Origin: an uncultured Dehalococcoidia bacterium
Lineage (GTDB): Bacteria > Chloroflexota > Dehalococcoidia > Lucifugimonadales > Lucifugimonadaceae
Assembly (NCBI GenBank): GCA_958295935.1
Contig: OY282385.1
Coordinates: forward strand, 2,459,545-2,523,544
Length of the DNA: 64,000 nucleotides
Direction: 5' to 3'
Shown: positions 1 to 64,000 of the stretch, piece after piece
Numbering within the stretch: position 1 is the first letter of the stretch
How the letters are laid out: every line of letters begins with the position of its first letter
Notes under the pieces: generated by a model
The model's database searches: none
The model's input: the letters and a program-made list of their open reading frames with translations, nothing else
Told to the model about the DNA's origin: nothing
Translations under genes and position numbers: made by a program

Positions 1-600
1 ATGTTGCATGACGAGACAGGCTGGCTGAACGGGCCGTTCGGCTGGACGTATTACTATTCCTGGCCTCGAATGGACGCGGTCGGCGTTCTGGAGTTGGACG
101 GGGAGGAGTTTCGGGTGACCGGTGAGGCGTGGTTCGACCATCAATGGGGGGATTTCTTCGTGATGGGCTATCCGGCCGGGTGGCAGTGGATGGCAATCCA
201 ACTGGATGATGGCTCATCTTTGATGCTCAACGAGTCCCGCGGGCTTGACGGGGAGGTGCTGGAGACGATTGGGAGTTTCATGGACTCTTCGGGGCAGGTT
301 ACTGCGCTGCGGTCCGGGCGCGACGGTGTGAGCATCGAGGCGTTAGACACCTGGACAAGCCCGGATACTGGGGGTGTGTACCCGTCGCGCTGGCGAGTGG
401 GCGTTGATTCTCTAGACTTGCGTATGGAGGTTTTGCCGCTTGTCAGCGACCAGGAGATCGACGAGGGGGTTCCTGAGCCATCCATCTACTGGGAGGGCAA
501 GTCCGTTGTGAGGGGCGCTGTGGGCGGTAAGGCTGTTGCGGGACGGGCCTACGTGGAGTTGACGGGTTACGCGCATCCGCGGCCGATCGAGTGGCGTTGA
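1..600 (+). CDS. CrtC/AttH-like lipocalin-fold protein, 3' part
   Basis: C-terminal part (about 199 residues) of a protein of the carotenoid 1,2-hydratase / AttH family. The window opens inside the gene; the ATG at base 1 is probably an internal Met, since family members are about 330-370 residues long. Visible signatures are a YYYSWPRM stretch near residue 17 and the AWFDHQWGDFF block near residue 42, typical of the second lipocalin-like barrel, followed by WQWMAIQLDDG and a C-terminal YVELTGYA. CrtC itself hydrates carotenoids, but most homologues in genomes like this are of unknown substrate, often annotated as hydrolase or lipocalin-like. A flavin reductase gene follows after 34 bases on the same strand. 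Function beyond the fold is not claimed. Confidence 0.75.
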   Translation: MLHDETGWLNGPFGWTYYYSWPRMDAVGVLELDGEEFRVTGEAWFDHQWGDFFVMGYPAGWQWMAIQLDDGSSLMLNESRGLDGEVLETIGSFMDSSGQVTALRSGRDGVSIEALDTWTSPDTGGVYPSRWRVGVDSLDLRMEVLPLVSDQEIDEGVPEPSIYWEGKSVVRGAVGGKAVAGRAYVELTGYAHPRPIEWR

Positions 601-634
601 GAGGTTTTCGGCTCTGAGGCGTGAGGAGGGCAAC

Positions 635-1135
635 ATGAGTGTGGGACAGCAGGAATACCGTCGGGCATGGTCTCACTTTGCGACCGGTGTGACGATCATT
701 ACTACGCTGGAGGCTGACGGGAAAGTGCATGGCATGACGGCCAACGGGGTGACCTCGGTGTCTCTGGATCCACCGCTGGCTCTGGCGTGTGTGGGGCACG
801 AGCGAAACACCTACGGGCTGATCATGGCTACCGGTCGTTATGGCATGAGCGTGTTGTCTTGGTCTCAGGCGCATGCGGCGAGGCACTTTACGCTGCCGCC
901 TGAGAAGCGGCCGGAGGATAGTTCGATCCGGTTTGGCTGTTTGGGTGGGTCGCCGTTTTTGGAGGGGGCTATTGCGGCTATGGATTGCCGCGTGGTGTCT
1001 TCTCACGCGGTTGGCGACCACACTATCTTCGTGGCTGAGGTGGAGGGGCTGCTTTTAGGGGAGGGTGAGCCTCTTGTCTGGTACAAGGGCGGTTTTGGCG
1101 GTTTTGCTGCGGAGGCTGTTGAAGGGGAGGGGTGA
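635..1135 (+). CDS. Flavin reductase domain protein (FMN-binding split barrel)
   Basis: 166 residues, full length for the HpaC-like flavin reductase family, which uses NAD(P)H to reduce FMN/FAD for a partner monooxygenase. The N-terminus (FATGVTIITT, then GMTANGVTSVSLDPPL near residues 35-50) is the classic flavin-binding segment, and a conserved GDHTIFVAEVE segment lies near residue 128. The start is supported by a GAGGAGGG Shine-Dalgarno 7 bases before the ATG. No flavin-dependent oxygenase partner is visible downstream; the preceding lipocalin-like gene may be co-transcribed. Substrate and partner are unknown. Confidence 0.9.
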   Translation: MSVGQQEYRRAWSHFATGVTIITTLEADGKVHGMTANGVTSVSLDPPLALACVGHERNTYGLIMATGRYGMSVLSWSQAHAARHFTLPPEKRPEDSSIRFGCLGGSPFLEGAIAAMDCRVVSSHAVGDHTIFVAEVEGLLLGEGEPLVWYKGGFGGFAAEAVEGEG

Positions 1136-1223
1136 CCGGGATAGTGATGGGCGTCTGGTGCGGCGAGGTGTGCGGTATCGGGCGGCTATGGGTTTGGGGC
1201 CCGGTTGAGCTGGACGCTGGTAG

Positions 1224-1300
1224 AGGTTTTCCAGTGTGAGGATAGCGGGGCGGTTTATTTCTTCGGTCAATCAGTATCCTCTCAGGTTTTCCAGTGTGAG
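1224..1300. repeat. 17-bp direct repeat pair spaced 60 bp
   Basis: AGGTTTTCCAGTGTGAG occurs at 1224-1240 and again at 1284-1300, exactly 60 bases apart, in the gap between the flavin reductase gene and the convergent membrane-protein gene. A 10-base core, CCAGTGTGAG, recurs at 49308-49317 ahead of lspA. Role unknown. Confidence 0.5.
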
Positions 1301-1341
1301 CGGAGCTGGATCTGTTGGCCGGATTCAATTGGCTCTTCTGC

Positions 1342-2127
1342 TCAATCTTGGCGGACGAGCCAGATATTCCAGTAGGGTCGGTCGTTTACGCTGGTTCTTC
1401 CGCCTGTTGGGGCTCCGAATGGGTAGTAGTCGTGTTCCTGGGCTGGGAGTAGGTCTACTGCGTCGAACTTGAGTCTGGTCGTTTGAGCGAACTGTTCGGC
1501 TGTGTCGGCGCTACAGTCCGCGAAGGCGAAGTCGCCTATTTCGTGAGCGGGCAGTACGCCTTCCTCGATGGATTTTCTTATCCACTCGGCCGGCCCGCCG
1601 TCTGTCTTGAGTACGATGCCCATGCGTCGCTTTCCTCCCTGTGAGGTGCGTGCGACCTTGTAGTCGATGGCTGGGCAGTCGTATGCGCCGGCAACTCTTG
1701 CGGGCCATCTGGTTTCGCCGTCCGGTCCGCCGTAGAAAGTGACTCCTGCGTAGCCGTCCTGTCCTTGCAAGAAGGCTACGAGGGGCTTTTGCTGGGGGCT
1801 GTCATTTATTACCCATCCGTCGATCATCAGTAGGGGTTCAGATTGGTTTTCCACCCATTGGCTGAGCCGCTTTCGGTATCCGGGCTGGTACGTGATGCGG
1901 TTGTATTCGACTGTTACGCCGTTCTGGGACATGGAGAGATTTATGGGATAGACCTCTACGACGACGAAGTTTCCTGGCGGTACGAAGTCTCTGGCGAATA
2001 TCCAGGAAACTGTGGCTATCAGGCCCAAGCCCATCGCGATGGCGATGGCAAAAAGGGGGTAGGAGATTGCCCAGTGTATGGGGTTGAATTTATGCCGGTA
2101 TGGGAGTTCTGGCCGTTTTGCATACAT
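1342..2127 (-). CDS. Hypothetical single-pass membrane protein
   Basis: 261 residues, no family recognised. Residues 19-45 form one hydrophobic segment (ISYPLFAIAIAMGLGLIATV), preceded by a short basic N-terminus, so the roughly 215-residue C-terminal part is probably outside the membrane. The soluble part has few recognisable motifs; it contains three Cys (two in the second half as YDCPAID and FADCSAD). The organisation (short tail, one membrane span, beta-rich soluble domain) resembles the protein encoded at 32108-33055, but I see no clear sequence identity. The next gene upstream on this strand is the molybdenum hydroxylase subunit, about 330 bases away. Confidence 0.55.
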   Translation of the reverse strand: MYAKRPELPYRHKFNPIHWAISYPLFAIAIAMGLGLIATVSWIFARDFVPPGNFVVVEVYPINLSMSQNGVTVEYNRITYQPGYRKRLSQWVENQSEPLLMIDGWVINDSPQQKPLVAFLQGQDGYAGVTFYGGPDGETRWPARVAGAYDCPAIDYKVARTSQGGKRRMGIVLKTDGGPAEWIRKSIEEGVLPAHEIGDFAFADCSADTAEQFAQTTRLKFDAVDLLPAQEHDYYPFGAPTGGRTSVNDRPYWNIWLVRQD

Positions 2128-2452
2128 TTCCGGGGCTCGTTTATTTGGGGTGAAGTTCGTTTCATAAGATCAGCGCTTTGGGCTCAGCAGGGCTTTCTCT
2201 ACGTACAAGGGTAATCGGTTGCGTGGCGTTGGGGGAGAAAAAAATGCGGGATTGTCTTCCTCGGTCATCGGGCGCGGGGTGAAGGGCGTCGGTCGCCGGG
2301 TTATGGGCACAGGTTGCCCTCTGGCAGGCAGGGCGGGGGTCGATGCCATGGCTGACAACCTCCGCGGGGCGGTCTGAACCGTCTCGCGGGGGTTCCTGAA
2401 GTTGGGTGAAGGTCGGGGGGCTGCCGGTGGGAGCTTTGCGAGGTTGGTTGGT

Positions 2453-4696
2453 CTATTGGTCTTTGACCGCTCCCATGGCTTGCAGGATGCGGCCTGGCTT
2501 CATTGGGGCGGAGTCGAATCGGTGTCCTGTGGCGTCGTGCAGGGCGTTGGCTATGGCTCCAACGGGGGGCGCTATGGGTACTTCTCCGACTCCCCGCACG
2601 CCGTACGGGTGTACTGGGTTGTGGACTTCCACGAGGATGGTATCTATTGGCGGGAGGTCCAGTGAGGTGGGCATCCTGTAGTCGAGGAAGCTGCTGTTCT
2701 GCATTTCGCCTTGTTCGTCGAGCACGTATTCCTCGTTGAGGGCCCAGCCGATTCCCTGTACGGCTCCGCCTTGCATCTGTCCCTCTACGTAGGATGGGTG
2801 AATGGCTCTTCCGACGTCCTGCACTGCGGTGAATCGCAGGACGTCGGTTTTTCCGGTGTCGGGGTCAACCTCTATGTCGACGAGGTGTGTTGCGAATGCT
2901 CCGCCTGCCTCGCTGACGTCCACGGAGGCTGCTGCCGTGACGGGTCCGCCTGTGCCCTGTAGTCGGCTTGCGAGTTGTTTGAAGTTCATCCGTAGTTCCG
3001 GGTCTGAGGCTGACTGGAAGACGCCGTCTCGGTGTTGTATGTCGTTGTCGTCGATTTCCCAGAGCATGGCGGCTCGTCGTTTCATTTCCTGTACCACGAT
3101 TTCGGCGGCTCTGTATGCGGCGAAGCCAGTTGCGTAGCATGTACGGCTTCCGCCGGTGTTGTCGGTATATCCGATGCTATCGGTGTTGACGACGCTGGGG
3201 ATCACGTCTTCAGCGGGGATGCCGAGGACTTCGGCGGCCTGCATGGCGATAGCGGCTCTCGTGCCTCCGATGTCGACGGAGCCTTCGGTGAGTGCGACGG
3301 TTCCGTCGTAGTTGACTGCGAGGTCTACGCTGGAGCGTCTTCCTGCGTTTCTCCAGAAGCCTGTTGCGACGCCTCTTCCTCGTAGTTTTCCGGTGTTCGA
3401 GGGTTCGAGCGGCGAGTTCCAGTGGCTGGACTCTCGTGCGGTTTCAAGAACCTGTTTGGTACCTATGGGTCCCCACATGGGTCCGTCTGCTCGTCTTCCT
3501 CCTTCGTGCGATGCGTTTCGGATTCTGAATTCGATTGGATCGATGCCGAGTTTTGTGCGCAGTTGGTCGACGACGGCTTCAACGCCGTATGCGACGTGTG
3601 TGGATCCTGGTGCTCTGTATGCGGCGGTCTTTGGCTTTGTGGTCATGACGGCGTATCCGTCGATCAGCAGGTTTGGTATGTCGTATGCGGCGAAGCAGCA
3701 GACGGCTCCTGCCTGTACGGGAGATCCGGGGTATGCGCCTGCGTCGTATCGTAGGTCTGCCTGTGCGGCCTGTATGCGTCCTTCTTGGTCCACTCCCATC
3801 TTGATCTTTATGGTGGCAGCAGCAGCTGGGCCGGTGGCTTCGAAGACGGCCTGTCGGTCCATGTACATCTTGACTGGTCGTCCGCATTTTCTGGAGAGTA
3901 TGGCGGCGAGTGGTTCGAGGTATACGGCGAGTTTTGCTCCGAAGCCGCCTCCGATTTCTAGTGGGCATACGAGGACTTTGGACTGAGGCAGATCGAGGGC
4001 GTTTGCCACGCTGTCTCTTACCCCGAAGGCGCCTTGCGTGCTGGTCCAGACGGTTACTCGTCCGTTCTCGTCCCACCTTGCGGTGCCTGTGTGCGGCTCT
4101 ATGTATCCCTGATGCACGGTAGCCAGGTCGACCTCACGTTCGGCGATGGCGTAGCAGTTTTTGAATCCGTTCTCGACATCGCCGAGTTCGTAGCGTAGGT
4201 GTGTGGCCAAGTTGGTATTGCCCACGGGTTCTCCCAGGTGGTCGCCCTTGAAGTTTGGGTGAATGACTTGGGCGTTTGGTTTCATGGCCTCGTGGATACC
4301 AAGCACGGGGGTTAGCCGTTCATATTTCACTTCTATCAGTTCCAAGGCCTGTTGAGCGGAGTTGAGGTCGGTGGCTGCGACGGCTGCGACTGGGTGTCCG
4401 CGGTAGACGACCTTTTCGGTTGCCATGATTCTGTCGGCGTCCATGTTTCTTGCGGGGACGTCTTGTGCGGTCATGACGGCGAGTACGCCTGGTGCGGCTT
4501 GGGCCTGGGTTGTGTCGATGCTAATGATGCGTGCGTGTGCGTGTGGGCTTCTTAGAACGGCTCCAAAGGCGAGTCCGGGGAGGCGGACGTCGGCTCCGTA
4601 GACGGCCCGGCCGGTCACCTTGTCGAGTCCGTCGTGTCTTATCGGTCGTGTGCCGATCACTTTGTACTGAGTGGTGGGTTGTTCGGATATGACCAT
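2453..4696 (-). CDS. Xanthine dehydrogenase-family molybdopterin-binding large subunit
   Basis: 747 residues, full length for the catalytic (Mo-bis-MPT/MCD-binding) subunit of the xanthine oxidase family. The N-terminal alpha/beta hammerhead domain (GRAVYGADVRLPG near residue 29, LRSPHAHARI near 48) is followed by the molybdopterin-binding domain with GGGFGAK at 249-255, an AYRAPGS substrate loop, and the C-terminal GVGE (702-705) carrying the catalytic Glu. The AYRAPG loop is of the aldehyde/purine type rather than the AYRCSFR loop of form I CO dehydrogenase. The [2Fe-2S] and FAD subunits normally encoded beside it are absent from both flanks, so electron-transfer partners must lie elsewhere. 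Substrate unknown; aldehydes or N-heterocycles are typical. Confidence 0.93.
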   Translation of the reverse strand: MVISEQPTTQYKVIGTRPIRHDGLDKVTGRAVYGADVRLPGLAFGAVLRSPHAHARIISIDTTQAQAAPGVLAVMTAQDVPARNMDADRIMATEKVVYRGHPVAAVAATDLNSAQQALELIEVKYERLTPVLGIHEAMKPNAQVIHPNFKGDHLGEPVGNTNLATHLRYELGDVENGFKNCYAIAEREVDLATVHQGYIEPHTGTARWDENGRVTVWTSTQGAFGVRDSVANALDLPQSKVLVCPLEIGGGFGAKLAVYLEPLAAILSRKCGRPVKMYMDRQAVFEATGPAAAATIKIKMGVDQEGRIQAAQADLRYDAGAYPGSPVQAGAVCCFAAYDIPNLLIDGYAVMTTKPKTAAYRAPGSTHVAYGVEAVVDQLRTKLGIDPIEFRIRNASHEGGRRADGPMWGPIGTKQVLETARESSHWNSPLEPSNTGKLRGRGVATGFWRNAGRRSSVDLAVNYDGTVALTEGSVDIGGTRAAIAMQAAEVLGIPAEDVIPSVVNTDSIGYTDNTGGSRTCYATGFAAYRAAEIVVQEMKRRAAMLWEIDDNDIQHRDGVFQSASDPELRMNFKQLASRLQGTGGPVTAAASVDVSEAGGAFATHLVDIEVDPDTGKTDVLRFTAVQDVGRAIHPSYVEGQMQGGAVQGIGWALNEEYVLDEQGEMQNSSFLDYRMPTSLDLPPIDTILVEVHNPVHPYGVRGVGEVPIAPPVGAIANALHDATGHRFDSAPMKPGRILQAMGAVKDQ

Positions 4697-4783
4697 GCTG
4701 CTGTCCTGGATTCTTGAGTGAGGGGTGTTCCCGGTTGGCGGATTTGGACCGTAGTCGAGTTTAGAGAGTTTATCGCGTAGAGA

Positions 4784-4989
4784 CGGGCGCGGGGTTGTTC
4801 GGGCTATGATCCGATTGGCTTTTGCCGTGGGCGCGGGGGAGTTCGGGCGGGAGGAGGTCTGAACGCGGGCGTGCGGCCGTTCACTGCGGGTGTCCTTGCA
4901 GGGGGAGTGTAGAACGCGCTTTGGGGTGCGTATTCTGTTAGGTTGATGAGTACAGGTTGGGTTGTCGATTAGGAAGGGAGCTTGCGTTG
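4784..4989 (+). repeat. Upstream region of lipoprotein A, copy 1 of a duplication
   Basis: This stretch, starting at CGGGCGCGGGGTTGTTCGG, is repeated with high identity at 7293-7533 ahead of the second lipoprotein gene. It marks the left edge of a tandem duplication. It also serves as the divergent region with the molybdenum hydroxylase gene. A GGAAGGGAG ribosome-binding site lies at 4972-4980. A TATTCT or TAGAAC -10-like element may be present, but no convincing -35 is seen. Confidence 0.7.
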
Positions 4990-7131
4990 GTGAAGCGTGT
5001 AGCGCTTTGGGTATCGTTGGTCGCGATGCTGTGCGCGGTCGGTGTGTCTGCGTGCACTATTACCGTGGTACAACCGACGGCGACCCCGACCTCGGCGGCT
5101 GAGGTTGCGTCTGCGGTAGTGGCTATGGCGCCGACGGCGACCCCGTCCCCGACTTCTACGCCTGACATCGAGGCTACTGTAGCGGCGGCGGTAGCGGCTA
5201 TGATGCCCAGTCCGGGGCCGACGTTTACGCCGGTACCGACTGCGACGTTTACTCCCACGCCGACTCCGACGGCGGTTCCTACGCCTACTCCGGCGCCTAC
5301 TGCGACGTTTACGCCGGTACCGACTCCCACGGCTACTCCGGCGCCGACAGCGACATTTACGCCGGTACCGACTGCGACGTTTACTCCGACGCCGACTCCG
5401 ACGGCGGTTCCTACGCCTACACCTACACCTACGCCTACTTATACTCCCACGCCCGTTCCGACGCCGACGCCCTTGGTGGAATCTCCGGCGGACGTGATGC
5501 GGCGGGTGAGTCCTGCGGTGGTGAGGGTCGTCACGGGCACGGGCACTGGTTCGGGCGTCATATACAGGGTTGACACAGGGGCAAGGTCAGCTCGTGTATT
5601 GACCAACTACCACGTGATTGAGAGCAGTGACTCGATCAGGGTGATTGTGGATGGTGCGGGGTCTTATCGGGCGACGTTGCTGGGCTACGATGGTGAGGTC
5701 GATCTTGCGGTGCTTGAGATTTGTTGCAGCGCGGATTTCACTGCTGCAGGTCTGGCGGATCCTGGGAGCGTTTCACTTGGGGACCAGGTGTATGCATTGG
5801 GATACCCGTTGGGTGCGACTTCCATCAGGGTGACTGCGGGTATCGTGTCTGCTCTGGAGTATGACTCCCGTTTCAGCCGTCACCAGATACAGACTGACGC
5901 GGCTCTGAATCCTGGCAATAGCGGTGGGCCGTTGATTCTGGCAGGCGGGGGAGTGATCGGCATCAACACGTCGGTGATCCGGGAGACTCGCGGTGGTCGG
6001 TCGGTGGAGGGTTTCGGTTTTGCTATATCGACTCGTACGGTACTTTCGTCTTTGCCTGATCTTGAGCGCGGTTCGGTTACAGCGACGCCGACTGCGACTC
6101 CCCCCGCGGTACCGACGGAGTCCGTACCGCGGGGGGATTTCAGGCAATTTTCCCTAGAAAGCGGAGAACTGGAACATGAAGACGATGATTTGATAGAGCG
6201 TTATGTAGTTTGGCGCGACGGCGTGCGCAACTTCAGGATTCACGCTGAATTTGAAGTACCGTATTCTTCCCGTGTTGGAGATTGGAACTTTGGCTTCATG
6301 TTTCGTAGTCCAATATCCAATGAGCTGTCGTTTGTCGTGGTGACGCAAGAGAGTGAGTACGTACACAACTTGCGGCGCGGCAGCGTAGCGGCGAGTGAAA
6401 CCATTGACAGGGGTAGGGTACGCAATCTGGATACGACTGTGCGGGCTACCAACACGATGACACTGACTGTTATTGAGGATCGGGGTTGGCTGTTCGTCAA
6501 TTCTGAATTTATTGGCGATCTGGACCTTAGCGGCAGCTACACGCAGGGTGCATTGTCAATTGTAACGGGCGTTTTCTATGATAGTGAAGTTCTTGGATAT
6601 TCGACTAAATTCAGCGATGTTTCGGCGCAGGAGCTTGGTATTTTATCCGGGCCCCATTCTGGCGACTTGACGAAGGGTTCGAGATTTATTGAGACCTATA
6701 GAGCGGGGGTAGATGTTTCAACTGCGTATGCTCGTGCGTCCTTTGAAGTTGCTCGCGACGTGAGAGATTGGAGCGTCGGAATCGCGTTCAGGGAGCGGCG
6801 TGAGGAGGATTATCTAATGTTCCATGTGGAGGACAGTAGATATTGGCGCGTCGAGCGCGCTACCGTTTCCGGCGAGGGTTGGGAGACGTTGACTGACGGC
6901 TATTCGGACTTGGTTGACCTTCATCGTCCGATCGTGAATGAGCTTGAGGTGTTCTTCATCGGTACGGTGGCGATGGTTTACGTGAATGGGGAGAGTCTGG
7001 GGACGGCCTCCATTGGCTCTGTAACGGGTTCCGGCGATTTGCTCGCTGCATACGGGATATATTCGGATGACGAGCTTAGCACGGTGCGATTCGAGGATTT
7101 CTCGGTGTGGGGTTCTCCTGATGACAACTGA
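4990..7131 (+). CDS. Lipoprotein A: HtrA-like serine protease with C-terminal LamG-like domains
   Basis: Taken from the GTG at 4990 (713 residues), since GGAAGGGAG lies just upstream and the same arrangement is kept in the paralogue at 7534; an in-frame ATG at 4957 would put extra charged residues before the signal peptide. Signal peptide with lipobox VSAC (Cys22). Then a Thr-Pro-rich linker to about residue 165, a trypsin-like protease domain with an HtrA-type triad H208 (NYHVI), D238 (DLAVL) and S311 (GNSGGPL), a second Thr-Pro linker, and from about residue 380 two beta-rich segments resembling laminin-G/concanavalin-like domains (RNFRIHAEFEVPYSS and ASFEVARDVRDWSVG). No PDZ domain is present. 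Probably surface-anchored, acting on extracellular polymers or proteins. Confidence 0.85.
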   Translation: MKRVALWVSLVAMLCAVGVSACTITVVQPTATPTSAAEVASAVVAMAPTATPSPTSTPDIEATVAAAVAAMMPSPGPTFTPVPTATFTPTPTPTAVPTPTPAPTATFTPVPTPTATPAPTATFTPVPTATFTPTPTPTAVPTPTPTPTPTYTPTPVPTPTPLVESPADVMRRVSPAVVRVVTGTGTGSGVIYRVDTGARSARVLTNYHVIESSDSIRVIVDGAGSYRATLLGYDGEVDLAVLEICCSADFTAAGLADPGSVSLGDQVYALGYPLGATSIRVTAGIVSALEYDSRFSRHQIQTDAALNPGNSGGPLILAGGGVIGINTSVIRETRGGRSVEGFGFAISTRTVLSSLPDLERGSVTATPTATPPAVPTESVPRGDFRQFSLESGELEHEDDDLIERYVVWRDGVRNFRIHAEFEVPYSSRVGDWNFGFMFRSPISNELSFVVVTQESEYVHNLRRGSVAASETIDRGRVRNLDTTVRATNTMTLTVIEDRGWLFVNSEFIGDLDLSGSYTQGALSIVTGVFYDSEVLGYSTKFSDVSAQELGILSGPHSGDLTKGSRFIETYRAGVDVSTAYARASFEVARDVRDWSVGIAFRERREEDYLMFHVEDSRYWRVERATVSGEGWETLTDGYSDLVDLHRPIVNELEVFFIGTVAMVYVNGESLGTASIGSVTGSGDLLAAYGIYSDDELSTVRFEDFSVWGSPDDN
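5070..5475 (+). repeat. Thr-Pro linker-encoding repeat, copy A
   Basis: Low-complexity codons for TPTPTP/ATFTPVP-type repeats inside lipoprotein A. Units such as ACTGCGACGTTTACTCC recur with small changes. Similar sequence after the protease domain (about 6075-6130) brackets that domain, so recombination between the two could delete it. Confidence 0.8.
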
Positions 7132-7163
7132 GCAGGTTGGATCAGCGGCGTATAGTGCGGGTT

Positions 7164-7301
7164 GTGAAGGTCCTCATCGCGCAGGGCACTTCCGGTTGGC
7201 GCGCGAACTGGCCGGGAGATTTTCTGCGAGCGACTCGGTGAAGTTGACGGCCACGAGGGCTTCCGTTGGGGAGGACGCGGGGTCTGGCGGGCCGGGCGCG
7301 G
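7164..7301 (+). pseudogene. Truncated, frameshifted relic of the epimerase gene at 9184
   Basis: The sequence after lipoprotein A matches the upstream region and first 46 or so codons of the epimerase gene that follows lipoprotein B. Compared with the intact copy it starts with GTG instead of ATG, lacks one G in CAGGGGCAC (about 7185), so the frame runs into TGA at 7239-7241, and lacks a 22-base upstream segment that in the intact copy supplies the -35 region. Homology ends at GGGCGCGG (7294-7301), where it fuses to the copy-2 upstream region. It is a duplication remnant, not a functional gene. Confidence 0.85.
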
Positions 7302-7533
7302 GGTTGTTCGGACTATGATCTGGTTGGTTTTGCGGTTGGCGCGGGGGAGTGCGGGCGGGAGGAGGTCTGAACGCGGGCGTGCGGCGTTCGGGATGAGATA
7401 AGATGGGGAGGTGCGTTCGTTCACTGCGGATGTCCTTGCCGGGGGAGTGTAGAATACGCCTTGGGAGGAGGTTTGCGTATTCTGTTGAGGATGAGTACGG
7501 GTTGTGTTGTCGATTGAAGGGGAGCTTGCTTTG
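7293..7533 (+). repeat. Upstream region of lipoprotein B, copy 2 of a duplication
   Basis: Second copy of 4784-4989, with about 30 extra bases near 7395. The CGGGCGCGG at 7293-7301 is shared by all three boundary sites (4784, 7293, 9314), as expected if the duplication arose through a 9-bp microhomology. A GGGGAG ribosome-binding site lies about 10 bases before the GTG at 7534. TAGAAT at 7450-7455 is a possible -10 element. Confidence 0.75.
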
Positions 7534-9129
7534 GTGAAGCGTGTATCGCTTTGGGTATCATTGGTCGCGTTGCTGTGCGCGGTCGGAGTGTCTGCGTGCA
7601 CGGTTGCCGCGGTACAACCGACTGCGATCCCTGCTTCGACGCCTGACATCGATGCTACTGTAGCGGTGGCGGTAGCGACGGAGGTAGCGGCTATGATGCC
7701 AACTCAGGGGCCAACGTTTACTCCGGCGCCGACTTCGACGTCGGTTCCTGCGCCCACGCCGTTACCGACTGCGACGTTTACGCCGACTTCGACGTCGGTT
7801 CCTACGCCTACTCCGTTACCGACTGCGACGTTTACTCCGGTCCCGACTTCGACGTCGGTTCCTACACCTACTCCGGCGTTGACTGCTATGTTTACGCCGG
7901 TACCGACTCCGACGTCGGTTCCTACGCCTACCCCGGCGCCTACTGCGACGTTTACACCCACTCCGACTCCGACATCGGTTCCTACGCCTACTCCGGCGCC
8001 TACTGCGACGTTTACACCCACGCCGACTCCGACATTGGTTCCTACGCCTACGGCGTTACCTGGATGGGATTTCAGGCAATTTTCCCTAGAAAGCGGCGAG
8101 CTGAAAAATGATGATGATTCGATAGAGAGTTATGTAATTTGGCGCGACGGCGTGCGGAATTTCAGGATTCACGCTGAATTTGAAGTACCGTATTCTTCCC
8201 GTGTTGGGGATTGGAACTTTGGCTTCATGTTTCGTAGTCCAATATCCTATGAGCTGTCGTACGTCGTAGTGACGCAAGATAGTGAGTACATCCACTCCTT
8301 GTGGCGCGACGGCGTAGAGGCGGTTGAAGCCATTGACAGGGGAGCTGAGCGCAATCTGGATACGACGAGAAGGCTGACGATCCCCCACTTCCATACTGTT
8401 GACAGAGGTCGCGTACGCAATCTGGATACGGCTTTGCGGGCTACCAACACGATGACGTTGACAGTGATCGAGGATCGTGGTTGGCTGTTCGTCAATTCGG
8501 AATTTGTTGGCGAACTGGACGTCAGCGGCAGCTACATAGATGGACAATTGTCAATTGTATCGGGTGTTTTCTATGATACTAAAGTTCTTGGGCTTTCGAC
8601 GAAATTCAGCGATGTTTCGGCGCAGGAATTTGGTATTTTGTCCGAGCCCCATTCTGGCGACTTGGTGAAAAATTCGGCATTTATTGCGGGCTATAGTGCG
8701 GGGGTGGATGTTTCGGTTGGGTATGCTCGTGCGTCCTTTGAAGTTGATCGCGACGTGATCAATTGGAGAGTCGGAATCACGTTCAGACAGCGGGGCGGAG
8801 AGGATTACCTAGTATTCTACGTGGACGACAGTAGATACTGGCGCGTCGTGCGCGCTACCGTTTCCAGTGACGGTTGGGAGACGTTGACTGACGGCTATTC
8901 GGATTTGGTTGACCGTCATCACCCTATCGAGAATGAGCTTGAGGTGTTCTTCATCGATACGTCGGCGATGGTTTACGTCAATGGGGAGAAGCTAGGCACG
9001 GCATCCATCGGCTCTGTAATGGGTTCCGGCGATTTGCGCGTGGCGTATGCGGTATCTACTAGCAGCGACGATCATGCCCTGGGGCGTTTCAAGGATTTCG
9101 CGGTGTGGGGTTCTCCTCATTACAACTGA
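7534..9129 (+). CDS. Lipoprotein B: Thr-Pro linker plus two LamG-like domains, no protease
   Basis: 531 residues from the GTG at 7534. It is a close paralogue of lipoprotein A: same signal peptide and lipobox VSAC, a longer single Thr-Pro linker (to about residue 175), then the same two beta-rich C-terminal segments starting at FRQFSLESGEL. The whole serine protease domain is missing. It also has an internal expansion where a DRGxxRNLDT motif occurs twice (near residues 270 and 291) instead of once. Parts are identical to copy A over 25 or more bases, so divergence is recent. Likely a surface-anchored carbohydrate- or protein-binding lipoprotein without its own catalytic activity. Confidence 0.8.
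   Translation: MKRVSLWVSLVALLCAVGVSACTVAAVQPTAIPASTPDIDATVAVAVATEVAAMMPTQGPTFTPAPTSTSVPAPTPLPTATFTPTSTSVPTPTPLPTATFTPVPTSTSVPTPTPALTAMFTPVPTPTSVPTPTPAPTATFTPTPTPTSVPTPTPAPTATFTPTPTPTLVPTPTALPGWDFRQFSLESGELKNDDDSIESYVIWRDGVRNFRIHAEFEVPYSSRVGDWNFGFMFRSPISYELSYVVVTQDSEYIHSLWRDGVEAVEAIDRGAERNLDTTRRLTIPHFHTVDRGRVRNLDTALRATNTMTLTVIEDRGWLFVNSEFVGELDVSGSYIDGQLSIVSGVFYDTKVLGLSTKFSDVSAQEFGILSEPHSGDLVKNSAFIAGYSAGVDVSVGYARASFEVDRDVINWRVGITFRQRGGEDYLVFYVDDSRYWRVVRATVSSDGWETLTDGYSDLVDRHHPIENELEVFFIDTSAMVYVNGEKLGTASIGSVMGSGDLRVAYAVSTSSDDHALGRFKDFAVWGSPHYN
7715..8060 (+). repeat. Thr-Pro linker-encoding repeat, copy B
   Basis: Near-exact 60-70-base units encoding TPTSVPTPTPAPTATFTP, repeated about five times. 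This is protein-coding low-complexity DNA, not a CRISPR array, since there are no unique spacers. Confidence 0.8.
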
Positions 9130-9170
9130 GCAGGTTGGGTCAGCGGCGTTCACTTGGCGCGGCGGCGTAG

Positions 9171-9176
9171 TATAGT
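9171..9176 (+). promoter_or_regulatory. -10 element TATAGT close to the epimerase start
   Basis: TATAGT ends 7 bases before the ATG at 9184, with TTCACT at 9149-9154 as a 16-bp-spaced -35 candidate and no Shine-Dalgarno between. This predicts a leaderless or nearly leaderless mRNA. The -35 part is missing in the relic copy. Confidence 0.45.
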
Positions 9177-9183
9177 GCGGGTT

Positions 9184-9921
9184 ATGAAGATCCTCATCAC
9201 ACAGGGGCACTCCCGGTTGGCGCGCGCACTGGGCAGGCGCTTTTCTACTAGCGACATTGTGAAGTTGACGACCACGAGGGCTTTCGTCGACGAGTACGCG
9301 GGGTCTGGCGGGCCGGGCGCGGTTGCATGCGAGCTGCATCATGATGAAGCGACGGACAGGCTCGTGGAGGGCGTGCATGCGATCATCCACGTCGCCTATG
9401 ACCCTGACGGGGCGGCGGGTGCGTCCAGTTGCGACAGCCCCGACCTGCTCGATTACCACACTCGCCGGACTTACAACCTGCTGACGGCTGCTGCTGCTGC
9501 GGGGGTGAAGCGTTTCATTTGCCTCAGTACGCTGCGGCTGCTGGAGGGCTATGAGGAGAATCTGACGGTTACTGAGCGGTGGCGGCCGCTTCCTCCGGCG
9601 GAGGATGCGCATTTGCTGGGGTGCCACCTGGGGGAGATGGTGTGCAAGGAGTTTGCGCGCGACCGTCTCATCGAGGTTGTGACGATTCGTCTGGGCTTTC
9701 CGATAGTTTACGGCGACCGGGGGGCTGCTGCGGCTACTGGCGAGAGCGCGGCGGTGTCAGTGGAGGACGTTTTCAGTGTGGTAGGCCGGGCGTTGACCTC
9801 GGATATTGGTCAGTGGCAGGCGGTGCACGTCCAGTCTCCGGCGCCGGGTCAGCGTTTCCTGATGCACGCGGCTGGCGAGTTGTTCGATTTTCCGGGCGGC
9901 GCAGGCGAGGGGGAAGGCTAG
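9184..9921 (+). CDS. NAD-dependent epimerase/dehydratase-like protein (atypical SDR)
   Basis: 245 residues from ATG 9184; an upstream in-frame start at 9154 would lie inside the promoter. Rossmann-type start MKILITQGHSRLARAL, with the usual TGxxGxxG changed to QGHSRLA, then VHAIIHVAYDP, RTYNLLTAAAAAGVKRFICLST and IRLGFPIVYG, all in the positions expected for extended short-chain dehydrogenases. The catalytic YxxxK is not evident (HLLGCHLGE at that place), so enzymatic activity is doubtful. It overlaps the next SDR gene by one base (TAGTG), so the two are translationally coupled and may form a heteromeric pair. Confidence 0.75.
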   Translation: MKILITQGHSRLARALGRRFSTSDIVKLTTTRAFVDEYAGSGGPGAVACELHHDEATDRLVEGVHAIIHVAYDPDGAAGASSCDSPDLLDYHTRRTYNLLTAAAAAGVKRFICLSTLRLLEGYEENLTVTERWRPLPPAEDAHLLGCHLGEMVCKEFARDRLIEVVTIRLGFPIVYGDRGAAAATGESAAVSVEDVFSVVGRALTSDIGQWQAVHVQSPAPGQRFLMHAAGELFDFPGGAGEGEG

Positions 9922-10682
9922 TGAAGGTCCTGATTCTTGGCGGCAACGGGATGCTGGGGCCCTGGGCGATCAGGTCTCTGGAGGGTCGGCACCGTCTCCG
10001 GGTTACGGACATCAACGATGCGCCGGAGGGCTTTGGGCACGAGTACGTAAGGCTCGATGCGTCGGACCTGGACGGGGTGGTGCGCGCTGCCGAGGGCATG
10101 GACGTGATAGTCAACCTGTCGGTGTTGCGGGAAGATCGGCAGCTTGCCTTCGACGTTAGTACTCGGGGCAATTACAACATGATGTTGGCTGCTCGTCGGC
10201 ACGGCATCCGTCGGGTTGTGAATACGGGTCCTCATTTCCAGTTGGCGGGACCTCAGTATGAGGAGTGGGATTTTGGTCTGAATCCCGATATGCCTCCGGC
10301 GCCTGGTACGCGTCTCTATGCGCTTAGCAAGGCGTTGGGTCAGGAGATTTGCCGTGTCTTTTCGGAGCGGCACGGGATCCAGGTGATCATGCTGCATTAC
10401 TACAACATGAAGCATGCGGACACGCTGGGCGTTGCGTATGAGCGTGCGGAGTTGCACGATGACCTGACGCCTTTTTCGGTGGCCTGGCCGGATGCGGGGG
10501 ATGCTATTCGCTGTGCTGTGGAGGTTCCGGAGTCTCGTTTAGATTCGAGTTGCGAGTCGTTCTTCGTGTTTTCCGATCTGCCGCATGACAAGTTTCTGAA
10601 TGAGAAGATACGCCGGGTTTTGGGCTGGCGGCCTCGGTATCAGATGGAGCCGTTGTGGAACAAGCGGGTGGCGGGGGGTTAG
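9921..10682 (+). CDS. NAD(P)-dependent sugar epimerase/dehydratase (extended SDR)
   Basis: 253 residues from the GTG at 9921, which shares its G with the previous gene's TAG. A classic Rossmann motif GGNGMLG starts at residue 7, followed by a VIVNLSV strand, RRVVNTGPHFQ, and the catalytic YALSK near residue 134. The C-terminal part is shorter than in full UDP-sugar epimerases (about 310 residues). It is probably partnered with the atypical SDR encoded just upstream. Substrate unknown; nucleotide sugars are the usual substrates of the family. Confidence 0.85.
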   Translation: MKVLILGGNGMLGPWAIRSLEGRHRLRVTDINDAPEGFGHEYVRLDASDLDGVVRAAEGMDVIVNLSVLREDRQLAFDVSTRGNYNMMLAARRHGIRRVVNTGPHFQLAGPQYEEWDFGLNPDMPPAPGTRLYALSKALGQEICRVFSERHGIQVIMLHYYNMKHADTLGVAYERAELHDDLTPFSVAWPDAGDAIRCAVEVPESRLDSSCESFFVFSDLPHDKFLNEKIRRVLGWRPRYQMEPLWNKRVAGG

Positions 10683-10860
10683 AAGGGGTCTGGGGGTGTG
10701 GTGGCTGGGGTTACGGCAGGGTGTAGGCTATGGGCAGAGGGTAGTCGGCCTACGCGTGATCTTGCTACAATGCGTTCATCCCTGCAGTGGTGGAACCTGC
10801 CGGATGCCATTCACTTTGATGCGCTCTTTTCCTGAATACGATCTGGGCTAGAGGGCCTGA

Positions 10861-11361
10861 ATGTACGGGTCTACGCAAGAGCTCGACGACTTCAGGTGTC
10901 GGTACACCCCTGGTCCACCGAGATCCTTTTCTGGCCCTCGAGAGATGGTGCGGCTTCAAGAAAAGGACGGCCTGCGTTTTCTCCAATTTGCGCCTGCGAC
11001 AGGTGTTTCAACCGGGACGCCGCCTCGTTCGTTGAAAGACCGTTCGACCAATCGATATCTGTGGGTCATCGATAAAGACGGCATTCCGTACATTATCGAG
11101 TCGCGTGTGCCCGTGATCGACTCCAAGCCGAAGCACACGAATTTGACCGGTGGTGGAGACGCATACCTGGGCGGTGAAGTGTGGTTCAAATCCTTCAGTT
11201 CCTTGTATGTGTCCGGGGGGTCAGGTCGATATCCACCAAGGGATGTCCGCCAACTTGAGAAGGCTGGTCAGGTCTTCGAATCTTTTGGATATGCGGTCAT
11301 TCCGCTGGGCTGGGACTACGGCACAGGGAGGGCGAAACGCTATCTGGAGGAATTGCAGTGA
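10861..11361 (+). CDS. Hypothetical protein paired with ImmA/IrrE peptidase
   Basis: 166 residues, family not recognised. It is rich in Gly, Arg and aromatic residues; the central part (RYLWVIDKDGIPYIIE, then HTNLTGGGDAYLGGEVWF near residues 97-114) looks like a compact, conserved enzymatic or binding core. There is no signal peptide or membrane segment. Its TGA overlaps the start of the peptidase gene (GTGA), so the two are one operon. A TACAAT -10-like box lies about 90 bases upstream at 10766-10771. The arrangement (small unknown protein + ImmA/IrrE peptidase) resembles toxin-antitoxin or stress-response modules, but this is inference. Confidence 0.7.
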   Translation: MYGSTQELDDFRCRYTPGPPRSFSGPREMVRLQEKDGLRFLQFAPATGVSTGTPPRSLKDRSTNRYLWVIDKDGIPYIIESRVPVIDSKPKHTNLTGGGDAYLGGEVWFKSFSSLYVSGGSGRYPPRDVRQLEKAGQVFESFGYAVIPLGWDYGTGRAKRYLEELQ

Positions 11362-12791
11362 GTAGTGTGGTTCACGTCTTTGGATCGGGCGTTGAAGGGC
11401 TTTCAAGAGAAGATGCGGCGCGGCAATCTAGCCGGAGTTTTGTTCGTAGTGAGGGGCAGCTGGCCGTATATGAGGAGTCTCGAAACCCTACGGGGCATGT
11501 TCTGACCGCGTGGGAAGCCTTCACAGCTTACGGTTTTGACGTGCTGGAAGAGGCGGTTGAGTACGGCTCCGCAATTCTGAAGCGGTCGAAAGACTCTACG
11601 TCTGGCGCTTTCAAGAGCCGTATGAAAGACCTCGGCTTGCCTCATAGGTCAGTCGGTAGGGCTGCGAAGGCGCCTGAGGCAGACGTCGCGGCTGCGGAGT
11701 CGGCGCCGTCGCAGGTTCCCTTGGCTAATCTGGAGCGTATCTCGTTTGTCTTGGGCCTTGACGAACGACTGCTTGGGTTCAAGCAGGGCGCCGGGGGCGA
11801 CTTTGATCTGGCGTACCGTTTGAGGACATTGCAGGCTGAGCGTTCCGGCCGGGCCGGAGGAATTTCAGCCGGCACGGTCCTTCTCTTTGCCGAGGCGGCG
11901 TCGATAATACGGGTGCAACTCAGGCTACAGAAGTGGCTTGGGATTGAAAGTGAGTGCGACAGATTCAAACCGCACCCATATTATGGTTCACCGACTCGGC
12001 CAGCGTGGAATATCGGGTACGAGCTCGCGGAGAATGCCCGCGAGACCTTGGGCCTTGCCGACGCGCCGATTGACTCGATGCGGGAGTTGGTAGAGAGGCG
12101 ATTGGGTATCCCTGTAATACAGGCTCGGCTTCCCCGGTGGATAGCCGGGGCTACGGTGATGACGATTGATGATGACGGAGAGGAAGCGCGGGGGGTTGTT
12201 CTGAATACCGTCGGGGAGAATAATAACGTATGGATTCGTCGAGCAACTCTGGCGCATGAGCTTGGGCATCTATTGTATGACCCGGATACAGAGCTCAAGA
12301 ACATTTTGATCGACTCTTATTCCGATAGTCATAGAGACCCTGAGTCGCCAATGGACGACTTTGTGGAACAACGGGCCAATGCGTTTGCTATCTCATTTCT
12401 TGCCCCTAACAGCGCTGTTCGAGAACTTGCTTCAACACCGATTTCAGGGGAGTCCGTTTCCCGAGTGATGCAAACGTTCGGAATCAGCCACACAGCGGCT
12501 CGGTATCACATAGCCAACTCCTATTACCGCCAATTCGAAGTTCCGTCGAAAGTCAATGATACTGGACCCTCTGATGAACAGACGGCAGTCGAGAACTTCA
12601 CCATTGATTACTTTCCTCTTAGGGATACGCCATACCAGCGGCGAGGCAGGTTCTGTGATCTGGTGGTGAGGTGCTACGATGCAGGTATCATATCCGAAGA
12701 TACGGCTGTTCTATATCTCGGCTGCTTGGCTGAAGACTTCCGTAAGAACCTGGATCTTATGAGGAGCCTTGGGTTAGGGGAATCCTACTAA
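11358..12791 (+). CDS. ImmA/IrrE-family zinc metallopeptidase
   Basis: 477 residues. The zinc peptidase core is plain: HELGH at 300-304 followed about 40 residues later by DFVEQRANAFAISFLAP, giving the third zinc ligand Glu. This is the COG2856 fold of ImmA (phage repressor protease) and IrrE/PprI (radiation-response regulator in Deinococcus). The first roughly 150 residues are helical, with ANLERISFVLGLDERLLGF resembling the end of a divergent XRE-type helix-turn-helix domain. After the peptidase there is a further helical region of about 90 residues. GTG start overlapping the previous stop. It probably cleaves a repressor or antitoxin; the target is unknown. Confidence 0.88.
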   Translation: MSSVVHVFGSGVEGLSREDAARQSSRSFVRSEGQLAVYEESRNPTGHVLTAWEAFTAYGFDVLEEAVEYGSAILKRSKDSTSGAFKSRMKDLGLPHRSVGRAAKAPEADVAAAESAPSQVPLANLERISFVLGLDERLLGFKQGAGGDFDLAYRLRTLQAERSGRAGGISAGTVLLFAEAASIIRVQLRLQKWLGIESECDRFKPHPYYGSPTRPAWNIGYELAENARETLGLADAPIDSMRELVERRLGIPVIQARLPRWIAGATVMTIDDDGEEARGVVLNTVGENNNVWIRRATLAHELGHLLYDPDTELKNILIDSYSDSHRDPESPMDDFVEQRANAFAISFLAPNSAVRELASTPISGESVSRVMQTFGISHTAARYHIANSYYRQFEVPSKVNDTGPSDEQTAVENFTIDYFPLRDTPYQRRGRFCDLVVRCYDAGIISEDTAVLYLGCLAEDFRKNLDLMRSLGLGESY

Positions 12792-12805
12792 CCGAGCCGC
12801 GCTGC

Positions 12806-13801
12806 CTACAGCATACTCTTTACTTGGACGGGTTGGGCGTTGGCGGCTGATTTCAGCAGGGCTGTGAGGGCTGCGGTGTTTGCGGTGGCGTCTTGCCTGC
12901 CGAATTCCTGTGGGGAGCCGTTGATGATTCCATCGCAGAACTCTTCGTATAGGGTGACGAACCTGTCTTGGCCGGAGAATTGAATTTCCTCGGTTTCCTG
13001 GTCGGTTTCGATGAGTACGGGGGTGTCCTCCTCAAACATGTTTGGCATGAGGATGGCGCCGTGCGAGCAGATTATGCGGAGGTGGTTGGTGCGGGGTTGT
13101 TCCAGGCTGCTGGAGATCGTTCCCAGGACGTTTTCGGGGAATCGCAGGATTCCTACGATGGTGGAGTCTATGTTTCTGTTGAGATGGTCCCGGCTCATGG
13201 CGAATGCGACTTCGGGCTCGGCTCTCAGGACGAATCGGAGTGCGCTGACGGGGTATGAGCCCCTGTCCCAGAGGCTGCCGCCGCCGAGGTCGGGGTTGGC
13301 CCTTATGTTCGTATCGACGTCACTTAGTAGGGAGCCGAGCCTGCCGTGTGCCTCTGTGGGGTATCCCAGGGATCCTCGTGCGACTCGTTCCCGTACATAC
13401 CGCATTTGTGGGGTAAGCCGGTGTGTGAAGGATTCTGCGAGTCGGATGGCGTTTTCCTCTGCTGCGTCGAACATTTCCCGTGCTTCCCGTACGTTCATGG
13501 CGATGGGTTTTTCGCACATGACGTGCTTTCCGGCGCGTGCGGCGAGGATGGTCCATTCGTGGTGCATGGAGTTGGGCAAGGGGTTGAGTACGGCGTCGAC
13601 GTTTGGGTCTGCGATGAGTTCTTCGTATGATCCGTAGCTTTTTGGAATGTCCAGGCGGTTGGCTGCGTCGTGCGCCCTCGCTTGGTTTCGGCTAGATATT
13701 GCGACGATTTCGGCGTTTCTGGACTGTTTAATTGCGGGTATGTGTTTGTTGAGGGCGATCCGGGCGGTACTTATCACGCCGAATCTTACTTTTTCGGCCA
13801 T
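12806..13801 (-). CDS. Gfo/Idh/MocA-family oxidoreductase
   Basis: 331 residues, normal family length. N-terminal Rossmann domain (VRFGVISTARIALNKHIPAI), then the conserved NPLPNSMHHEW and the EKP motif (HVMCEKPIA near residue 99) that holds the catalytic Lys. The C-terminal alpha/beta domain begins around GGGSLWDRGSYPV. Such enzymes oxidise or reduce sugars or inositols with NAD(P). The stop is only 14 bases from the convergent stop of the peptidase gene, leaving no room for a terminator. The tRNA-Lys gene lies directly upstream on the same strand. Substrate not predictable. Confidence 0.93.
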   Translation of the reverse strand: MAEKVRFGVISTARIALNKHIPAIKQSRNAEIVAISSRNQARAHDAANRLDIPKSYGSYEELIADPNVDAVLNPLPNSMHHEWTILAARAGKHVMCEKPIAMNVREAREMFDAAEENAIRLAESFTHRLTPQMRYVRERVARGSLGYPTEAHGRLGSLLSDVDTNIRANPDLGGGSLWDRGSYPVSALRFVLRAEPEVAFAMSRDHLNRNIDSTIVGILRFPENVLGTISSSLEQPRTNHLRIICSHGAILMPNMFEEDTPVLIETDQETEEIQFSGQDRFVTLYEEFCDGIINGSPQEFGRQDATANTAALTALLKSAANAQPVQVKSML

Positions 13802-13848
13802 AGGACGTTGCTCCTGGAGTTGCGCGTAGGGATCTATGGGGTGGGGGA

Positions 13849-13924
13849 TGGTGACCCGCCGGGGACTCGAACCCCGAACCTAGTGATTAAGAGTCACTTG
13901 CTCTGCCAATTGAGCTAGCGGGCC
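13849..13924 (-). tRNA. tRNA-Lys (anticodon CTT)
   Basis: The reverse strand folds as a full cloverleaf: acceptor GGCCCGC/GCGGGTC, D stem GCTC/GAGC, anticodon stem AGTGA/TCACT with loop CTCTTAA, T stem CGGGG/CCCCG with TTCGAGT loop. The loop places CTT at the anticodon, reading AAG (Lys). Discriminator A and the CCA end are genome-encoded (13851-13849). Confidence 0.95.
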
Positions 13925-14044
13925 ACCATTTATTCAATCTGAGGCTAGGTGCGGTGTCAACGGGATTTGGCGCGATCATGAGCCGATAGGGGCTCTGTTG
14001 CGGTGCGCGTAGAGTTGGCGCTTTCGGGCCGCGCGCTGATGCTG

Positions 14045-14059
14045 CCGGCCAAGGGCCGG
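14045..14059 (-). terminator. Possible hairpin downstream of the tautomerase gene
   Basis: CCGGCC-AAG-GGCCGG, a perfect 6-bp stem with a 3-base loop, about 95 bases beyond the tautomerase stop. There is no T-run on either side, so intrinsic termination is uncertain. Confidence 0.3.
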
Positions 14060-14153
14060 GTTGTGCGATGAGCGGTCCGTCGTCGGCTGCGGGGCTTTCC
14101 GTCCGCGTGTATACGTTGGCGGGCTATGGCTGGGCGCTGCCGGAGGCTGGCCT

Positions 14154-14333
14154 CTACTGTTGAGGCTTTCCGGCGACGTGCCAGTCCGATCGTTTGGTGT
14201 CGCTGAAGATGACGACGGTGGCTTCGAGGGGGATGTCTGCTACTCGCGAGATGGTCTCGGCGACGCCTTTTGCGATTTCGTCTTTTTGGTGTTGGGACCG
14301 GCCCTCGTAGAGCTGGATGTTCACTATAGGCAC
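14154..14333 (-). CDS. 4-oxalocrotonate tautomerase-like small enzyme
   Basis: 59 residues, starting with GTG at 14333 and preceded by a GGAAAGGAA ribosome-binding site 6-14 bases upstream. The protein begins M-P-I-V-N-I-Q-L-Y-E-G-R-S, the hallmark of the tautomerase superfamily: after Met removal the N-terminal Pro is the catalytic base, and the Arg near position 11 binds substrate. EIAKGVAETISRV and the strand ATVVIFSD follow in the expected order, and length matches the 60-residue hexameric 4-OT group. It stands alone between the tRNA and the phosphoesterase genes, with no aromatic degradation genes nearby, so its natural substrate is open. Confidence 0.85.
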   Translation of the reverse strand: MPIVNIQLYEGRSQHQKDEIAKGVAETISRVADIPLEATVVIFSDTKRSDWHVAGKPQQ

Positions 14334-14470
14334 GTACGCTGTTCCTTTCCGTTCAGTTACCTTCGGCCCGGTGCGGGGCAGGATATAGGGGCTTCCGGCT
14401 TCCTGCCAGCGCCTGCTTTAAGCCCCCCTGGCGGCTGTGTGAGTCTTGCAGGGGGATTATAGGCTCAGCT

Positions 14471-15202
14471 TCACATACCCAAAGGAAGACGCGCGATGAG
14501 CCATTCGTCGAGTTCGGCTTCCAGCATCTGGAGTTGGGTTGCCGGTACGTTGTACTGCGTGCGGTGGAAGGTGACGGTGGCTTGGTCGGTATCCAGGAGG
14601 GCCCAGGCGGAGTGTGGGTTTCTGTCTCTGGGCTGTCCGACGCTGCCGGGATTTATGAACCAGCGTTCGGCATCTATGTTCGCGGTCTCTCCGGGGGATG
14701 GGGGCGAGAAGTAGACCGTTCTGCCTTTGGCCCGTGCGAGCATGGGTGCGTGGGTGTGGCCCGTGGTGCAGCCGGGGGTATTGAAGAAACCGAGGTTTAC
14801 GACTGCTTGCATGGGTGTGGTGAGGTATTCCCATATGGGGTCACGGGGGCTGCCATGTACGAGTGTGTGTCCCTCCCGCTCGGCCCGCAGGGGTAGCCGC
14901 GATATGAACTGCTTGTTGTCGGAGGTTAGTTCGGACGAGGTGAATCGAATGGCCCGTGCGGCTGCGAAGTTGAAGTCCTCGAGGTTCAGCCTTCCGATGG
15001 CTGCGAGTTCGTGGTTGCCTGCGACTACCACGGCGGCTCGTTCGCGGACGATTTGCAAGCATTCATTTGGCTTGGGGCCGTATCCGACGGTGTCTCCCAT
15101 GACCCAGCAGGCGTCCATAGGGCCCATGGCGTCGGCTGCGGCGAGTACTGCTTCGAGGGCGATGAGGTTGGCGTGTATGTCTGAAAGGAGGAGTATTCGC
15201 AC
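14471..15202 (-). CDS. Metallophosphoesterase (calcineurin-like)
   Basis: 243 residues from the GTG at 15202. A longer frame is open upstream but runs into the divergent thiL gene, and the family starts right at the first metal-binding strand (VRILLLSDIHANLIALEAVL). Metal and catalytic motifs appear in order: DIH, MGDTVGYG, AGNHE near residue 70, VHGSPRDP and TTGHTHAP. This is the YfcE/MJ0936-like phosphodiesterase group acting on small phosphodiesters or phosphoproteins. It is divergent from thiL with about 57 bases between starts; an AAAGGAGG-like purine stretch lies inside the coding start, so the exact start is uncertain. Confidence 0.85.
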   Translation of the reverse strand: MRILLLSDIHANLIALEAVLAAADAMGPMDACWVMGDTVGYGPKPNECLQIVRERAAVVVAGNHELAAIGRLNLEDFNFAAARAIRFTSSELTSDNKQFISRLPLRAEREGHTLVHGSPRDPIWEYLTTPMQAVVNLGFFNTPGCTTGHTHAPMLARAKGRTVYFSPPSPGETANIDAERWFINPGSVGQPRDRNPHSAWALLDTDQATVTFHRTQYNVPATQLQMLEAELDEWLIARLPLGM

Positions 15203-15245
15203 TGTGCGGCCTGTTAAGGGGCTGAAGTCTGGAACTGTTTGCTGC

Positions 15246-15251
15246 GTATAA
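15246..15251 (+). promoter_or_regulatory. Perfect -10 box TATAAT 8 bases before thiL
   Basis: TATAAT ends 8 bases before the ATG at 15260; there is no Shine-Dalgarno in the gap. A weak -35 (CTGAAG, 15222-15227) lies 18 bases upstream. Predicts a leaderless thiL mRNA. Confidence 0.55.
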
Positions 15252-15259
15252 TCGACTTT

Positions 15260-16294
15260 ATGCCTCAATCCAGCGCGGGCGCCGCCGCCACTATAGGCGA
15301 GTTTGACTTGATCCGGCGCCTCACAGACGTCTTGGGGGTGGATCATGCCTCTGACCGCGAGCGGCGCGCGCTCGTGGGCATAGGGGACGATTGCGCGGTC
15401 TTCCCAGGGGATTCGGCGGCGGGTCTGCTCACGGCGGATGCGATGGTCGACGGGGTGCACTTTCGTCGTGGAGAGATTGACTGGTACGACCTGGGGTGGA
15501 AGGCGTTGGTGTCGAATCAGAGCGACGTTGCTGCGATGGGCGGCGTACCGGAGTTTGCGCTCGTGACTCTGGGACTGCCGGAGGGTTTTTCGCCTGTGCA
15601 GGTGGAGTCTATGTACCGGGGCATCAGAGCTGCTGCGGAGGAATTTGGGGGGGAGGTCGTGGGGGGCGACGTGGTTAGGTCTCCGGCGCTTTTCATCTCC
15701 GTTTCCCTGTATGGAAGGGCGGCGCAGAGTTCTTCCGGGGAGGCTCTGCTACTGCGGCGCGACAGGGCGCGTGCAGGCGACCGGGTCGCGGTGACCGGCC
15801 CGCTTGGTGGGTCTGCCGGGGGTCTGCGAGCTTTGGCTGAGGGGCGCACTTCGGAAGACGCTGAGCGGCTGAAGCGAGCCCATTTCTCACCTCGCGCAAA
15901 GGTTGATGCGGGCCGCGTGCTGGCGGCAAACGGGGTTGAGTGCGCTATCGACGTTAGCGATGGTTTGCTGTCGGATCTTTCCAGGATTTGCGAGTCCAGC
16001 GGCGCGGCTGCCGAGATAGAGGCGGGGCTTGTGCCGTTTCCGGCCGCGTTGGAGCGGGAATTTCCGACGGAGTGGCTTGATCTGGCGCTTACGGGCGGGG
16101 AGGACTATGAACTTATAGTGGTTGCCCCGGAAGAGACGTTTGGACGAATGGGGGGTAACGTTGGGGGTGAGCTGCACGTGATCGGAGATATCACGGGTCC
16201 GTCTGCTATCGGCGAGCCTTTGGTGGCAGTGGTGGACCTGGACGGCTCGCGTTTTTACGCGGACCGGGCGGGCTGGGATCACTTTCGTGGATGA
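15260..16294 (+). CDS. thiL: Thiamine-monophosphate kinase
   Basis: 344 residues. ThiL phosphorylates thiamine monophosphate to the active cofactor thiamine diphosphate with ATP. Visible are the N-terminal GEFDLIRRL, the Mg/ATP-binding GIGDDCAVF, LTADAMVDGVHF, the SNQSDVAAMGG motif and the C-terminal DVSDGLLSDL and LTGGEDYEL blocks, all in ThiL order. It is distinct from SelD, which has a Cys/Sec-Lys catalytic loop at the N-terminus. ATG 15260 is chosen over the track-like start at 15239 because the TATAAT box would lie inside the longer reading. It opens an apparent operon with tsaE (8-base overlap), tsaB and ndk. Confidence 0.95.
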   Translation: MPQSSAGAAATIGEFDLIRRLTDVLGVDHASDRERRALVGIGDDCAVFPGDSAAGLLTADAMVDGVHFRRGEIDWYDLGWKALVSNQSDVAAMGGVPEFALVTLGLPEGFSPVQVESMYRGIRAAAEEFGGEVVGGDVVRSPALFISVSLYGRAAQSSSGEALLLRRDRARAGDRVAVTGPLGGSAGGLRALAEGRTSEDAERLKRAHFSPRAKVDAGRVLAANGVECAIDVSDGLLSDLSRICESSGAAAEIEAGLVPFPAALEREFPTEWLDLALTGGEDYELIVVAPEETFGRMGGNVGGELHVIGDITGPSAIGEPLVAVVDLDGSRFYADRAGWDHFRG

Positions 16295-16799
16295 TATTTA
16301 CGGGCGCGCTTCGTCGAGAGTGGTTGTTAGCGAGTCGGTGGAGGCGACCATGCTGCTTGGGCGGGCGATAGGTGAATGCCTGCGCGTTGGCGACGCGGTG
16401 TTGCTCTCCGGGGAGCTTGGGGCCGGCAAGACGAGCATGGTGCATGGCATGTCTGCGGGGGTTGGCAGCGAGATGCTGGCGCGCAGCCCGACGTTTGTGC
16501 TTGTGAACGAATATGCTGGCCGAATCAAGCTCTTCCATGCTGACCTCTACAGGATCGAGAATCCCGCGGAGGCGCGGGAACTGGCGGTTTATGAAGCTGC
16601 TCGTCGTGGAGCGCTCGTCGTGGAGTGGCCGGAGCGTGCGCCCCGGGAGACGCCGTCGGATGCGTTGTTGGTCCAGATCGAGGTTGATCCAGCCACAGAG
16701 ACGAGGACGATAACGGTTACGCCTTTGGGAAGCAGGGCGTCCCGGTTGGCGTCTCAGTCGAGTGCGGTGTTCGACATACTGGAGTCGGCCCTATCATGA
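16287..16799 (+). CDS. tsaE: tRNA threonylcarbamoyladenosine biosynthesis ATPase TsaE
   Basis: 170 residues. TsaE is the ATPase of the TsaB-TsaD-TsaE complex that installs t6A at position 37 of ANN-decoding tRNAs. Walker A is GELGAGKT (near residue 43), then SPTFVLVNEY, LFHADLYRI and VVEWPER, the standard TsaE series. The GTG start at 16287 overlaps the end of thiL by 8 bases. It ends overlapping tsaB (ATGA). The C-terminus is about 20 residues longer than in E. coli. TsaD and TsaC are not in the window. Confidence 0.95.
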   Translation: MDDIYGRASSRVVVSESVEATMLLGRAIGECLRVGDAVLLSGELGAGKTSMVHGMSAGVGSEMLARSPTFVLVNEYAGRIKLFHADLYRIENPAEARELAVYEAARRGALVVEWPERAPRETPSDALLVQIEVDPATETRTITVTPLGSRASRLASQSSAVFDILESALS

Positions 16800-17479
16800 G
16801 CGACTCCGAGCGCACGTTGCTCCTTGCGGTTGACACGTCCACCCGATTCGCCGGCGTGGGATTGGACGACGGAGAAGGGTCGGTCATTGGCCGCAGTTGG
16901 CGATCTGAGCAGAACCATGGCCGCGAGCTTCTTCCTGCGATAATGGATCTTCTGGCTGAGTTTGGCGGCTCGCCCAGCGACCTCGCCGGCTTGGCGGTGG
17001 CCAAGGGGCCTGGGGGGTTCAGTGCTCTGCGGGTGGGTATAGGTACGGTTATCGGTCTTGCCGCGCCTCGCCGGCTGCCTGTGGCCGCGGTGTCTACTCA
17101 CGAGGTGGAGGCGGCGCCGTTCTTCGAGAGGACGGGTGACGGCGCGGCTTTGTACTCGTTATTGCCTGCCGGCCGCGGCGAGGTGTCCTGGGCCAGGTTC
17201 GAGTGCGGGCGTCAGACTGAAGCGGGCTTGGCGGACCCCCTCGAACTTGCGGCTAGCGTTCCCGCCACTTCGTTGTTCTGCGGAGAGGCGGCGATGACGC
17301 TCTCCGGTGAGGTGGACCGCGACCGACTGATGGTTGGGCTGCCGCCGACACGCGATCCGGCAACCCTGCTGGCCCTGGGGCGAGAGTATTTCCGACTGTG
17401 CGGCTCTGGCGGCGCTCAGCCGGTAAATCCGGAGTACGTGCGGGAGCCCAGCATCACTTTGCCGAGGCCGCCTCAGTGA
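16796..17479 (+). CDS. tsaB: tRNA threonylcarbamoyladenosine biosynthesis protein TsaB
   Basis: 227 residues, typical length. TsaB is the inactive Kae1-like scaffold that dimerises with TsaD for t6A synthesis. The ASKHA-type start LLAVDTSTRFAGVGL, then NHGRELLPAIMDLL and AVAKGPGGFSALRVGIGTVIGLA are diagnostic. ATG overlaps the tsaE stop (ATGA), so translation is coupled. The next gene, ndk, starts 70 bases later. Confidence 0.94.
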   Translation: MSDSERTLLLAVDTSTRFAGVGLDDGEGSVIGRSWRSEQNHGRELLPAIMDLLAEFGGSPSDLAGLAVAKGPGGFSALRVGIGTVIGLAAPRRLPVAAVSTHEVEAAPFFERTGDGAALYSLLPAGRGEVSWARFECGRQTEAGLADPLELAASVPATSLFCGEAAMTLSGEVDRDRLMVGLPPTRDPATLLALGREYFRLCGSGGAQPVNPEYVREPSITLPRPPQ

Positions 17480-17548
17480 TAGCGATGAACGATCAAGGCG
17501 CTGTGCTACGAACGCCTGCGCGCCAACCTGGTTAGGAGGCGAGGACCG

Positions 17549-17998
17549 ATGGAACGTACGCTGGTATTGGTAAAGCCGGACGGGGTGCAGAGGGGCCTTG
17601 TGGGGGAGGTGGTCAGCCGGTTCGAGCGAACTGGATTGAAGTTGACGGCTCTGAAGCTGATACAGATAAGCGCGTCTCTGGCGGAGCGTCACTACGCTGA
17701 GCACAAGGGCAAACCCTTCTATGACGGTCTGGTCTCGTACATCACGTCGTCTCCCTCGGTTGCGATGATTCTTGAGGGGCCTGAGGCCGTGGCTATAGTG
17801 CGGAAGGCAATCGGCTCGACCCGGCCTGCCGAAGCTCAGCCCGGCACGGTTCGGGGCGATCTGGGGATTGACGTAAACCGTAATCTGGTTCATGCGTCTG
17901 CGAACCTGGAGGATGCTGCTCGCGAGGCGCCGCTCTTCTTCGACGAGTCGGAGTTCGTCGTTTACGAGAGAGCGGTTGACCCGTGGATCGTTGGGTAA
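17549..17998 (+). CDS. ndk: Nucleoside-diphosphate kinase
   Basis: 149 residues. Transfers the gamma phosphate between nucleoside triphosphates and diphosphates through a phosphohistidine. [20 protein letters not shown] is the classic start; [21 protein letters not shown] precedes NLVHAS with the active-site His near residue 117. A strong AGGAGG Shine-Dalgarno lies 10 bases before the ATG. Confidence 0.97.
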
Positions 17999-18150
17999 CG
18001 TTCATGGGACACGCCGCTGCCGTCGGTTCCCGCCGCGGCTGGAGTCGGGGGTGACGCGGGCGTTTCTCCGGGGTTGGGCGCGGTAGAAGGAGAGTGGCGC
18101 GTGGGTGGGCTGACGGGGCAGGCGGGTCGTAGGTGAGGCAGCGGGCCGGG

Positions 18151-18522
18151 CTATTGGAGTCGGACGATTTCGGGCGCTCGGCTCCATAGTTTCTCTAGGC
18201 CGTACTTTTCGCGTACCGGCCTGGTGAACAGGTGCACGATGAAACCTCCGAAGTCCAGTAGGATCCATCCGCCCTTGCCGCTTCCCTCGCGGCCGTAGGT
18301 GCGAACTCCCCTCGCCCTCATCTTTCGTCGCAGGTCTTCGGCGATGTTTTCGACGTGGCGGTCTGTCTCGCAACTGACGATCACAAAGAAGTCGGTGAAC
18401 TCGGCGGCCTCTCGCAGGTCCAGGAGTACTATGTCTGAGCCGAGTCTCTCGGATGCCTCGTCAGCTGCAAGGCGTGCGCACTCCTGGATGGAGGGTATGT
18501 TTTGGATAGTGGCTTTAGACAT
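18151..18522 (-). CDS. rsfS: Ribosome silencing factor RsfS
   Basis: 123 residues, normal for the RsfS/Iojap family, which binds ribosomal protein L14 and blocks subunit joining in slow growth. Motifs: DIVLLDLREAAEFTDFFVIVS, HVENIAEDLRRKM, GWILLDFGGFIVHLF. Divergent from mnmA with 46 bases between starts. There is no Shine-Dalgarno; a TATAAT box sits 9 bases upstream of the ATG. Confidence 0.95.
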   Translation of the reverse strand: MSKATIQNIPSIQECARLAADEASERLGSDIVLLDLREAAEFTDFFVIVSCETDRHVENIAEDLRRKMRARGVRTYGREGSGKGGWILLDFGGFIVHLFTRPVREKYGLEKLWSRAPEIVRLQ

Positions 18523-18531
18523 TGTGGGGGG

Positions 18532-18537
18532 ATTATA
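18532..18537 (-). promoter_or_regulatory. Perfect -10 box TATAAT 9 bases before rsfS
   Basis: Reverse-strand TATAAT followed by a C-rich 9-base spacer and the ATG at 18522. There is no Shine-Dalgarno and no clear -35. Suggests a leaderless mRNA. On the plus strand, TAGTCT (18556-18561) holds the same place 7 bases before mnmA. Confidence 0.5.
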
Positions 18538-18568
18538 GCGAAGGCGATTCGGCGCTAGTCTTGGAATT

Positions 18569-19711
18569 ATGAACGCATTAAGCGCTGTTGGTCGGAAAGT
18601 GGTGGTAGCGATGAGCGGCGGAGTGGACTCGTCCGTTGCCGCGGCGTTGCTTGCCGGCCAGGGTTACGACGTGATCGGCGTGACCATGCGGCTCTTCGAC
18701 GCGCCGTTCGAGGGTGCGGGTCGGTTGAGCCGGTCGTGCTGTTCGCTCGAGGACGTAGAGGATGCGCGGGGCGTGTGCCGTTTGATCGGTGCGCGCCACT
18801 ACTACATGAACTTCGTGAGGGAGTTTAGCGAGCACGTCATCGATTATTTTGTTTCGGAGTACGAGCGCGGACGTACTCCGTACCCTTGCCTGGCGTGCAA
18901 CGACCGGTTGAAGTTCGATTTTCTGATGAACCGTGCGGTTGCGCTTGGCGCGGACTACGCGGCGACCGGTCACTACGCGCAGAGGGTGTCGAGCGGCGGG
19001 GGGTATGGTCTTAGGCGGGGGGTGGACCGCTCGAAGGATCAGTCTTACGTGCTCTACACGTTGACGCAGGCTCAGTTGGGGCGTTTGCTATTGCCGGTTG
19101 GCGTTTACCCGAAGGAGGAAATTCGCCGCCTTGCCGCGAGTATGGGTTTGCCGGTGGCTGACAAGCCTGAGAGCCAGGACATTTGCTTCATTCCTTCCGG
19201 GGGGTATAAGAAGTTTGTGGAGATGCGCATGGGGGCGAGGAAGCCGGGGGAGATTGTGGATCGGCAGGGCAGGGCGTTGGGCAGTCACGATGGGGTGCAC
19301 GCTTTCACGATAGGTCAGCGGCGCGGCTTGCCGTTGGGCGGCGGGAGCAAGCGTCCTCTTTTCGTGACAGGTATCGACGCGTCGTCCGGTCGGGTTACGG
19401 TTGGACCTGCGGAGGAGCTTCTGCGTCGTCGTCTAATGGCGTCGTCTGTCAACTGGGTTTCCGGCGTTCGGCCTGATGGGCCGGTGAGGGTCAGCGCGTG
19501 CGTCCGGTATCGCGGTGTCGAGCAGGATGCGTTGGTGACTGAGATCGATGACGGCAGGGCGATGATCGAGTTCGACGTTCCTCAGCGAGCGGCGACTCCG
19601 GGGCAGGCTGTAGTGTTCTATCGCGGTGACGAGGTTCTGGGGGGCGGTACGATCGAGTGGGCAGTCGGCTCGGCGGCGAGCGCGGACCGGGCTGTATCAG
19701 CCGGGGTTTGA
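18569..19711 (+). CDS. mnmA: tRNA-uridine 2-sulfurtransferase MnmA
   Basis: 380 residues. MnmA adenylates U34 of Lys, Glu and Gln tRNAs and inserts sulfur to make 2-thiouridine. PP-loop SGGVDSS near residue 15, catalytic Cys in PYPCLACNDRLKF (near 110), ATGHYAQRV, DQSYVLYTL and the second Cys in SQDICFI (near 210); the C-terminal barrel is complete. The sulfur donor could be the cysteine desulfurase at 33145. It starts a run of same-strand genes (DinB, rnhB, yraN, thiE). Confidence 0.97.
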   Translation: MNALSAVGRKVVVAMSGGVDSSVAAALLAGQGYDVIGVTMRLFDAPFEGAGRLSRSCCSLEDVEDARGVCRLIGARHYYMNFVREFSEHVIDYFVSEYERGRTPYPCLACNDRLKFDFLMNRAVALGADYAATGHYAQRVSSGGGYGLRRGVDRSKDQSYVLYTLTQAQLGRLLLPVGVYPKEEIRRLAASMGLPVADKPESQDICFIPSGGYKKFVEMRMGARKPGEIVDRQGRALGSHDGVHAFTIGQRRGLPLGGGSKRPLFVTGIDASSGRVTVGPAEELLRRRLMASSVNWVSGVRPDGPVRVSACVRYRGVEQDALVTEIDDGRAMIEFDVPQRAATPGQAVVFYRGDEVLGGGTIEWAVGSAASADRAVSAGV

Positions 19712-19733
19712 TTGAGAGAAATGGAGGGTCGGA

Positions 19734-20249
19734 ATGGATTTTCGGGACGTTGTACGAAGTGGGCTGGAGGAGTACCTGGGGGATCTGGAGAAGGCCCTCG
19801 ACGGTCTTAGCCCGGTCGAGTTGGCGTGGCGTCCTGCGCCATCGTCGAACAACATTTCGTGGCTGGCGTGGCACATGGCCCGTGTGGAGGATCGCTGGGT
19901 AAACGCGTATTTGAAGCAGTCGACCGAGGTGTGGATCGAGGATGGTTGGCACGAGCGTTTTGGCATGAGTGCCGAGGATCACGGGGGGAGGCAGACGGCG
20001 GAACAAGCGGTTTCAACTCCGGCCCTGCCGATGGATGGCCTGCTGGATTACTACAAAGCGGTCAGGGCTGCGACGCTGGAGCACCTTGACACGCTCTCTG
20101 AAGCCGACTTGGGCAAGCGCTATCGGCACAGGGACCGCGATCCCGGGCCGACCGTCAGTTGGGTGCTGGCTCACTTGCTGATCGAGGAGGCTCAGCACCT
20201 GGGGCAGGCGGCATATATTCGCGGGATGCTGCGCGGCTTGGGGAGGTGA
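19734..20249 (+). CDS. DinB-family (DUF664-like) four-helix metal-binding protein
   Basis: 171 residues. The pattern of the DinB/YfiT fold is clear: four helices with three metal-binding His, here in ISWLAWHMARVE (near residue 47) and EEAQHLGQAAYIRGM (near 156). The SNNISWLAWHMARVEDRW block is typical of the subgroup related to mycothiol- or bacillithiol-dependent enzymes. Activity is not predictable; a thiol-S-transferase-like role is possible. A GGAGGGT ribosome-binding site lies upstream, and the gene follows mnmA after 22 bases. Confidence 0.85.
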   Translation: MDFRDVVRSGLEEYLGDLEKALDGLSPVELAWRPAPSSNNISWLAWHMARVEDRWVNAYLKQSTEVWIEDGWHERFGMSAEDHGGRQTAEQAVSTPALPMDGLLDYYKAVRAATLEHLDTLSEADLGKRYRHRDRDPGPTVSWVLAHLLIEEAQHLGQAAYIRGMLRGLGR

Positions 20250-20331
20250 GCGTGCGGGGGCTGCGGGGGTATCGGGCTATGCTTTGGCAGCGCGGTTTCC
20301 ACTGGCGCGGAGTTTTGTAACGGAGATGGGT

Positions 20332-20988
20332 ATGGTCGGCCCTTTGCGGTCCACTCGCGCACCCGGTGCGGAGTATGAGGAGCGGCTGGCGCGGGCGGGT
20401 TGTAAGGCTGTGGCCGGGATAGACGAGGTTGGTCGCGGGCCTTTGGCCGGTCCGGTGTTGGCTGCTGCGGTGGTGATGCCGGAGCGTATCCCGGGTGAGT
20501 GGTTCGGGCGGATTTGCGATAGCAAGCAGATGTCTTTCCAGAAGCGCGCGGTGGCTTTCGAGGAGCTTCGGGAAGGGGTCAAGGCCGTGGGGGTTGGGTC
20601 TTGCAGTCCTGGGGAGATCGACTCTATGGGCATAGTTCCTGCTACTCGTCTGGCGATGATGCGTGCTCTAGAGGTTCTGGAGGTGCGTCCGGATCATCTG
20701 CTGATCGACGCGCTAGGTTTGCCTGGGGTGGATATTCCGCAGACTTCTATTGTGAAGGGGGACGCCATCTCCATCAGCATCGCTGCGGCGTCAATCGTGG
20801 CTAAGGTGACGAGGGACGGCTTGATGTCGGGTGTGTTCGATACTCGTTATCCGGGCTACGGCTTTGCCAGCAACAAGGGTTACGGTACGGCGATGCACCG
20901 TGCGGCTCTTCGGCGACTTGGCCCTACTCCGATCCATCGTCGTTCCTTTGCGCCGGTGCGTAGGGTGTTGGGTCATGGTCTTGAGTAG
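20332..20988 (+). CDS. rnhB: Ribonuclease HII
   Basis: 218 residues from ATG 20332, which has GGAG at a proper 6-base spacing; earlier in-frame TTG 20284 and ATG 20326 are less well placed. RNase HII removes ribonucleotides from DNA. Catalytic motif GIDEVGRGPLAGPV (the DEG/R-x-G signature), DSKQM, then IDALGLPG and the final metal-binding region KVTRDGLM with NKGYGTAMHRAAL. C-terminal RRSFAPVRRV is typical. It overlaps the following yraN gene by 14 bases. Confidence 0.95.
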   Translation: MVGPLRSTRAPGAEYEERLARAGCKAVAGIDEVGRGPLAGPVLAAAVVMPERIPGEWFGRICDSKQMSFQKRAVAFEELREGVKAVGVGSCSPGEIDSMGIVPATRLAMMRALEVLEVRPDHLLIDALGLPGVDIPQTSIVKGDAISISIAAASIVAKVTRDGLMSGVFDTRYPGYGFASNKGYGTAMHRAALRRLGPTPIHRRSFAPVRRVLGHGLE

Positions 20989-21367
20989 GGGCGGCGGGTT
21001 TTTGCGGCTTCCGCCGGGTGCGGGTCGGGCTGGGGAGGCTGCTGCAGAGGCCCTGTTGAGGCGCTCCGGGTATGAGATTTTGGAGCGCAACTTCAGGACG
21101 CGTGAGGGTGAGGTGGACATTATTGCGAGGCAGGGCGGCGAGCTTGTGTTCGTGGAGGTGAAAACTCGTCGGAGCGGTGCGTTCGGCAAGCCTGAGGAGT
21201 CTGTAACCGAGGCGAAGAAGGGTCGTCTCGCGTCGGTTGCGCGGACATATATGGCTGCGCATGGGCTGGAGCAATCGGACTGGCGTATAGACGTTGCGGC
21301 GGTGGAGCTTGACCGTGCGGGTCGGGCCGAGCGTGTGGAGATCATTGCGTCTGCGGTGACGGAGTGA
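20975..21367 (+). CDS. yraN: UPF0102 / YraN-family putative endonuclease
   Basis: 130 residues from ATG 20975, inside the end of rnhB. The Holliday-junction-resolvase-like nuclease fold is visible: GRAGEAAAEALLRRSGY, EILERNFRTREGEVDIIA and the E-x-K core FVEVKTRR. The rnhB-yraN pairing is widespread in bacteria. Biochemical role unproven; recombination or processing is presumed from the fold. Confidence 0.92.
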   Translation: MVLSRGGGFLRLPPGAGRAGEAAAEALLRRSGYEILERNFRTREGEVDIIARQGGELVFVEVKTRRSGAFGKPEESVTEAKKGRLASVARTYMAAHGLEQSDWRIDVAAVELDRAGRAERVEIIASAVTE

Positions 21368-21455
21368 GGGGCTGCGCGGCGATGTTTCTCGAGTCGCTAC
21401 GCTGAAGTGAGCGGGCCGGCGCTACAATTCCAGTGCACTTTCGGGTTAATCGACT

Positions 21456-22490
21456 GTGCTCCGGTTCATAGAAATGGAGGATACTTGGCCCGTGGCCTCA
21501 CCTCAACGCAATGCGTACCTTGCCTCACTTGCTGAAGCTATTCACCGCAACCTGAGATTCTTGGAGGTTGTGGCCACCTCGCCGATAGGGTTGACGACGG
21601 ATTTGCTTTCTCTGCGCGAGGCTATGCCGATTGAGGGGGCTTCCGAGGGGCGAGACCGTCAGGCATTTCTGGACCTTACTCGCCGGGGTTCCAATCCGAG
21701 GCGGCTAGGCCTCGAGGCGCAAAGGGCGACGGTGAGATCTATGGACTTGCTGTGCAGGACGTCGCCGGATGGGGAGAACCCTCTGCCTCCCGATTGGCTC
21801 GACCGGGCGGGGAAAGTGCTGGAGAGGGTTGGGGAGCGGTTGTCGGCGGACATTCGCAAGGAATCGGCGTCGTCGCTCGATGGGGTGTACGTGATAGTGG
21901 ATCCCGAGCATACTCGTGGGCGGCCTGTGGTGGAGGTGGCTGGGTCGGTGTTGGCCGGTGGCGCTGTTGCGGTGCAGTTGCGTCGTAAGGGCGGGCCGAC
22001 GGCTGCCGCGCTGGACGAGGCGCGGCGGATCGGTGAAATGTGCAGGGAGGCGGGGGCTCTCTTCATCGTGAACGACTACTCGGACATTGCGCGTCTCGTT
22101 GACTCGGACGGGCTGCACGTGGGGCAGCAGGACCTGCCGGTCTCCGCGGCTCGGGGGGTGCTTGGGGCCCATCAGATCGTGGGCACGTCGAATGCTCTTT
22201 TGCAGGAGGCTTTGGAGTCTGAGGCGCAGTCGGCGGACTACGTTGCGGTGGGTTCGATCTTCAGGACTTCGACGAAGGGGGATACTCGCCCGGCCGGTCT
22301 GGAAACTCTATCGGAGGTGAAGCGTTCGGTCGGGACGCCGGTGGTTGCCATTGGGGGCATCGATCACGGGAACGCGGCCAAGGTGGCTGAGGCTGGCGCG
22401 GACGCGATTTGCGTTGCGACTGCGGTGACGATGGCGGAGGATCCGGAGGGGGCGACGCGCGAGCTGTCGGCCGCGTTTGGCGGGGCGTAG
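21456..22490 (+). CDS. thiE: Thiamine-phosphate synthase with N-terminal ThiD2-like domain
   Basis: 344 residues, whereas plain ThiE is about 210. The C-terminal TIM barrel is intact: GVYVIVDPEHT, GGAVAVQLRRKGG, FIVNDYSDIARLVDSDGLHVGQ, IVGTSN, YVAVGSIFRTSTK and VAIGGI. The first 135 or so helical residues (NAYLASLAEAIHRNLRFLEV, SLREAMPIEGAS) match in position the ThiD2-like domain fused to ThiE in cyanobacteria and relatives, which may support HMP-P phosphorylation. Start is GTG 21456 or ATG 21474; no strong ribosome-binding site separates them. With thiL at 15260, the window holds the last two steps of thiamine diphosphate synthesis. No TPP riboswitch is seen upstream. Confidence 0.9.
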   Translation: MLRFIEMEDTWPVASPQRNAYLASLAEAIHRNLRFLEVVATSPIGLTTDLLSLREAMPIEGASEGRDRQAFLDLTRRGSNPRRLGLEAQRATVRSMDLLCRTSPDGENPLPPDWLDRAGKVLERVGERLSADIRKESASSLDGVYVIVDPEHTRGRPVVEVAGSVLAGGAVAVQLRRKGGPTAAALDEARRIGEMCREAGALFIVNDYSDIARLVDSDGLHVGQQDLPVSAARGVLGAHQIVGTSNALLQEALESEAQSADYVAVGSIFRTSTKGDTRPAGLETLSEVKRSVGTPVVAIGGIDHGNAAKVAEAGADAICVATAVTMAEDPEGATRELSAAFGGA

Positions 22491-22687
22491 GCGTGGGGTG
22501 GATTCCTGGTGAGGGAGGGAGTCGCGGCGGTGAGTGGTTACAGGAGGGTGGGTTTGGCGCGGACATGGTCGAGCACGGGCTGAAGGACCTCGGTAACCTC
22601 GTCGAGCAGGTCTTGAGGGTCGGAGTGTTCGGGCCGTCTGGCTGCGCCGAATGTTTTGTCGGGCTAGTGGGTGGTTCGGGATAGTTT

Positions 22688-24502
22688 CTAGCTGCCTAGT
22701 TGCGGCACATTGAGGGATGAAGAGTGCTGAAGCGCCTGGCTTCCCAGTAATTGTTTGATCCTTTCCTTCAGACGTTCTCTCCTCTCGTCGCAGAAAGTAC
22801 TGAATTCAGTTATCGAATCAGGCACTTCTCCCAGCAGGTGCCGTTCCTGGTATTCACGTCTGCGTACGGTATCGGGGTGCGTTCTGGCTAGCCATTGAGC
22901 CGGCATCTCGGCGTTTTTTTCGATGTTCTGCGGCCCTTGGAGCAATTGGAGGTTGGCAAGGGAATCACGGCGGTCAATGAAGTCATCGATCTCGTCTTCC
23001 GGGACTCCGGCAGTTTCGAGCCGCGTCTTTGTGAATTTCGATCTTGGGAAGACGTGGTCTATGTGAAAATTGTTTCGCAGGTCAGCAAACGTGAAGAGCA
23101 ACGACAGCAAGGCAAAAGTGAGTACGTCGCCATACCGCATATCGGCCAGATTCTCTATTTCCTCGTCACCAAAGACAAGCGACCTTCCTCGACCTGCCAT
23201 CTCTTTGTAAATTTGACCAAAGGGGAAATAGTCGTTGGCGTCCTGTCTGATAACTTGCCGCAGGGCGGTCAGCAGTGAATCAGGGGCCCTTCCCCAGATG
23301 CCGGACTTCAGCAGACTTCGGATTAACCACTTACGAATGGCCTGTCTGTCTGTCTTGAATTGAGTGTGATCCAGATATGCTTCTCCGAGGTTCCTGCGGT
23401 AGAAGTAGTATGCAATAGGCAGAATGGCGTTGTGTGCGGTCAGGTTCTGCCGACTGAATCCGAAAGAGGAGATGAGTTGTACGGTCAACATCAAGGCGCG
23501 CTTGATGTCGTTCCAGTTGTCCTCAAATCTGGCCATGTTGTCCCGGTTGAAGTTCTCTACTCTAAACCCGATACTGCCAATGTCACTCAGCATCAAGCCG
23601 GCCTTGAGAACCAGGTCTTTGGAGAAATCGAAGCCGCTGCCAATGTTATTAAGCTCATTGACGAAGGTATTTATCTCTTCCTTTGCGTCGTGTTTGGTCC
23701 ACTGGGCCACCGCGGTTGAAAGCAGCAGATCGGAATGTGAAAGAGGCGTCCCACCGTCATTCATACGAATGAAAATCTGGAGGACTTTGTCTAGTTCCTG
23801 GCTGCCTTCTTCGTAGGAGGCTACTATCTCTTTGCTGTGTACGACTTGGTAAAGTTCGTAAAGTACTTCGTGGGCTTGAGTCACTTGTTCCTGTGGCAAT
23901 CTCTCATTGAGCCATGCTGATATGGCAGGCCCCGGGTTGCTTAGCGACAGCACCTCTCTGACAGGAAACCAGCATACTTTTTCGTCGGCTTTATCGACTT
24001 GCTCATCAGTAAGGAAGCTGAAGCGATACTTCAGTCTTTCTTCATCGTCGTCTTGGTCAGGTTTCCAGAGCAGATCCAGATAAAGCAACCGCTTTGGGAA
24101 GGCGTACGGATTGTTCCACCACAGTCGCGGTAGTTTCCGTGAGATACTTCCTCGCAGCCCGATGTTCAACGCGGTCAGACGCTGCTGCCCATCAAGTACT
24201 GCGGTCAACTGTCGATCATATATCGGTGATAGTCGCGGGCAATGAGGGTTGTCTTTCTCATGGTAGTTGAGAACGAAATCATAGAAATTGAACTTGTGAC
24301 TGTTCTTAGGCTCGACTCTCCAGTAGAGAAAAGTTCCGAAAGGATAACCCTGCATGATACTGTCGAACAGCCGATAAATCTGTTCAGACCGCCATACAAA
24401 ATCGCGTTGGATGCCGGGCAGTACAATATCATTACGCTGGATTTTATCTAGGATATCTTTAATAGTGTCTCCAGTTTGGTACAAGGTTTCGGTTTCGTGC
24501 AA
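22688..24502 (-). CDS. DUF262 and HNH (DUF1524-like) domain protein
   Basis: 604 residues. The N-terminal DUF262 (ParB/GmrS-like) domain shows LPGIQRDFVW (residues 28-37), YPFGTFLYW and the signature LDGQQRLTAL (103-112). The C-terminal part has an HNH-type HIDHVFPRSKF near residue 475, then an RRDSLANLQLLQG helix. This GmrSD-like architecture belongs mostly to phage-defence nucleases that act on modified DNA. The start is TTG with AGGAAAA upstream. G+C by hand count of two lines is 50-55 percent, lower than neighbours, suggesting acquisition. It stands alone, without a methylase or second defence subunit. Confidence 0.9.
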   Translation of the reverse strand: MHETETLYQTGDTIKDILDKIQRNDIVLPGIQRDFVWRSEQIYRLFDSIMQGYPFGTFLYWRVEPKNSHKFNFYDFVLNYHEKDNPHCPRLSPIYDRQLTAVLDGQQRLTALNIGLRGSISRKLPRLWWNNPYAFPKRLLYLDLLWKPDQDDDEERLKYRFSFLTDEQVDKADEKVCWFPVREVLSLSNPGPAISAWLNERLPQEQVTQAHEVLYELYQVVHSKEIVASYEEGSQELDKVLQIFIRMNDGGTPLSHSDLLLSTAVAQWTKHDAKEEINTFVNELNNIGSGFDFSKDLVLKAGLMLSDIGSIGFRVENFNRDNMARFEDNWNDIKRALMLTVQLISSFGFSRQNLTAHNAILPIAYYFYRRNLGEAYLDHTQFKTDRQAIRKWLIRSLLKSGIWGRAPDSLLTALRQVIRQDANDYFPFGQIYKEMAGRGRSLVFGDEEIENLADMRYGDVLTFALLSLLFTFADLRNNFHIDHVFPRSKFTKTRLETAGVPEDEIDDFIDRRDSLANLQLLQGPQNIEKNAEMPAQWLARTHPDTVRRREYQERHLLGEVPDSITEFSTFCDERRERLKERIKQLLGSQALQHSSSLNVPQLGS

Positions 24503-24843
24503 GACGGTTTTCCTGAATGAGTCGAGGTTTCCGGGCTAAGGACTGCTCCAAGGGGACAGGCCGGGATAACAGGTCGGTGGGCATGGGCATTATAGCGGTA
24601 TAGAGGGGGGCCGTGCGTCTGCTTCACCTTGCCCGAAAGGGTGGGCGACCTAGCGGACCGTAGCTGGGCGCGTGGCGGGATGAGGGCGTGTTGGCGGGGT
24701 TTCCGGGGTGGTGCGAATTGACCTTGTGAGTTGTGTGGGTTAGCTTTTCTGGTTGGCCGGATGATACGGCGCGGGCCTGAGCGGCCTGATTTGGCGGAAG
24801 GTCTCCCCGTGGGGGGAGTTTCTCTAGCGGGGGACAGATCTGT
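24503..24843. other. Divergent intergenic region DUF262 / hppA
   Basis: 341 bases without a supported gene. A TATAAT is present on the minus strand at 24589-24594, 87 bases before the DUF262 start, but without a -35. A small GC hairpin (CTCCCC-GT-GGGGGGAG) lies near 24805 just upstream of hppA. Nothing else is recognised. Confidence 0.5.
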
Positions 24844-26930
24844 ATGGGTTCGATAGCCCTTGGGCTGATATCGGGCGGTGCGGCGCTTGTGACGGCGGCT
24901 TTCCTGGCTTGGCTGGTGGTTCGCAATGATGAGGGGAATGAGACGGTGCGGGGGATTGCGGCGCTTATTCGTGAAGGGGCGATGGCTTTCCTTAGGCGCG
25001 AGTACACGCTGCTTGCGCTCTTCGTGGCCGCCATATTCGTCGTGCTGCTGCTCTTCATCGACTTCAACGTGCTCAACGAGTCGAGGATCAGCGAGCTGAA
25101 CTCCATTGGTCCGATCGACCTGGATGGGCCGTGGACTGCTCTTTCCTACCTTGCGGGCTCGTTTGGGTCAGCCCTTGCGGGGTTCATCGGTATGAACATT
25201 GCGGTGCGTGGCAATTCTCGGACTGCGACTGCGGCTCAGTCCGGTCTCAACCCTGCGCTGCGGGTGGCGTTCAATTCGGGCGCGGTCATGGGCCTGACGG
25301 TGGTGGGCATCGGTTTGATCGGGGTTACTGCGCTGTGGTGGGTGTTCCAGAATCCCAACGTGGTGGCGGGGTTCGGCTTTGGGGCGTCCTCAATCGCTCT
25401 GTTTGCGCGTGTTGGGGGCGGCATCTACACGAAGGCGGCGGACGTTGGGGCTGACCTGGTGGGGAAGGTGGAGGCCGGGCTGCCTGAGGACGACCCTCGC
25501 AATCCGGCTGTGATCGCTGACAACGTGGGGGACAACGTGGGCGACGTGGCCGGCATGGGGGCCGATCTCTTCGAGTCGTACGTGGGATCGATCATCGCTT
25601 CACTTGCACTGGCTACTACCGTGGGGATTGCTGGCGTGATGGGTTCCCAGGCGACGGAGTTTGATGCGACGCTTGCGGTGTTGCCCATCGCGGTTGCCGG
25701 CGCCGGGATCATTGCCTCGGTGCTAGGCATGGCTGTCGTGCGGACTCCGGCGACGGCTGCGATGGGTCGGCTGTTGTGGTCGCTGCGGTTCGGCATATAC
25801 GGGGCCGGGGCCCTGGGGCTTGCGGGGGCTGCGGTACTCGTTGGCGTGCTTGATTTTCCGGCGGGCGTGGATCCGTGGAAGCTGTTTGGCGTGATCGTCA
25901 CCGGGCTGGTGGTTGGTCAGACGATCGGCACTGCGACGGAGTGGTTCACTTCCTATGAGTACCCTTGGGTGAAGTGGATATCCAAGCAGGCGGAGACGGG
26001 TCATTCTTCCACGATCATCGCGGGAATAGCGGTCGGGTTGTATAGCACGGTGATTCCGGCGGTGGCGATAGTTCTGGGCATCTATGTTGCGAACGAGCTG
26101 GCGGGTCTGTACGGGATTGGTCTTGCGGCGGTGGGTATGCTTTCGACTTTGGGCATCACGTTGGCTACGGACGCCTATGGGCCTGTGGCGGACAACGCTG
26201 GGGGGATTGCGGAGCAGGCGCATCTTGAGCCTGAGGTTCGGGAGCGTACGGACGCTTTGGACGCGTTGGGCAACACGACGGCGGCGACCGGCAAAGGCTT
26301 TGCCATCGGCTCGGCTGTGCTGACGGCGCTCGCTCTCATGGCGGCATACGGGCAGGTGACAGGGGTTGAGGTGTTCAACCTGGTGGAACCGAACGTATTG
26401 ATAGGAGCGGTGATAGGGGGTTTGCTGCCGTTCCTGTTTTCCGGGCTGACGATGCAGGCGGTGGGTACTGCGGCCGGCTCGATGATCGAGGAGGTTCGCA
26501 GGCAGTTCCGGGAGATACCCGGTTTGCGCGAGGGGGTTGAGGGGGTGAAGCCTGATGCTGCCCGCGCGGTGGACATCAGCACGCGGGGCGCTCTGCGGGC
26601 GATGGTTTTGCCCGGGCTGGTTGCGATTGTTGCGCCGATCATCGTGGGTGCGGTTATGGGCGCGGAGGCGCTGGGCGGTCTGCTGGCCGGGTCGATAGTG
26701 TCCGGGTTTTTGTTGGCGATCTTCATGGCGAATGCTGGGGGCGCGTGGGACAACGCCAAGAAGTACATCGAGTTGGGGAATCACGGGGGGAAGGGTTCGG
26801 ATGCGCATTCGGCGGCGGTGACGGGTGACACGGTGGCGATCCTTTCAAGGACACTTCGGGGCCTGCTATCAACATATTGCTGAAGTTGATGGCGGTGGTT
26901 TCGCTGATCTTCGGCCCGCTCTTCATCTGA
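24844..26930 (+). CDS. hppA: Membrane-bound ion-pumping pyrophosphatase, with apparent 1-nt frameshift
   Basis: Polytopic protein that couples PPi hydrolysis to H+ or Na+ export. Catalytic motifs are present: [20 protein letters not shown] near residue 200, [19 protein letters not shown], and [28 protein letters not shown] has Ala where K+-independent enzymes have Lys, pointing to the K+-dependent class. The plain frame would end at 26883, but the last invariant motif [14 protein letters not shown] is broken because one G is missing in GTGGCGAT (26834-26840, expected GTGGGCGAT). Restoring it gives a normal C-terminus ([15 protein letters not shown]) ending at 26930. Assembly error or real mutation cannot be told apart here. 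Confidence 0.92.
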
Positions 26931-27122
26931 GCACGGTCTAGCCGGGCTGGTTGAAGCGCTTGGTCTTTACTCGCACCCCCTACCAAGAGGAGAGAGATTC
27001 CGGGTCATCGATGCAATGGACGCGTCTGGCTGGGCCTTGGCCCTCTGCTCAGGGGAGAGGGTATTCCGGTAGAGGTCGGCTCTCTATTTTTCGCGTTCGC
27101 CAGTGATGGTTAGGGGGTCGGG

Positions 27123-28496
27123 ATGACTTCGAGTCGCTTTTCGGACGCTCTTTTCACCGACTTCTACGAGCTGACGATGGCGCAGGCCTATTGGCGCTCA
27201 GGTGTCACGGGCCATGCTTCGTTTTCGCTTTTCTTCAGGCGACTGCCGCCGGGCCGGGGCTATCTGGTGTTTGCAGGTCTAGAGAGTATTTTGGATTACC
27301 TTGAGGATCTCCGTTTCAGCGCTGAGGATCTGGATTATCTGGCCTCTCTCAGGCAGTTCGATCCGGCGTTTCTCGACCGTCTGGCGGACCTGGAGTTCAC
27401 CGGTCAGGTACGGGCGATGCGGGAGGGGTCTGTGTGTTTTCCGAATGAGCCTGTCCTGGAGGTTAGTGCGCCGGTGATCGAGGCGCAGATCATCGAGACT
27501 TTTCTTCTGAATCAGGTCACTTTTCAGACCAACCTGGCTTCAAAGGCTGCGCGGGTAGTTATAGCGGCTTGCGGTCGGCCGGTGATCGACTTCAGCGCGC
27601 GGCGGACTCATGGCTCGGATGCGGCTATGTTCGCTGCGCGGTGCGGTTTCATGGTGGGGGAGGCAGGTACGAGCAACGTAAAGGCGGCTGCGAGGTACGG
27701 CATCGAGCCGGTCGGTACGATGGCGCATTCCTTCGTGATGGCGTTCGAGCACGAGATCGATTCGTTCCGAGCGTATGCGAGCGCGTTTCCGGACTCTTCG
27801 ACTCTGTTGGTGGATACTTACGATACGGTTGCGGGGGTGCGGAGCGCGATCAAGGTGGCGCAGGAGCTTTCGGAGCGCGGTCATGGTCTGGTGGGGGTGA
27901 GGATCGACAGCGGTGACCTGGGGGAGCTTGCGTCTACGACCAAGGCCATGCTGGAGGAAGCGGGGCTGAGCGGTACGCAGGTCATAGTCAGCGGCGGGCT
28001 GGACGAGTACGAGGTGGATGGCCTTGTGCGGGCTGGGCATCCTATTGACGGATTCGGGATAGGTACGAAGGTTGGGGTGTCTGCGGACGCGCCCTATCTG
28101 GATTCGGCCTATAAGCTGGTGGAGTATCTCAGCCGGCCGGTGTTGAAGCTGAGTGCGGATAAGCAGACGCTGCCCGGGTGCAAGCAGGTCTTTCGGTTGT
28201 TCGGGGCGGGCGGATATTTTCGGGGCGACGTGATCGGCAGGCTGGGTGAGCCGCGGCCTGAGGATGGCGCTCTTTCACTGTTGGAGGTGGTGATGGCGGA
28301 TGGACGGAGGACGCATCCCTCTCCAAGTCTCGAGGAGTTGCGCAGCGGCTGCCTGAGTTCCATCGGCAGGCTGCCGGAGGGTTATCTGCGCGTGGAGGGA
28401 CCGGACGTTTATCCGGTGGCGGTTAGCGACAGGCTGCGGGAACTGCAATCGGAGGTTGCGGATGAGGTGCGGGAGCGGGAACTGGGGGAGAGTTGA
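27123..28496 (+). CDS. pncB: Nicotinate phosphoribosyltransferase
   Basis: 457 residues. Converts nicotinate and PRPP to nicotinate mononucleotide in NAD salvage. TDFYELTMAQAYW at the N-terminus, FQTNLASKAARVV, DFSARRTHG, GTMAHSFVMAF with the phosphorylated His, and VRIDSGDLGEL are all diagnostic. A GGTTAGGGGG-like purine stretch precedes the ATG. It converges on the nicotinamidase gene, so both NAD salvage steps are neighbours. Confidence 0.95.
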   Translation: MTSSRFSDALFTDFYELTMAQAYWRSGVTGHASFSLFFRRLPPGRGYLVFAGLESILDYLEDLRFSAEDLDYLASLRQFDPAFLDRLADLEFTGQVRAMREGSVCFPNEPVLEVSAPVIEAQIIETFLLNQVTFQTNLASKAARVVIAACGRPVIDFSARRTHGSDAAMFAARCGFMVGEAGTSNVKAAARYGIEPVGTMAHSFVMAFEHEIDSFRAYASAFPDSSTLLVDTYDTVAGVRSAIKVAQELSERGHGLVGVRIDSGDLGELASTTKAMLEEAGLSGTQVIVSGGLDEYEVDGLVRAGHPIDGFGIGTKVGVSADAPYLDSAYKLVEYLSRPVLKLSADKQTLPGCKQVFRLFGAGGYFRGDVIGRLGEPRPEDGALSLLEVVMADGRRTHPSPSLEELRSGCLSSIGRLPEGYLRVEGPDVYPVAVSDRLRELQSEVADEVRERELGES

Positions 28497-28651
28497 GCTC
28501 CAAGGGGGGGTCGCTCGGGGGTTTGCTACTGGGGCCGATGGGTGATGGCGTTTTGCCGGGCCTGTCCTGCTGATTGCAAAGCGGGGCGCGGGGTTTTTGG
28601 GTGACGCGGCTCCTTAGTGGATGAGTCGGCTGTTTTGGGAGGCTTTGCGAG

Positions 28652-29233
28652 TCAGGCGCTGAGCACCTCTTCGCAGGTGGTCAGGGTGGTTCCTACGTCT
28701 TTCATCTTCTTTATAGCGGCCTCTCCGTCGCCGGGGTTGGCCTCTACGGCTGCAATGGCGTCGGTGAGGAGGTAGGTGTCGAAGTGAAAGGTGCGGGCGT
28801 CGAGGGCGGTATTGAGTACGCAGTAGTCTGTTGCGAGGCCGCCGAGGAAGACTCTCTTTACGTCGAGTCGCCTGAGTTGGTCTTCCAGGGTGGTGCCCTG
28901 GAACCCTGAGTATGCGTCTTCCTGTGGGTTGGTTCCCTTGCGAATTATGGAGGTTCCTATGGGTAGCCTGAGCGCGGAGTGGATTTGCGCGCCTTTGTCT
29001 CCTTGCACACAGTGCGGCGGCCAGGGGCCTCCGTTTGTCTTGAAAGAGACGTGGTTCTGTGGGTGCCAGTCGAGGGTGGCGTAGACCCTTCCGCCGCGTG
29101 CCTTGAACCTAGCGGCTGTGTCGGAGAGCTTTGCGGCTACCTGGTCTCCTCCCTGGACGGCCAAGGAACCGCCTGGGCAGAAGTCGTTTTGAACGTCCAG
29201 CAGGATGAGTGCGTCTGTGTCTTTGAGTTTCAA
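28652..29233 (-). CDS. pncA: Nicotinamidase (isochorismatase-family hydrolase)
   Basis: 193 residues. Deamidates nicotinamide to nicotinate, the substrate of the adjacent pncB. Catalytic Asp in LDVQNDFCPGGSL (residue 14), metal ligands in DWHPQNHVSF, the Lys in RKGTNPQEDAYSGF and the nucleophilic Cys in GLATDYCVLNTALDA are visible. Length and spacing fit PncA rather than other isochorismatases. It converges with pncB, 155 bases between stops. Confidence 0.93.
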   Translation of the reverse strand: MKLKDTDALILLDVQNDFCPGGSLAVQGGDQVAAKLSDTAARFKARGGRVYATLDWHPQNHVSFKTNGGPWPPHCVQGDKGAQIHSALRLPIGTSIIRKGTNPQEDAYSGFQGTTLEDQLRRLDVKRVFLGGLATDYCVLNTALDARTFHFDTYLLTDAIAAVEANPGDGEAAIKKMKDVGTTLTTCEEVLSA

Positions 29234-29466
29234 TCTGAGTTCCTTCTATTCGAGCATTCTGAAGTGCGGGATTGCTGCAAGACCTACAGGTTAAGGCTAT
29301 ATCGCAGTCATCGCCACATTTCATCTTCTCTTCTGTTCATTTCCCTATGCGGCGGCAGATGGCGCTGGGTGGAGCGCGCTGCGTTCCGGGCTGCGGTCGA
29401 GTCGGTGGGGCAGGGGGAGACAGGGGCTAGTGGTGAGAGGTTTTACCGAGATTTCCGGCAGGTTCG

Positions 29467-32064
29467 TCATTGCGTCGGGTTTGTTCCCCGGGCCATTTCT
29501 TGCAGTCGGTACAGGGCGTTGATCGCCTCGAGAGGGGTCATCTCTACTACGTCGAGGCCAACCAATTCGTCGATTACCGGGTCGTTGTGTGAGAACAGTT
29601 CCAGCTGCGGGGCCTTGTGTTTTGTTCGTCGAGCTTTGCCTGCTTTCTTCGACCCTTCTTCGAGTTCTTCAAGTATTTGCCATGCTCTTGAGACTACCGA
29701 CCTGGGGAGGCCTGCGAGTTGGCCTACGTGTATGCCGTAGCTGCGGTCGGCGCCGCCAGGGACTATGCGATGCAGGAAGATGATTTTTCCTTCTTCTTCG
29801 GAGATGGCTACTCGATAGTTGGTTGCTCTGGGCAGTGCAGCTGCGAGGGCGGTCATTTCGTGGTAGTGGGTGGCGAAGAGGGTTCTGCATCCCAATCGCG
29901 AGTCGTTGTGTAGGTGCTCTGCGATAGCGCGTGCGATGGCGAGTCCGTCGTAGGTGCTGGTGCCTCTGCCGAGTTCATCTAGGATGGCGAGTGAGCGCGG
30001 GGTGGCCTGGTTGAGGATAGTGGCGGCGTCTATCATTTCGATCATGAAGGTGGAACGGCCTGCGCCTATGTCGTCGCTAAGGCCGGCTCTTGTAAAGATG
30101 CGGTCTACGAGTCCTATCCTGGCCGAATTTGCGGGTATGAAGCTGCCGACCTGTGCGAGGAGCGTAAGGGCTGCGACTTGTCGGATGTAGGTTGATTTAC
30201 CGGACATGTTGGGGCCTGTGATGATCAGGATCTGGTTATCGGAGCAGGAGACGTCGACGTCGTTGGGTACAAATCGTCCTGGTCCGAGTGCGGCTTCTAC
30301 GGATGGGTGGCGTCCGCCTTCGATGAGTATTTGATCTCCGTCGTTCACGACCGGCTTGTTCCATCCGTTGTGGACGGCGGCCTCGGCCATTCCTGCGAGT
30401 ACGTCTATCCTGGCCATAGCGGCGGCGGTGGACATGATCCGTTGCCCATGTGCCGCTACGTCGTTGGATACGCGTCTGAAGATGGACTTTTCGATTTCGT
30501 CGATGCGTTCACGGGCGTTGAGTATGCGGGCCTCTAGGTTCTTGAGGTCTGGGGTGGTGAAGCGTTCTCCGTTGACGAGTGTCTGGCGTCGTTCGAAGTC
30601 TGCGGGTATGCGTGCGAGGTTGGGTCTGGACACTTCGATGTAGTAGCCGAAGACCTTGTTGTATCCGACTTTCAATGACTTTATGCCGGTGCTGTTGCGT
30701 GCGTTGGCTTCTATAGCGGCGATATGTGAGCGCGCTTTGCCTGCGAGGTCTCTGGTTTCGTCGAGTTCTTTGTCGAATCCGGGCCTTATGGCGGTGCCCT
30801 CTCCGGGGGCAAGGGGCGGGTCATCTGCGATGGCCGAGTCGATGAGGGCCACGACTTCAGCGCAGGGGTTGAGGTCTGCGGCTACCGGCGCAAGGCCGTT
30901 TGATTTCCCTGCCAAGGCGTCCAAGAGGGTTGGGGCTTTCGAGAGGCCTCCGGCTATTGCCGCCAGGTCGCGCGGGGTTGCTCTGCCTGCCCTTACGCGA
31001 TTCGTGAGGCGTTCGAGGTCGGGGACGTTGGCGAGGGCGTCTCTGACTTCCGCCCTCGCGATGGGGTTGGCGGCGAAGGTTTCCACTGCGTTCTGCCTGA
31101 GGTTCAGTTCTTGGAGGTCTAGCAGGGGCCTTGCGAGCCAGGTTCTTAGCAGGCGTGCTCCCATGGCGGTACGGGTGCGGTCGACTGTGGTGAGGAGTGT
31201 TGGCGAGTCTGATTCGGCTGCTTGGGCTTCGAATACTTCGAGGTCTCTGAGCGCTCGCCGGTCTAGTTTCATGAAGGCGGCTTGTGAGTCGGTGCGCAGG
31301 GAGGTGATCTGGGGTAGGAATCCGAGTTGTGTTTCTCTGAGGTATGCGAGGGCCTCAGCTGCTGCGATGGCGGCCAGCGGGGCTCGGTGGCATCCGTAGG
31401 GTTCGATTGTTGCGACTCCGAAGTGGGACTTGAGGGCTTCTGCTGCGAGATCGGGATCGAGGCGTGAGGCGTCGAGTTGTCTTATTACGGGCCCGTCATT
31501 TTGGGTGGGTTCGAGGAGTTGGCTGGCGGCATGGTCTGCGAGGAGTTCTGATGGGGACAGGCGTTCGATTTCATCTCGCAATTCGTTGGCGGGCATTTCC
31601 TGAGTGACGAATTCGCTGGTGGAGGCGTCGATTCGTGCGAGGCCGGCGCGTTGCCCGTCTGAGACGGCAGCTGCGAGGTAGTTGTTCTTTCCGCTTTCGA
31701 GGAGGTTTGGGTCTAGTACTGTGCCTGGAGTGACCACTCTCACGACGGCTCTATCGACAATGCCTTTGGAGGTTGCCGGGTCGCTGACCTGCTCGCATAT
31801 GGCTATCTTTAGTCCGGCGTTCACGAGTTTGGGGAGGTGTGATTCGAGGGCCTGGTGGGGGAACCCTGCGAGGTGTGTTCGTACACCGCCACCGACTTCC
31901 CGGCTGGTGAGGGCGATGTCTAGGATCTGGGAGAGTATGCGCGCGTCGTCGTCGAAAGTTTCGAAGAAGTCTCCCATTCTGAAGAGCAGCAGGGCGTCAG
32001 AATGCTGCTGCTTGAACTTCAGATACTGGCGTCGGCCGGGTGGTAGACGGGGTGTCCGTGGCAT
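29467..32064 (-). CDS. mutS: DNA mismatch repair protein MutS
   Basis: 865 residues, full length. The mismatch-reading Phe-x-Glu is in MGDFFETFDDDA near residue 35. Connector, lever and clamp domains follow, then the ATPase with Walker A GPNMSGKST, FMIEMIDAATIL, LDELGRGTSTYDG (Walker B and signature) and ATHYHEMTAL. The C-terminus retains a helix-turn-helix-like GLPRSVVSRAWQILEELEE. No mutL is adjacent. Upstream, 43 bases away, is a membrane protein gene on the same strand. Confidence 0.97.
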   Translation of the reverse strand: MPRTPRLPPGRRQYLKFKQQHSDALLLFRMGDFFETFDDDARILSQILDIALTSREVGGGVRTHLAGFPHQALESHLPKLVNAGLKIAICEQVSDPATSKGIVDRAVVRVVTPGTVLDPNLLESGKNNYLAAAVSDGQRAGLARIDASTSEFVTQEMPANELRDEIERLSPSELLADHAASQLLEPTQNDGPVIRQLDASRLDPDLAAEALKSHFGVATIEPYGCHRAPLAAIAAAEALAYLRETQLGFLPQITSLRTDSQAAFMKLDRRALRDLEVFEAQAAESDSPTLLTTVDRTRTAMGARLLRTWLARPLLDLQELNLRQNAVETFAANPIARAEVRDALANVPDLERLTNRVRAGRATPRDLAAIAGGLSKAPTLLDALAGKSNGLAPVAADLNPCAEVVALIDSAIADDPPLAPGEGTAIRPGFDKELDETRDLAGKARSHIAAIEANARNSTGIKSLKVGYNKVFGYYIEVSRPNLARIPADFERRQTLVNGERFTTPDLKNLEARILNARERIDEIEKSIFRRVSNDVAAHGQRIMSTAAAMARIDVLAGMAEAAVHNGWNKPVVNDGDQILIEGGRHPSVEAALGPGRFVPNDVDVSCSDNQILIITGPNMSGKSTYIRQVAALTLLAQVGSFIPANSARIGLVDRIFTRAGLSDDIGAGRSTFMIEMIDAATILNQATPRSLAILDELGRGTSTYDGLAIARAIAEHLHNDSRLGCRTLFATHYHEMTALAAALPRATNYRVAISEEEGKIIFLHRIVPGGADRSYGIHVGQLAGLPRSVVSRAWQILEELEEGSKKAGKARRTKHKAPQLELFSHNDPVIDELVGLDVVEMTPLEAINALYRLQEMARGTNPTQ

Positions 32065-32107
32065 GATCCGGCCTTTCTATCCATTGCTGGGCTGGCAGCG
32101 GGTTGGT

Positions 32108-33055
32108 CTAGTAGCGCACAGTCATGGCGTCGGCTGCTCGCCATCGAAATTCTCGGATGGTGGATCCTTCCGGGACTTCGAAGGCCATATGGCCGTGTAT
32201 CTGCTCGCCTTCGTTGATGGTCAGGCTGCCCCATATGGGTAGGAATCCGGAGTATTCCAGGTCTTTCCTGTATGAATCGGTGGATACGGACCGTTCGATG
32301 ACCTGTATGGGTTTGACGGGTTCGCTTGCGTCTCTGAGTCGTACTTCTGCGGCGTCTCCGTCGACGATGAGTTGTACGGATCCTGAGGTGGCGTTGATGA
32401 CGGTGACTTCCACCACTGCGATTTCGGCGCCTGTATCGATGGGGGTGATGGCCCAGAGGCGTTGTTGTTGGGCAGTATCGAGTCCCTGGTAGTAAACGGC
32501 GTCCTGGATGACTGGGCGTTCGGCTCTCATCCAGAGGGTGCGTCCTTGTACGTAGAGTTGGTCTACGGCGTCACTGCGGATGAGGATGAATGGTACGAGG
32601 GCTGCTGCTGCGAGTACGGAGATCGTTGCGAGGCTAATGAGCACCCAGGGCTTTGCTTCTTTGGGCACCCTGATCTGGCGTCTGGCCATTACGGCGCCAC
32701 TATCGCTTACGTCCAGGTATTCGCTTCCCGCTGCGCCTCGGAAGGAGCTGGTAGGAGCGTATTCGATGGTTACTCTGACCACGCCTGCGCCTACGGCTGC
32801 TACGTCAGCTACGGTCCAGTCGAGGTCTTTTCTGGAGAATCTTGGTCCGTATGCGTACTTGTTGTCTTTTACGTACTCGAGGGCGGCGTCGATTTGTGTC
32901 TGGAATTGTTCCCGGTCCTGTTCCGGGGGCAGCTGTCCGGCCTGATCGGCGTCCTCGTCCTGTGGTCGGCTGTCGTCTTCAGGCGGACGATCCAGAACGC
33001 CTTCTTGGGCGTCGTTTTGGGTTTCGTCGTCCTGTTTGCGCTTTTCGTCGGTCAT
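32108..33055 (-). CDS. Membrane-anchored protein with acidic N-terminus and DUF4352-like domain
   Basis: 315 residues. The first 55 residues are almost entirely charged (Asp, Glu, Gln, Lys). A soluble segment follows, then one membrane span around residues 137-160 (PWVLISLATISVLAAAALVP), then a beta-rich C-terminal domain with VVEVTVINATSGSV and GEQIHGHMAFEVPEG, which resembles the immunoglobulin-like DUF4352 family that is often surface exposed. Function unknown. It lies between mutS and the cysteine desulfurase, all on the minus strand. Confidence 0.6.
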   Translation of the reverse strand: MTDEKRKQDDETQNDAQEGVLDRPPEDDSRPQDEDADQAGQLPPEQDREQFQTQIDAALEYVKDNKYAYGPRFSRKDLDWTVADVAAVGAGVVRVTIEYAPTSSFRGAAGSEYLDVSDSGAVMARRQIRVPKEAKPWVLISLATISVLAAAALVPFILIRSDAVDQLYVQGRTLWMRAERPVIQDAVYYQGLDTAQQQRLWAITPIDTGAEIAVVEVTVINATSGSVQLIVDGDAAEVRLRDASEPVKPIQVIERSVSTDSYRKDLEYSGFLPIWGSLTINEGEQIHGHMAFEVPEGSTIREFRWRAADAMTVRY

Positions 33056-33144
33056 TGGCAGAGATTCCCGTCCATTCGGTCTGCTAGTCGGTCAAGTACT
33101 TTGGAGTATGCGCGGTGTGGGGATTGGGCTGTGGGTAACGTGCT

Positions 33145-34356
33145 CTAGGACAGGGGTCCTCGCGCTGCCAGGGATGGCATCGCCCTCAAGCGCCGCAGGA
33201 CATCCGGCAGAACGTCCATGATGGCGTTGGCGTCCTCTTGCGTGTTGTCGATGCCCAGGGAGATGCGGACGCTTCCGACGGCCAGACTGGGGTCCATGCC
33301 CATGGCGATGAGTACGTGCGACGGTTCTAGGGAGGCTGAGCTGCATGCGCTGCCGCTGGAGGCGGATATGCCGGCGAAGTCCAGTCCGAGCAGTACGGGT
33401 TCTCCCTCGACGCCCTGGAAGGAGAAGTGTGCGATGTTGCTCAATCTCTGTTGCGGGTGGCCGTTCAGTATGGCTCCGGGGACTCGTTCGAGTATTCCGG
33501 TGACGATCTGCTCTCTGAGTCGTTCGCATCGATCGTTGAAAGAGTGTCTCTCTTCGTTGGCGAGTTCGAGTGCGACTCCGAATCCTACGATGCCCGGGAC
33601 GTTTTCGGTGCCCGACCGTCTTTGCCGCTCCTGTCCGCCGCCTGCGATGAGTGGCTCGATCGGTGTTCCTCGCCGGACGTAGAGCGCTCCGACTCCCTTT
33701 GGTCCGTTCACCTTGTGTGCGGACAGGCTGAGCAGATCGACTCCCATTTCGTCTACGTCGAGGGACAACTTGCCTGCGGCCTGTACTGCGTCTGAATGAA
33801 ATACGACGGAGGTACCCAGTCCGGCCGCTTTTTCCTTTACGAGATCGGACGTGGTTCTTACGTCCTGTACGGAGCCGACTTCGTTGTTGGCGAGCATTAC
33901 GCTCACCAGGACCGTCTGGGGGCGGACTGCGTTAGCGACCGCTTCCGGGTCCACGATTCCTGTGGCGTCGGGTGGGACGTAGGTTACGTCGAAGCCCACG
34001 TCTTCCAGTTGCTCGCATGAGTGTATGACTGCGTGGTGTTCAATGGCGGTTGTGACGAGGTGTCGTCCGGATTTCCGCATGGCGTGTGCGGTTCCCTTGA
34101 TTGCGGCGTTATCGGATTCGGTACCTCCTGAGGTAAAGACGACTTCTCTCGTGCGGCAGCCGAGTACTCCGGCGACTCGTTCCCTGGCCTCGTCGACGGC
34201 GTTACGCGACTCTTGTGCGAGGGCGTACAGGGATGAAGGATTTCCGAAGCTCTCGGCGAAGTGGGGGATCATGGCCTCGCGCGCCTGTGCTCGGACCGGG
34301 GTCGTGGCCGCGTGGTCCACGTATATCAAGCGTTCGTGGTCTTCTATGAGCCGCAC
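33145..34356 (-). CDS. Cysteine desulfurase (NifS/IscS family)
   Basis: 403 residues. PLP enzyme releasing sulfur from cysteine for Fe-S clusters, tRNA thiolation or other uses. YVDHAATTPVRAQA start, SGGTESDNAAIKG, TTAIEHHAVI, the PLP Lys in SLSAHKVNGPKG and the active-site Cys in SSGSACSS. The long loop form with SGSACSS points to group I (IscS/NifS). No iscU is nearby. It may feed MnmA and could also release selenium from selenocysteine for the Sec pathway, but that is inference. Confidence 0.93.
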   Translation of the reverse strand: MRLIEDHERLIYVDHAATTPVRAQAREAMIPHFAESFGNPSSLYALAQESRNAVDEARERVAGVLGCRTREVVFTSGGTESDNAAIKGTAHAMRKSGRHLVTTAIEHHAVIHSCEQLEDVGFDVTYVPPDATGIVDPEAVANAVRPQTVLVSVMLANNEVGSVQDVRTTSDLVKEKAAGLGTSVVFHSDAVQAAGKLSLDVDEMGVDLLSLSAHKVNGPKGVGALYVRRGTPIEPLIAGGGQERQRRSGTENVPGIVGFGVALELANEERHSFNDRCERLREQIVTGILERVPGAILNGHPQQRLSNIAHFSFQGVEGEPVLLGLDFAGISASSGSACSSASLEPSHVLIAMGMDPSLAVGSVRISLGIDNTQEDANAIMDVLPDVLRRLRAMPSLAARGPLS

Positions 34357-34569
34357 TGTAGTCCCTGGTTGGCGATTCCGGTTGGTTCGAGGCGTCGGGT
34401 GTGCCGCGAGTGAACAATTTTACATTGGCGGTCGGTTGTCCGCTCCGTAGAGCGCTGACATTGGGGGTGAAGGTTGGTTAACATATCTTGGTTTGGAATC
34501 CGCGACATGGAGTTTTGGCGTATTCCAGAATGTTAGTACGCGTCAGCGGAAAGAGCGGTCGGCAGCGGA

Positions 34570-35541
34570 ATGATCAAGCTTGAGCACATGTCGAAATACT
34601 ACGGGGCTTACCCGGCGGTGATCGATGCGTCGTTCGAGGTGCTTCGGGGGGAGATCGTTGGCTTTCTGGGTCCGAACGGGGCTGGCAAGACGACGACGAT
34701 GCGGGTGCTTACGGGCTTCACTCCTCCGACCGTGGGGGAGGCGACGATTGCGGGTTACAACGTGATGACGCACTCTCTGGACGCTCGTCGTCACATCGGC
34801 TATCTGCCGGAGACGGTTCCCCTATACCTTGACATGACTGTGACGGATTATCTGACGTACATGGGCCAGATCAGGGGTATGAACCTGTCTTGGATCAAGG
34901 AGCGTCTGCCGGTAGTCATTGACCAGGTGCAGTTGGGGGACTATCGTCAAACTCTGGTGGGAAAGCTCTCGAAGGGTTACCGTCAGCGTACCGGGATTGC
35001 GCAGGCGATACTGCATGAGCCTGACGTGCTGATATTGGATGAGCCGACGATTGGGATAGACCCTATACAGGTTGTAGAGACTCGTGAGTTGATCGTCGAC
35101 TTGGGCAGCAGGCACACGTTGCTGCTGAGTTCTCACATTCTTCCTGAAGTGAGCATGATTTGCCAGAGGGTTCTGGTGATACATGATGGGCGGATCGTTG
35201 CTGACGACTCTCCGTCCCAGCTTTCGAACAGGTTGCAGCATACGGAGCGGATCGAGTTGGGCGTTACGGGGGCTGAGGGTCGTGAGGTGATCAACCTGCT
35301 TCGCGACATGACCGTCGTGGTGGACGCTCGGTCGGACATTCGCGCCGACGTTCAGCAGCGTGCGGCTCGTGAAGGTGCGGCGGCTCTTCTGGTGGACGCT
35401 CGTCCGGGTTCGAATGCGGCTCAGCATGTTGCGGCGTCGGTGATAGAGCGGGGTTGGGGGTTGAAGTACCTGACTCCGCTGCCTATGACTCTCGAGGAGA
35501 TATTCTTGGAATTGACGACGGAAGAGGACTTGGGGGCTTAG
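34570..35541 (+). CDS. Gld-type ABC exporter, ATP-binding protein
   Basis: 323 residues, GldA/CcmA-like. Walker [10 protein letters not shown] (near residue 38), Q-loop region GYLPETVPLYLDMTV, signature LSKGYRQRTGIAQA, Walker B VLILDEPTIGIDP and switch His in LLSSHILPE. C-terminal about 90 residues (RIELGVTGAEGREVINLL onward) form a regulatory beta domain common in ABC-2 exporters. First of four same-strand genes: ATPase, permease, GldG-like protein, DUF4340 protein. Substrate unknown. Confidence 0.9.
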   Translation: MIKLEHMSKYYGAYPAVIDASFEVLRGEIVGFLGPNGAGKTTTMRVLTGFTPPTVGEATIAGYNVMTHSLDARRHIGYLPETVPLYLDMTVTDYLTYMGQIRGMNLSWIKERLPVVIDQVQLGDYRQTLVGKLSKGYRQRTGIAQAILHEPDVLILDEPTIGIDPIQVVETRELIVDLGSRHTLLLSSHILPEVSMICQRVLVIHDGRIVADDSPSQLSNRLQHTERIELGVTGAEGREVINLLRDMTVVVDARSDIRADVQQRAAREGAAALLVDARPGSNAAQHVAASVIERGWGLKYLTPLPMTLEEIFLELTTEEDLGA

Positions 35542-35544
35542 GCG

Positions 35545-36306
35545 TTGACCTTAGTTCGCGTCATCGCGCTGAAGGAGTTCCGCACCTATTTCGCCTCTCC
35601 CATGGCTTACGTGGTTGCGGCGGCGTTCCTTGCTATTACGGGTTTCTTCTTCGTGGCTTCGGTCTCCGACGCTTTCTCGGAGGCTACCATCCGCGGTTTC
35701 CTTGCCGGTGCGGTGTTCTTCATGATCTTCATGTCTCCTGCGCTGACTATGAGGCTGCTTGCCGAGGAGCAGAAGCTGGGTACGCTGGAGTTGCTGCTGA
35801 CTTCTCCGTTGCGGGAGGTGGAGATAGTTCTTGGCAAGTTCATCGCGGCGTTCACCATGCTCTTGATCATGGCGTTTTTGTCTTTGTTCTTCGTCCTGGT
35901 GCTGTACGTGTACGGCGTGCCTGACTCCTGGCCGATAGTTACCGGTTACATGGGCCTTTTGCTGTACGGGGCAGCGACGATAGCGATCGGTCTGTTTGCG
36001 TCGGTGCTTAGCCCGAACCAGATCGTTGGTCTGGTGGTTGGTTCCGGTGTTCTGACGGGTCTTACGATCATTGATTTCATTTCTGCGCGGGTGACGGGTA
36101 CTGCGGCGGAGGTTTTGAACGGTCTTCAGCTTGGGGCGTCATTTTCGGTATTCGACCTTGACAGTTTCGGTGTGGCAGAGGCGGGCCATTTTGCGGATTT
36201 TGCGCGCGGGATCATCTCGATATCGGACATCGCCTACTATCTTTCGGTAACGTTTCTCTTTCTGTTTCTGACTGTTCTGCTGCTCCAGGTCAGAAGGTGG
36301 CGGTAG
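35545..36306 (+). CDS. Gld-type ABC exporter, membrane permease
   Basis: 253 residues with TTG start 3 bases after the ATPase stop. Six predicted membrane segments; KEFRTYFASPMAYVVAA at the N-terminus and LLAEEQKLGTLELLLTSPL are hallmarks of GldF-like ABC-2 permeases. Partner of the preceding ATPase. In Bacteroidetes GldFGA is tied to gliding; in other phyla the complex is presumed to export an unknown surface component. Confidence 0.9.
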   Translation: MTLVRVIALKEFRTYFASPMAYVVAAAFLAITGFFFVASVSDAFSEATIRGFLAGAVFFMIFMSPALTMRLLAEEQKLGTLELLLTSPLREVEIVLGKFIAAFTMLLIMAFLSLFFVLVLYVYGVPDSWPIVTGYMGLLLYGAATIAIGLFASVLSPNQIVGLVVGSGVLTGLTIIDFISARVTGTAAEVLNGLQLGASFSVFDLDSFGVAEAGHFADFARGIISISDIAYYLSVTFLFLFLTVLLLQVRRWR

Positions 36307-36312
36307 TGGGAT

Positions 36313-38067
36313 ATGGCAATGGATCCTGAGGCACCCCGATCTCGGCCGACTCCTGAGGAGGCGTCGCGCCGCCCGCTGTTGGAGACGTGGCGTGCGAATG
36401 CCACGTCTGTTCGTCAGGGGCTTGCGCTTGCGGGTATAGGCGCGGTTCTGTCCGGCGGTCTGGTTTGGGTATTCCTTCTGGACATACGAACGGCGGCTAC
36501 GGTTCTTCTATTGGCGGGGGCCGGACTTCTCCTGATCGACATAGCGATATCCTGGCGCACGGTTGCGCGTGCTCTATTCGGGCGTCAGGGGAGTTATGGT
36601 TTCAACACTACGGTAGCTCTGATCGCGTTCGTGGCTCTTGCGGTGCTGCTCAACTGGCTCTTCTTCTGGCTTACGGGTCGTCCCGATCCTCAAGGGTGGC
36701 TGCGGGTGGACACTACGGCGACCAAGCAGTTCATATTGGCGAACCAGGGTTTGAAGATCCTGGATCAGCTTGAGGACCCGGTGAAGGTGACGGCCTTCTT
36801 CACGCTCAATTCTGCGGACGAGTCCAATGCCTGGCGTGCGACGGAGGACTTGCTGAGCGAGTTCCGGAGGCGATCCACGCGGGTTTCGTTTGATTACGAG
36901 CTGGTGGATCCTGAGTTGAGGCCGAACGTGGCGTCGGAGTTTGGTGCGAACCAGTTTCCGGCTCTTGCGGTGGAAAACGTGACCACTCGCCGTTCTGAGG
37001 TGATCGCGGGGGGCGACCCGAGGCTAACGCCGGACGTCTTCAGTGAGCAGCAACTGATTACGAGCCTGCTCGTGGTGAACCAGATCGAGCAGAAGACGGT
37101 TGCGTTCGTTAGCGGTCACTCGGGGCGGGACATCACGTCTTTGGAGACGAGTCTGGATGGTTTTGGCCTTGCGGCGTCCTCTCTCTCTCGTGAGAACTAT
37201 CAGGTGATCAACATCACTTTGCAGGAGTTGGGGACTGTGATTCAGGCTGGGGACCGCAGTTTGCTGCCTGCGGTGCTGGTGTTTGCGGGTCCTACGCAGG
37301 ATTTACTTTCGATCGACCTACAGGCTTTGAGCGCGTATGCGCAGCTTGGGGGCGACATTCTGTTCATGTTGGAGCCGGATTCTACGCCGGAGACTTTTGC
37401 GGGTTTTCTGGCTCAGTACGGTGTAGCGGTGGGTGCGGGGGAGGTGGTTGATACGGCCAGTTTCGTGGCTCCGTACCCTTCGGTGTTGCAGATCAAGTCT
37501 ACGAATGGTCAGCTGCCGTTCCATGACATTACTTCGGGTTTCGACGTGCTGTACTTGCCGGGTTCGGCGTTCGTGGGTCCGAACATCGAGTTGGTTTCGA
37601 TACCAGTGACGGATGAGGGGCGTCCGTACCTGGTTTTGGACGTTTTGGCCCTGTCCACGATCCAGAGTTGGGCTGAGGTGGACCCGGAGAATATCCGGTT
37701 CGACATCAACCAGGACGTGGGTGGGCCGTTGTCCGTTGCGCTGGCTGTCGAGGCGATTTCGGCTCTCAATTCACAACCGACGCGTCGGGATGGAGAGTAC
37801 GCGAGTACCAATATCGTGGTGATTGGGGACACGGATTTCGCGAGCAACGTTTACTTTGCGGACGCGAAGAACGGCGATCTCCTGGTCAACTCGGTCAACT
37901 GGCTTGCGGAGGACTATGAGTTGATCTCCATACGTCCAAAGGTTAGGGCGTTCCGGGAGTTGGTGCTGACCACGCGGGAGCGCGACCTCATCCGCTGGAC
38001 TGGCTGGCTTCTGATGCCCTCTCTGGTGGGTCTGGCCGGCGTCTACGCGTGGTGGAGACGTCGTTAG
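36313..38067 (+). CDS. GldG-like ABC-associated membrane protein
   Basis: 584 residues. Two N-terminal membrane segments (about 40-80) and a third near 97-120, a large extracytoplasmic domain with DTTATKQFILANQGLKILDQL, VTAFFTLN and the typical FEYELVDPEL-like FDYELVDPELRPN, then a C-terminal membrane span (WTGWLLMPSLVGLAGVYAW) ending in a WWRRR stop-transfer. This matches the DUF4350/GldG-type component of the exporter. Begins 6 bases after the permease stop. Confidence 0.85.
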   Translation: MAMDPEAPRSRPTPEEASRRPLLETWRANATSVRQGLALAGIGAVLSGGLVWVFLLDIRTAATVLLLAGAGLLLIDIAISWRTVARALFGRQGSYGFNTTVALIAFVALAVLLNWLFFWLTGRPDPQGWLRVDTTATKQFILANQGLKILDQLEDPVKVTAFFTLNSADESNAWRATEDLLSEFRRRSTRVSFDYELVDPELRPNVASEFGANQFPALAVENVTTRRSEVIAGGDPRLTPDVFSEQQLITSLLVVNQIEQKTVAFVSGHSGRDITSLETSLDGFGLAASSLSRENYQVINITLQELGTVIQAGDRSLLPAVLVFAGPTQDLLSIDLQALSAYAQLGGDILFMLEPDSTPETFAGFLAQYGVAVGAGEVVDTASFVAPYPSVLQIKSTNGQLPFHDITSGFDVLYLPGSAFVGPNIELVSIPVTDEGRPYLVLDVLALSTIQSWAEVDPENIRFDINQDVGGPLSVALAVEAISALNSQPTRRDGEYASTNIVVIGDTDFASNVYFADAKNGDLLVNSVNWLAEDYELISIRPKVRAFRELVLTTRERDLIRWTGWLLMPSLVGLAGVYAWWRRR

Positions 38068-38150
38068 GCGTGTTTGCAATAACTCCGTCCTGATCGGTCA
38101 GAGGCGGTACTGATCATTCCGACGCTCCGGCAAGCAAATTCACAGAAGCA

Positions 38151-39170
38151 ATGAATCTTCGCATCGCCCTGCTGCTGGTCATAGTTCTTTCGTGGGCTTC
38201 GGTGGGTGCGGCCTGGTTTGTCAAGACGGGTACCGGTGAAGAGTCTCGCGATACTCCTCCATTCTTCTACACGCTGGCGTCTGACGACATGCGCAGCATC
38301 ACGATAGCGACTCGGAACGACTCGATCACCTGGAATTTCGACCCTGAGAATCGGCGTTGGTGGTTTGCGGACCTGCCTGACATTCCTACGAACCTGAGCC
38401 GTTGGGGGGGTATTACGACTCTGCTGGGCGGTCCACGGACGCAGCGGGTGATCCTGGACGAGGTTATCGATCCGGCGACTTACGGCCTAACGAACCCGGA
38501 GTTGGTTATCAGCGTGGGGATTCGCGATGGGGGTTCGGTGACTTTGCGCATGGGGAGCGAGACTCCCGACGGCGGGGCCCATTACGGGCAGATCGACGGA
38601 TTTCCTCAGTTGGTGACGGTCGATTCGTCGTGGGGTCAGGTGCTGACACGCCTGGTTGAAGAGCCTCCGCTGCCGGACTGGTGGTACACGCTAGATCCGG
38701 CGACTGCCACGGAGCTATTGTTGTTCGAGGAGAATGAGATAACGCAGGCGTACGCGGTCAGCGACGAACTCGAGGACTGGGTTGTTTGCGAATTGCCGAT
38801 AGAGGGGACTCCTTGCATCGGTACTGAGCCGGCGGATAGTGCGGCGATCCTGGCGGCTCTGGGGCACTTTGCGGTTCGCTCGATCACAGGCGCGGAGTCG
38901 CTCAACGTTCCGCTTGAGGATGATCGGCACGAGGAGTTCGGGACGACTCAGAATGCGCCTTACGTCTCTATTCGTGTGGAGAAGCAGAGGCCCAATAGCG
39001 GGATTACAGAGGCGACCATCGTAACGATGGTGATCGGTGCGGAGACTGCCGACGGTTCGGAGCGCTATGCAGTAGGCAACGAGACCTCGGACGTGATCCG
39101 GGTGGACTCGGAATGGGCGGATGGCGTGCTGGGCTGGTTTCGCGCCGACTTTTCGAGAACCGGGAGCTAG
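38151..39170 (+). CDS. DUF4340-domain protein of the Gld-type exporter
   Basis: 339 residues with one N-terminal membrane segment (IALLLVIVLSWASVGAAWF). The rest is extracytoplasmic, with the repeated beta units of DUF4340: DDMRSITIATRNDSITWNF, RWWFADLP and VISVGIRDGGSVTLRMGS, where a glutamine/Gly-rich strand recurs. DUF4340 genes normally follow gldG homologues, as here (84 bases). Probably a periplasmic accessory subunit; function not known. Confidence 0.8.
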   Translation: MNLRIALLLVIVLSWASVGAAWFVKTGTGEESRDTPPFFYTLASDDMRSITIATRNDSITWNFDPENRRWWFADLPDIPTNLSRWGGITTLLGGPRTQRVILDEVIDPATYGLTNPELVISVGIRDGGSVTLRMGSETPDGGAHYGQIDGFPQLVTVDSSWGQVLTRLVEEPPLPDWWYTLDPATATELLLFEENEITQAYAVSDELEDWVVCELPIEGTPCIGTEPADSAAILAALGHFAVRSITGAESLNVPLEDDRHEEFGTTQNAPYVSIRVEKQRPNSGITEATIVTMVIGAETADGSERYAVGNETSDVIRVDSEWADGVLGWFRADFSRTGS

Positions 39171-39187
39171 GGAGCTCGGCGGGGCGG

Positions 39188-42100
39188 TCAGGTGGTGAGG
39201 CGGCGGTAGAGTTGCGGGAGGCGTTGGGGCAGCAGGTTTATGTCTGGCAGTACTTCGTAGCTGAAGTCCTGCATCATGGTCTTCAGGTAGTCGTGGCCTT
39301 CTCTGTCGACGGTGAGGCAGAAGGGCGTAACGCCCTCTTTTCGAGCCTCGACGAGCGCCATCCTGGTGTCGTGAACGGCGTACTCTTTCTCTACGCCCTC
39401 GCGCGAGTATCCCCGGTCCTGCGGTCGGCCGTCGCTAATGAGGAACATGAACCTCGATCGGGCTTCTTGGGCGGCGAGTTTGGCGGTGGTGTGTCTGATA
39501 GCCGGCCCCATCCTCGTTGCGTGGAGCGGCGCTATGCGATCGATTCTTCTGGGGACCATTGCTGAGAATCTTTCGCCGATGTCCTTTATGACGTAGAACT
39601 CGACGTTTTCGCGTCCGTACCCGGAGAAGCCGTATATTCCGTAATCGTCTCCGAGTGTTTCAAGGGCGTTTACGAGAAGAACGATTCCCTCTTTTTCCAC
39701 GTCGATGATGCGCTTGTATGAGCGCCGCAGTCCCTCTGCGCGTCGCGATCTGAGCCATACCATGTACTCGACGGGGTCGTCGGGGGCTGCCCAGTCGTCC
39801 GGGCCTCGCTTTGCTTCGTCTATAGCCTCGGCGGTAGATGCGCTCATGTCGAGCAGGAAGGCTACGGCGACGCTCCGCTCGGTCTTGTTGCGCCTCCAGA
39901 AGAGTTTTTCGTCGGGGGTGTGGCCAGTTCGGAGGTCGGTTACGGCTTCTATGAGGGCGTCTAGGTCGTGCTCTTCGCCGTCCTCGAGGCGTTTTACCTT
40001 TCGGTACATTTCCGGTACGACCAGTTCGAACTGCTTTCGTATTCGGCGCACCATCGAGGCGTAGTTGGATAGTGTTTCCTGATAGAAGGAGGGTTCTCCG
40101 TCTGCCATTTCCTTTTCGTGTACGAGGCACCACTTGGGTTTGTATTCGTTGGCTCTGAAGTCCCATTCGTCATAGACGTATGAGTTTCGGCCGGTGGGTT
40201 GCAGTGGTCCGCCTTCCTCGTCGACGTGTGAGATGGGTCCTTGAGAGAAGTTCTGGTTGCCTGGCTCGCGGCGCGCGAGTTCCTTCATCAGGTTCTGGAG
40301 CATTTCGTCGGATTGTTGGTTTTCGTTGCCGTTTTCTGAGGGTTCCAGTTCCATTTCTGCGGAGCTCTTCATGAGTTCCTGGAGTTGCTCTGCGGAAATG
40401 GGTTGCATGCTTTCTCCGGAGCCGTCTCCTTCCATCTGGTCGAATTTCAGCTGTGACAGCAGTTGTCCCAGTTCGGGTTTGAATTCGCCCCGGTAGTCCA
40501 CTTCTTGCGGCGCCTGGTACTGGAGTCCGGCGTCATCTTCCGGGCCATCTGCCTGTTCGTTCTGGTTTTCGCTGTCCGTCTGCATTCCTGCGGCGAGTTG
40601 TTCGGCGATTGATTCGGGGTCGAAGTCTTCAAGTCCGCCTTCTTGGGGTTCTGCTTGTGAGTCCTCGTGCTCTATGGTTTCGAATTCGTCCTCCGGGATA
40701 TCTTCGTTGACGATCTGTTCCAGTAGGGCGTATATGCGGATGGTGACTTCGGCGGTGTCTTCGACTGTTGCCAGCGGGCTGTTTCGCAGCATTCTTACGA
40801 GTCGGCGTACTTTTCTGGCGGCGTCTGCGTGTTCGCGAGGTGCGCGCAGGTCGTCCTTTTGTCCGAGGCTGATGCGGACCATGAATTCAAGGAGCGCCTG
40901 TCGGGCGGGGAGTGACTCTATTGCGGGTCTTTGCTCGATGGAGTTCCTCTGGGTGAGCAGGTAGGGTTTTACGATGCCTCGATACTCGTGCATGATGCGT
41001 GCGTCGAGCCGGGTGTCCTCTGAGACAGTGAAGACGTCTAGTGCGAGCTGGTTGTCGCTGAATCGATTGAAGAATCGGCTCATGTCGGTGAGGAAGGCGG
41101 TTTCTATGCCTCCCTCTCCGGGTTCCGGGTTCAATTGCCTGGGGGTGTCGCGCTGCTCGGTCAGGGGTTGCTGAGGGTCCCTGTTACGGCCGGCTTTCAG
41201 CAGGGGTCTGATGTCGCTGAACATGGTGGACGGGCGTTCGTAGTCGAAGTCGAAGCTTCCGAACTCTATGTGGCCGGTCTGGTGTGTGGATATGACCTTG
41301 AACCATAGGAAGTTCTGGTCTTTCGAGGTGTATCGGTTGACGACTGCGGGGAGGTAGATGGTGGTTCCTTCGGTTGTTGGGGCGTCGCCTTCGACCCATC
41401 CGATGTGCTTGTCGACGAGTTGCTGCGAGGCTTGTATATCGATTTCTCTTGCGGCGAGCGCCCGGCAGTACATTCGTAGTATGTCGGACACTCTGGAGAG
41501 TTCGATTCCTGAGGACAGGGCGTCGAGTATTTCTTCGGAGCGGGCGGATTCCATTCGGAAGAAGGCTGTGGCGGCGTCCGGGTTGTCCCTGCCGAGAGCG
41601 GCGCCCTCTGCCTGCCACTCCTGCAGTTGTGGAAAGGTGACGCGTTCCAGAACGGAGGGTGCGCTTCTGAGGAATTCAGGGGCTGCTGCGGGGGCCGCTG
41701 CTGCGAGGGAATCTGCGAGCTGGAGGAGTTGTCCTCGCTGGTCGGCGGGTATGGCGTTCAGTGCGGCTGCGCCGTCACTGAGTGCGTTGCCGGGGTTGGC
41801 GCCCCTGGTGTTGACCAATCTTCGGGCGAGTGAGAGCAGAGGGCCTCGGTGTTGCGGGGTGAGGTTGGGCAGTGAGGCGGATGCTGAGTCGAACAGCGCT
41901 TTGACTTCCCGCCATGAGGTTTCGGTCTGCGCCCTTGCGAGTGCGATGAAGCTGCTTGTGTCACCGCCGAGTTTGGGCAGGAGTTCCAGGCTTTGTGCGA
42001 GGCATTCTCCGGCTGCGTCGTATGAACGTCTCGAGAGTACCTCCAGGAAAGTTCCGAACTGCCCGAACTCTTCGAAGGAGATCGATTCGAGCATTTGCGG

Positions 42101-42553
42101 GGCGCTTTCGAAGAGCCTGCACGAGAGGGCGCTGGATTTCCAGGTGCCTCTGTATAGAGATCGTCCGATGGTGGCCCAATCGTCGATGTATCTGGGTCGT
42201 AGTCTGAGTACGGCGCCTGGGCTGGCTCGGAAGTATGCGACTGCGAGGCTTGGGGAGTCGTCGCAGAGCGATGCTCCTGTGCGCGCCCATCGCAGGAACT
42301 GTCCGGACGGGAGTTGTCGTTGGACTTCCGGGGATGCGTCGAAGTACTCTGCTGCGGCTTCCCAGGAGCGTACGGTTTTCCGCGCTATGGCGACGCCCTG
42401 TGCGGCCCACTGGTCGAGGGTTTCTTCGGCGAGGCGGTTTTTCAGGGCGCCTCGTGCGCGCCGAAACTTTTCAAGTACGGCGGGCGGAAGGTGTTCGAGG
42501 TCGCTCTCGCCCACGCGGGTGGGCTTGGCTGGGCGTTCAGGGTCCTGCGTCAT
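39188..42553 (-). CDS. Very large VWA-domain protein (NorD/CobT-like) with helical repeats
   Basis: 1121 residues. The C-terminal quarter is a von Willebrand A domain with MIDAS DMSAS at about 902-906 (FLLDMSASTAEA), and FLISDGRPQDRGYS near the end; this fits NorD/CbbO/CobT-type partners of MoxR ATPases. The centre (about 640-820) is highly acidic. The N-terminal 350 residues hold about five degenerate 40-residue helical repeats (YFDASPEVQRQLP, YFRASPGAVLRLR, LFESAPQMLESIS, FLRSAPSVLERVT). NorD proteins are usually 600-650 residues, so this is far larger. Its ATPase partner is encoded two genes upstream on the same strand. Likely a chaperone remodelling a metalloenzyme or other client. Confidence 0.85.
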   Translation of the reverse strand: MTQDPERPAKPTRVGESDLEHLPPAVLEKFRRARGALKNRLAEETLDQWAAQGVAIARKTVRSWEAAAEYFDASPEVQRQLPSGQFLRWARTGASLCDDSPSLAVAYFRASPGAVLRLRPRYIDDWATIGRSLYRGTWKSSALSCRLFESAPQMLESISFEEFGQFGTFLEVLSRRSYDAAGECLAQSLELLPKLGGDTSSFIALARAQTETSWREVKALFDSASASLPNLTPQHRGPLLSLARRLVNTRGANPGNALSDGAAALNAIPADQRGQLLQLADSLAAAAPAAAPEFLRSAPSVLERVTFPQLQEWQAEGAALGRDNPDAATAFFRMESARSEEILDALSSGIELSRVSDILRMYCRALAAREIDIQASQQLVDKHIGWVEGDAPTTEGTTIYLPAVVNRYTSKDQNFLWFKVISTHQTGHIEFGSFDFDYERPSTMFSDIRPLLKAGRNRDPQQPLTEQRDTPRQLNPEPGEGGIETAFLTDMSRFFNRFSDNQLALDVFTVSEDTRLDARIMHEYRGIVKPYLLTQRNSIEQRPAIESLPARQALLEFMVRISLGQKDDLRAPREHADAARKVRRLVRMLRNSPLATVEDTAEVTIRIYALLEQIVNEDIPEDEFETIEHEDSQAEPQEGGLEDFDPESIAEQLAAGMQTDSENQNEQADGPEDDAGLQYQAPQEVDYRGEFKPELGQLLSQLKFDQMEGDGSGESMQPISAEQLQELMKSSAEMELEPSENGNENQQSDEMLQNLMKELARREPGNQNFSQGPISHVDEEGGPLQPTGRNSYVYDEWDFRANEYKPKWCLVHEKEMADGEPSFYQETLSNYASMVRRIRKQFELVVPEMYRKVKRLEDGEEHDLDALIEAVTDLRTGHTPDEKLFWRRNKTERSVAVAFLLDMSASTAEAIDEAKRGPDDWAAPDDPVEYMVWLRSRRAEGLRRSYKRIIDVEKEGIVLLVNALETLGDDYGIYGFSGYGRENVEFYVIKDIGERFSAMVPRRIDRIAPLHATRMGPAIRHTTAKLAAQEARSRFMFLISDGRPQDRGYSREGVEKEYAVHDTRMALVEARKEGVTPFCLTVDREGHDYLKTMMQDFSYEVLPDINLLPQRLPQLYRRLTT

Positions 42554-42597
42554 GCGTTAGGGGGAAGTGAGATGAGTGTAGGGGGGCTGTTCCAGGC

Positions 42598-43179
42598 TCA
42601 GGCTATGTTGGCGGCTTGGAGAGCTTGGCCGATGATTCGTGCGGTGGCGCCCCAGATGATGCGTCCATTATAGGCGTAGGCTGGGACGGTTCTGATGTGT
42701 CCGTTTTCGAGCATGGAGATGGTTCTCGCGGAGGATGGCATTGCGAGTGCGGCGATTGGTGCGTTCACGACGTCGTCGATCTCTTCGCTGGAGGTGTTGA
42801 GTTCATCCGGGGATTGCAACATTCCAGTGAATGGCCATACGACGAAGCCGGTTCTGGTTATTTCCGGGTCGAGGGCACCCCAGTGTCGTATGTCGCGTGG
42901 TTGCACGCCTAGTTCCTCGACGGCTTCCCTGAGAGCGGTTTCCCTGAGTGTCTTGTCGGGCGGCTCCGGCAAACCTCCCGGCAGGGCCCATTCGGTGCGA
43001 TGCCTGCTTGAGTTTCTTGCGCGTCGTATGAGGATCAGGTCGGGATTGTGGGCGGGGCCTCCGAAGAGCACGTATACGGCCGCGTCTCGGTCTGCGGGGT
43101 CGCTTTCAAGGTCGAGGGGTGAAGGTTTGGCCTCTCTTCCCTTGAGGACGCGCTCGAGTTCTTCCAGGGTGGTGTACAT
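42598..43179 (-). CDS. Nudix hydrolase, CoA pyrophosphatase-like
   Basis: 193 residues. The Nudix signature is GGLPEPPDKTLRETAL followed by REAVEELGV (near residues 69-93); the TALREAVEELG form with preceding RRARNSSRHRTEWALPGG resembles CoA/acyl-CoA pyrophosphatases (UPF0035-like). The first Glu of the standard box is replaced, so substrate assignment is tentative. It sits between the MoxR-type ATPase gene (4 bases) and the VWA gene, and coaE begins the same run, so CoA synthesis and breakdown are encoded together. Confidence 0.82.
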   Translation of the reverse strand: MYTTLEELERVLKGREAKPSPLDLESDPADRDAAVYVLFGGPAHNPDLILIRRARNSSRHRTEWALPGGLPEPPDKTLRETALREAVEELGVQPRDIRHWGALDPEITRTGFVVWPFTGMLQSPDELNTSSEEIDDVVNAPIAALAMPSSARTISMLENGHIRTVPAYAYNGRIIWGATARIIGQALQAANIA

Positions 43180-43183
43180 GGCG

Positions 43184-44071
43184 CTAGGGGAAGATGGAGG
43201 AGACGACCTCGTCGAGGCTTCGCTGGATTTGCGGGTCGTCTGTGATTCCCCAGGTTACGGAGACCTGACATGCTCTTCGCGGGGCTACTCCCTCTTCGAT
43301 CAGCCTGCCGGCGTATATCAGGACTCTTGTGGATGCGGCTTCTTCGAGCCCGTGTTCGCGCAGATTTCGGATTTTCTCTCCGAGTTTTGCGAGCATGGCG
43401 GCGGATTCGTCGTCAACGCCGGACTCGTGTGCGATTATCCTGGCTTCGCGTTCCTGGTCGGGGAAGTCGAACTCAAGTGCGACGAACCTTTGCCTTGTGC
43501 TGTGCTTGAGGTCTTTCAAGGCGTTCTGGTATCCGGGGTTGTATGAGACGACTAGGAGGAAGGCGTCTGCGGCTTCGACGACTTCGCCGAGTTTGTCGAT
43601 GGTGAGTATGCGTCGGTGGTCAGTGAGGGGGTGGATGATGACGGTGGTATCTTTGCGCGCTTCTACGACCTCGTCGAGGTAGCAGATTCCGCCGACTTTG
43701 ACGGCCTTCGTGAGGGGGCCGTCTATCCATCGTGTGCCCTGTGCGTCTAGGAGGTATCTTCCCACGAGGTCAGAGGCGGTCATATCCTCGTGGCAGGCGA
43801 CTGTTACGAGTGGTATGGAGCCGTTTGGGGCGTCGGCGGCTCGCTTGGCTTCCGGTTTGGCGACTGTGAGGGGCTGTCCCAGTTTCCAGGCCATGTACTC
43901 AACGAAGCGGGTCTTTCCGGTTCCTGTGGGGCCCTTGAGTAGTACAGGTACTTTCTGCCGGTATGCTGCCTCGAAGATCTCGACCTCGTCGGTGATGGGT
44001 ACGTAGAAGGGCTCGGATTGGACGACGAACTCTTCGACGCGGTGTTTTCGGCTCTCCGTTTGGGTTGCCAT
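43184..44071 (-). CDS. MoxR/CbbQ/NorQ-type AAA+ ATPase
   Basis: 295 residues. Walker A GPTGTGKT at 47-54, Walker B GICYLDEV, sensor 1 in FLLVVSYNPGYQ and the arginine-finger region KHSTRQRF. FIVEYMAWKLGQPLTV-like spacing and the CbbQ-type C-terminus (FVALEFDFPDQERE) place it with CbbQ/NirQ/NorQ/GpvN proteins that work with a VWA partner to activate metalloenzymes. Starts 3 bases after the coaE stop. Its partner is the VWA protein at 39188. Confidence 0.92.
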   Translation of the reverse strand: MATQTESRKHRVEEFVVQSEPFYVPITDEVEIFEAAYRQKVPVLLKGPTGTGKTRFVEYMAWKLGQPLTVAKPEAKRAADAPNGSIPLVTVACHEDMTASDLVGRYLLDAQGTRWIDGPLTKAVKVGGICYLDEVVEARKDTTVIIHPLTDHRRILTIDKLGEVVEAADAFLLVVSYNPGYQNALKDLKHSTRQRFVALEFDFPDQEREARIIAHESGVDDESAAMLAKLGEKIRNLREHGLEEAASTRVLIYAGRLIEEGVAPRRACQVSVTWGITDDPQIQRSLDEVVSSIFP

Positions 44072-44073
44072 CG

Positions 44074-44703
44074 TTATTCATTATTCCTTCCGGTTTTGCT
44101 GCGGGGGCCGCTGGCGTTCAATCGTTGCATGGCGGCCGTGACGTTGGTCTTGAGGCGTTCGATTCCGCCGTCGTTTTCGATCACGAGGGACGAGCGGGCG
44201 GTGCGCTCGTCGGGGGACATCTGAGCGGAGAGTCTGGCGTTGGCGTCTTGTTCGGACATTCCGGTTCGTTTTCGCAGTCGTTTCTTGGCTATTTCTGTCG
44301 GAGCTTCCACGGTCCACACTTCATCTACGAGGTCATCCCACCCGGCTTCTAGGAGAACGGCGGCTTCGATGACGGCGACTCGTGCGCCGGCGGTTTGCGC
44401 GCTGGCGAGGTTCAGTGCGATGAGCTTGCGAATTTCCGGCCATACGATTTCTTCAAGTTGCCTCCTGCGGTGGGGGTTTGCAAAGACGATTTTGCCAAGG
44501 CATTCCCGGTCGATTTCTCCGTCTTTGCGAATGATGCGGGTTCCGAACCGCTCTATGAGACTCTTTCTGGCCGGTCCGCCGATTGCGTAAGCCTGATGTC
44601 CGAGGCTGTCAGCGTTTAGGATGAAGGCTCCGAGTTCTCTGAGGATCCCGGCGGCCGTAGATTTTCCAGCGGCGATTCCGCCGGTCAGCCCGACCTTGCG
44701 CAT
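44074..44703 (-). CDS. coaE: Dephospho-CoA kinase
   Basis: 209 residues from ATG 44703; a TTG at 44727 and GTG at 44724 are in frame upstream, with a TAGAAT -10-like box nearby that could favour them. Last step of CoA synthesis. P-loop GLTGGIAAGKST right after the start, NADSLGHQAYA, and the lid region VWTVEAPTEIAKKRLRKR. The C-terminus is complete. It heads the minus-strand run to the VWA gene, tightly spaced with the MoxR-type ATPase. Confidence 0.93.
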   Translation of the reverse strand: MRKVGLTGGIAAGKSTAAGILRELGAFILNADSLGHQAYAIGGPARKSLIERFGTRIIRKDGEIDRECLGKIVFANPHRRRQLEEIVWPEIRKLIALNLASAQTAGARVAVIEAAVLLEAGWDDLVDEVWTVEAPTEIAKKRLRKRTGMSEQDANARLSAQMSPDERTARSSLVIENDGGIERLKTNVTAAMQRLNASGPRSKTGRNNE

Positions 44704-44866
44704 CGTCTCTGGTTTGATTGACACCAAAGTACCATTCTAACTTTGGCGCGAATGGTGGGCAATCGAGGGGTGATCCAGCGGCTAGGGTCGGTTTGGAAAT
44801 GCGGTGAGAGCTTACAGGTTAAACTAGTGGGGGCGCGGCGGTCGTTTATAGTTTCGCCGGGTTGCA

Positions 44867-46240
44867 GTGGAGTTTTTTGTGACTAGTTCCAGCCTTAGGG
44901 AGCTTCCAAGCGTTGAGCGGCTGCTTAGGGATGAGCGTTTGAGCGCGCTTGCCGGGGCTTATTCTCATTCTGCCGTGGTGCAGTTGGTGCGTGAGCGTTT
45001 GGATTGTGAGCGTTCTAAGGGTCTGAGTGGGAAGCCGGTATCGACGGCTGATGCGTTGGTAGAGGGCGTTTTGGCGCGTGCGCGTGCGGCGTGGTCGGTG
45101 TGGCCTGGGCGCGTAGTCAACGCTACCGGGGTGATCCTTCACACGAATCTGGGCCGTGCGCCGTTGAGTCTTGCGGCCGTCGATGCTGCGAAGGGTGCGG
45201 CTGCTGGTTATTCGAATCTGGAATTTGATCTTGAGAGGGGGGTACGGGGATCCAGGCAGGCGCGAATAGGCGAGTTGCTTGCGAGTGTGAGCGGCGCTGA
45301 GTCTGGCATTGCGGTTAATAACAACGCTTCTTCGGCGCTCCTCGTACTGAGCGCGCTGGCCTATGGCAGGGAGGTGGTCGTCTCGCGTGGAGAGTCGATC
45401 GAGATTGGCGGCGGCTTCCGCATTCCGGACGTCATGCGGCAGTCGGGTGCGCATCTGGTTGAAGTGGGTACGACCAACCGCACCTACGTTCGGGACTATG
45501 AAGCGGCGGTCACGGAGCGCACCGCGGTAATTCTGAAGGTTCACTTGAGCAATTTCACTATGTCCGGTTTCACCCATTCGGTGGACCTTGGGGATCTTGT
45601 GGAGTTGGGAAAATCCCGGGGTGTGCCGGTGGTGCACGACATGGGATCCGGATGCCTGCTGGATACTAGCCGCTACGGGATCAGCCATGAGCCGACGGTG
45701 CAGGAGAGCGTTGGTTGCGGAGCGAGTCTTACTATGTTTTCGGGGGACAAGCTTTTGGGGGGGCCTCAAGCGGGGATAATCGTCGGGGACGCGGAGCATG
45801 TCGGGTTGGCTTCTTCACACCCACTTGCGCGGGCTGTGCGTATGGACAAGATGGGACTGGCGGCGCTTGGGGCTACTCTCAGGACGTACATTCGCGGTCG
45901 GGCAGAGGCGGAGTTGCCGATCTGGCGGTCGATTTCGGTTTCCGCGGAGGAGATCGAGGGTCGCGCTATGGTCTGGAGAGCGGCGGTCGGGGAGGGGGAC
46001 GTGGTAGAGGCGCGGTCGGTGATAGGGGGCGGGAGCCTTCCGGGTCAGACGTTGCCTTCCTATGCTCTTGCGCTCTCTCCGTCGGTTGGTCCTGACAGTT
46101 TCAGCGCTGCGCTAAGGGGCTATGAGATACCTGTTGTGTCCCGCATCGAGGATGGCCGGGTGTGCCTCGACCCTCGCACGGTTGCGGAGGATGAGGACGT
46201 GTACGTGCTTAGCGCCCTGAGATCCGCCCTGGGGCGTTAG
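44867..46240 (+). CDS. selA: L-seryl-tRNA(Sec) selenium transferase
   Basis: 457 residues, standard length. SelA converts Ser-tRNA(Sec) to Sec-tRNA(Sec) using selenophosphate; its presence implies selenoprotein synthesis. N-terminal LRELPSVERLL, NATGVILHTNLGRAPL, SNLEFDLERGVRGSRQ, VVSRGESIEIGGGFRIPDVM, EVGTTNRT, and the PLP Lys in FSGDKLLGGPQAGII are all SelA signatures. GTG start at 44867 or 44879; TATAGT lies at 44847-44852. selB, selD and tRNA-Sec are not in the window. Its likely client is the UGA-containing gene at 57394-58776. Confidence 0.96.
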   Translation: MEFFVTSSSLRELPSVERLLRDERLSALAGAYSHSAVVQLVRERLDCERSKGLSGKPVSTADALVEGVLARARAAWSVWPGRVVNATGVILHTNLGRAPLSLAAVDAAKGAAAGYSNLEFDLERGVRGSRQARIGELLASVSGAESGIAVNNNASSALLVLSALAYGREVVVSRGESIEIGGGFRIPDVMRQSGAHLVEVGTTNRTYVRDYEAAVTERTAVILKVHLSNFTMSGFTHSVDLGDLVELGKSRGVPVVHDMGSGCLLDTSRYGISHEPTVQESVGCGASLTMFSGDKLLGGPQAGIIVGDAEHVGLASSHPLARAVRMDKMGLAALGATLRTYIRGRAEAELPIWRSISVSAEEIEGRAMVWRAAVGEGDVVEARSVIGGGSLPGQTLPSYALALSPSVGPDSFSAALRGYEIPVVSRIEDGRVCLDPRTVAEDEDVYVLSALRSALGR

Positions 46241-46421
46241 CCGCGTGGGGGGCGCTGGCCGCTGGCGGTTGTCCGAGCTTGGGAGCGGAAAATTGGGTGG
46301 CGCGACTACAATTGTCCGGTAGAGGCAGGGATGGGATCGGTTAACGTCGTTGGGGCGTTTCTCCGTTTCCCTATTGATTTTCCCATAATGAGCGGCGGGT
46401 TGGCCGCTGCACACATTTCCG

Positions 46422-47792
46422 TTGACGCTTTTCGATCATCGCAGGAGACAGATCCAGGGTGGGGCGGCGCCTCTGGCGGCCCGTATGCGTCCGCGCTCGT
46501 TTGATGAGATCGCGGGTCAGGAGCATCTTCTGGGTGAAGGGAGGGTGCTTCGCAGGGCCATCGATGAGGACCGGGCACCGTCTCTGATTTTGTGGGGTCC
46601 TCCAGGCAGTGGCAAGACGACGCTGTCCCGTTTGATAGCGGACGTGACGCGTGCGACTTTCGTGCAGCTATCGGCGGTCACGTCGGGCGTGGCTGACGTA
46701 CGCGGTGCGGTGGCGGAGGCGCGTGACCGTCTGGGAGCGAACGGCGAGCGGACGATTCTGTTCATAGATGAGATACACCGTTTTTCCAAGTCGCAGCAGG
46801 ATGCGCTGCTGCCGCACGTCGAGGACGGAACGGTGACCCTCATCGGGGCTACTACTGAAAATCCGTCGTTCGAGGTGATCTCGCCGCTTCTGTCCCGCGC
46901 TCGTGTGTATACGCTGGAGCCGCTCTCGGATGAGGCTTTGAACACTATTGTGGATCGTGCTCTGACGGAGGTTGATCGCGGGCTGGGTTCGCTCAGGGCG
47001 AGGCTATCGGACGATGCTCGTAGTTTCTTGCTGCGCGTTTCAAACGGAGATGCCAGGACCGCGCTGGATGCGCTGGAGCTGTCTGTGGAATCGACTCCTC
47101 CGGACGCCGGGGGGGAGCGCGTCGTGGAGGTGGGAACGGTGGAGGGGGCTGTTCAGAGACAGTCTCGCTACGACCGGTTGGGGGAGGCCCACTACGACAC
47201 TATTTCCGCTTTCATAAAGTCCGTCAGGGCTTCCGACCCGGACGCTGCGCTCTATTATCTTGCTCGTATGATCGATGCTGGCGAGGACCCGATGTTCATC
47301 GCTCGGCGGCTGATCATTCTGGCGTCCGAGGACGTTGGTCTTGGGAATCCCGGTGCGCTTCCGGTGGCGGTGGCGGCTCAGCAGGCGGTGCACTTCGTGG
47401 GTATGCCGGAGGGCCGGATTCCGCTTGCAGAGGCCACGCTGTATCTGGCGAACTCCCCAAAGAGCAACTCTGCGTACACCGGTATAGATAAGGCTTTGGG
47501 CGACGTTCGGAGGTCGCGGGACGAGCCTATACCTATGCACCTACGCAACGCTCCGACCCGTCTCATGCGTGAGTTGGGCTATTCCGAGGGGTATCGTTAT
47601 CCGCATGACTACCCCGGCCACTTCGTGGAGTCCAAGAACCTTCCTGAGAGGTTGCGCGGGCGTCGTTACTATGTTCCCGGTTCGCTTGGGGCTGAGAAGC
47701 AGATGGGGGATCGGCTGCGGGTTTGGTGGGGGGACAGGTACAGGGCAGGCGGGGATGAAGAGGTGGAGGGAGGCCCGGAAAGCGCTTTGTGA
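46422..47792 (+). CDS. rarA: Replication-associated recombination protein RarA/MgsA
   Basis: 456 residues. AAA+ clamp-loader-like ATPase acting at stalled forks. Starts MTLFDHRRRQ with TTG at 46422, followed by APLAARMRPRSFDEIAGQEHLLG, Walker A GPPGSGKTT, FIDEIHRFSKSQQDALLPHVE and ATTENPSFEV. The C-terminal domain is complete (ARRLIILASEDVGLGNP, PKSNSAYTGIDKAL, YPHDYPGHFV). A TACAAT box at 46306-46311 gives a leader of about 100 bases. Confidence 0.95.
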   Translation: MTLFDHRRRQIQGGAAPLAARMRPRSFDEIAGQEHLLGEGRVLRRAIDEDRAPSLILWGPPGSGKTTLSRLIADVTRATFVQLSAVTSGVADVRGAVAEARDRLGANGERTILFIDEIHRFSKSQQDALLPHVEDGTVTLIGATTENPSFEVISPLLSRARVYTLEPLSDEALNTIVDRALTEVDRGLGSLRARLSDDARSFLLRVSNGDARTALDALELSVESTPPDAGGERVVEVGTVEGAVQRQSRYDRLGEAHYDTISAFIKSVRASDPDAALYYLARMIDAGEDPMFIARRLIILASEDVGLGNPGALPVAVAAQQAVHFVGMPEGRIPLAEATLYLANSPKSNSAYTGIDKALGDVRRSRDEPIPMHLRNAPTRLMRELGYSEGYRYPHDYPGHFVESKNLPERLRGRRYYVPGSLGAEKQMGDRLRVWWGDRYRAGGDEEVEGGPESAL

Positions 47793-47933
47793 CGGCGTTC
47801 TCGGCTGTCGTTTTCGCGGCGCGCGATTGGCTCACGGCGGTTTTTGTCCGCTGGAAAGGCCGGATGAGGGGAGTCGTGAGATTCCTCTGGAATCTCTTCT
47901 ACGGTTTGTGCGGGGAGTAGTTTTTCTGTGGTG

Positions 47934-48968
47934 TCAGGCGACTGCGGCCATCACTTTTGCGGTGGCGGCTATGGTGAAGTCGACGTCATCGGCATCTATT
48001 CCGTAGTGGGTGGCCATGCGCAGGTCGTGGCTTGACGGTGCGATGATGACGCCCTCTTCTTGTAGTCCCTGTGCCAACTGCGCTCCGTTTCCGGCGGGCA
48101 TCCTGAATCGCACGAGGTTGGTCTGTATGTCTTCGGGGTTGAGGTCTATGCCCGGAACTTCGGCGATTCCAAAGGCTAGTCGTCGGGCGTTGGCATGGTC
48201 TTCGGCCATTCGGTCGACCATGGTGTTTAGTGCGACGATGCCTGCTGCTGCGAGTACTCCGACCTGTCTCATGCCGCTTCCGAGCATTTTGCGCCATCTT
48301 CTTGCTTCATCGATGAAGTCCTGGTCTCCGCATACGACGCTTCCGACGGGGCATGACAGGCCTTTTGATAGGCAAAAGCCCACGGAATCGACTTCTTCTA
48401 CGAGCGCGGCCGGCGGGCATTCCAAGGCGACTGCTGCGTTGAAGAGCCTTGCCCCGTCGACGTGCACTCGCAGGCCGGCATCTTTGGCTACCGCTGCCAT
48501 GCGTCGGGTGTCTTCGGGGGTTATGGCTTTGCCGCTGCTCCAGTTGTGGGTGTTCTCGATGCATAGCAGCACTGTTCGGGGTCTGTGGTAGTCCTTTGGT
48601 TGGACAGCGTTTGCGATGTCGTCGGGGTCCAGCAGGCCGTTGTCGTCCGTGGGTATTGGGTGTGGGAACACGCCGCCCAAGACGGCGGTGCCTCCGGCTT
48701 CGCTAAGGAGTATGTGGCATTTGTCTCCGAGAATGATTTCGTCTCCGCGCTGGGCTTGGGCGAGAACGGAGACGAGGTTGGCCTGGGTTCCCGATGAGAC
48801 GAACAGTCCGGCCTCTTTGCCCAGCATTTCGGCTGCCATGTCTTGCAGTGCGTTAACCGTGGGGTCTTCGCCGTATACGTCATCGCCCAATTCGGCCTCG
48901 TACATGGCCTGCCGCATTTCTGGCGAGGGTTGTGTAACGGTGTCGCTGCGGAGATCGATTTTTGTCAT
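47934..48968 (-). CDS. ltaE: Low-specificity L-threonine aldolase
   Basis: 344 residues. PLP enzyme cleaving L-threonine or allo-threonine to glycine and acetaldehyde. DLRSDTVTQPSPEMRQAM, GDDVYGEDPTVNALQ, FVSSGTQANL, CIENTHN, VHVDGARLFNAAVAL and the PLP Lys in FCLSKGLSCPVGSVV are typical. Glycine made here could link to the GrdB/GrdE-like genes 8 kb away, but this is speculation. Confidence 0.94.
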   Translation of the reverse strand: MTKIDLRSDTVTQPSPEMRQAMYEAELGDDVYGEDPTVNALQDMAAEMLGKEAGLFVSSGTQANLVSVLAQAQRGDEIILGDKCHILLSEAGGTAVLGGVFPHPIPTDDNGLLDPDDIANAVQPKDYHRPRTVLLCIENTHNWSSGKAITPEDTRRMAAVAKDAGLRVHVDGARLFNAAVALECPPAALVEEVDSVGFCLSKGLSCPVGSVVCGDQDFIDEARRWRKMLGSGMRQVGVLAAAGIVALNTMVDRMAEDHANARRLAFGIAEVPGIDLNPEDIQTNLVRFRMPAGNGAQLAQGLQEEGVIIAPSSHDLRMATHYGIDADDVDFTIAATAKVMAAVA

Positions 48969-49370
48969 CCGGTCAGGCCTCTTCTCTGGAACGTTTGCGT
49001 GCAGCTTTGCACGGGGGTTGTGGGGTTTGTCGCGCCTTGCTTGCTTGATTCTAACTGTAGGACGGCTGGGTTGGGATGCGTTCCTCAGGGTTGGGGATAG
49101 CGGGTATCGAGGAATAGATCGAGCCGGCGGCTATGTACGGGGCTGACTGCGCTGTAGATGGCTCGGGGTGGGTACCGTTCTCTGCGTTGCAAGGGGCGGT
49201 ACGCAGGGGGCGTAGGGATTCATGGCGGACATTTGGTAGGTTGTCGGGTCGAATTCGGTTCGCGGCGCGCGTCGTGTGGTGAACGTATACTCAGTATGAA
49301 CGTCGATCCAGTGTGAGAAAGGCTTGGGGCGGTTCAACCCGGTTGGAGTTTCCCGCCCTACTTTTGCAGC
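48969..49370. other. Intergenic region upstream of lspA
   Basis: 402 bases between divergent ltaE and lspA. Contains TATACT at 49286-49291, a CTGCGT/ACGCAG short inverted repeat near 49165, and CCAGTGTGAG at 49308-49317, the core of the repeats at 1224-1300. No gene is supported. Confidence 0.45.
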
Positions 49371-50021
49371 GTGCAAGATTTCAGCCCCACCAATTCGGAG
49401 GCTCCGGTTGTTGATTCCTCGGGGGCTTCGCCGCGCAGGCCTGCGATCTATTTGGACCCACTCGTTTGGGTCATCTTCGTTCTCGCGTCGGGTCTAGATC
49501 AGCTCACCAAGTGGCTTGTCACCAGCAACATCGCCCTTTGGGAGTCTGTACCTGCTGATGGATTTTTCCGTATCACCCACGTCTGGAATACGGGCACTGC
49601 GTTCGGGCTTTTTCGCGGTCGAGGGGATTTGCTGCTCTTCGTCTCATTGGCTGCGGTGGTGTTGCTAATCTTCTTCTATCGTCACGCAAGGGGCGAGTCG
49701 ACGCTGGTGAGGCTGGCGGTTGGTCTACAATTTGGAGGGGCGCTGGGAAATATCGTTGACCGGGTGAGGCTTGGCCACGTAACGGACTTCATCGACGTTG
49801 GGCCCTGGCCGATATTCAACTTGGCTGATTCTGCGATAGTCGTTGGCATCGCGATAATGGTTTTCTACTTTGTTACCCAGCGCGACGCGGCAGTGGGTCT
49901 TGGGGGGCCTCCCAATAAGGAGACTTCGGGGGAGCGGCCCGGTGTGGGGGGGTCGGCTTCTATGGACGGGAATCCCGATGCGAACTCCTGCGGTCGAGGG
50001 CGTTTGGGCGGGGGCGGCTGA
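49371..50021 (+). CDS. lspA: Lipoprotein signal peptidase
   Basis: 216 residues. Cleaves the signal peptide of lipoproteins such as those at 4990 and 7534. Four membrane segments; LDQLTKWLV, NTGTAFGLF, the catalytic Asp pair in GNIVDRVRLGHVTDFIDV and FNLADS are all present. A 25-residue polar N-terminal and 45-residue Gly-rich C-terminal extension go beyond the E. coli length of 164. GTG start at 49371 without a clear Shine-Dalgarno. Followed after 7 bases by the pseudouridine synthase, a common pairing. Confidence 0.95.
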   Translation: MQDFSPTNSEAPVVDSSGASPRRPAIYLDPLVWVIFVLASGLDQLTKWLVTSNIALWESVPADGFFRITHVWNTGTAFGLFRGRGDLLLFVSLAAVVLLIFFYRHARGESTLVRLAVGLQFGGALGNIVDRVRLGHVTDFIDVGPWPIFNLADSAIVVGIAIMVFYFVTQRDAAVGLGGPPNKETSGERPGVGGSASMDGNPDANSCGRGRLGGGG

Positions 50022-50028
50022 ACTCGCT

Positions 50029-50946
50029 ATGAGCAGGAGGATAGCCTGGACGTTGTGCGGCTCAGGCGCGCCGGAGCGTCTGGACGCGGCGGTAGCTGGC
50101 AAGGTAGATGGGCTAAGCAGGTCGGGCGCGAGCAGGTTGATCAAGGATGGGTTGGTGACGGTGGGCGGGCGGACCTCCCGCCGGGGGTCGTTGCGGGTGG
50201 AGTGCGGTGCGGAGGTGGCGGTGGAGCTTTTGGGCGGTTCCGTTGCGGGCGTGTCCGAGGAGGCGGCCAGTTTTTCGGTGGCGTTCGAGGATGATTATGT
50301 GGTTGTAGTGGACAAGCCTGCGGGTGTGGCGGTTCATCCTGGGGCTGGGCGCGCGGCCGGCACGCTGGTCGATGCGTTGACGGCGCGGCGTCCTGAGATC
50401 ATGGGGGTTGGCGATTCCGTCCGTCCGGGGTTGGTGCACCGTCTGGACAAGGACACTTCTGGCTTGATCGTGTTTGCAAAGACGGGTATTGCGTACTCGA
50501 GGCTGGTTGGGGAGATCAAGGCGAGGAGGGTTGTTCGCACTTATACGGCGTTGGTGGCGGGTAGGATGCCGTTGTCGCGGGGAGTCATCGACGCTCCGGT
50601 GGGTCGCGATCCTGTGCGGCGCACGCGCCAGGCGGTCGTGTCGTCGGGGAAACCGGCCCGTACTCGCTACCGCGAGGTCAGATTTCTGAGCAGGGCTTCA
50701 CTTCTGGAGGTGGCGCTCGAAACGGGCAGGATGCATCAGATCCGGGTGCATATGGCGGCGGCGGGTCATCCGGTCATCGGCGACCGTACGTATGGCAGCA
50801 ATCCCGGCCCACCCGGGCTATCCCGTCAGTTTCTTCACGCCTCTCGCTTGGAGTTCGAGCACCCTGTGACGGGGGAGTGCGTAGACGTGTCATCTCCGCT
50901 GCCGGATGATTTGCGCTGCGCGCTCGATCACTACGTTAGCGCGTGA
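50029..50946 (+). CDS. RluD-type 23S rRNA pseudouridine synthase
   Basis: 305 residues from ATG 50029. N-terminal S4 RNA-binding domain (ERLDAAVAGKVDGLSRSGASRLI), then the RluA/RluD catalytic domain: VVVDKPAGVAVHPGAG, VHRLDKDTSGLIVFAKT with catalytic Asp, KPARTRYREV and ALETGRMHQIRVHMAA. Most like RluD, but the exact target uridines are not predictable. It lies between lspA and gltX in one operon-like run. Confidence 0.92.
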   Translation: MSRRIAWTLCGSGAPERLDAAVAGKVDGLSRSGASRLIKDGLVTVGGRTSRRGSLRVECGAEVAVELLGGSVAGVSEEAASFSVAFEDDYVVVVDKPAGVAVHPGAGRAAGTLVDALTARRPEIMGVGDSVRPGLVHRLDKDTSGLIVFAKTGIAYSRLVGEIKARRVVRTYTALVAGRMPLSRGVIDAPVGRDPVRRTRQAVVSSGKPARTRYREVRFLSRASLLEVALETGRMHQIRVHMAAAGHPVIGDRTYGSNPGPPGLSRQFLHASRLEFEHPVTGECVDVSSPLPDDLRCALDHYVSA

Positions 50947-51015
50947 GCGTGCGGGCAAGTCTGCTTTGCCGTCCTGCCAGGGGAAGCGGGCGTCAGTCAT
51001 GAAGGTGAGAAGGGA

Positions 51016-52497
51016 ATGATCGAGGGTCCTGTGCGGGTGCGTTTTGCACCTAGTCCCACAGGTATGTTGCATATCGGGGGTGTGCGTACGGCGCTGTTCG
51101 ACTGGCTACTTGCGCGGCAGACCGGCGGCCAGTTCATCCTGCGTATCGAGGACACGGACCGCGCCCGGTACACGGAGGGAGCGGTCGAGGACATCAAGGA
51201 GTCGCTGCGTTGGTACGGGTTGGATTGGGACGAGGGGCCGGACGTTGGCGGGCCTGCCGAGTCTTATTTCCAATCGCAGCGCGGTTCTTACTACTCATCT
51301 GCGGCTGAACGGCTCATCGGGTCTGGGGCTGCGTACGAGTGCGATTGCACGCCTCAGCGTCTTGCGAGGCTGCGTGCCGCGCAGCAGTCTGCGGGTCACC
51401 CGCCGGGCTACGATGGCCGCTGCCGAAACCGGCCGCGCGAGGAAATTGATCACTCACGGCGGCAGGGTTTGCCAGTAGTTGTCCGTATGCGGACTCCTGA
51501 CAGGGGGCGGGTGTCTTTTCACGACGTGGTCCGTGGTGAGGTGGGGTTCGATCTTGCGAGGTTAACCGATTTCGTGATCATGAAGTCTGACGGTATGCCA
51601 ACATACCATCTGGCGCACGTTGTGGATGACCACGAGATGAGGATAACGCACGTGCTGCGCGGTGAGGAGTGGATATCCTCTACGCCCCGGCACATTTTGA
51701 TCCAGAGGGGGCTTGGCATCGAGGCCCCGGTCTACGTCCACCTGCCGTTGATCCTGGGTAAAGATCGGTCGAAGCTTAGCAAGCGGCATGGAGCGGATCA
51801 GGCTCTGGCGTATCGTGATCAGGGGTTCTTGCCGGAGGCTCTATTCAACTTTCTTGCGCTGCTGGGATGGTCGCCTGGCGATGATACGGAGGTGATGGGG
51901 CGGGACGAGATAGTGGGTCGTTTTTCCCTTGATCGTGTTAGCGATTCTCCGGCGATATTCGATCCGGACAAGCTTTCGTGGATGAATGGGGTGTATATCC
52001 GTTCCATGGGGAACGATGAGTTGGCGGATGCGCTGCTGCCTGTGCTTTCCGATCCGCGGGGCGGGCTGCCGGAGTCCGTGCCTCGGCCTATAGATAGGGA
52101 GAGGGTGAGGGAGTTGACGCCTCTTATCCACGAAAGGCTGAAGCGATTGGATGAGGCGCCGGAGTTGCTGGAGTTCTTCTTCGTCGATGAGGTGTCGCCC
52201 AATCCTGCCGAGATAGTTCAGCGTAAGATGGACCGCGCATCGACTGTGGCCGCGCTCAGAGAGGCGCTGGATCGGTGCCGGGGGGTTGATCCGTTTGAGG
52301 CGGAGGTACTTGAGAGTGTGTACCGCGCTTTGGCGTCTGAGCTTGGTTTGAGGGCGGGCCAGCTATTTGGTTCTATGCGAGTGGCGGTTACCGGCAGGCG
52401 CGTTGCGCCTCCGCTATTCGATACGATGGCCGCGGTTGGCCGTGGGGGTTGTGCGGCCAGGATGGAGAGGGCTATAGAGGTTTTGGAAATTTCGTGA
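51016..52497 (+). CDS. gltX: Glutamyl-tRNA synthetase
   Basis: 493 residues. Class I synthetase. HIGH-type motif SPTGMLHIGG, RIEDTDRARYTEGAVEDI, zinc-site-like YECDCTP with a later Cys, and KLSKRHG. The C-terminal helical anticodon-binding domain is complete. GAAGGTGAGAAGGG precedes the ATG. Discrimination between GluRS and the nondiscriminating form cannot be made by eye. Confidence 0.96.
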   Translation: MIEGPVRVRFAPSPTGMLHIGGVRTALFDWLLARQTGGQFILRIEDTDRARYTEGAVEDIKESLRWYGLDWDEGPDVGGPAESYFQSQRGSYYSSAAERLIGSGAAYECDCTPQRLARLRAAQQSAGHPPGYDGRCRNRPREEIDHSRRQGLPVVVRMRTPDRGRVSFHDVVRGEVGFDLARLTDFVIMKSDGMPTYHLAHVVDDHEMRITHVLRGEEWISSTPRHILIQRGLGIEAPVYVHLPLILGKDRSKLSKRHGADQALAYRDQGFLPEALFNFLALLGWSPGDDTEVMGRDEIVGRFSLDRVSDSPAIFDPDKLSWMNGVYIRSMGNDELADALLPVLSDPRGGLPESVPRPIDRERVRELTPLIHERLKRLDEAPELLEFFFVDEVSPNPAEIVQRKMDRASTVAALREALDRCRGVDPFEAEVLESVYRALASELGLRAGQLFGSMRVAVTGRRVAPPLFDTMAAVGRGGCAARMERAIEVLEIS

Positions 52498-52645
52498 ATC
52501 CAGGGGGTATAAACGTGCATACAGGGTAGGTGTGCGGCTTTCCCGTAGGGCATCCCGCGGTGTCACGGTGGGAGCGGCCGACCTGACTTAGGTGGGGGGC
52601 GCCGGTCTTTTGCGTCGGCGCGCCTCGTGCTCGATGCTGGCGCGT

Positions 52646-52687
52646 GCAGGGTGGAGGCGGTGAGGTTGGTCTCCGCCTCCACCCTGC
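52646..52687. terminator. Perfect 15-bp hairpin between convergent gltX and solute-binding protein gene
   Basis: GCAGGGTGGAGGCGG (52646-52660) pairs exactly with CCGCCTCCACCCTGC (52673-52687) over a 12-base loop. It lies about 150 bases after gltX and 100 bases after the minus-strand gene, so it could stop transcription from both sides. No T-run follows on either strand. Confidence 0.65.
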
Positions 52688-52785
52688 TGCGGTCTAGTTT
52701 GGCGAACTGGTCTTTCGTGTGGTCCGACGTTTTCTGCCGGACCTTCCGGTTTCGTCTTTTCGCTGATGCTGGAGCGCGGGGGCTT

Positions 52786-53856
52786 CTACCTAAGTGGGGC
52801 GGCGTATATCTGTCCGCCCTTTGGGCAGTCGGTGCAAGGTGCGCTGGCCCACAGGGCGTTGCGCCCGCCTTCCCTGACGAGGCCAAGGCTGGTGAGGTGT
52901 CGGTCGTAGATTTGCCCGTAGTTGCCTACTGCTCGGATTACGTCCTGCGCGACGGTGTCGCTGAGGCCCATGGAGTCCTGGCCGAATGATCCGGCCAGCC
53001 CGAAGAGACGGTCGACCTTGGTGTTGCCGGTGACTTGCGTGGGCACGTTATCGGAGGTTATGCCGTATGCCTCTGCGTATATGAGGATGCCCATCACGGT
53101 CTTGACGACGTCATACCATTGCTCATCGCCGTGGGGCACTACTGGGCCGAGCGGCTCTTCGGAGATAGTGCCTGGGAGGATGACGTGATCATCCGGGTTG
53201 TCGAAACCGGCTCGTACGCTGACCAGTCCTGAGCGGTCTGTGGTGAGAGCGTCGCATTGCTGGCTGAGGTATGCCTGGTTAGTGCCGATGTTGTCTTCGA
53301 AGGTGACGACTTCAATGTCGAGGTTGTTCTGGGTGCTGAAGTCCTGGAGGTTCAGCTCGGTGGTGGTGCCCTGCTGCACGCACACTCTGGAGTCCTTGAG
53401 TTCTGGCAGTGAGGAGATTTCCAGAGTCTTGGGGACCATGAATCCCTGGCCGTCGTAGAACATGGTCTGTGAGAAGTTCCCCCATTGGGCATCTCGTGAG
53501 CTAGTCCAGGTGGTGTTACGCGACATGATGTCGACTTCTCCGGCCTGAATGACGGGACCTCTTTCGGCGGCTATCGTTGCTCGAAACTCCACTGAGTCGG
53601 GATTGCCGAGGACGGCTGCTGCGACTGCTCGGCAGAGGTCGATGTCGAAACCGACGGTGTCGCCATTGCTATCCAGGAAACCGAATCCTGCGACGCTCTT
53701 GTTGCTGGCGCATATGAGTCCGTCCCTGTCCTTTACTCTTTGGAGTCTGCTGTCTTCTTGGGCAGCTTCCTCCTGCTGCTCTCGTGCGCAGGCGGTCATG
53801 GTCAGCAGGGCAAGGATGATAGCCGCGCCGATTATGTAGATCTTCTTTTGAAACAT
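52786..53856 (-). CDS. Amino-acid ABC transporter solute-binding lipoprotein (family 3)
   Basis: 356 residues. Lipobox LLTMTAC (Cys23). The family 3 fold is apparent: LICASNKSVAGFGFLDSNGDTVGFDIDLCRAVAAAVLG, SRNTTWTSSRDAQWGNF, VCVQQGTTTELNLQDF. The Cys-containing loop ICASN..., the TFE and the GNYGQIYDRH C-terminus resemble AapJ-type general L-amino acid binders. No permease or ATPase genes for it follow; the gene runs alone toward the terminator hairpin. Confidence 0.9.
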   Translation of the reverse strand: MFQKKIYIIGAAIILALLTMTACAREQQEEAAQEDSRLQRVKDRDGLICASNKSVAGFGFLDSNGDTVGFDIDLCRAVAAAVLGNPDSVEFRATIAAERGPVIQAGEVDIMSRNTTWTSSRDAQWGNFSQTMFYDGQGFMVPKTLEISSLPELKDSRVCVQQGTTTELNLQDFSTQNNLDIEVVTFEDNIGTNQAYLSQQCDALTTDRSGLVSVRAGFDNPDDHVILPGTISEEPLGPVVPHGDEQWYDVVKTVMGILIYAEAYGITSDNVPTQVTGNTKVDRLFGLAGSFGQDSMGLSDTVAQDVIRAVGNYGQIYDRHLTSLGLVREGGRNALWASAPCTDCPKGGQIYAAPLR

Positions 53857-54195
53857 TGCTCTCTGCTTCCTGTGTCAAACGTCGATGGCGACGTATCATG
53901 CGCGGCGAGAGGTCACACACATCTCCGAGAATGCGCGCTGTATGGCGTTAGTCGTCCATTCAGCAACGTATCGCCTCGTTCCAGTTGGCTACGGCGATGC
54001 GTGCGTCTACCTGAGCCGTTCAGGTATTTGAAGGCAGTATAAGCGGTGTGCAGGGCTTTACTCTCCTAACATGCGTAGTCTGATATCGCGGTTTTTCTCC
54101 GGCGGATGCCCGGTGGGTCTGCCAGTCCGCGCTTCCCGCAGCGGACTTTGCGCGTACGAGTTATGGGCCTTTTGGAGCGGGCGGGCGCTCAGGGT
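53857..54195. other. Intergenic region upstream of the amino-acid-binding lipoprotein gene
   Basis: 339 bases. On the minus strand TATACT occurs at 54036-54041, about 180 bases upstream of the gene, without a good -35. No further signal or gene recognised. Confidence 0.4.
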
Positions 54196-55104
54196 CTAGA
54201 TCTGCCGGAGCCTTGGATCCAGGCGGTCTCGTACCCAATCTCCGGCGAAGTTGAAGGCCATGACGACCAGAAAGATCGCGATGCCCGGGAACAGGGACAC
54301 CCACCATGCGGTGGCGAGGTAGGACCTTCCATCGGCTACGATGGATCCCCAACTGGGAGTTGGGGGAGGGACCCCCAGGCCGAGGAACGATAGGGTGCCC
54401 TCTGCCAGAATGAGCGAGCCTGCTTGCAGCGAGGTCAACACGAGGATTATCGAGATTGTGTGCGGGAGGATGTGCTTGATCATGATCCGTACGTCCGAGG
54501 CTCCTGCGACTCTGGCGAGCGCGACGTAATCGGCCTGTTTCAGGCTGAGCGTGAGTCCTCTCACCTGTCGCGTGAACCCTGCCCAGGTCGATGCGCCGAG
54601 GACGCCGACGAGAAGCGGGAAGCTTTGCCCGATCGCTACGACCAGCACGAGTACGATCATTATGAAGGGCACTGCGAGCCACACGTCGATGAGTCTCATG
54701 ATTATTTCATCGGACCACTTGCCGAAATATCCTGCCACCAAGCCAAGGGCGGTGCCTGCGATCATGCCTATCCATAGTGAAGCGGTGACGACGATGAGTG
54801 AGATTCTCGCTCCGTGGATCAGTCTGCTGAGCAGGTCTCGCCCTTGCTGGTCTGCACCCAGTAGGTTGGTCTGGGATCCCCCTTCCGCCCAAGCCGGTGG
54901 TGCGAGCCTGGAGAGCAGATTTGCGGAGTTTGGGCTGTGCGGTGAGATGAGGGGCGCGAATATGGCGACGACGACGAGGGTCACTATGACAAGAGCCGGG
55001 AGGATGGGCCAGCGCCTGAAGAATTGGAAGACTTTGACCACCCAATTTTGGGTTGGGGCTATGACGTCCTCGAAGTCTTTGGGCTGTATGGAGGTCTGGT
55101 CCAT
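54196..55104 (-). CDS. Oligopeptide/dipeptide-type ABC permease (DppC-like)
   Basis: 302 residues. N-terminal DppC-type helix (LPALVIVTLVVVAIFAPLI), NLLGADQQGRDLLSRLIHGARISL, five further membrane segments, and the EAA-like loop (ALARVAGASDVRIMIKHILPHT) that contacts the ATPase. It is 12 bases after the DppB-like gene. No ATPase genes (DppD/F type) are in the window, so the importer would need an ATPase encoded elsewhere. Confidence 0.93.
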   Translation of the reverse strand: MDQTSIQPKDFEDVIAPTQNWVVKVFQFFRRWPILPALVIVTLVVVAIFAPLISPHSPNSANLLSRLAPPAWAEGGSQTNLLGADQQGRDLLSRLIHGARISLIVVTASLWIGMIAGTALGLVAGYFGKWSDEIIMRLIDVWLAVPFIMIVLVLVVAIGQSFPLLVGVLGASTWAGFTRQVRGLTLSLKQADYVALARVAGASDVRIMIKHILPHTISIILVLTSLQAGSLILAEGTLSFLGLGVPPPTPSWGSIVADGRSYLATAWWVSLFPGIAIFLVVMAFNFAGDWVRDRLDPRLRQI

Positions 55105-55115
55105 CGGGATGGGGT

Positions 55116-56033
55116 CTATGAGAACTGTATTCTGGGGTCGATCAATGCGTAGCAGATGTCAACGAGGAAGTTGGCGGTTACGTATGCGAGAGTGGCAAAG
55201 AGGACGACGCCAGCTATCAAGGGGAAGTCGTTTTGGTTAACGGCTTCTATGGCGAGTCGTCCCAATCCAGGCCATGCGAATATATGCTCTACTACGATGG
55301 TTCCGGTCAAGAAGCTGGCCAGTAGCAAGAAGGTGAGTGTTATGGGGGGGATGAGTGAGTTGCGAAGTGCATATTTGTAGATGACCTTGGAGTTGCTTAC
55401 GCCCGATGCTCTGGCGAATTTGATGTACTCGGAATCGAGGACTTCGAGCATTGCTGAGCGCATGAGACGGAGTTGGGCGGCGCTGGTGGACCATCCGAGG
55501 ACGAATACGGGCATTATGAAGTGCGCCCATCCCTCTCTGCGGCCTGATGGCAGCCACTGTAGGTATTCGGCAAACAGCAGAATGAGGACGATGCCCAGCC
55601 AGAAGGCTGGAATGGCTTGGCCGAACAATGCGAACCCGCGCCCCAAATAGTCCATGACTGTTCCGCGTTTGACAGCGGACAGCACGCCGAGCGGCCAGCC
55701 CACGATGATCGAGAATATCCATGCGGCCGCTGCAAGTTGGAAAGTGGCCGGGATCCGCTCGGCTATAGATTCTGCAACAGGTCTGGATTCCCTCAGCGAT
55801 ATGCCCAGATCTCCTCTCAATGCGCCTCCCAGCCAAGTGAAGTACTGAACGTGTAGGGGGCGGTCCAGTCCCAGTATCACGCCGAGGTCGTCCCATTGCT
55901 CCTCAGTGGTGTACTCGCTGAGGTACATGTAACGCGGGTCTCCCTGCACTCGGGCAAGACCAAAGACGAGGATGGACACTACAAAGGCCACGAGGACCAT
56001 TGTGAATGCGCGGCGAATCAGGAAGGTGGTCAC
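55116..56033 (-). CDS. Oligopeptide/dipeptide-type ABC permease (DppB-like)
   Basis: 305 residues. Standard DppB start FLIRRAFTMVLVAFVVSILVF, the periplasmic LGLDRPLHVQYFTWL region and GDLGISL, six membrane segments, and EAA loop FARASGVSNSKVIYKYALRNSL. Lies 25 bases after the GrdE-like gene, so it appears to be in the same transcript as the selenoprotein pair. Confidence 0.93.
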   Translation of the reverse strand: MTTFLIRRAFTMVLVAFVVSILVFGLARVQGDPRYMYLSEYTTEEQWDDLGVILGLDRPLHVQYFTWLGGALRGDLGISLRESRPVAESIAERIPATFQLAAAAWIFSIIVGWPLGVLSAVKRGTVMDYLGRGFALFGQAIPAFWLGIVLILLFAEYLQWLPSGRREGWAHFIMPVFVLGWSTSAAQLRLMRSAMLEVLDSEYIKFARASGVSNSKVIYKYALRNSLIPPITLTFLLLASFLTGTIVVEHIFAWPGLGRLAIEAVNQNDFPLIAGVVLFATLAYVTANFLVDICYALIDPRIQFS

Positions 56034-56057
56034 GTGAGAGGGGTCATGGGATCGTGG

Positions 56058-57389
56058 TCAGTAATCTTCAAGGCTACGGTGGCCGAGTCCGTAGTAGTCC
56101 GGGACGTATGAGACTCCGTACCTGCCGTGCACGGGCGGCTGTTCGTCGTACCAGCGGCGGTCCGGTTCTCTGGCTCCAATGACCTTTTCCACCGGGGGGA
56201 ACGAGGAATCGAGTTCTCCGGCGCCTGAGCTTACTACGCTGGTCATTTCCGGAGCGGAGACGAGCAGCGGCGGTGCGGCTCCGTCCTCGTTGTCCTCCTC
56301 CTCGGTGAGGAGGGTCGCGGCTATGCCGGCCTGTTCGAGGGCCTGTACGGTGAGTATGGTTTCAAGGAATCTCTGTCCCCGGTAGTTGGTGGTAACTATA
56401 GCCCCGGAGGCGTTCAGGCGTTTCGCGAGCATGGCGGCCCGTTGCGCCATCAGCTCTTTTTCCGACTGTAGGGTCCAGTTGGTTCGCTGAACGATAAAGC
56501 CGAGGAAGTCGATGGTCTTGCCGTGCTTGCGGCAAAGTTCCATTGCCAACGGGCTGTTCGAGAGGTGCCATGTTTCCGGTCGGCCGTTGCCGTATGAGCC
56601 GAATATGGCGCCGTCGATAGTTTCCGAGGGGTAGAGGTGCCATGGTGCGGATAGTCTGGTTTGGCCATACACGGCGGGGCCTAGGGTGGAGCGGGATCCT
56701 GATGGGGCCTGCCATTCGGCCGATGCCAAGTGAGGGATGAAGACGACGCCGGGCAGAGAGTGGTGGTTGCTTTCGAAGTCAAACACTTCTGTTTCCGGAG
56801 GTGTAAGGGCGGTCATGGTTCCCGCTATCCGGTCGACGACTCGCAGGGCGGCTGAGTAGGCGGTTGTGTTTCTGTTTTCCAGATCAAGGGCTGGGTCGAT
56901 CTGAAGGGTGAGGCACACAAGTGAGAGTTCGTCATAGGGCGGGAGCTTGCCGGGGCCGAACACGTCGAGGAAGGGGCGGAAAGCCCGCGCTTTCGACTCA
57001 CCGTCGTCTTGGTGTGGTTGGCCGTGTCCTGAGCTGTTGCGCGGTTGATCCGCGGGGTTCGCTGTGTCCAGGCAAAGCATTACGGCAACGCCGCCCAGCC
57101 GGGAGGTTGCGCCGGAGCCGACCGTCGTCGCGGGTCGGTCGCAGACTGCGGGGTAAACGACGCCTGCTCCGCGGACTTTCACTTTCACCTCCAGGAGGTC
57201 CACAAAGTTGATTATCCGCAGCGGGTCGTCGGGTTGTGCGATTTCAATGGAAGCCCAGCGGACTCCAGGTTCGGACCGTGCGAGGCGTGACAACTCATCG
57301 CGGTCTAGTTCCAACCTCGGCCACTTGAGGTGGGTTTCCCGCGCGAACACGACCTCTTCGACGGGGAATGTTCCTAGCTCAAGTTTCAT
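56058..57389 (-). CDS. GrdE/GrdG/GrdI-like component of glycine/sarcosine/betaine reductase family
   Basis: 443 residues from ATG 57389, 4 bases after the selenoprotein stop; the longer frame to 57419 would overlap that gene. GrdE-type proteins are the substrate-binding partner of selenoprotein B and in classic systems are cleaved next to a Cys that becomes a pyruvoyl group. Recognisable blocks are the N-terminal LELGTFPVEEVVFA, YPSETIDGAIFGSY near residue 258, and LCRKHGKTIDFLGFIV then ASGAIVTTNYRG. In this protein there is no Cys between residues 159 and 286, where the classic processing site should fall, so pyruvoyl formation is doubtful. Function in this setting is unknown. Confidence 0.82.
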   Translation of the reverse strand: MKLELGTFPVEEVVFARETHLKWPRLELDRDELSRLARSEPGVRWASIEIAQPDDPLRIINFVDLLEVKVKVRGAGVVYPAVCDRPATTVGSGATSRLGGVAVMLCLDTANPADQPRNSSGHGQPHQDDGESKARAFRPFLDVFGPGKLPPYDELSLVCLTLQIDPALDLENRNTTAYSAALRVVDRIAGTMTALTPPETEVFDFESNHHSLPGVVFIPHLASAEWQAPSGSRSTLGPAVYGQTRLSAPWHLYPSETIDGAIFGSYGNGRPETWHLSNSPLAMELCRKHGKTIDFLGFIVQRTNWTLQSEKELMAQRAAMLAKRLNASGAIVTTNYRGQRFLETILTVQALEQAGIAATLLTEEEDNEDGAAPPLLVSAPEMTSVVSSGAGELDSSFPPVEKVIGAREPDRRWYDEQPPVHGRYGVSYVPDYYGLGHRSLEDY

Positions 57390-57393
57390 TTCG

Positions 57394-58776
57394 TCACGCG
57401 GTCGCGGTCGCTGAGGCAAAGAGCGTCGGCTCAGTCACGGTGGTGTTTATGGCCTCCAATGCTTTACGAATCATCTGGGTTGCGACCTGTGCGTCACTCT
57501 CAGGCGGTAGCCGCGGGTCGCCGCACACGTGCTCTACTCGCACTCCCCTTACGATTCGGCTGACTCCCGCTGCCAGGGGTATGGCGGGAATAGCGCTTAT
57601 GAGGGCCACGGTGATTCCGGCCTTTTCGAGCTCTTTGGAAATCGTTGCGCCGCAGCGATTGCAGCTTCCTCAGGTGGCGACCAGCAATGCGGCCTTGACT
57701 CCGCTGGCGGTGAACTCTTCGGCTATTTCCACGCCCATACGTCTGGCGCTGTTTACGGAGGTTCCGTTGCCCACGGTGGAGAAGAACTCGGGGTGGATCG
57801 ATTTGATACGGCCTTCGCGCTCCAATTTTCTGAGGGCTGGCAGAGGCAGCACGTAGTTTGGGCTTCTGGTGTTCAGGAAGACGGTATTGAATCCCCCGTG
57901 GACCGATTCCCATTCACTGACGCTCAGCTGCTTCAGCCCGCTTATGGAGTATCGAAAGGCCTTATCTGCGTAACCGGATACCTGGCCGTCGGGATTATCT
58001 TTCGGGACCAGACCTCCGCTAGTGACAAGGCCCAGCCTGGTTCGGGAGGCGTCTCGCGCCTTTGGAAGAACTGGCTGGTCCCGGTACTGGCGGGCGGATA
58101 CTTCAGATGCCCAGGGTGTTCCTGCCATACGCGCTTCCAGCACGTCTATTGCTCGTTCCCAGGCGGGCTTGCTCCGGCGGACGTGCTTCCTGAGTCCGGT
58201 TGGCATGTATCCCTCGGCTGCCGCGGGCCCCAGATTTTGTCCTCGAGCCAGTTTGAGGCCAATGGGAACCATCCGAATCAGGGTCTCTTGCACGTCCTTT
58301 GCGCTGGAACCGGTGGGCACGCATATGAGTTGGCGTGCGAAGGTGGTGTAACCGGGGTTGTCGGGGTGCATGCCGGTGACCGTGGGGATGTGCAGGCTTC
58401 TAGCGAGTTCGCTGATTTTGGCGCAGGCGTAGCCGTAGCGGCCGGCATCAAATGCGGGTCCGGCTATAACAAGGTCTGGCTTTATGCGTCGGAGGGCGGC
58501 GCTGACCTCCCCGATGGCGCGATCTTCTTCATCTGCGAAAAGGTTGTCCCCGCAGATGAGCGTGCCTGCCACTACGCCGTCGTTTCCGAGCGCGTTCTGC
58601 AGGGCTCTGCCTGGCCCAACGGGGCCGCGTCGGAACTCCGCGGGGGCATTGGCTTTGTCCTCGCCGCCAACTCCACCAAAGAACTGGTTGAGGTAGTGGA
58701 GGACGCGTATTGGTTCTTTCGTTGAAGCCTGCTGCATCGGGTTGAGCATGGGGCGGCCATGGTTATGGAGGAGCAT
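57394..58776 (-). CDS. GrdB/GrdF/GrdH-like selenoprotein, Sec at in-frame TGA
   Basis: About 460 residues when the TGA at 57672-57670 is read as selenocysteine; read as a stop it would leave a 368-residue protein and an orphan tail. The N-terminus (IRVLHYLNQFFGGVGGEDKA), then GTLICGDNLFADEE, DLVIAGPAFDAGRYG and LGLVTSGGLVPKDNPD, is of the protein B family. The TGA lies inside ALLVAT-U-GSCNRCGATI, the exact UGxCxRCGAT motif where GrdB holds selenocysteine; the sequence after it (KELEKAGITV, GDPRLPPESD) continues the family. Sec would be residue 369 in the 58776 numbering; the true start may be ATG 58749 or 58737. The reductively active selenol is expected to attack a C-N bond in an amine substrate. 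Confidence 0.9.
57640..57669 (-). promoter_or_regulatory. Putative bacterial SECIS hairpin after the Sec codon
   Basis: Just after the TGA the mRNA can form AATCG (57660-57656) with CGATT (57644-57640), then, past a C/A mismatch, TGC (57654-57652) with GCA (57648-57646), closing a GGC loop. The loop starts 18 bases after the TGA and has G in its first two positions, as required of bSECIS elements. Confidence 0.6.
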
Positions 58777-59067
58777 TCCGTTGACTTGCCGGCCCGCCCC
58801 GATGAGACCGGCACGTAACCGGGGCGACGTTTCGCGGGCATCCGCCTGGTCCGAACTGTATTCTGACCAGTCGCCAGGTTCAGGCTGCTGGCGACTTTAT
58901 GGGCTTCCGGGCCGACGCTCGTGAACCTCGCGGTCCTCGAGAAAGTTGCCAATACCAATAACCGCGTCGCGGCCCGGTTCCTGCACCTCCTCGGTGAGGG
59001 GGTGGGAACCGGACCCGATTTGGTTATTCATGAAAGCCGTTGAGTCGGCCTTCGGCCTAAGCCTATT

Positions 59068-61008
59068 TCACCTCACGGGGATGGCTGTGTGGATCCAGTT
59101 GGGGTATGTGGTGGCTCCGGGTCCCAGCGCCCATTCGGCGATGCGCGGGCCGATTGGCCAGTACGTGTCCCAGGTTACGGTTCCTATAGCCCAATGGTTG
59201 TCCCACCACCACTGGTAGTAGGGTTGGAGGACCTGCCACTGTCGCTGTAGGTCTCCAATATCCCTACAGGCCAGGTAGTTTTCGGAGCTCTCATCGAACT
59301 CCATGACTGGGTTGAAGGAGTGCTGAACGCCTGGTGAATTGGGCAAGGAGCAGAGGTCTGTCACGTTACCCCATATGAAGGTGAAGACCAGATCCGATTC
59401 CCTTGCCAGCATTGCAGGCCGCAGAGCACTGTAGGCTGCCTTTGTAATTTCCACGGTCAGTCCGGAAGCCTCCCACATGGGGGCCAGGGCTTCCGAGATT
59501 TCCGCGTGGGTGGAAGCGAGGCCGCTGGGAATGGCGAGCTGGACGGTGGCATCTTCGGCGTTGGCATCCTGCAGGTACTGCTTGGCCATGTCGAGATCGA
59601 AGTCGTAGTCCCACTTGTCCTGGAAGAATGGGTTGCAGTTGTCCATCTTCATGATGATGTACTTGCAGCCGGTGCCCGAGAGGAAGACGTCGTTTATGGT
59701 CTCGCGGTCTATCGCGAGGGACATTGCCCAACGGAATTTCCTGGCCCGTTCCATGTCTGCGGGGTCGCTTGGGTCGCCTACCCACGGTCGGTGAGTGGCG
59801 GGAGGCGGCCTCTCAATGGGGTTTCCGTCCAGATCTTTCGTTGCATACAGGAGACCCTGGAACCAGACGTTTACGCCGCGCCTATTGGAGTTTTCGGAAG
59901 AGATCAGGCGTATGCCAGGGGTATTGGCGACTCTCTGAAGGTCAACGACTCCGACCTGTGCCATATCCGCTTCGCCTGTTTTCAGCATTGCGATGCGTGT
60001 GGCGGGTTCAGGCACTTCCAGGAAGCGGGCTGTCTGAAAGCCGGGGGTAAACCGCCAGTGTTCATCGAACGCCTCAAGTATCTTCTCGTTGTCCGGCACG
60101 TGCCTGACAACCTCGAATGGTCCGGTTCCTACGGCGTTCAGGATCGACCAATCTTCGCCGTTCTCGTCAAATGCGTTCTTGCTGATTATTCCTGCTGCGC
60201 TGGAGGTGGGCGGGCCTCGGAAGTCTCCGGGATTGCGTTTCAACTGGAAGCGGACGTTGTACCCATCAATTGCGGTTATGCCGTCTCGTGTGTAGATCTG
60301 GTCCAGCGAGCCGAATGCGGTGTGCTTGGTACCTTCTCTCATGAGGTCCTGAATGGACCAGACGACATCCTGTGAGGTCATCTCTCCGTAGCCCTTGTGG
60401 AACTGGATGCCCTGTCGGAGCCTGACGTCGAGGTAATAGTCGTCGCCCTGTCTGTTGATCTCCCAGAAGTCGGCGAGTTCGTTTTCCTGTGTCCAGTTGT
60501 CCAGTGCGACGCGCGTGAGTCCCTCTAGGATTCCGGTACTCCATGCGTAGTCGTTGTGCGGCCAAGACATGGCGAAGTTTGTGTATAGGGGCGTTCCTAC
60601 GTCCTCGACGACTACGGTGAGGATTCCGGATGGAGTGCGCAGGTCTGTTCTTGGCGTGGGGGTGGCGACGACGATTTCCTTTTCGGTGACCACTACGGTC
60701 TCGACGACTCGCTCTGTAACAGGCACTTGCCTCTCAACGATCACTGTCTCGACGACCTTGACAGTCTCGCCTTGGACCTGTCTCTCGACCACAACCGTCT
60801 CGACCACCTTCTCAGTACGTGTAACCTCCTTTTCGACGACGACCGTCTCAATAACTCTTTCGGTGACCGGCCTTTCAACTATTACAGTCTCGACCACTCT
60901 TTCCGTCACCGTTTCCGTACCGCCGCAGGCCGCTGCCAGTGCGGCGACCAGGATGCTGACGACCAGAATAGCCATGCTGCCCAAGAGGGTTCGCTTGTGT
61001 GTTTGCAT
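59068..61008 (-). CDS. Oligopeptide-type ABC solute-binding lipoprotein (family 5)
   Basis: 646 residues. Lipobox LAAAC (Cys28), then an unusual repeated linker (residues about 31-118) of TERVVETVIVERPV-like units, followed by family 5 domains: GILEGLTRVAL, LRQGIQFHKGYGEMTSQDVVWSIQDLM, VGTGPFEVVRHVPDNEKI and FRWAMSLAIDRETINDVFLSGTG. It is the first gene of the run with the selenoprotein, GrdE-like protein and two permeases, so it probably captures the substrate that these proteins process. Confidence 0.93.
   Translation of the reverse strand: MQTHKRTLLGSMAILVVSILVAALAAACGGTETVTERVVETVIVERPVTERVIETVVVEKEVTRTEKVVETVVVERQVQGETVKVVETVIVERQVPVTERVVETVVVTEKEIVVATPTPRTDLRTPSGILTVVVEDVGTPLYTNFAMSWPHNDYAWSTGILEGLTRVALDNWTQENELADFWEINRQGDDYYLDVRLRQGIQFHKGYGEMTSQDVVWSIQDLMREGTKHTAFGSLDQIYTRDGITAIDGYNVRFQLKRNPGDFRGPPTSSAAGIISKNAFDENGEDWSILNAVGTGPFEVVRHVPDNEKILEAFDEHWRFTPGFQTARFLEVPEPATRIAMLKTGEADMAQVGVVDLQRVANTPGIRLISSENSNRRGVNVWFQGLLYATKDLDGNPIERPPPATHRPWVGDPSDPADMERARKFRWAMSLAIDRETINDVFLSGTGCKYIIMKMDNCNPFFQDKWDYDFDLDMAKQYLQDANAEDATVQLAIPSGLASTHAEISEALAPMWEASGLTVEITKAAYSALRPAMLARESDLVFTFIWGNVTDLCSLPNSPGVQHSFNPVMEFDESSENYLACRDIGDLQRQWQVLQPYYQWWWDNHWAIGTVTWDTYWPIGPRIAEWALGPGATTYPNWIHTAIPVR
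60660..60918 (-). repeat. ETVVVE-type repeat linker in the solute-binding protein
   Basis: About eight imperfect 10-13-residue units built on VVETVVVEKEV. Alternating Val and charged residues suggest an extended or beta-like spacer between the lipid anchor and the binding domain. Such linkers are common in Chloroflexota solute-binding proteins. Confidence 0.75.
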
Positions 61009-61621
61009 TGGGATACCTACCTGCTTCGGGGGTCGTTCTCGGCCCCTACGTATTTACCACGCTTGACTTTGAATAGGGTTTGTGAAACGCCATAAGCGTT
61101 GCCTAGCCTACTCGTGGATCTTCACCGGCCGTCTAAGGTCGCTACAGACGTGTTCACTGCGCTTTCAGCCATGCGGCGGCTCACGTCGATTTCTGCATGG
61201 ATCTGTACTGATCCGCAAACTTCCGGTCGGCCCGCTTACCTGACTTGGGGCGGGGACCGGTTGGGCGTGAGTTTAGTTAGCAGTACTAGCGGTGTCAACA
61301 ACGAACCCAGTGTGCTGAGGGGCCGGACGGTTATCTTTATCGTAATCATGCTGCGGCCCGGCGCTTTGGCAACCGGCTTAGTGGGAGAGCTCGGTATGGA
61401 TTACAGTTCAATTAGGCATTCTTAGTCTGGTCGTCGACGAGAGTGCCGGGGCGCGGCCTTTGGCGCCATGGGGATCAAGAAGTGGGTTGCGGGGCTGCTG
61501 CGGCTGCCGTTCGGACGGCTCAAGCCGCTTCAGACTTACCTCGAACGCGGATACGCGTTGGCAAGGCGCGATACTTGCGTAATATCCTGTGGCTGCTTGC
61601 TTTTTCCTGCGGAGGGAACTT
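61009..61621. other. Long intergenic region, divergent promoters
   Basis: 613 bases with no convincing gene; the open frames here have poor composition and no family match. A short inverted repeat AACGC-CATAA-GCGTT (61086-61100) sits about 80 bases upstream of the solute-binding protein gene and could be an operator. Confidence 0.45.
61558..61585 (+). promoter_or_regulatory. Promoter for the ABC exporter operon
   Basis: TTGGCA (61558-61563), 16-base spacer, TAATAT (61580-61585), about 36 bases before the TTG start; GGAGGG at 61611-61616 is the ribosome-binding site. Confidence 0.6.
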
Positions 61622-62374
61622 TTGGAAGAGAACTGGTTCGTCGAGGCGGTGGACATTCGCCATGCTTATGGGGACGAGCCATCGGTGGACGGTGTTTCCT
61701 TTCGTATCGCGAAGGGGGAGGTTTATGGTCTTCTGGGTCCTAACGGCGCGGGCAAGACTACACTTATCCGCATTCTGAACACGTTGCTGCCGCCTCATGC
61801 CGGCGACGCTCTGATCGGCGGGCGTTCGGTGAGGAAAGACCCGGCGTCGGTGCGCGCCCAGATCGGGGTGTGCCCTCAAAATCTGGCCATCTACGAGGAC
61901 CTGACGGGTGTGGAGAACCTGGTGTTCTTCGGCAGGATGTCGGGGCTGTCGGGTTCGGCTGCCCGGGCCGCGGCCGATGAGTTCCTGGGTCTGGTCGGTC
62001 TCTCCGAGCGAGGAAGGGATCGGACTCGTTCCTACTCAGGCGGGATGAAGCGCCGGCTGAACCTTGCGATCGCGCTTGTAGCGCGCCCTGATCTGGTACT
62101 GCTGGATGAGCCCACCGTGGGCGTGGATCCACAGTCCCGCAACCGCATCTTCGACACGGTGGAGGCACTGAATCAGCAGGGGATGACCGTTGTGTATACG
62201 ACTCACTATATGGAAGAGGCTGACCGCCTTTGCGACCGCATCATGATCATGGACCGCGGGCGTATTGTGGGGGAGGGTACGCCTCGCGATCTCAAGGAGC
62301 CGCTTGGAGACCCTGCCGAGGTTACGCTAGAGGACGTGTTCCTTAGCCTTACGGGCCGGAATCTCCGCGACTAA
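61622..62374 (+). CDS. ABC-2 exporter ATP-binding protein
   Basis: 250 residues from TTG 61622, 5 bases after GGAGGG. Walker [27 protein letters not shown], signature [15 protein letters not shown], Walker [14 protein letters not shown] and switch His in [15 protein letters not shown]. Similar to drug/daunorubicin-type exporters. Followed by two permease genes; substrate unknown. Confidence 0.93.
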
Positions 62375-62395
62375 CAGGTTTTTCGGTACAGTTCT

Positions 62396-63580
62396 ATGCC
62401 GTTCTATATGGCGCTAATCGAGATCAAGCGTTATTTCAGGGATCCTGGGGATCTGACGTTGTCTCTGGCGCTTCCCGTAGCGTTGTTGGCGCTCATGTTG
62501 GGCGCGTTCGGCGGGGACTCGTCCTTTAGCGGTACGGCTTCGATCGTGGATCTGGACGGAACGCCTGAGTCGAGGCGGCTCATCGAGATCATTGGCGCGG
62601 AGCCGGGTATAGACGTCGAACTGCTGGATGAGTCGCGGGCTGACCGGCTGCTTGCGGGCTCGTCTCGCTTGTTGGTGATGGTGGTGCACCGGGGTTACGG
62701 CGAGGGTTTGATGGGTGGAGGGGGCAGGCCATTGATCGAGTTCAGGCAACGGGGAAGCGGCGGTGACGAGGGTCTCATAGTGGCTTCGATAGTTCGGGGC
62801 GCGGTTGGGAAACAGGCGCGTGAGGCCGTAGCGCTGAGCCAGGCCCGGGTAGTAGCGGCTAGCAACGAACTCAGCGCGAGCGGGGAGGAGATAGAGCGGG
62901 CCGTCCTGGATGCGGTTGAGCGTGACAGGGAAGCGCCTATCGTGTCTGTGCGCGTGGAAGACGCAGGAGTTGGCACGCCTACGTTCAACATATTCTTTCC
63001 GGGTATTCTCACGATGATGGTTATGTTCGCGGTCACGACCAGCGCGAGCGCAATCGTGGAGGAAAAACGTGACGGCAGGCTGGAACGTCTGCTCACAACC
63101 CGTCTTGGCGTGACCGGTATCTTCATAGGGAAGTTTCTGTCCGGTCTGTCGCGCGGGTTCTTGCAGGCACTATTGCTGTGCACTCTTGGGCTGGCCGTGT
63201 TCCGCTCATTCAGTCCGGCGGACTATGGCCAGATCGTGGTTGTAACGCTGTTCCTGGCCGCGTGCGCTGCGGCGGTTGGGATGGCTATCGCCTCGGTTGC
63301 CCGGACTAGCGAGCAGGCAAATTGGGCGGGGGTGGTCGTCACCATGGTGACGGCGGTTGTAGGGGGTTCATTCTTCGAGCCTGCCGGCGGCGGAGTTCTG
63401 GACGTGATTGGTCGGATTTCGCCTGTCCGTTACGGTAACGATGCGCTGAGGGACATTTTGTCCGGCTCGGCGAATTTGGGCGGTCTGTGGGTGGAGCTTG
63501 CTGTGCTGGCAGGGGTATCAGCGGTTCTCCTTGTCATCTCTCGCCGGCTTTTCTCTGCGTTGCAAGGGGAGGCCGTGTGA
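62396..63580 (+). CDS. ABC-2 type exporter permease
   Basis: 394 residues. One N-terminal membrane span, a large extracytoplasmic loop (about residues 40-195), then five membrane segments starting with FNIFFPGILTMMVMFAVTT and the GRLERLLTTRLGVTGIFIGKF loop. This is the ABC2_membrane_3 layout typical of YhgE/drug exporters. It overlaps the next permease gene by GTGA. Confidence 0.9.
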   Translation: MPFYMALIEIKRYFRDPGDLTLSLALPVALLALMLGAFGGDSSFSGTASIVDLDGTPESRRLIEIIGAEPGIDVELLDESRADRLLAGSSRLLVMVVHRGYGEGLMGGGGRPLIEFRQRGSGGDEGLIVASIVRGAVGKQAREAVALSQARVVAASNELSASGEEIERAVLDAVERDREAPIVSVRVEDAGVGTPTFNIFFPGILTMMVMFAVTTSASAIVEEKRDGRLERLLTTRLGVTGIFIGKFLSGLSRGFLQALLLCTLGLAVFRSFSPADYGQIVVVTLFLAACAAAVGMAIASVARTSEQANWAGVVVTMVTAVVGGSFFEPAGGGVLDVIGRISPVRYGNDALRDILSGSANLGGLWVELAVLAGVSAVLLVISRRLFSALQGEAV

Positions 63581-64000
63581 CGCCCTGGATTCGGCATGCG
63601 CTGCTGATTTCGTTCAAGGATTTCACGCAATGGCGTCGAGATCTATGGGCCTTCGGCTTTTCCTTGGGATTTCCGATCGCCTTTGCGACGGCCTTCTTCT
63701 TCTTTCTGAGTCCGGCGCTGGAGTCAGGGGCGGAGGAATCTGGCGAGCCGCTTGTAGTCCACGTTTCTGCTACGTGGGAGGCCGAGGATGCATTTGGCCA
63801 GCAGATCACTGCGGGGCTTACGACATCAGATGCCGATGAGCGGATCCGTTTTGTCTGGATTTCTCATGAGGATGGGCTGCGGGATGTTAAGGAAGGTCGG
63901 ATCGACGGCTTCATTAGCTTCCCGGGGTCCTTCACCGCGGATGTTTCGCAGGGTCGAGGGTCCGAGTTGGTGGTCTTCTCCGGTGGAGATGCGCAGGCGG
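63577..64000 (+). CDS. ABC-2 type exporter permease, 5' part
   Basis: First 141 residues; the gene runs off the window. GTG start at 63577 overlapping the preceding TGA. One membrane segment near residues 23-42 (WAFGFSLGFPIAFATAFFFF), followed by the beginning of an extracytoplasmic loop, like its neighbour. Probably the second half of a heterodimeric exporter with the upstream permease and ATPase. Confidence 0.8.
   Translation, partial: MTPWIRHALLISFKDFTQWRRDLWAFGFSLGFPIAFATAFFFFLSPALESGAEESGEPLVVHVSATWEAEDAFGQQITAGLTTSDADERIRFVWISHEDGLRDVKEGRIDGFISFPGSFTADVSQGRGSELVVFSGGDAQA

Follow-up and report, generated by a model that had tools for sequence, protein, structure and literature searches.

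The question raised by this locus is whether a minus-strand reading frame interrupted by a single TGA encodes one intact selenoprotein and, if so, what reaction a protein of the glycine reductase type would support in this genome. Within the 64,000-nucleotide stretch of DNA analysed here (the window), which comes from a Dehalococcoidia-type Chloroflexota, the frame at 57394-58776 runs up to its terminal TGA at 57396-57394 with a single interruption, the TGA at 57672-57670; the span and the inner TGA lie where the original prediction placed them. Counted from the ATG at 58776 the in-frame TGA is codon 369; gene calling under table 11 cuts the product to 368 aa (57670-58776), the truncation that had been anticipated, and the catalytic tail of such proteins is lost under standard gene calling. 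The residues beyond the TGA read GSCNRCGATISKELEKAG. Homology begins near residue 23, which makes the ATG at 58737 (M14) the probable true start in place of that at 58776.

The joined product resembles the Sec-containing large subunit of protein B (GrdB) over its whole length. It matches TIGR01918 with 361.5 bits (cut-off 65.45, E 6.5e-108) over positions 1-430 of 431 in an alignment that spans the TGA, and Pfam GRDB (PF07355) with 368.2 bits, the Pfam match stopping at Sec. Read as selenocysteine, the codon at 57670-57672 (minus strand) lies in a UGSCNRCG motif, and the site (UGSCNRC) fits the UxxCxxC pattern. Among 118 GrdB-family frames, taken from this genome, from others of its order and from loci in public species genomes, the homologous codon is TGA in 117 and TGT in one. 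The expectation that homologues would show neither Cys nor a normal stop at this position agrees with the 117 TGA codons and fails for the lone Cys form, on a Bathyarchaeota contig (L080:206-1570, plus strand) that has a GrdC gene nearby.

The part of the gene that follows the TGA is constrained as a protein. In comparisons among the five paralogues of this genome the post-TGA part (89-99 codons) retains 55-79% amino-acid identity vs 43-55% for the part before it, after the TGA changes at third codon positions outnumber those at second positions two- to sixfold, and second positions are the least divergent. Because of this identity and the slow second positions, the tail is at least as constrained as the pre-TGA part, and by these codon comparisons it is under purifying selection; together with the alignment that crosses the codon, this upholds the earlier claim that the residues past the TGA continue the protein. 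The AlphaFold model has a mean pLDDT of 91.7 with the post-Sec part included; almost the whole tail lies at about 92-97. Sec is placed just ahead of a helix, an arrangement also found at redox CxxC sites.

The genome also carries the machinery for selenocysteine insertion. The selA gene (L-seryl-tRNA(Sec) selenium transferase), which was said to lie in the window, is found at 44867-46240 on the plus strand (TIGR00474 516 bits, cut-off 267.9), and a search of the genome for selB, selD and tRNA-Sec recovered all three, so that SelA, SelB, SelD and tRNA-Sec are all present and the missing machinery that would have spoken against the original prediction was not encountered. The tRNA-Sec has a TCA anticodon and lies 11.6 kb beyond the window. 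The selD gene has an in-frame TGA as well, its product being another predicted selenoprotein (L033:1329-2333, plus strand; genome contig 970798-971724). The reading of the TGA as an ordinary stop, or of the frame as decaying with the tail as a relic, agrees with the point at which standard gene calling ends; set against a TGA shared at this codon by 117 of the 118 relatives, tail constraint matching that of the rest of the protein, the complete Sec machinery and the confident predicted fold through the tail, it is extremely improbable, and as an ordinary stop or pseudogene it is ruled out by the conservation of the TGA codon.

A SECIS-like hairpin lies at 57641-57659 (minus strand), with an apical-loop GGC 19-21 nt past the UGA and one C.A mismatch in the stem. 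Among the relatives, the wobble bases required by the helix are strongly enriched over expectations from the same genes, an excess inflated by the shared ancestry of the 35 clade members: Arg is CGU in 33/35 (4.4 expected), Thr is ACG in 34/34 (11.3 expected), Ala is GCA or GCG in 35/35 (17.0 expected) and Asn is AAU in 23/31 (7.1 expected). The window copy and one paralogue (L032) have CGC, giving the C.A mismatch, and the window hairpin retains 7 of 8 pairs. In single-sequence RNA folding the minimum-energy fold of the window copy alone was no better than that of shuffled sequences, and the SECIS argument therefore rests on the wobble statistics of the relatives. These make the predicted hairpin well supported in the clade, and it is plausible that it works as a SECIS in the window copy. 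Homology, TGA conservation, selection on the tail, the Sec machinery and the clade hairpin agree with the original proposal of a single selenoprotein whose Sec occupies the GrdB UxxCxxC site, and these sequence comparisons confirm the TGA at 57672-57670 as the predicted Sec codon of one intact GrdB-family selenoprotein. By itself this Sec assignment is ordinary for the GrdB family.

The grdB-like gene (57394-58776) belongs to a minus-strand row, SBP5-grdB-grdE-oppB-oppC (61008-54196), that is probably one operon. Upstream lies a family-5 (peptide/nickel type) ABC substrate-binding lipoprotein (59068-61008; PF00496 150.6 bits, no NCBIfam equivalog cut-off reached), and 4 nt past the grdB stop is the ATG (57389) of a grdE/grdG-like partner (56058-57389; PF09338 184 bits). 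An OppB/NikB-type permease (55116-56033; PF00528, PF19300; NF045470 312 bits, below the cut-off of 350) and an OppC/NikC-type permease (54196-55104; PF00528, PF12911; best NCBIfam match below its cut-off) follow, and within the window neither permease was seen to have an adjacent ATPase gene. An importer of the peptide/nickel type does not identify the substrate.

Alignment of the joined protein with GrdB, GrdF and GrdH, which had been proposed as a check, gave a GrdB-family match from end to end, while the cut-offs of the models for the known substrates were all missed: glycine reductase (TIGR01917, 327 bits vs 602), sarcosine reductase (NF040794, 395 bits vs 800, the best single NCBIfam score) and betaine reductase (NF040795, 355 bits vs 775). 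The published glycine motif of GrdB (PMC9751293) and the sarcosine motif of GrdF are both absent; against AHGGxD/RV[IL]PxD and IHGGYDR/TTGTGT the window protein has SVHGGFN..SPNYVLPLP, in which SPNYVLPLP stands where canonical GrdB has its conserved D-x-x-RV-x-P-x-D stretch. A PDB sequence search with the window protein found no relative. None of the PDB structures matched by Foldseek had an E value under 1e-3, and global TM reached only about 0.2; structure thus gave no help on the substrate.

The partner subunit differs from its canonical counterpart at the site of cofactor formation. Work on C. sticklandii and C. difficile shows that GrdE cleaves itself and that one of its Cys residues then turns into an N-terminal pyruvoyl group (PMC9908766); from its given position (GrdE residue 242) and the family we read this residue as the Cys of GNC. 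Canonical (clostridial) GrdE reads DGAIVSGNCVSACDKN, containing GNC; in the motif alignment the window partner reads DGAIFGSYGNGRPETW and has no GNC. The motif occurs in none of the six GrdE-like proteins of the genome and is missing from every GrdE of the Chloroflexota loci examined, as well as from those of Entotheonella, Rokubacteria, Burkholderiales and several deltaproteobacterial loci. The pyruvoyl-site trait requires two changes on the GrdB tree, where the window GrdB falls in a 34-row clade (SH-aLRT 99) that contains no pyruvoyl type. There is precedent for such partners in GrdI (betaine) and FarE (fluoroacetate), which lack the pyruvoyl cysteines, and the Ser of STUG has been suggested as an alternative carbonyl source (PMC10838667); the window GrdB has ATUG where STUG is discussed. 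For an enzyme that lacks a carbonyl cofactor, the simplest guess is a substrate that has no free amine.

Two assignments to known enzymes bear on these observations. The protein could be the protein B of a true glycine (or sarcosine) reductase, using the clostridial Stickland mechanism to yield acetyl phosphate; membership of the same family, the retained UxxCxxC, the presence of GrdA and GrdC and the top NCBIfam score for the sarcosine model (395 bits) point that way, yet with scores far under the glycine, sarcosine and betaine cut-offs, both published motifs failed, the pyruvoyl site absent and no GrdD found, we regard it as improbable. Somewhat less so, though still rather unlikely, is a functional equivalent of GrdHI or FarBE, a pyruvoyl-independent protein B that resembles betaine or fluoroacetate reductase and acts on substrates whose leaving group is a quaternary ammonium or a halide. 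GrdI and FarE share the lack of pyruvoyl cysteines, a Halanaerobium betaine protein B (GrdH above its cut-off) pairs with a partner without GNC, and the FarE model (NF053623) ranks second among the NCBIfam matches of the window partner. That match is only 69.9 bits vs a cut-off of 675, however, the GrdH cut-off is likewise far off, the window protein lies outside the GrdH branch of the tree and keeps UxxCxxC while FarB is reported without CxxC, the importer is a peptide/nickel-type ABC system and not a betaine carrier, and GrdD is missing. Taken as a statement of how the enzyme works, this assignment is compatible with the explanation that we favor below.

The absence of a detectable GrdD sets the system further apart. 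Across a set of 16 Chloroflexota and Entotheonella genomes (the window's own, 13 more of its order, Entotheonella and another Chloroflexota), GrdC is above its cut-off in all 16 and GrdD in none, and the profile search gave no GrdD match in the window's genome; both proteins are found in 5/5 canonical-type genomes (Parendozoicomonas and four Firmicutes/Halanaerobium). When aligned with four Firmicutes/Halanaerobium GrdC, four GrdC from GrdD-less genomes lack the C-terminal tail of the former (about 30-40 residues) and retain FC..P.HA and TQGH. GrdC shows a weak match to beta-ketoacyl-ACP synthase III, and comparison of the grdC neighbourhoods found no conserved gene next to grdC that would replace GrdD. 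A GrdD too divergent for the profile, with acetyl phosphate made as usual, might account for the absence, which rests on one profile that a very divergent protein could escape and on several genomes that are MAGs of 66-96% completeness; the count of 0/16 for GrdD vs 16/16 for GrdC, a profile sensitive enough to give remote sub-cut-off matches in several genomes and the missing GrdC tail in the four compared make that explanation unlikely. In work on E. acidaminophilum, GrdD reportedly carries the thiol that serves the final step in making acetyl phosphate, and without GrdD another acetyl acceptor would be needed. A COX1-type heme-copper oxidase is present in 15/16 GrdD-less genomes vs 1/5 canonical-type genomes, and sponge Chloroflexi are called aerobic in published reconstructions (PMC6306507). 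The COX1 genes show potential, not a reductase working in air.

Elsewhere in the genome (2.75 Mb, one contig), examined one family at a time and by reading selected stretches, further Grd components are found. Including the window gene there are five Sec-GrdB paralogues; a GrdE-like gene lies beside each of the other four, and SBP5, OppB and OppC are near 4/5 grdB loci. One cluster holds the single GrdC (586.9 bits, cut-off 450), the single Sec-containing GrdA (CFVU motif; 187.5 bits, cut-off 130) and, near grdA, a double-Sec ferredoxin-thioredoxin reductase (FtrB_double_U, NF041072; 224 bits, cut-off 160), all above their NCBIfam cut-offs. The reductase gene (L030:9072-9506, minus strand, about 559 kb on the contig; CPU..CPC..CIU) lies between grdA and a grdE-like gene (L030:7728-9065, minus strand) that has no adjacent grdB and sits next to an SBP5/Opp set; an orphan partner and a shared subunit are candidate readings of the latter. 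Double-Sec FtrB is above its cut-off in 8/16 GrdD-less vs 0/5 canonical genomes. While the FtrB_double_U family is already known from an ocean survey (PMC2398784), its link to grd genes, by co-location in one genome and co-occurrence in 8/16 GrdD-less genomes, is new here.

The GrdB trait is patchy, as no full-length GrdB was found among the other listed genomes of the window's own family. Many sister genomes of the family and order show short partial PF07355 matches, to the C-terminal half only, in open frames mostly of about 155-300 aa; these are probably smaller UGSC/PrdB-like proteins, which are abundant in ocean surveys. A second Chloroflexota GrdB type (L145-L155, L158) has UGTSTRSG, with Ser replacing the motif cysteines, and its partners also lack a pyruvoyl site.

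We consider it probable that the window encodes a GrdB-type selenoprotein acting as a pyruvoyl-independent protein B with its own importer, which feeds a shared GrdA and GrdC without GrdD, perhaps toward acetyl-CoA. The Opp/Nik-type importer would bring in the substrate, which we infer to be of the class X-CH2-COO(-) with a good leaving group X, and the Sec of GrdB would attack it without a pyruvoyl or Schiff-base step. The Sec of the single GrdA would then take over the carboxymethyl group, which would end up as an acetyl thioester on the Cys of GrdC, with electrons putatively supplied by the double-Sec ferredoxin-thioredoxin reductase encoded near grdA. Because no GrdD was found, release would not be as acetyl phosphate; the acetyl group would go to another acceptor, most simply CoA, which is chemically plausible in view of the weak match of GrdC to beta-ketoacyl-ACP synthase III.

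The known role of glycine-type reductases is in Stickland fermentation, which is anaerobic and yields acetyl phosphate. A pyruvoyl-less, GrdD-less branch in oxidase-bearing genomes would mean that the Sec and carboxymethyl chemistry has been turned to a different use. Judged from the genes, a protein B without the pyruvoyl site, the lack of any detectable GrdD, a shortened GrdC and hosts that bear oxidases make up a coherent variant. No description of this combination was found in the literature searched, nor any paper joining SAR202 with a selenoprotein or with glycine reductase; glycine reductases have been reported in anaerobic Dehalococcoidia of serpentinite springs, a different setting (PMC9751293). 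More tentatively, there may be a second, widespread form of glycine reductase in oxidase-bearing Chloroflexota and an Entotheonella genome, without pyruvoyl or GrdD, in which GrdC would yield acetyl-CoA directly and paralogous protein B modules would each have an importer for a different carboxymethyl compound. This form, if true, would be a Sec-dependent route of carbon acquisition and not a fermentation energy pathway. Since most protein B genes here sit near their own binding protein, the substrate question becomes testable.

Finally, the window system can be compared with the characterized reductases. Like clostridial GrdB/GrdE (TIGR01917, PF07355/PF09338) it has Sec in UxxCxxCG, a paired GrdE-type subunit, and GrdA (Sec) and GrdC in the genome; unlike them it lacks the GNC site, the glycine motif and GrdD, its type of GrdC is without the C-terminal tail, and its grdBE genes are paired with an Opp-type importer. 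With betaine GrdH/GrdI (NF040795) and fluoroacetate FarB/FarE (NF053623) it shares the pyruvoyl-less partner and Sec in the large subunit, whereas its scores fall below the cut-offs of both and its branch is separate from GrdH. The GrdH-bearing Halanaerobium genome has GrdD while the window genome has none detectable, and the window GrdB keeps the CxxC that FarB is reported to lack.
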